A stretch of 7,543 nucleotides of DNA from Synergistota bacterium (GTDB lineage: Bacteria > Synergistota > JAGHAJ01). The stretch is taken from NCBI GenBank assembly GCA_021161545.1, contig JAGHAJ010000234.1:1-7543 (forward strand). Reading direction: 5' to 3'. Shown one piece after another: positions 1 through 7,543 of the stretch (positions are counted from its first letter, which is position 1; every line of letters starts with the position of its first letter). Below the pieces are notes generated by a model that was not told where the DNA came from, did not search any database, and worked only from the letters and a program-made list of their open reading frames with translations. The position numbers and the translations under genes are program-made.

Positions 1-174
1 ATAAACATTGGTAAGGATATTGCATATAACCTCTTTTTGTTTTACAATTATAGAGGTGGAGTGTCGTCCTTTAACACTAAATATCTTTTGAGCCCAGACC
101 TTTCTTTCTCTTTGAATATGGATACTGCTGGGGGAAAAGGCCTATCTTTGGAGTATTCCCTTCCTATAGAGTAA
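1..174 (+). CDS. C-terminal fragment of a TamB-like (DUF490) translocation/assembly protein
   Basis: Frame 1 is open from the window edge to a TAA at 172-174, giving the last 57 residues of a protein whose start lies upstream. The fragment alternates polar and hydrophobic residues in short beta-strand-like runs (IGKDIAYNLFLFYNY, then NTKYLLSPDLSFSLNMD, then GLSLEYSLPIE). This matches the usual end of the TamB domain, where a 'GK.l..nLyl.Y' strand is followed by 'YrLs..lsl..e' and a final 'l.l.Y.l.ie' strand. TamB spans the periplasm, helps outer-membrane protein assembly and phospholipid transport, and works with an Omp85 partner. An Omp85 gene lies about 1.2 kb downstream, which supports the call. 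It ends 11 bp before the sigma gene, so the two are probably cotranscribed. The alternative is another beta-rich outer-membrane protein, since only a short tail is visible. Confidence 0.55.
   Translation: MNIGKDIAYNLFLFYNYRGGVSSFNTKYLLSPDLSFSLNMDTAGGKGLSLEYSLPIE
20..48 (+). promoter_or_regulatory. Weak candidate sigma-70-type promoter inside the upstream gene's 3' end
   Basis: TTGCAT at 20-25 and TACAAT at 43-48 are separated by 17 bp. The -10 box matches TATAAT at five of six positions, but the -35 box matches TTGACA at only three. A transcript would start near 55 and read into the sigma gene at 186. It lies inside coding sequence of the TamB-like gene, so it may be chance. It is listed because it is the only promoter-like pair I found upstream of the sigma gene. 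Confidence 0.2.
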
Positions 175-185
175 AGGGGTAAGTA

Positions 186-803
186 ATGATGTGGGAAGAG
201 TATCTTGCATCCCTGTCGAAGGTGAAGCTGCTCTCTGCTGAGGAGGAAGGCAGACTGTGGGTGAGGTTTAAGGAGCAGGGGTGTGAAAAGGCGAGAGAAA
301 AGATAATAGAGTCCTACCAACCGCTCGTGTTCAAGATAGTCAAGGGTATTGGTGCCGGTATGGAGGAGGAGCTCATATTCGACCTTCTGCAGGAGGGTAG
401 CGTTGCACTTATAAGTGCGGTTGACGAGTTTGACTACCACAGGGGTGTGAAGTTTTATACATTTGCGTATTGGAAGATAAAAGGGGCAGTGCTTAACTAC
501 CTTTCGAGAAAGATGCACAGCTATGCCGAGCTTGAGGATAGGGGTAGCATGCAGGTCTCAGATGTAGGGGAAAGGATAGAGATCGGCAGCCTGAAGGATG
601 TGGTTAAGCGCTCTTTGGATGTGCTTTCAGGTAAAGAGAGGGCTGTTATATCGAGCATGTTTGTGGACGGAATGAAACCGAGAGATGTGGCTTTAGACTT
701 CGGTATAAGTGTCTCCCGTGTTTACAAAATAAAGAAAAGGGCAATGAACAAACTAAAAAGGCTGCTTTCTTCCTTCTGGAATGAGTGGAATTCCTCTGAT
801 TGA
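186..803 (+). CDS. Sigma-70 family RNA polymerase sigma factor (regions 1.2, 2 and 4)
   Basis: This 205-residue alternative sigma factor would direct RNA polymerase to a subset of promoters. Residues 15-45 (LLSAEEEGRLWVRFKE onward) resemble region 1.2. Residues about 39-107 are region 2, with the core-binding stretch LLQEGSVALISAVDEFD and the -10-binding helix around VKFYTFAYWKIKGAVLNYL (88-106). Residues about 143-193 are region 4, with LSGKERAVI and the helix-turn-helix PRDVALDFGISVSRVYKIKK. Only about 35 residues (108-142) separate regions 2 and 4, so region 3 is absent or degenerate, although the N-terminus looks more like FliA/SigB types than ECF types. Two ATGs overlap the start (186 and 189). 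A GGGG tract at 176-179 sits 6 or 9 bp away, so either is possible. Lying between a tamB-like gene and bamA, it may control envelope genes, including this cluster. That role is inferred; the family assignment is firm. Confidence 0.9.
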   Translation: MMWEEYLASLSKVKLLSAEEEGRLWVRFKEQGCEKAREKIIESYQPLVFKIVKGIGAGMEEELIFDLLQEGSVALISAVDEFDYHRGVKFYTFAYWKIKGAVLNYLSRKMHSYAELEDRGSMQVSDVGERIEIGSLKDVVKRSLDVLSGKERAVISSMFVDGMKPRDVALDFGISVSRVYKIKKRAMNKLKRLLSSFWNEWNSSD

Positions 804-817
804 GGGGTAAATTTTTA

Positions 818-850
818 ATCCTTCCTGTTATTATATAAATACGGAGGGAT
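818..850 (+). promoter_or_regulatory. Inverted repeat that sequesters the ribosome binding site of the next gene
   Basis: ATCCTTCC (818-825) pairs with GGAGGGAT (843-850) over 8 bp in RNA, with one G-U pair (822 with 846), around a 17-nt A/U-rich loop. The right arm is the Shine-Dalgarno sequence of the TTG-initiated gene at 857, so folding would block its translation. The helix can be extended by pairing the two UUAA tracts at 815-818 and 852-855 across a short bulge (A818 then switches partner). It occupies most of the only sizeable intergenic gap in the window. It could be an RNA thermometer, a translational brake or a protein-binding site. The pairing is visible in the sequence; the function is inferred. 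Confidence 0.45.
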
Positions 851-856
851 GTTAAT

Positions 857-1360
857 TTGCAGTGGAAGAAGTCTATAAAGAGGGCAAAAAAGTGGTTGTC
901 AAAGGCAGAAGTTAGCGAAGACAGAGAGGCTATTTCTTACAGTCTGCTTGCCGTTGCCGAATTGCAGAGGCTGAGAAAAGAGCGTGTGCGTCCTGCAAAG
1001 AGAAATAGGATAGTTGTGGTTGCGGTTATCTCTGTTATAATATGTCTGTTGCTTGTCCCCACTACTTTGAGGGACAACATCCTGCTGATAGAGAAGAAGA
1101 AACAGCAGGAACAGAGGGTATATTTTAGTTTTTCTGACATCAGGCTTGACCTCGGAGATGTGCAGTATTGGGAGTGTGTTGAGCCTGACAAGGTGTCTGC
1201 CACGGAAGATGTTAAGGTGGTGAGAAAGGCCGTTAGCAAGTTCAAGGTGAAACGGAAGAAGCTGCAGCAGAAGTTTCAGGTTATAAAGCTTGTCGAGGTC
1301 GGTATGAGGGAGCTGTATAAGAACAAAGGTGCCTTTACAATGAGGAAAGGGGGAAATTAG
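857..1360 (+). CDS. Single-pass inner-membrane protein of unknown function; candidate anti-sigma or sigma-linked regulator
   Basis: I do not recognise the family of this 167-residue protein. It starts at TTG 857, chosen because GGAGG at 843-847 lies 9 bp upstream. Residues 1-51 are helical and strongly basic (KKSIKRAKKW, RLRKER, PAKRNR). One hydrophobic segment follows at about 52-68 (IVVVAVISVIICLLLVP), then a charged tail of about 100 residues with a possible coiled-coil or helical end (KFKVKRKKLQQKFQ). The positive-inside rule puts the N-terminus in the cytoplasm and the tail in the periplasm. That is the layout of transmembrane anti-sigma factors such as RseA, and the gene directly follows a sigma gene. 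I see no recognisable ZAS zinc motif or RseA-type domain, so this function is only a hypothesis. A structural or accessory role with BamA is the main alternative, because the gene ends 1 bp before bamA and the two are surely cotranscribed. Confidence 0.8.
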   Translation: MQWKKSIKRAKKWLSKAEVSEDREAISYSLLAVAELQRLRKERVRPAKRNRIVVVAVISVIICLLLVPTTLRDNILLIEKKKQQEQRVYFSFSDIRLDLGDVQYWECVEPDKVSATEDVKVVRKAVSKFKVKRKKLQQKFQVIKLVEVGMRELYKNKGAFTMRKGGN

Positions 1361-1361
1361 C

Positions 1362-3095
1362 GTGTGGAGAAAGCCCATTATAGTGGTTGTGCTTGTAGCT
1401 CTGGTGTTTTCGGTCTTTGGGATAGCACTGGCTGACGAAGGTAGAGAGAAGATTACTGCTATAGAGGTGGTAGGAAATCATTATGTGGTTAAGAGTAGGA
1501 TACTTGCGGTCATCAAGCTCAAGGTTGGTGATACATTCTCTCCGGAGAAGGTGAAGGCCGATGTAAGGTCTATATACGAGCTTGGATACTTCCAGAGAGT
1601 CGAAGTATCTACGCAGCCGTATAAGGATGGCGTAAAGGTTATATACAAAGTGGTGGAGAATCCGAAGGTGAAGAAGGTGGTCATACAGGGCAACATATCC
1701 TTGTCCACTGCAGACATAAAGGGAGTTATGTTTACCCAACCGGGTATCATCTTTAATTTCAGGTTCTTAAAGCACGATATAGAGAGGATACTGGACCTTT
1801 ACAGGAAAAATGGTTATGTCTTCACGAAGGTGAAAGATGCGGGTTTCAGGAATGGCATGGTAAAGATTGTCCTTATGGAGACAAAGATACAGAGCATAAT
1901 CATTCAGGGTAACAGGAAGACAAAGAGCTTCGTTATAAGAAGAGAGCTTCTCGTACATCCGGGAGAGGTCTTCAATGCGAAAAAGCTGAGGGTGAGCTTG
2001 AAGCGGTTGCGCGGGCTGGACTACTTTTCAGATGTGAGTGTGGGATTTGAGCCCACCAAGAAGCTGGACGAGATAACGGTCGTTATAACGGTTAAGGAGA
2101 AAAAGACAGGTAGAATAGGCTTTGGTATAGGATACGGCACCGTGAGTGGTTGGAGTGGCGGTATGAGCTATGAGGAGAGGAATTTTAGAGGGCTTGGACA
2201 GAAGCTCTCTGTGGGCTTTGAAGTGGGTGGTAAGAGGGGTTACTACCTGCACTTTGAAGACCCATACATGGATGAGACCCACTGGGGCTTTAAGCTTGGG
2301 ATATACAAGAAGACGTATGAGGACCTGCACTACTACAAAGAGGGGGAGAGCGACCCATACAGCGTATATGACGAGACGAAAGAGGGATTTTATGTTGGTG
2401 CAGGGAGGAAGTTTGGTAGGTGGATTACCGGTTATCTTATATTGGGAGTGGAAGATGTGGACATCACACCTCACGAGGGGTATCCACCTCCACCGTCGGA
2501 TGTGGGTCTTACCGGTAAGAATGCCACCGTCACACTTTCTGTGAAGAGAGATACATTAAACCCCTTGGACGAGGAGTTGAAAGGGGATATAGAGAAGTTC
2601 ACGGTGCAGAAGGCAGGTAGTTTCCTTGGTGGCGAATACGACTATACGAAGTATGTTCTGGAGTTCATATATTACACGCCATTGGAGTTGAAGGGCCTTG
2701 GCATAGAACTTGGGAATCCGCAGATTGGTGCACCCACATTTGCCGTGAGGTTAAAGGGGGGGAAATCTTCTGGAGACCTTCCTTACTTTGAACAGTTCAC
2801 GGTTGGTGGGCCAGATACCCTCAGGGGATATGATGAAGAGTATTTCAGGGGTAACAAGATGTTCGTTGCAAATGTGGAGGTCAGGTTCTATGTCGAAAAG
2901 AACATAGAGCTTGTCATCTTCCATGACTGGGGACGTGCATGGAAAGAGGATGAAAGCTTTGACCTTGGGAATCTTGCAAAGAGCTACGGCATAGGTTTCA
3001 GGGTGAAGACTCCTATAGGGTTTATAAGGCTGGACTTTGGTCACGGTGATCAGGGAGAGAATCATACCTACATAAGTTTTGGTGAGACGTTCTGA
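1362..3095 (+). CDS. bamA: Outer-membrane protein assembly factor BamA (Omp85 family, three POTRA domains)
   Basis: This is the central insertase that folds beta-barrel proteins into the outer membrane. The start is GTG 1362, preceded by the purine-rich AGGAAAGGGGG at 1343-1353. A signal peptide runs to about residue 24 (cleavage after ALA, before DEG). Three POTRA domains follow at about 30-101, 102-175 and 176-248, each opening with a strand ending in GN (VVGN, IQGN, IQGN). The barrel occupies about 250-577: it opens with GFGIGYGTVSGWSGGMSY and NFRGLGQKLS, carries the loop-6 LRGY motif at 487-490 (equivalent to VRGF), and ends in a C-terminal Phe (SFGETF). At 577 residues it is much shorter than E. 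coli BamA (about 810, five POTRAs) and equals typical TamA in size and POTRA number. The ompH-lpxD context favours BamA, but a tamB-like gene upstream leaves a TamA or dual role open. Confidence 0.92.
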   Translation: MWRKPIIVVVLVALVFSVFGIALADEGREKITAIEVVGNHYVVKSRILAVIKLKVGDTFSPEKVKADVRSIYELGYFQRVEVSTQPYKDGVKVIYKVVENPKVKKVVIQGNISLSTADIKGVMFTQPGIIFNFRFLKHDIERILDLYRKNGYVFTKVKDAGFRNGMVKIVLMETKIQSIIIQGNRKTKSFVIRRELLVHPGEVFNAKKLRVSLKRLRGLDYFSDVSVGFEPTKKLDEITVVITVKEKKTGRIGFGIGYGTVSGWSGGMSYEERNFRGLGQKLSVGFEVGGKRGYYLHFEDPYMDETHWGFKLGIYKKTYEDLHYYKEGESDPYSVYDETKEGFYVGAGRKFGRWITGYLILGVEDVDITPHEGYPPPPSDVGLTGKNATVTLSVKRDTLNPLDEELKGDIEKFTVQKAGSFLGGEYDYTKYVLEFIYYTPLELKGLGIELGNPQIGAPTFAVRLKGGKSSGDLPYFEQFTVGGPDTLRGYDEEYFRGNKMFVANVEVRFYVEKNIELVIFHDWGRAWKEDESFDLGNLAKSYGIGFRVKTPIGFIRLDFGHGDQGENHTYISFGETF

Positions 3096-3109
3096 GGGGA
3101 TGAGATAGT

Positions 3110-4366
3110 TTGTTTCTTAGAGTCGTATCAGCATTTGTGCTGGTCTTGTGGTTTGTCTTTCCAGCACTTTCGCATGCAAGAGTATTGATTAATGTGAAAG
3201 GCGTTCCCCCTGTTTACAGGGGGATAATCTTTTCTGTCGTTAAAAGGGTTGTTAGTGAGGCGTTTGAGCGCCAGAGTGCTAAGAATGTGATTTCGGAAAA
3301 GGATTACTACGCTGATATCCTTAAGGGAGTATTGAATAAGGTTATATCCGGTTATTCGGTTGAGAGGCTTCTAATAGCGGAGAAGGAAGGCACTCTGTGT
3401 GTAGATGTAGAGTTTGTGCCTTCCGGTGAACAGTTCCACAGGGTCGATGTGAAACTTGCGGGGTTTGGTATGTTGCCGAAAGAGGTAAAGGTGCTACTTT
3501 TGGCGGAGATGAAGGAGTTGAAGAAGGCAGTTGCACCCATGATAGTGGGGATACCCATTGAATCGATGGAGTGGGGAGAAGACAGGCTCTTGAACAGGGT
3601 CAATCTGCTTGTTGGGAGGTATGTCCCCGGGTTTAGACTTGCAAACTATGTGGAGGTGAGGGGAAAGAGGATGGTCTTGAGGGTGTCTGCCACTTCTCCT
3701 GTGGTTTTGAAGGTGGATATAGGCATATTTTCAGAGTCTATCCCCCTGCTGCTTTTGAGAAAGGAGAGGCCGACTCTTTTGTCTGTGTCAGACTTTCTCG
3801 TTGGTCTGCCAGTGAAGTGGGTAAACGCCCACAGAAAGGAGATTGTGAATTACATAAAGGCGTATGTGTCCAAACAGAAGGAGCTTTCAAGGTTTGAGAC
3901 GGATATCAGGATATTCCTTCATGTGGGCAGGATTTCGAGGATGGATATGCAGGTGGAGTCGAAGGTTTACAGGATAAAGGTATTGCTTGCCACATACATA
4001 GGTGCGGGTGATAGAGAAACGGAGGTAAACCTGCACTTTGGATATAAACCTGCACCTGACTGGGAGCTGTATATATCCTCCTGGTTTGATGTCAACAGGT
4101 TTGAAGGCAGGAATGCGCTTGGGGTTTTATATTACCTTAACTCTGATTGGTCAGTGGGTACAGAATACGACTTGGAAAGAAAGTCTTTCAAGCTCAAGAG
4201 TATGTATATTTGGGGCAGAAAAGTAGTGGAAGGGTACTATTATCTTAATGGTGGAGGATCGGGGGTGATGTTTGGCTACAAGATTACGGGACATATAAGG
4301 CTTGACTTTGTATATGATTCTGTTAACGAAAAGGAGTTTTATCTGAGACTTTTGAATAATCTTTGA
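3110..4366 (+). CDS. Exported protein of unknown function with POTRA-like repeats and a probable C-terminal beta-barrel
   Basis: I do not recognise the family of this 418-residue protein. The start is TTG 3110, with GAGGGGA at 3094-3100 placed 9 bp upstream. A signal peptide spans about 1-23 (FVLVLWFVFPALSHA). The body shows a repeating layout of about 90 residues: an amphipathic helix, then two strands, then a strand of the type VDVKL (112-116), VDIGI (202-206) or IKVLL (289-293). The second and third units also share IVGIPIESMEW (145-155) and LVGLPVKWV (230-238). This resembles divergent POTRA domains. From about 286 to the end come short alternating strands rich in Tyr, Trp and Gly (LHFGYKP, WELYISSWFDV, ALGVLYYLNSD, VVEGYYYLNGG), consistent with a small outer-membrane barrel of about eight strands, though the last residue is Leu rather than Phe. 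Its place between bamA and ompH suggests a role in outer-membrane assembly. The domain reading is by eye. Confidence 0.82.
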   Translation: MFLRVVSAFVLVLWFVFPALSHARVLINVKGVPPVYRGIIFSVVKRVVSEAFERQSAKNVISEKDYYADILKGVLNKVISGYSVERLLIAEKEGTLCVDVEFVPSGEQFHRVDVKLAGFGMLPKEVKVLLLAEMKELKKAVAPMIVGIPIESMEWGEDRLLNRVNLLVGRYVPGFRLANYVEVRGKRMVLRVSATSPVVLKVDIGIFSESIPLLLLRKERPTLLSVSDFLVGLPVKWVNAHRKEIVNYIKAYVSKQKELSRFETDIRIFLHVGRISRMDMQVESKVYRIKVLLATYIGAGDRETEVNLHFGYKPAPDWELYISSWFDVNRFEGRNALGVLYYLNSDWSVGTEYDLERKSFKLKSMYIWGRKVVEGYYYLNGGGSGVMFGYKITGHIRLDFVYDSVNEKEFYLRLLNNL

Positions 4367-4368
4367 TT

Positions 4369-4376
4369 AAGGAGGT
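4369..4376 (+). promoter_or_regulatory. Strong Shine-Dalgarno site that fixes the ompH start
   Basis: AAGGAGGT is a near-perfect complement to the 16S rRNA 3' end and lies 7 bp before ATG 4384. It decides between that ATG and an in-frame TTG at 4363, which would overlap the previous gene and add seven residues (MIKEVVS) ahead of a standard signal peptide. It is the best ribosome binding site in the window, consistent with high expression of an abundant periplasmic chaperone. Confidence 0.8.
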
Positions 4377-4383
4377 AGTTTCT

Positions 4384-4839
4384 ATGAGGAAGGTTGTTGG
4401 TCTGGTGGTGATTGTTGGTATGATGGTCGTGCTGATGGGAGGTTTTGTTTATGCTGCTACGCCCTCTATAAGGATTGGGGTGGTTGACATATCTTACCTT
4501 ATGAACCATCACCCCAAAGCAAACAGTGTCAGGGCGAAGATAAAAGCCCTTCTCAGGGAGAACCAGATAAAGTTTGACAAAGAGGTGAAGGCAAAGAACC
4601 TGTCGAAGAAACAGCAGGCAGAACTCTTTTACAAGATGAAGGCCAAACTGGATAAACAGGAGAAGTCCCTACTTGCAAATCTATTTAAGGACGTTAGCCT
4701 TGCCATAAGGCAGATTGCAAGGAAGAGGCATATCTCCATTGTGTTTGAAAAGCGGGCAGTGATTTATGGAGGCATAAACATCACGCAGGATGTCTTGAGG
4801 CTCCTGAAACTGAAATACCCTTCCTCCAAGAAGAAATGA
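4384..4839 (+). CDS. ompH: OmpH/Skp family periplasmic chaperone
   Basis: Skp-type chaperones form trimers that hold unfolded outer-membrane proteins in the periplasm and deliver them to BamA. This protein is 151 residues from ATG 4384, slightly shorter than E. coli Skp. A signal peptide covers about 1-24 ([18 protein letters not shown], ending VYA). The mature N-terminus has the family strand [19 protein letters not shown] Lys-, Gln- and Glu-rich helical hairpin follows (about 45-105), which would form the tentacle arms. The end has the conserved pattern [21 protein letters not shown], which closes the trimer body, and a Lys-rich tail. It lies between the 3110-4366 gene (17 bp gap) and lpxD, whose ATG overlaps its TGA, the same bamA-skp-lpxD arrangement seen in many diderms. 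Confidence 0.9.
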
Positions 4840-5870
4840 AGGTAAGAACCTTAGCTACTGTGCTCGGTTGCAGGGTGGAGGGGACAGAAGATGTGGATGT
4901 CCTGGGGGTAGCTCCCCTGCAGGATGCTACACCTACAGACATCTCGTTTGTTGAGAGTACAAAGATGCTTTCTGCTGCAAGGAATAGCAGGGCTGCTGCC
5001 TTTTTGGTGGGGGAAGATGTGCCTTTCTGGGGAAAACCCATTCTTAGGGTCAGAGGTAATCCGAGGGTCATCCTTGCCAGAATGCTGAAGCTCTTTGCAC
5101 CTGCTGTCTCTCTGCCGGATGTGGGGCTTCACCCATCCGTTGTCGTGCAGGAGGGTGTGAGGATGGGTAAGAGCGTCAGAATCGGTGCAAATACATATAT
5201 AGGCAGGGATGCCCAGATAGGAGAAGATGTGGCAATCTTCTCAAACTGCTACATAGGGGATAGGGTCGTTGTAGGTGATGGAAGTGTGATATACCCCAAT
5301 GTCGTTGTGAGAGAAGATGTGTGGATGGGTAGGGGCGTTAAGATACACAGTGGTGCGGTGATAGGGGCAGATGGCTTTGGATATACCGTTGATGAGAATG
5401 GGGGTATCCTGAAGATCCCGCAGATAGGCGGTGTTATCCTTGAAGATGGGGTAGAAATAGGCGCCAATACCACGATAGACAGATCCACGATGGGATTTAC
5501 CGTTATTGGTAAGAATACGAAGTTAGACAATCTCGTTCATGTGGCGCACAATGTTACTATCGGGGAGAACTGCTTTATAGCTGCACAGGTTGGCATTGCG
5601 GGTAGTAGTAGGATAGGCAACAATGTCATTTTTGCAGGGCAGTGCGGGGTGAGAGACCATGTGTCGGTTGGTGATAATGTGAAGGTTGCAGCACGTTCCG
5701 GGATAACAAGGAATATCCCTGCTGGTGCATTTGTTTCAGGGTTTCCGGCAAGAGACCACGGTAAAGACCTTAGGATTCAGGGGCTTATCTGGAAGTTGCC
5801 GGAGCTATTTCAGAAACTCTCAAGACTTGAAAACGAGGTTGAGGAGATGAAGAAGGGTGCTTCAGGATAG
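4836..5870 (+). CDS. lpxD: UDP-3-O-acylglucosamine N-acyltransferase LpxD
   Basis: LpxD catalyses the third step of lipid A synthesis in the cytoplasm, moving a 3-hydroxyacyl chain from ACP to the 2-amino group of UDP-3-O-acylglucosamine to give the 2,3-diacyl product. At 344 residues it is close to E. coli LpxD (341). The N-terminal nucleotide-binding domain covers about 1-98 ([17 protein letters not shown]). A left-handed beta-helix of hexapeptide repeats runs from about 100 to 310, including VIGADGFGY and [12 protein letters not shown]. The catalytic histidine lies in HVAHN at residue 238, and a second histidine at 275 (VRDH) matches the E. coli His239/His276 pair. A C-terminal helix (about 315-340) has the usual trimer-tail character. 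The start is the ATG overlapping the ompH stop (ATGA). The upstream ribosome binding site is weak, so translation is probably coupled to ompH. Confidence 0.96.
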
Positions 5871-6702
5871 ACAGACCACGATACGCAGAGCGGTTAGTTG
5901 TGAAGGCAGAGGTTTGCACACCGGTGAGAGGGTGAAGCTGATTTTTCTACCTGCTGATGCAGATACCGGTATAATCTTTAGGAGGACGGACTTAGATGGC
6001 AGGCCAGAGGTAAAGGTGGACCTGAGGGTAAGCAATGTTGAGGTCAAGAGGGGCACGGTCCTTGTAGGCAACGGCATAAAGTTCTTCACGGTAGAGCATC
6101 TTTTGTCTGCCGTTGTTGGTATGGGTGTTGATAACCTCATAATAGAGCTTGATAACGTAGAGCCACCTGCCATGGATGGGAGTGCAAAGCCCTTTGTAGA
6201 ACTGATAGAAAGTGCAGGGATAAGACACATGGATACCCCTGCGAGGTATGTATGCCTGAAAGAAGCCGTGTGGGTGGATGATGGAGGTGGCTTTATAGCT
6301 GCGATTCCAGATGAGAGGCTCAAGATATCTTATATGATAGACTTTTACCACCCCCTTGTGGGGACACAATTTATATCTCAGGTGATGGATAAGAACCTTT
6401 ACAAGAACAGGATAGCACCGGCAAGGACATTTGGGTTTGCTTACGAAATAGATGAACTCTATGCACGGGGGCTTGCAAAGGGTGGAAGCCTTGAGAATGC
6501 AGTTGTCATTGGTGAGTATGACATACTGAATCCTGAAGGGCTCAGGTTCGAAGATGAGTTTGTGAGACACAAGGTCTTAGACCTCATGGGGGATATTACC
6601 TTCTTGAATGGAAGGTTAAGGGCGCATATAGTAGTGCTTAAGGGTGGACATGCCATGCACCTGAAACTGATAAAGAGGATAGTGGAAAGGGGGTGCTTGT
6701 AG
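5857..6702 (+). CDS. lpxC: UDP-3-O-acyl-N-acetylglucosamine deacetylase LpxC
   Basis: LpxC is the zinc deacetylase that carries out the committed second step of lipid A synthesis, removing acetate from the LpxA product. The 281 residues are compact compared with E. coli (305). Diagnostic sites are GRGLHTG near the N-terminus, TVEHL at 78-82 with catalytic Glu80 and zinc ligand His81, [27 protein letters not shown] with zinc ligands His238 and Asp242, and GGHAMH with His265. The last three share E. coli numbering. The start is GTG 5857: an in-frame TGA at 5848-5850 rules out anything upstream, and GAGGAGAT at 5841-5848 can serve as ribosome binding site. It overlaps lpxD by 14 bp in another frame, so the two are probably translationally coupled. 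Having lpxC between lpxD and fabZ differs from E. coli. Confidence 0.97.
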
Positions 6703-7161
6703 TTGATAGACATAGAGAAGATAAAGCAGAGCATACCACACAGGTATCCATTTCTTTTGGTTGACAGGATTCTGGAGATAGCGGAGACGTCCATCGTCGG
6801 GCTCAAGAATGTTACTATAAATGAACCGTTCTTTCAGGGACACTTTCCAGATGAGGCGGTTATGCCGGGTGTTCTGATATTGGAATCTATGGGACAGGTT
6901 GCATCCATGATGATTCTGAACAAAGAAGAGTTTTGTGGTAAGGTTATCTACTTAACTGGTATAGATAAGGCGAAGTTTAGAAAGCCTGTGTTTCCGGGGG
7001 ATACACTGATTACAAGGGCGGAAGTCTTGAGGCTTAGAGGGAATATTGGGAAGGTGAAAGCAAGGGCGTTTGTGAACGATAAGCTCGTTGCAGAGGCCGA
7101 GTATTCGTTCGTGGTTATGGACAAACTGCCTTCTAATAGATGGGAGGAATCGAGTGAATGA
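6703..7161 (+). CDS. fabZ: (3R)-hydroxyacyl-ACP dehydratase FabZ
   Basis: FabZ dehydrates (3R)-hydroxyacyl-ACP to trans-2-enoyl-ACP in type II fatty-acid elongation. It competes with LpxA and LpxD for the same hydroxyacyl-ACP pool, which explains why it sits among the lpx genes. The 152 residues form a single hot-dog fold. Motifs are IPHRYPFLLVDRI (11-23), the active-site region FFQGHFPDEAVMPGVLILE with catalytic His47 and Glu61 (spaced as His54/Glu68 in E. coli), and the later PVFPGD. The start is TTG 6703, directly after the lpxC TAG and in the same reading frame. The purine tract GGAAAGGGGG at 6684-6693 lies 9 bp upstream, and the family N-terminus is retained, so this start is well supported. 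The C-terminal tail after FVVMDK is slightly longer than needed for the fold. Confidence 0.96.
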   Translation: MIDIEKIKQSIPHRYPFLLVDRILEIAETSIVGLKNVTINEPFFQGHFPDEAVMPGVLILESMGQVASMMILNKEEFCGKVIYLTGIDKAKFRKPVFPGDTLITRAEVLRLRGNIGKVKARAFVNDKLVAEAEYSFVVMDKLPSNRWEESSE

Positions 7162-7543
7162 TTGATAGAACAGCAAAAGTCTCTCCAGAGGCAGAGATAG
7201 ACGATGATGTCGATATAGGACCGTACAGCTTTGTGGAGGGAAGGGTGAGAATAGGAAAGGGCACCCGTATAGGTGCATCTGTGTATATACACAGTGGCAC
7301 AGCTATAGGAGCGAGGTGCACCATCTACCACAATGTAGTGATAGGGACTCCCCCACAGCACTTTGCATTTAAGGGGGAAGAGAGCTTCATTGTAATAGGT
7401 GATGATGTGACTATCAGGGAGATGGTTACCATACACAGGGCAACCGGTGAGGGACAGAAGACCGTGGTTGGTGATGGTTCCTATCTGATGGTCGGTGCAC
7501 ATGTGGGGCACAACTGTGTGGTGGGTAGGAAGGTCATCCTTTC
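7158..7543 (+). CDS. lpxA: Acyl-ACP--UDP-N-acetylglucosamine O-acyltransferase LpxA (3' end cut by window)
   Basis: LpxA performs the first, reversible step of lipid A synthesis, transferring a 3-hydroxyacyl group from ACP to the 3-OH of UDP-GlcNAc. The 128 visible codons are the N-terminal half of a family of about 260 residues; the rest lies past the window. The start MIDRTAKVSPEAEI is typical, followed by hexapeptide coils (IGPYSFVEG, IGKGTRIGA, YIHSGTAIGA). The loop GTPPQHFAFKGE, then VTIREMVTIHRAT, and GAHVGHNC with catalytic His118 (E. coli His125) are diagnostic. The ATG overlaps the fabZ TGA (ATGA) and GGAGG at 7143-7147 is the ribosome binding site. Whether it prefers UDP-GlcNAc or the diamino sugar used by some deep-branching bacteria cannot be read from this fragment. 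Confidence 0.95.
   Translation, partial: MIDRTAKVSPEAEIDDDVDIGPYSFVEGRVRIGKGTRIGASVYIHSGTAIGARCTIYHNVVIGTPPQHFAFKGEESFIVIGDDVTIREMVTIHRATGEGQKTVVGDGSYLMVGAHVGHNCVVGRKVIL

Follow-up and report, generated by a model that had tools for sequence, protein, structure and literature searches.

A sigma factor gene and the gene for a single-pass membrane protein form a real, widely conserved pair that is tied to outer-membrane genes in several distantly related groups of diderm bacteria. We consider it probable (at about 0.7) that the pair consists of a dedicated outer-membrane sigma factor and a membrane-bound anti-sigma factor that act in a feedback loop. The preliminary description of this DNA had proposed an anti-sigma role from topology and position. 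That cognate sigma/anti-sigma reading, in which binding and inhibition are the proposed steps, now finds support in the conservation and co-inheritance of the pair, its joint loss from genomes that keep bamA, its joint retention where the two genes are unlinked, the predicted topology, and a promoter-like motif with a second site. Little is known about how outer-membrane building is regulated outside the Proteobacteria, and the outer membrane of the diderm Terrabacteria has a debated history. A regulator that lies within the bamA operon in Synergistota, Negativicutes, Armatimonadota, and other groups is a concrete, testable candidate: a promoter and two target loci are predicted for it, and it is found in cultivable species (Thermanaerovibrio acidaminovorans and Aminobacterium colombiense).

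Gene order and inheritance of the pair

The window, the whole 7,543-base stretch that was analyzed, comes from a 1.58-Mb, 82%-complete genome of an early-branching Synergistota lineage, which forms its own family within the phylum (185 Synergistota genomes). Its genes lie on one strand, mostly overlapping or a few bases apart, in the order [tamB end]-sigma-membrane protein-bamA-418-aa gene-ompH-lpxD-lpxC-fabZ-lpxA (Table 1). The open reading frames for a sigma-70 protein, a small membrane protein, and the bamA, ompH, and lpx products were found as first described. In most Negativicutes and Armatimonadota loci (most of L093 to L172), a homologue of the 418-aa protein is likewise encoded after bamA and before ompH; the C-terminus of the protein looks rich in beta strands.

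Table 1. Features of the 7,543-base window, with the evidence for each where given
Feature	Position	Strand	Evidence
3' end of upstream gene, probably tamB	1..174	+	57-aa C-terminal peptide alignment
Sigma factor, sigma-70 family, regions 2 and 4, without region 3; 205 aa	186..803	+	
Sigma region 2	303..512	+	PF04542, residues 40-109
Sigma region 4	615..758	+	PF04545, residues 144-191
Ribosome-binding site GGAGGG of membrane-protein gene	843..848	+	Sequence
Single-pass membrane protein, proposed anti-sigma factor, new family; 167 aa, TTG start	857..1360	+	
Cytosolic helical hairpin, residues 2-43, proposed sigma-binding domain	860..985	+	AF2, family conservation
Transmembrane segment, about residues 52-70	1010..1066	+	Hydropathy 2.9; AF2 helix 51-92
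Periplasmic C-terminal helix, proposed sensor or docking motif	1232..1327	+	AF2 helix 126-157; C-terminal motif conserved by clade
bamA	1362..3095	+	POTRA, Omp85, TIGR03303 269.9 bits
Uncharacterized conserved 418-aa protein	3110..4366	+	No Pfam/NCBIfam family; homologues at same place in other loci
ompH/skp	4363..4839	+	PF03938
lpxD	4836..5870	+	TIGR01853 over cutoff
lpxC	5857..6702	+	TIGR00325 over cutoff
fabZ	6703..7161	+	TIGR01750 over cutoff
lpxA, cut by window end	7158..7541	+	TIGR01852, partial

The peptide encoded at the start of the window matches the extreme C-terminus of TamB-sized open reading frames upstream of sigma in three other loci (L172, L124, and L134; E values of 0.002 to 0.02), and the TamB-sized open reading frame upstream of sigma in L122 is PF04357 TamB. 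By this alignment, the first 174 bases look like the C-terminus of tamB. The genes upstream of the pair in the Negativicutes locus tested are tolC and tamB. Together, these two loci indicate that the pair is wedged between tamB and bamA, rather than placed at the head of an operon as had been thought at first. TamB-sized open reading frames also precede sigma in most of the others; in most Synergistota tamB is gone and a histidine phosphatase-like gene lies upstream of the pair. In Veillonella parvula, tamB and bamA adjoin in locus-tag order (PMC5491611), and that lineage therefore appears to be without the pair.

We first saw sigma, the membrane protein, and bamA in succession in 60 relatives, and the same trio stands in the same order in most of the Synergistota, Negativicutes, Armatimonadota, ANGP1, and Halanaerobiales loci examined. 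A scan of genome contigs for relatives with a single protein found nothing, and a scan with the sigma alignment was needed. Applied to named genomes, the alignment recovered relatives in the Negativicutes, Halanaerobiales, Armatimonadetes, ANGP1, and unclassified Bacillota, and most of these non-Synergistota sigma genes are followed by genes for a one-transmembrane-segment protein, BamA, a homologue of the 418-aa protein, and OmpH. The aligned membrane proteins varied too much to be scanned for as a pattern; the partner was found across 237 sigma loci with an iterated profile of its N-terminal domain. This domain is encoded directly downstream of sigma in 230 of the 237 loci and nowhere else within them, and the adjacency of the two genes therefore exceeds chance. 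Nearly all loci long enough to include the following gene have bamA there, which bears out the conservation beside bamA that had been proposed as a check on the pairing. Of the seven loci that deviate, three are contig ends and four belong to Selenomonadaceae. Two genomes carry the sigma gene in two copies (G006, contigs C60 and C85; G135, contigs C253 and C219), and G135 carries the whole pair twice, which reflects either duplication or assembly redundancy.

Searches of the 185 Synergistota genomes detected the membrane protein in 160 and sigma in 156; both occur in 156, sigma never occurs alone, and the rest have neither. The four genomes in which the membrane protein seems to stand alone are explained by contig edges or a false match: sigma is cut at a contig end in G065, the membrane-protein fragments of G093 and G179 lack the N-terminus and probably lie at contig ends, and the match in G078 is a false one inside a 1049-aa frame. 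Six high-quality genomes (G001, G013, G016, G028, G030, and G036) keep bamA and have lost both sigma and the membrane protein. In the four Selenomonadaceae (G185 to G188), the membrane protein stands beside bamA with unrelated genes upstream, and a sigma factor of the same family is encoded alone elsewhere. The pair is thus lost together and kept together, even when unlinked, and bamA alone is insufficient to keep the membrane protein. Homologues of the membrane protein beside bamA in sigma-less genomes would, according to the preliminary description, have told against a partnership; membrane-protein genes beside bamA that lack an adjoining sigma gene occurred only where sigma sits elsewhere in the genome. 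The split-operon Selenomonadaceae loci are L256 to L259, L269 to L272, L140, L150, L157, and L160.

A distance-matrix (mirror-tree) test gave high values for every pair of cluster proteins and did not single out sigma and the membrane protein from BamA. Mean-field coupling over 230 pairs (Neff of 141) gave interprotein scores above those of a within-clade re-pairing null, and these scores are not used as evidence because re-pairing also removes shared ancestry.

The two proteins and known sigma/anti-sigma systems

The window sigma factor matches Sigma70_r2 (E value of 1e-12) and Sigma70_r4 (5e-8) in Pfam. Both regions were found in all 17 sigma relatives searched and Sigma70_r3 in none (0/17), and the relatives begin with a weak region 1.2-like segment. 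An architecture of regions 2 and 4 without region 3 is that of the ECF (group 4) sigma factors, but ECFs are not the closest sequence relatives: the Pfam Sigma70_ECF match is weak and present in 4 of the 17 relatives. The best PDB matches of the sigma profile are WhiG, SigF, RpoS, SigB, and FliA, with WhiG at the top, and the NCBIfam models that follow the superfamily model are WhiG, RpoH, and FliA. Judged from these profiles, the protein combines an ECF-like architecture with the sequence of group 3 sigma factors, in agreement with the earlier assignment to a class other than that of RpoE.

The membrane protein belongs to a family with a common layout of a cytosolic helical hairpin, one transmembrane segment, a variable linker, and a conserved C-terminal helix. 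An alignment of 32 relatives contains an N-terminal motif, KxIxRIxRWLERxxxAxxxGxxExALxxxECAxAELExLR, and a C-terminal motif, LxQxGQRALR, and the hairpin is the most conserved part of the family. The AF2 model of the window protein has helices at residues 2 to 19 and 22 to 43 (pLDDT above 90), a transmembrane helix, a disordered linker, and a C-terminal helix at residues 126 to 157; the hairpin reached a pLDDT above 90 in two AF2 models. A single transmembrane segment with a cytoplasmic N-terminus had been predicted before, and the positive-inside rule places the N-terminus inside in 205 of 230 homologues. Likewise, the earlier statement that no known anti-sigma domain is seen agrees with searches of Pfam, NCBIfam, and PDB sequences, which assigned the 167-aa protein to no family; in Pfam, the window protein and eight homologues gave no family above the cutoff, with Sigma_reg_N appearing only at an E value of 0.02. 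By these searches the protein defines a new family, which current annotation leaves unnamed. An artificial fusion of sigma and the membrane protein (natural in-frame loci read through stop codons) was modeled with AF2 and contained a well-folded hairpin, with a pTM of 0.57 and without an interface measure. A structure search with this model recovered only the sigma fold and barely probed the hairpin part; docking of the hairpin on sigma, which we propose, was not confidently modeled in the fusion.

The pair resembles RpoE (sigmaE) and RseA of the Proteobacteria in that a sigma gene is followed in one operon by the gene for a single-pass, N-in membrane protein and in that the predicted targets are outer-membrane and lipid A genes. 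In that system the anti-sigma factor binds its sigma factor, which is released by regulated proteolysis, and the sigma factor transcribes its own operon along with envelope genes. The pair differs in several respects. In sequence the sigma factor does not resemble RpoE; the cytosolic domain, predicted to be a two-helix hairpin, has no RseA-type family match and shows no RseA N-terminal (ASDI-like) domain in Pfam; the operon is without an rseB-like gene; and the pair lies inside a tamB-bamA gene block and has a small predicted target set. Class I anti-sigma factors are also encoded beside their sigma factor, with a cytosolic N-terminal domain and often one transmembrane segment, but their ASDI domain has four helices and about 100 residues (PMC7406223), whereas the domain found here has two helices in about 45 to 60 residues and no family match. 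Cytosolic domains under 50 aa have been set apart as possible class II anti-sigma factors (PMC7406223). The short cytosolic part and transmembrane segment recall this class (CnrY type), in which two cytosolic helices clamp sigma2 and sigma4, and the size and helices of the hairpin fit it, but a PDB search found no sequence similarity and the sigma factor is not an ECF of the kind that partners CnrY. WhiG of Streptomyces, the best PDB sequence match of the sigma profile, is paired with RsiG, a helical-hairpin anti-sigma factor that is soluble and controlled by c-di-GMP; in contrast, the membrane protein is membrane anchored, and its sigma factor is without region 3. In diderm Firmicutes (Antunes et al. 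2016, PMC5007114), outer-membrane genes form the same cluster of tamB, bamA, skp, and lpx. The main text of that paper mentions no sigma or anti-sigma factor, and searches of open-access papers, at the level of their main text, found no mention of the pair.

A promoter-like motif and its second site

Most Synergistota have a promoter-like motif, GCCACAAA-N13-G[GT]GATAAT, between the sigma and membrane-protein genes. A motif search of this junction in 108 non-redundant Synergistota loci returned it as GCCACAaa-N13-G[GT]GATAATa, with a log-likelihood of 605 compared to about 60 for shuffled sequences, an occupancy of 66%, and a spacer of 13 in 94%. Read as -35 and -10 elements, it consists of GCCACA and GATAAT separated by 17 bases, with GCCAC invariant. 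Its position varies from inside the 3' end of sigma to 86 bases past the stop codon while the spacing is constant, which speaks for a promoter and not for coding conservation. Motifs of 12 and 14 bases were rejected as a product of the conserved coding sequence for the sigma C-terminus. The exact pattern has 55 matches in the 185 genomes, about 26 of them at the junction, versus 9 for a reversed control. In Synergistota (e.g., L228, L240, and L248), the -35 element and the codons for the conserved C-terminus of sigma (DAT[SN]RA-like) overlap, and the conservation of this C-terminus as protein may stem from the promoter.

The junction in the window does not contain the motif (matrix score of 1.9), and the window genome has no exact match, so the promoter part of the argument rests on relatives and not on the window. 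The -35 part is missing in family f3, and in genus g8 the motif is found at the dehydrogenase-like gene described below, with none seen at the junction of G007. A two-block motif search of the Negativicutes junctions yielded no credible promoter. These junctions (L093 to L172) are long, with a median of about 150 bases, and a GGAATATAA/GGATTATAA element that recurs in them near the downstream gene, spotted by eye in its GGAATATAA-like form, is statistically unconfirmed.

Other promoter-positioned sites of the motif lie before a Gfo/Idh oxidoreductase gene and before dnaG. The best NCBIfam model for the oxidoreductase is UDP-GlcNAc 3-dehydrogenase, below the cutoff (244.8 of 450 bits). In known pathways this enzyme helps make the amino-sugar precursor for LpxA, and a role in lipid A synthesis is therefore likely, by analogy, for the dehydrogenase-like gene. 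In an out-of-sample test, a matrix trained on the junctions was scored upstream of this gene in 50 genomes, where the 99% level of shuffled sequences was 12.5. The second site exceeded this level in 44 of the 45 sigma-bearing genomes, with a median of 22.3. It was weakened in four of the five sigma-less genomes (G013, G016, G030, and G036, with scores, from highest to lowest, of 17.0, 16.0, 11.8, and 7.7 and key positions changed), all of which keep RpoD. The fifth, G078, has no detectable sigma, yet its site is intact (24.7), which makes it a counterexample unless its assembly is incomplete. Within genus g8, the three sigma-less genomes all scored below all 20 sigma-bearing genomes (p of about 0.003, uncorrected for shared ancestry).

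The sites were also located over longer stretches. Within 800 kb of G024, intergenic scores of at least 20 were reached only at the junction (25.3) and the dehydrogenase site (20.7); a third score of at least 20 (21.8) is antisense within an open reading frame, and overall matrix counts in this genome were near control levels, barely above them. Within 389 kb of G007, only the dehydrogenase site scores 18 or more. That the sigma factor directs transcription of its operon and of other envelope genes is thus a prediction from relatives, which carry the motif at the junction and also upstream of a lipid A-type gene; the window is without it.

Proposed mechanism and alternatives

In the proposed mechanism, the sigma factor would direct RNA polymerase to a promoter with a -35 element of GCCACA, a 17-base spacer, and a -10 element of G[GT]GATAAT. 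In most Synergistota this promoter would lie between the sigma and membrane-protein genes, so that sigma would drive its own inhibitor together with bamA and skp/lpx, and the second promoter would bring the UDP-GlcNAc-3-dehydrogenase-like gene under the same control. We infer that the cytosolic hairpin would bind and inhibit sigma by holding it at the membrane, that the periplasmic tail with its conserved end helix would monitor outer-membrane assembly, and that the membrane protein would release sigma upon an assembly signal.

Co-occurrence, co-loss, and the presence of a hairpin domain all show a partnership and not its sign, and the membrane protein could be a positive partner of sigma (a tethered co-activator, chaperone, or localization factor) instead of an inhibitor. 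We regard this as unlikely, since an N-in single-pass protein whose gene directly follows that of an alternative sigma factor is typically an anti-sigma factor (RseA and class I; PMC7406223), although this precedent is not decisive. Alternatively, the membrane protein could be an accessory of BamA or of outer-membrane assembly that adjoins sigma only through the shared bamA operon, as might be suggested by its staying beside bamA in the four Selenomonadaceae from which sigma has moved away and by the correlation of the sigma, membrane-protein, and BamA distance matrices. This is very unlikely given that six high-quality genomes keep bamA and have lost the pair, that no sigma-bearing genome among the 185 Synergistota is without the membrane protein, and that the most conserved part of the protein is cytosolic.

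The motif itself might serve a different sigma factor (RpoD or FliA) as its promoter and would then say nothing about the sigma factor of the pair. The -10 element GATAAT is one base off TATAAT and resembles the -10 element of FliA, and G078 retains the second site without a detectable sigma. However, the invariant GCCAC at 17 bases differs from TTGACA, the site is weakened in the four sigma-less genomes even though they keep RpoD, and the two top-scoring intergenic sites within 800 kb of G024 are precisely those at the junction and the dehydrogenase gene. We therefore consider it distinctly improbable that the motif belongs to another sigma factor.

If the two proteins do work as sigma and anti-sigma factor, the pair may be a general and evolutionarily old means of controlling how the outer membrane is built. 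A more specific and tentative proposal, to which we give somewhat less than even odds, is that of an ancient checkpoint linking the capacity of BamA to the early steps of lipid A synthesis. The C-terminal helix would read assembly, and freed sigma would raise bamA, skp, lpx, and the precursor gene together, possibly already in the common ancestor of several diderm Terrabacteria lineages.

From the placement of motif sites, the sigma factor may also touch the dnaG-rpoD operon. The motif lies 37 to 39 bases before dnaG in L309 and L310 (genomes G135 and G136) and about 2 kb upstream of rpoD in L306 and L307 (G045 and G053).
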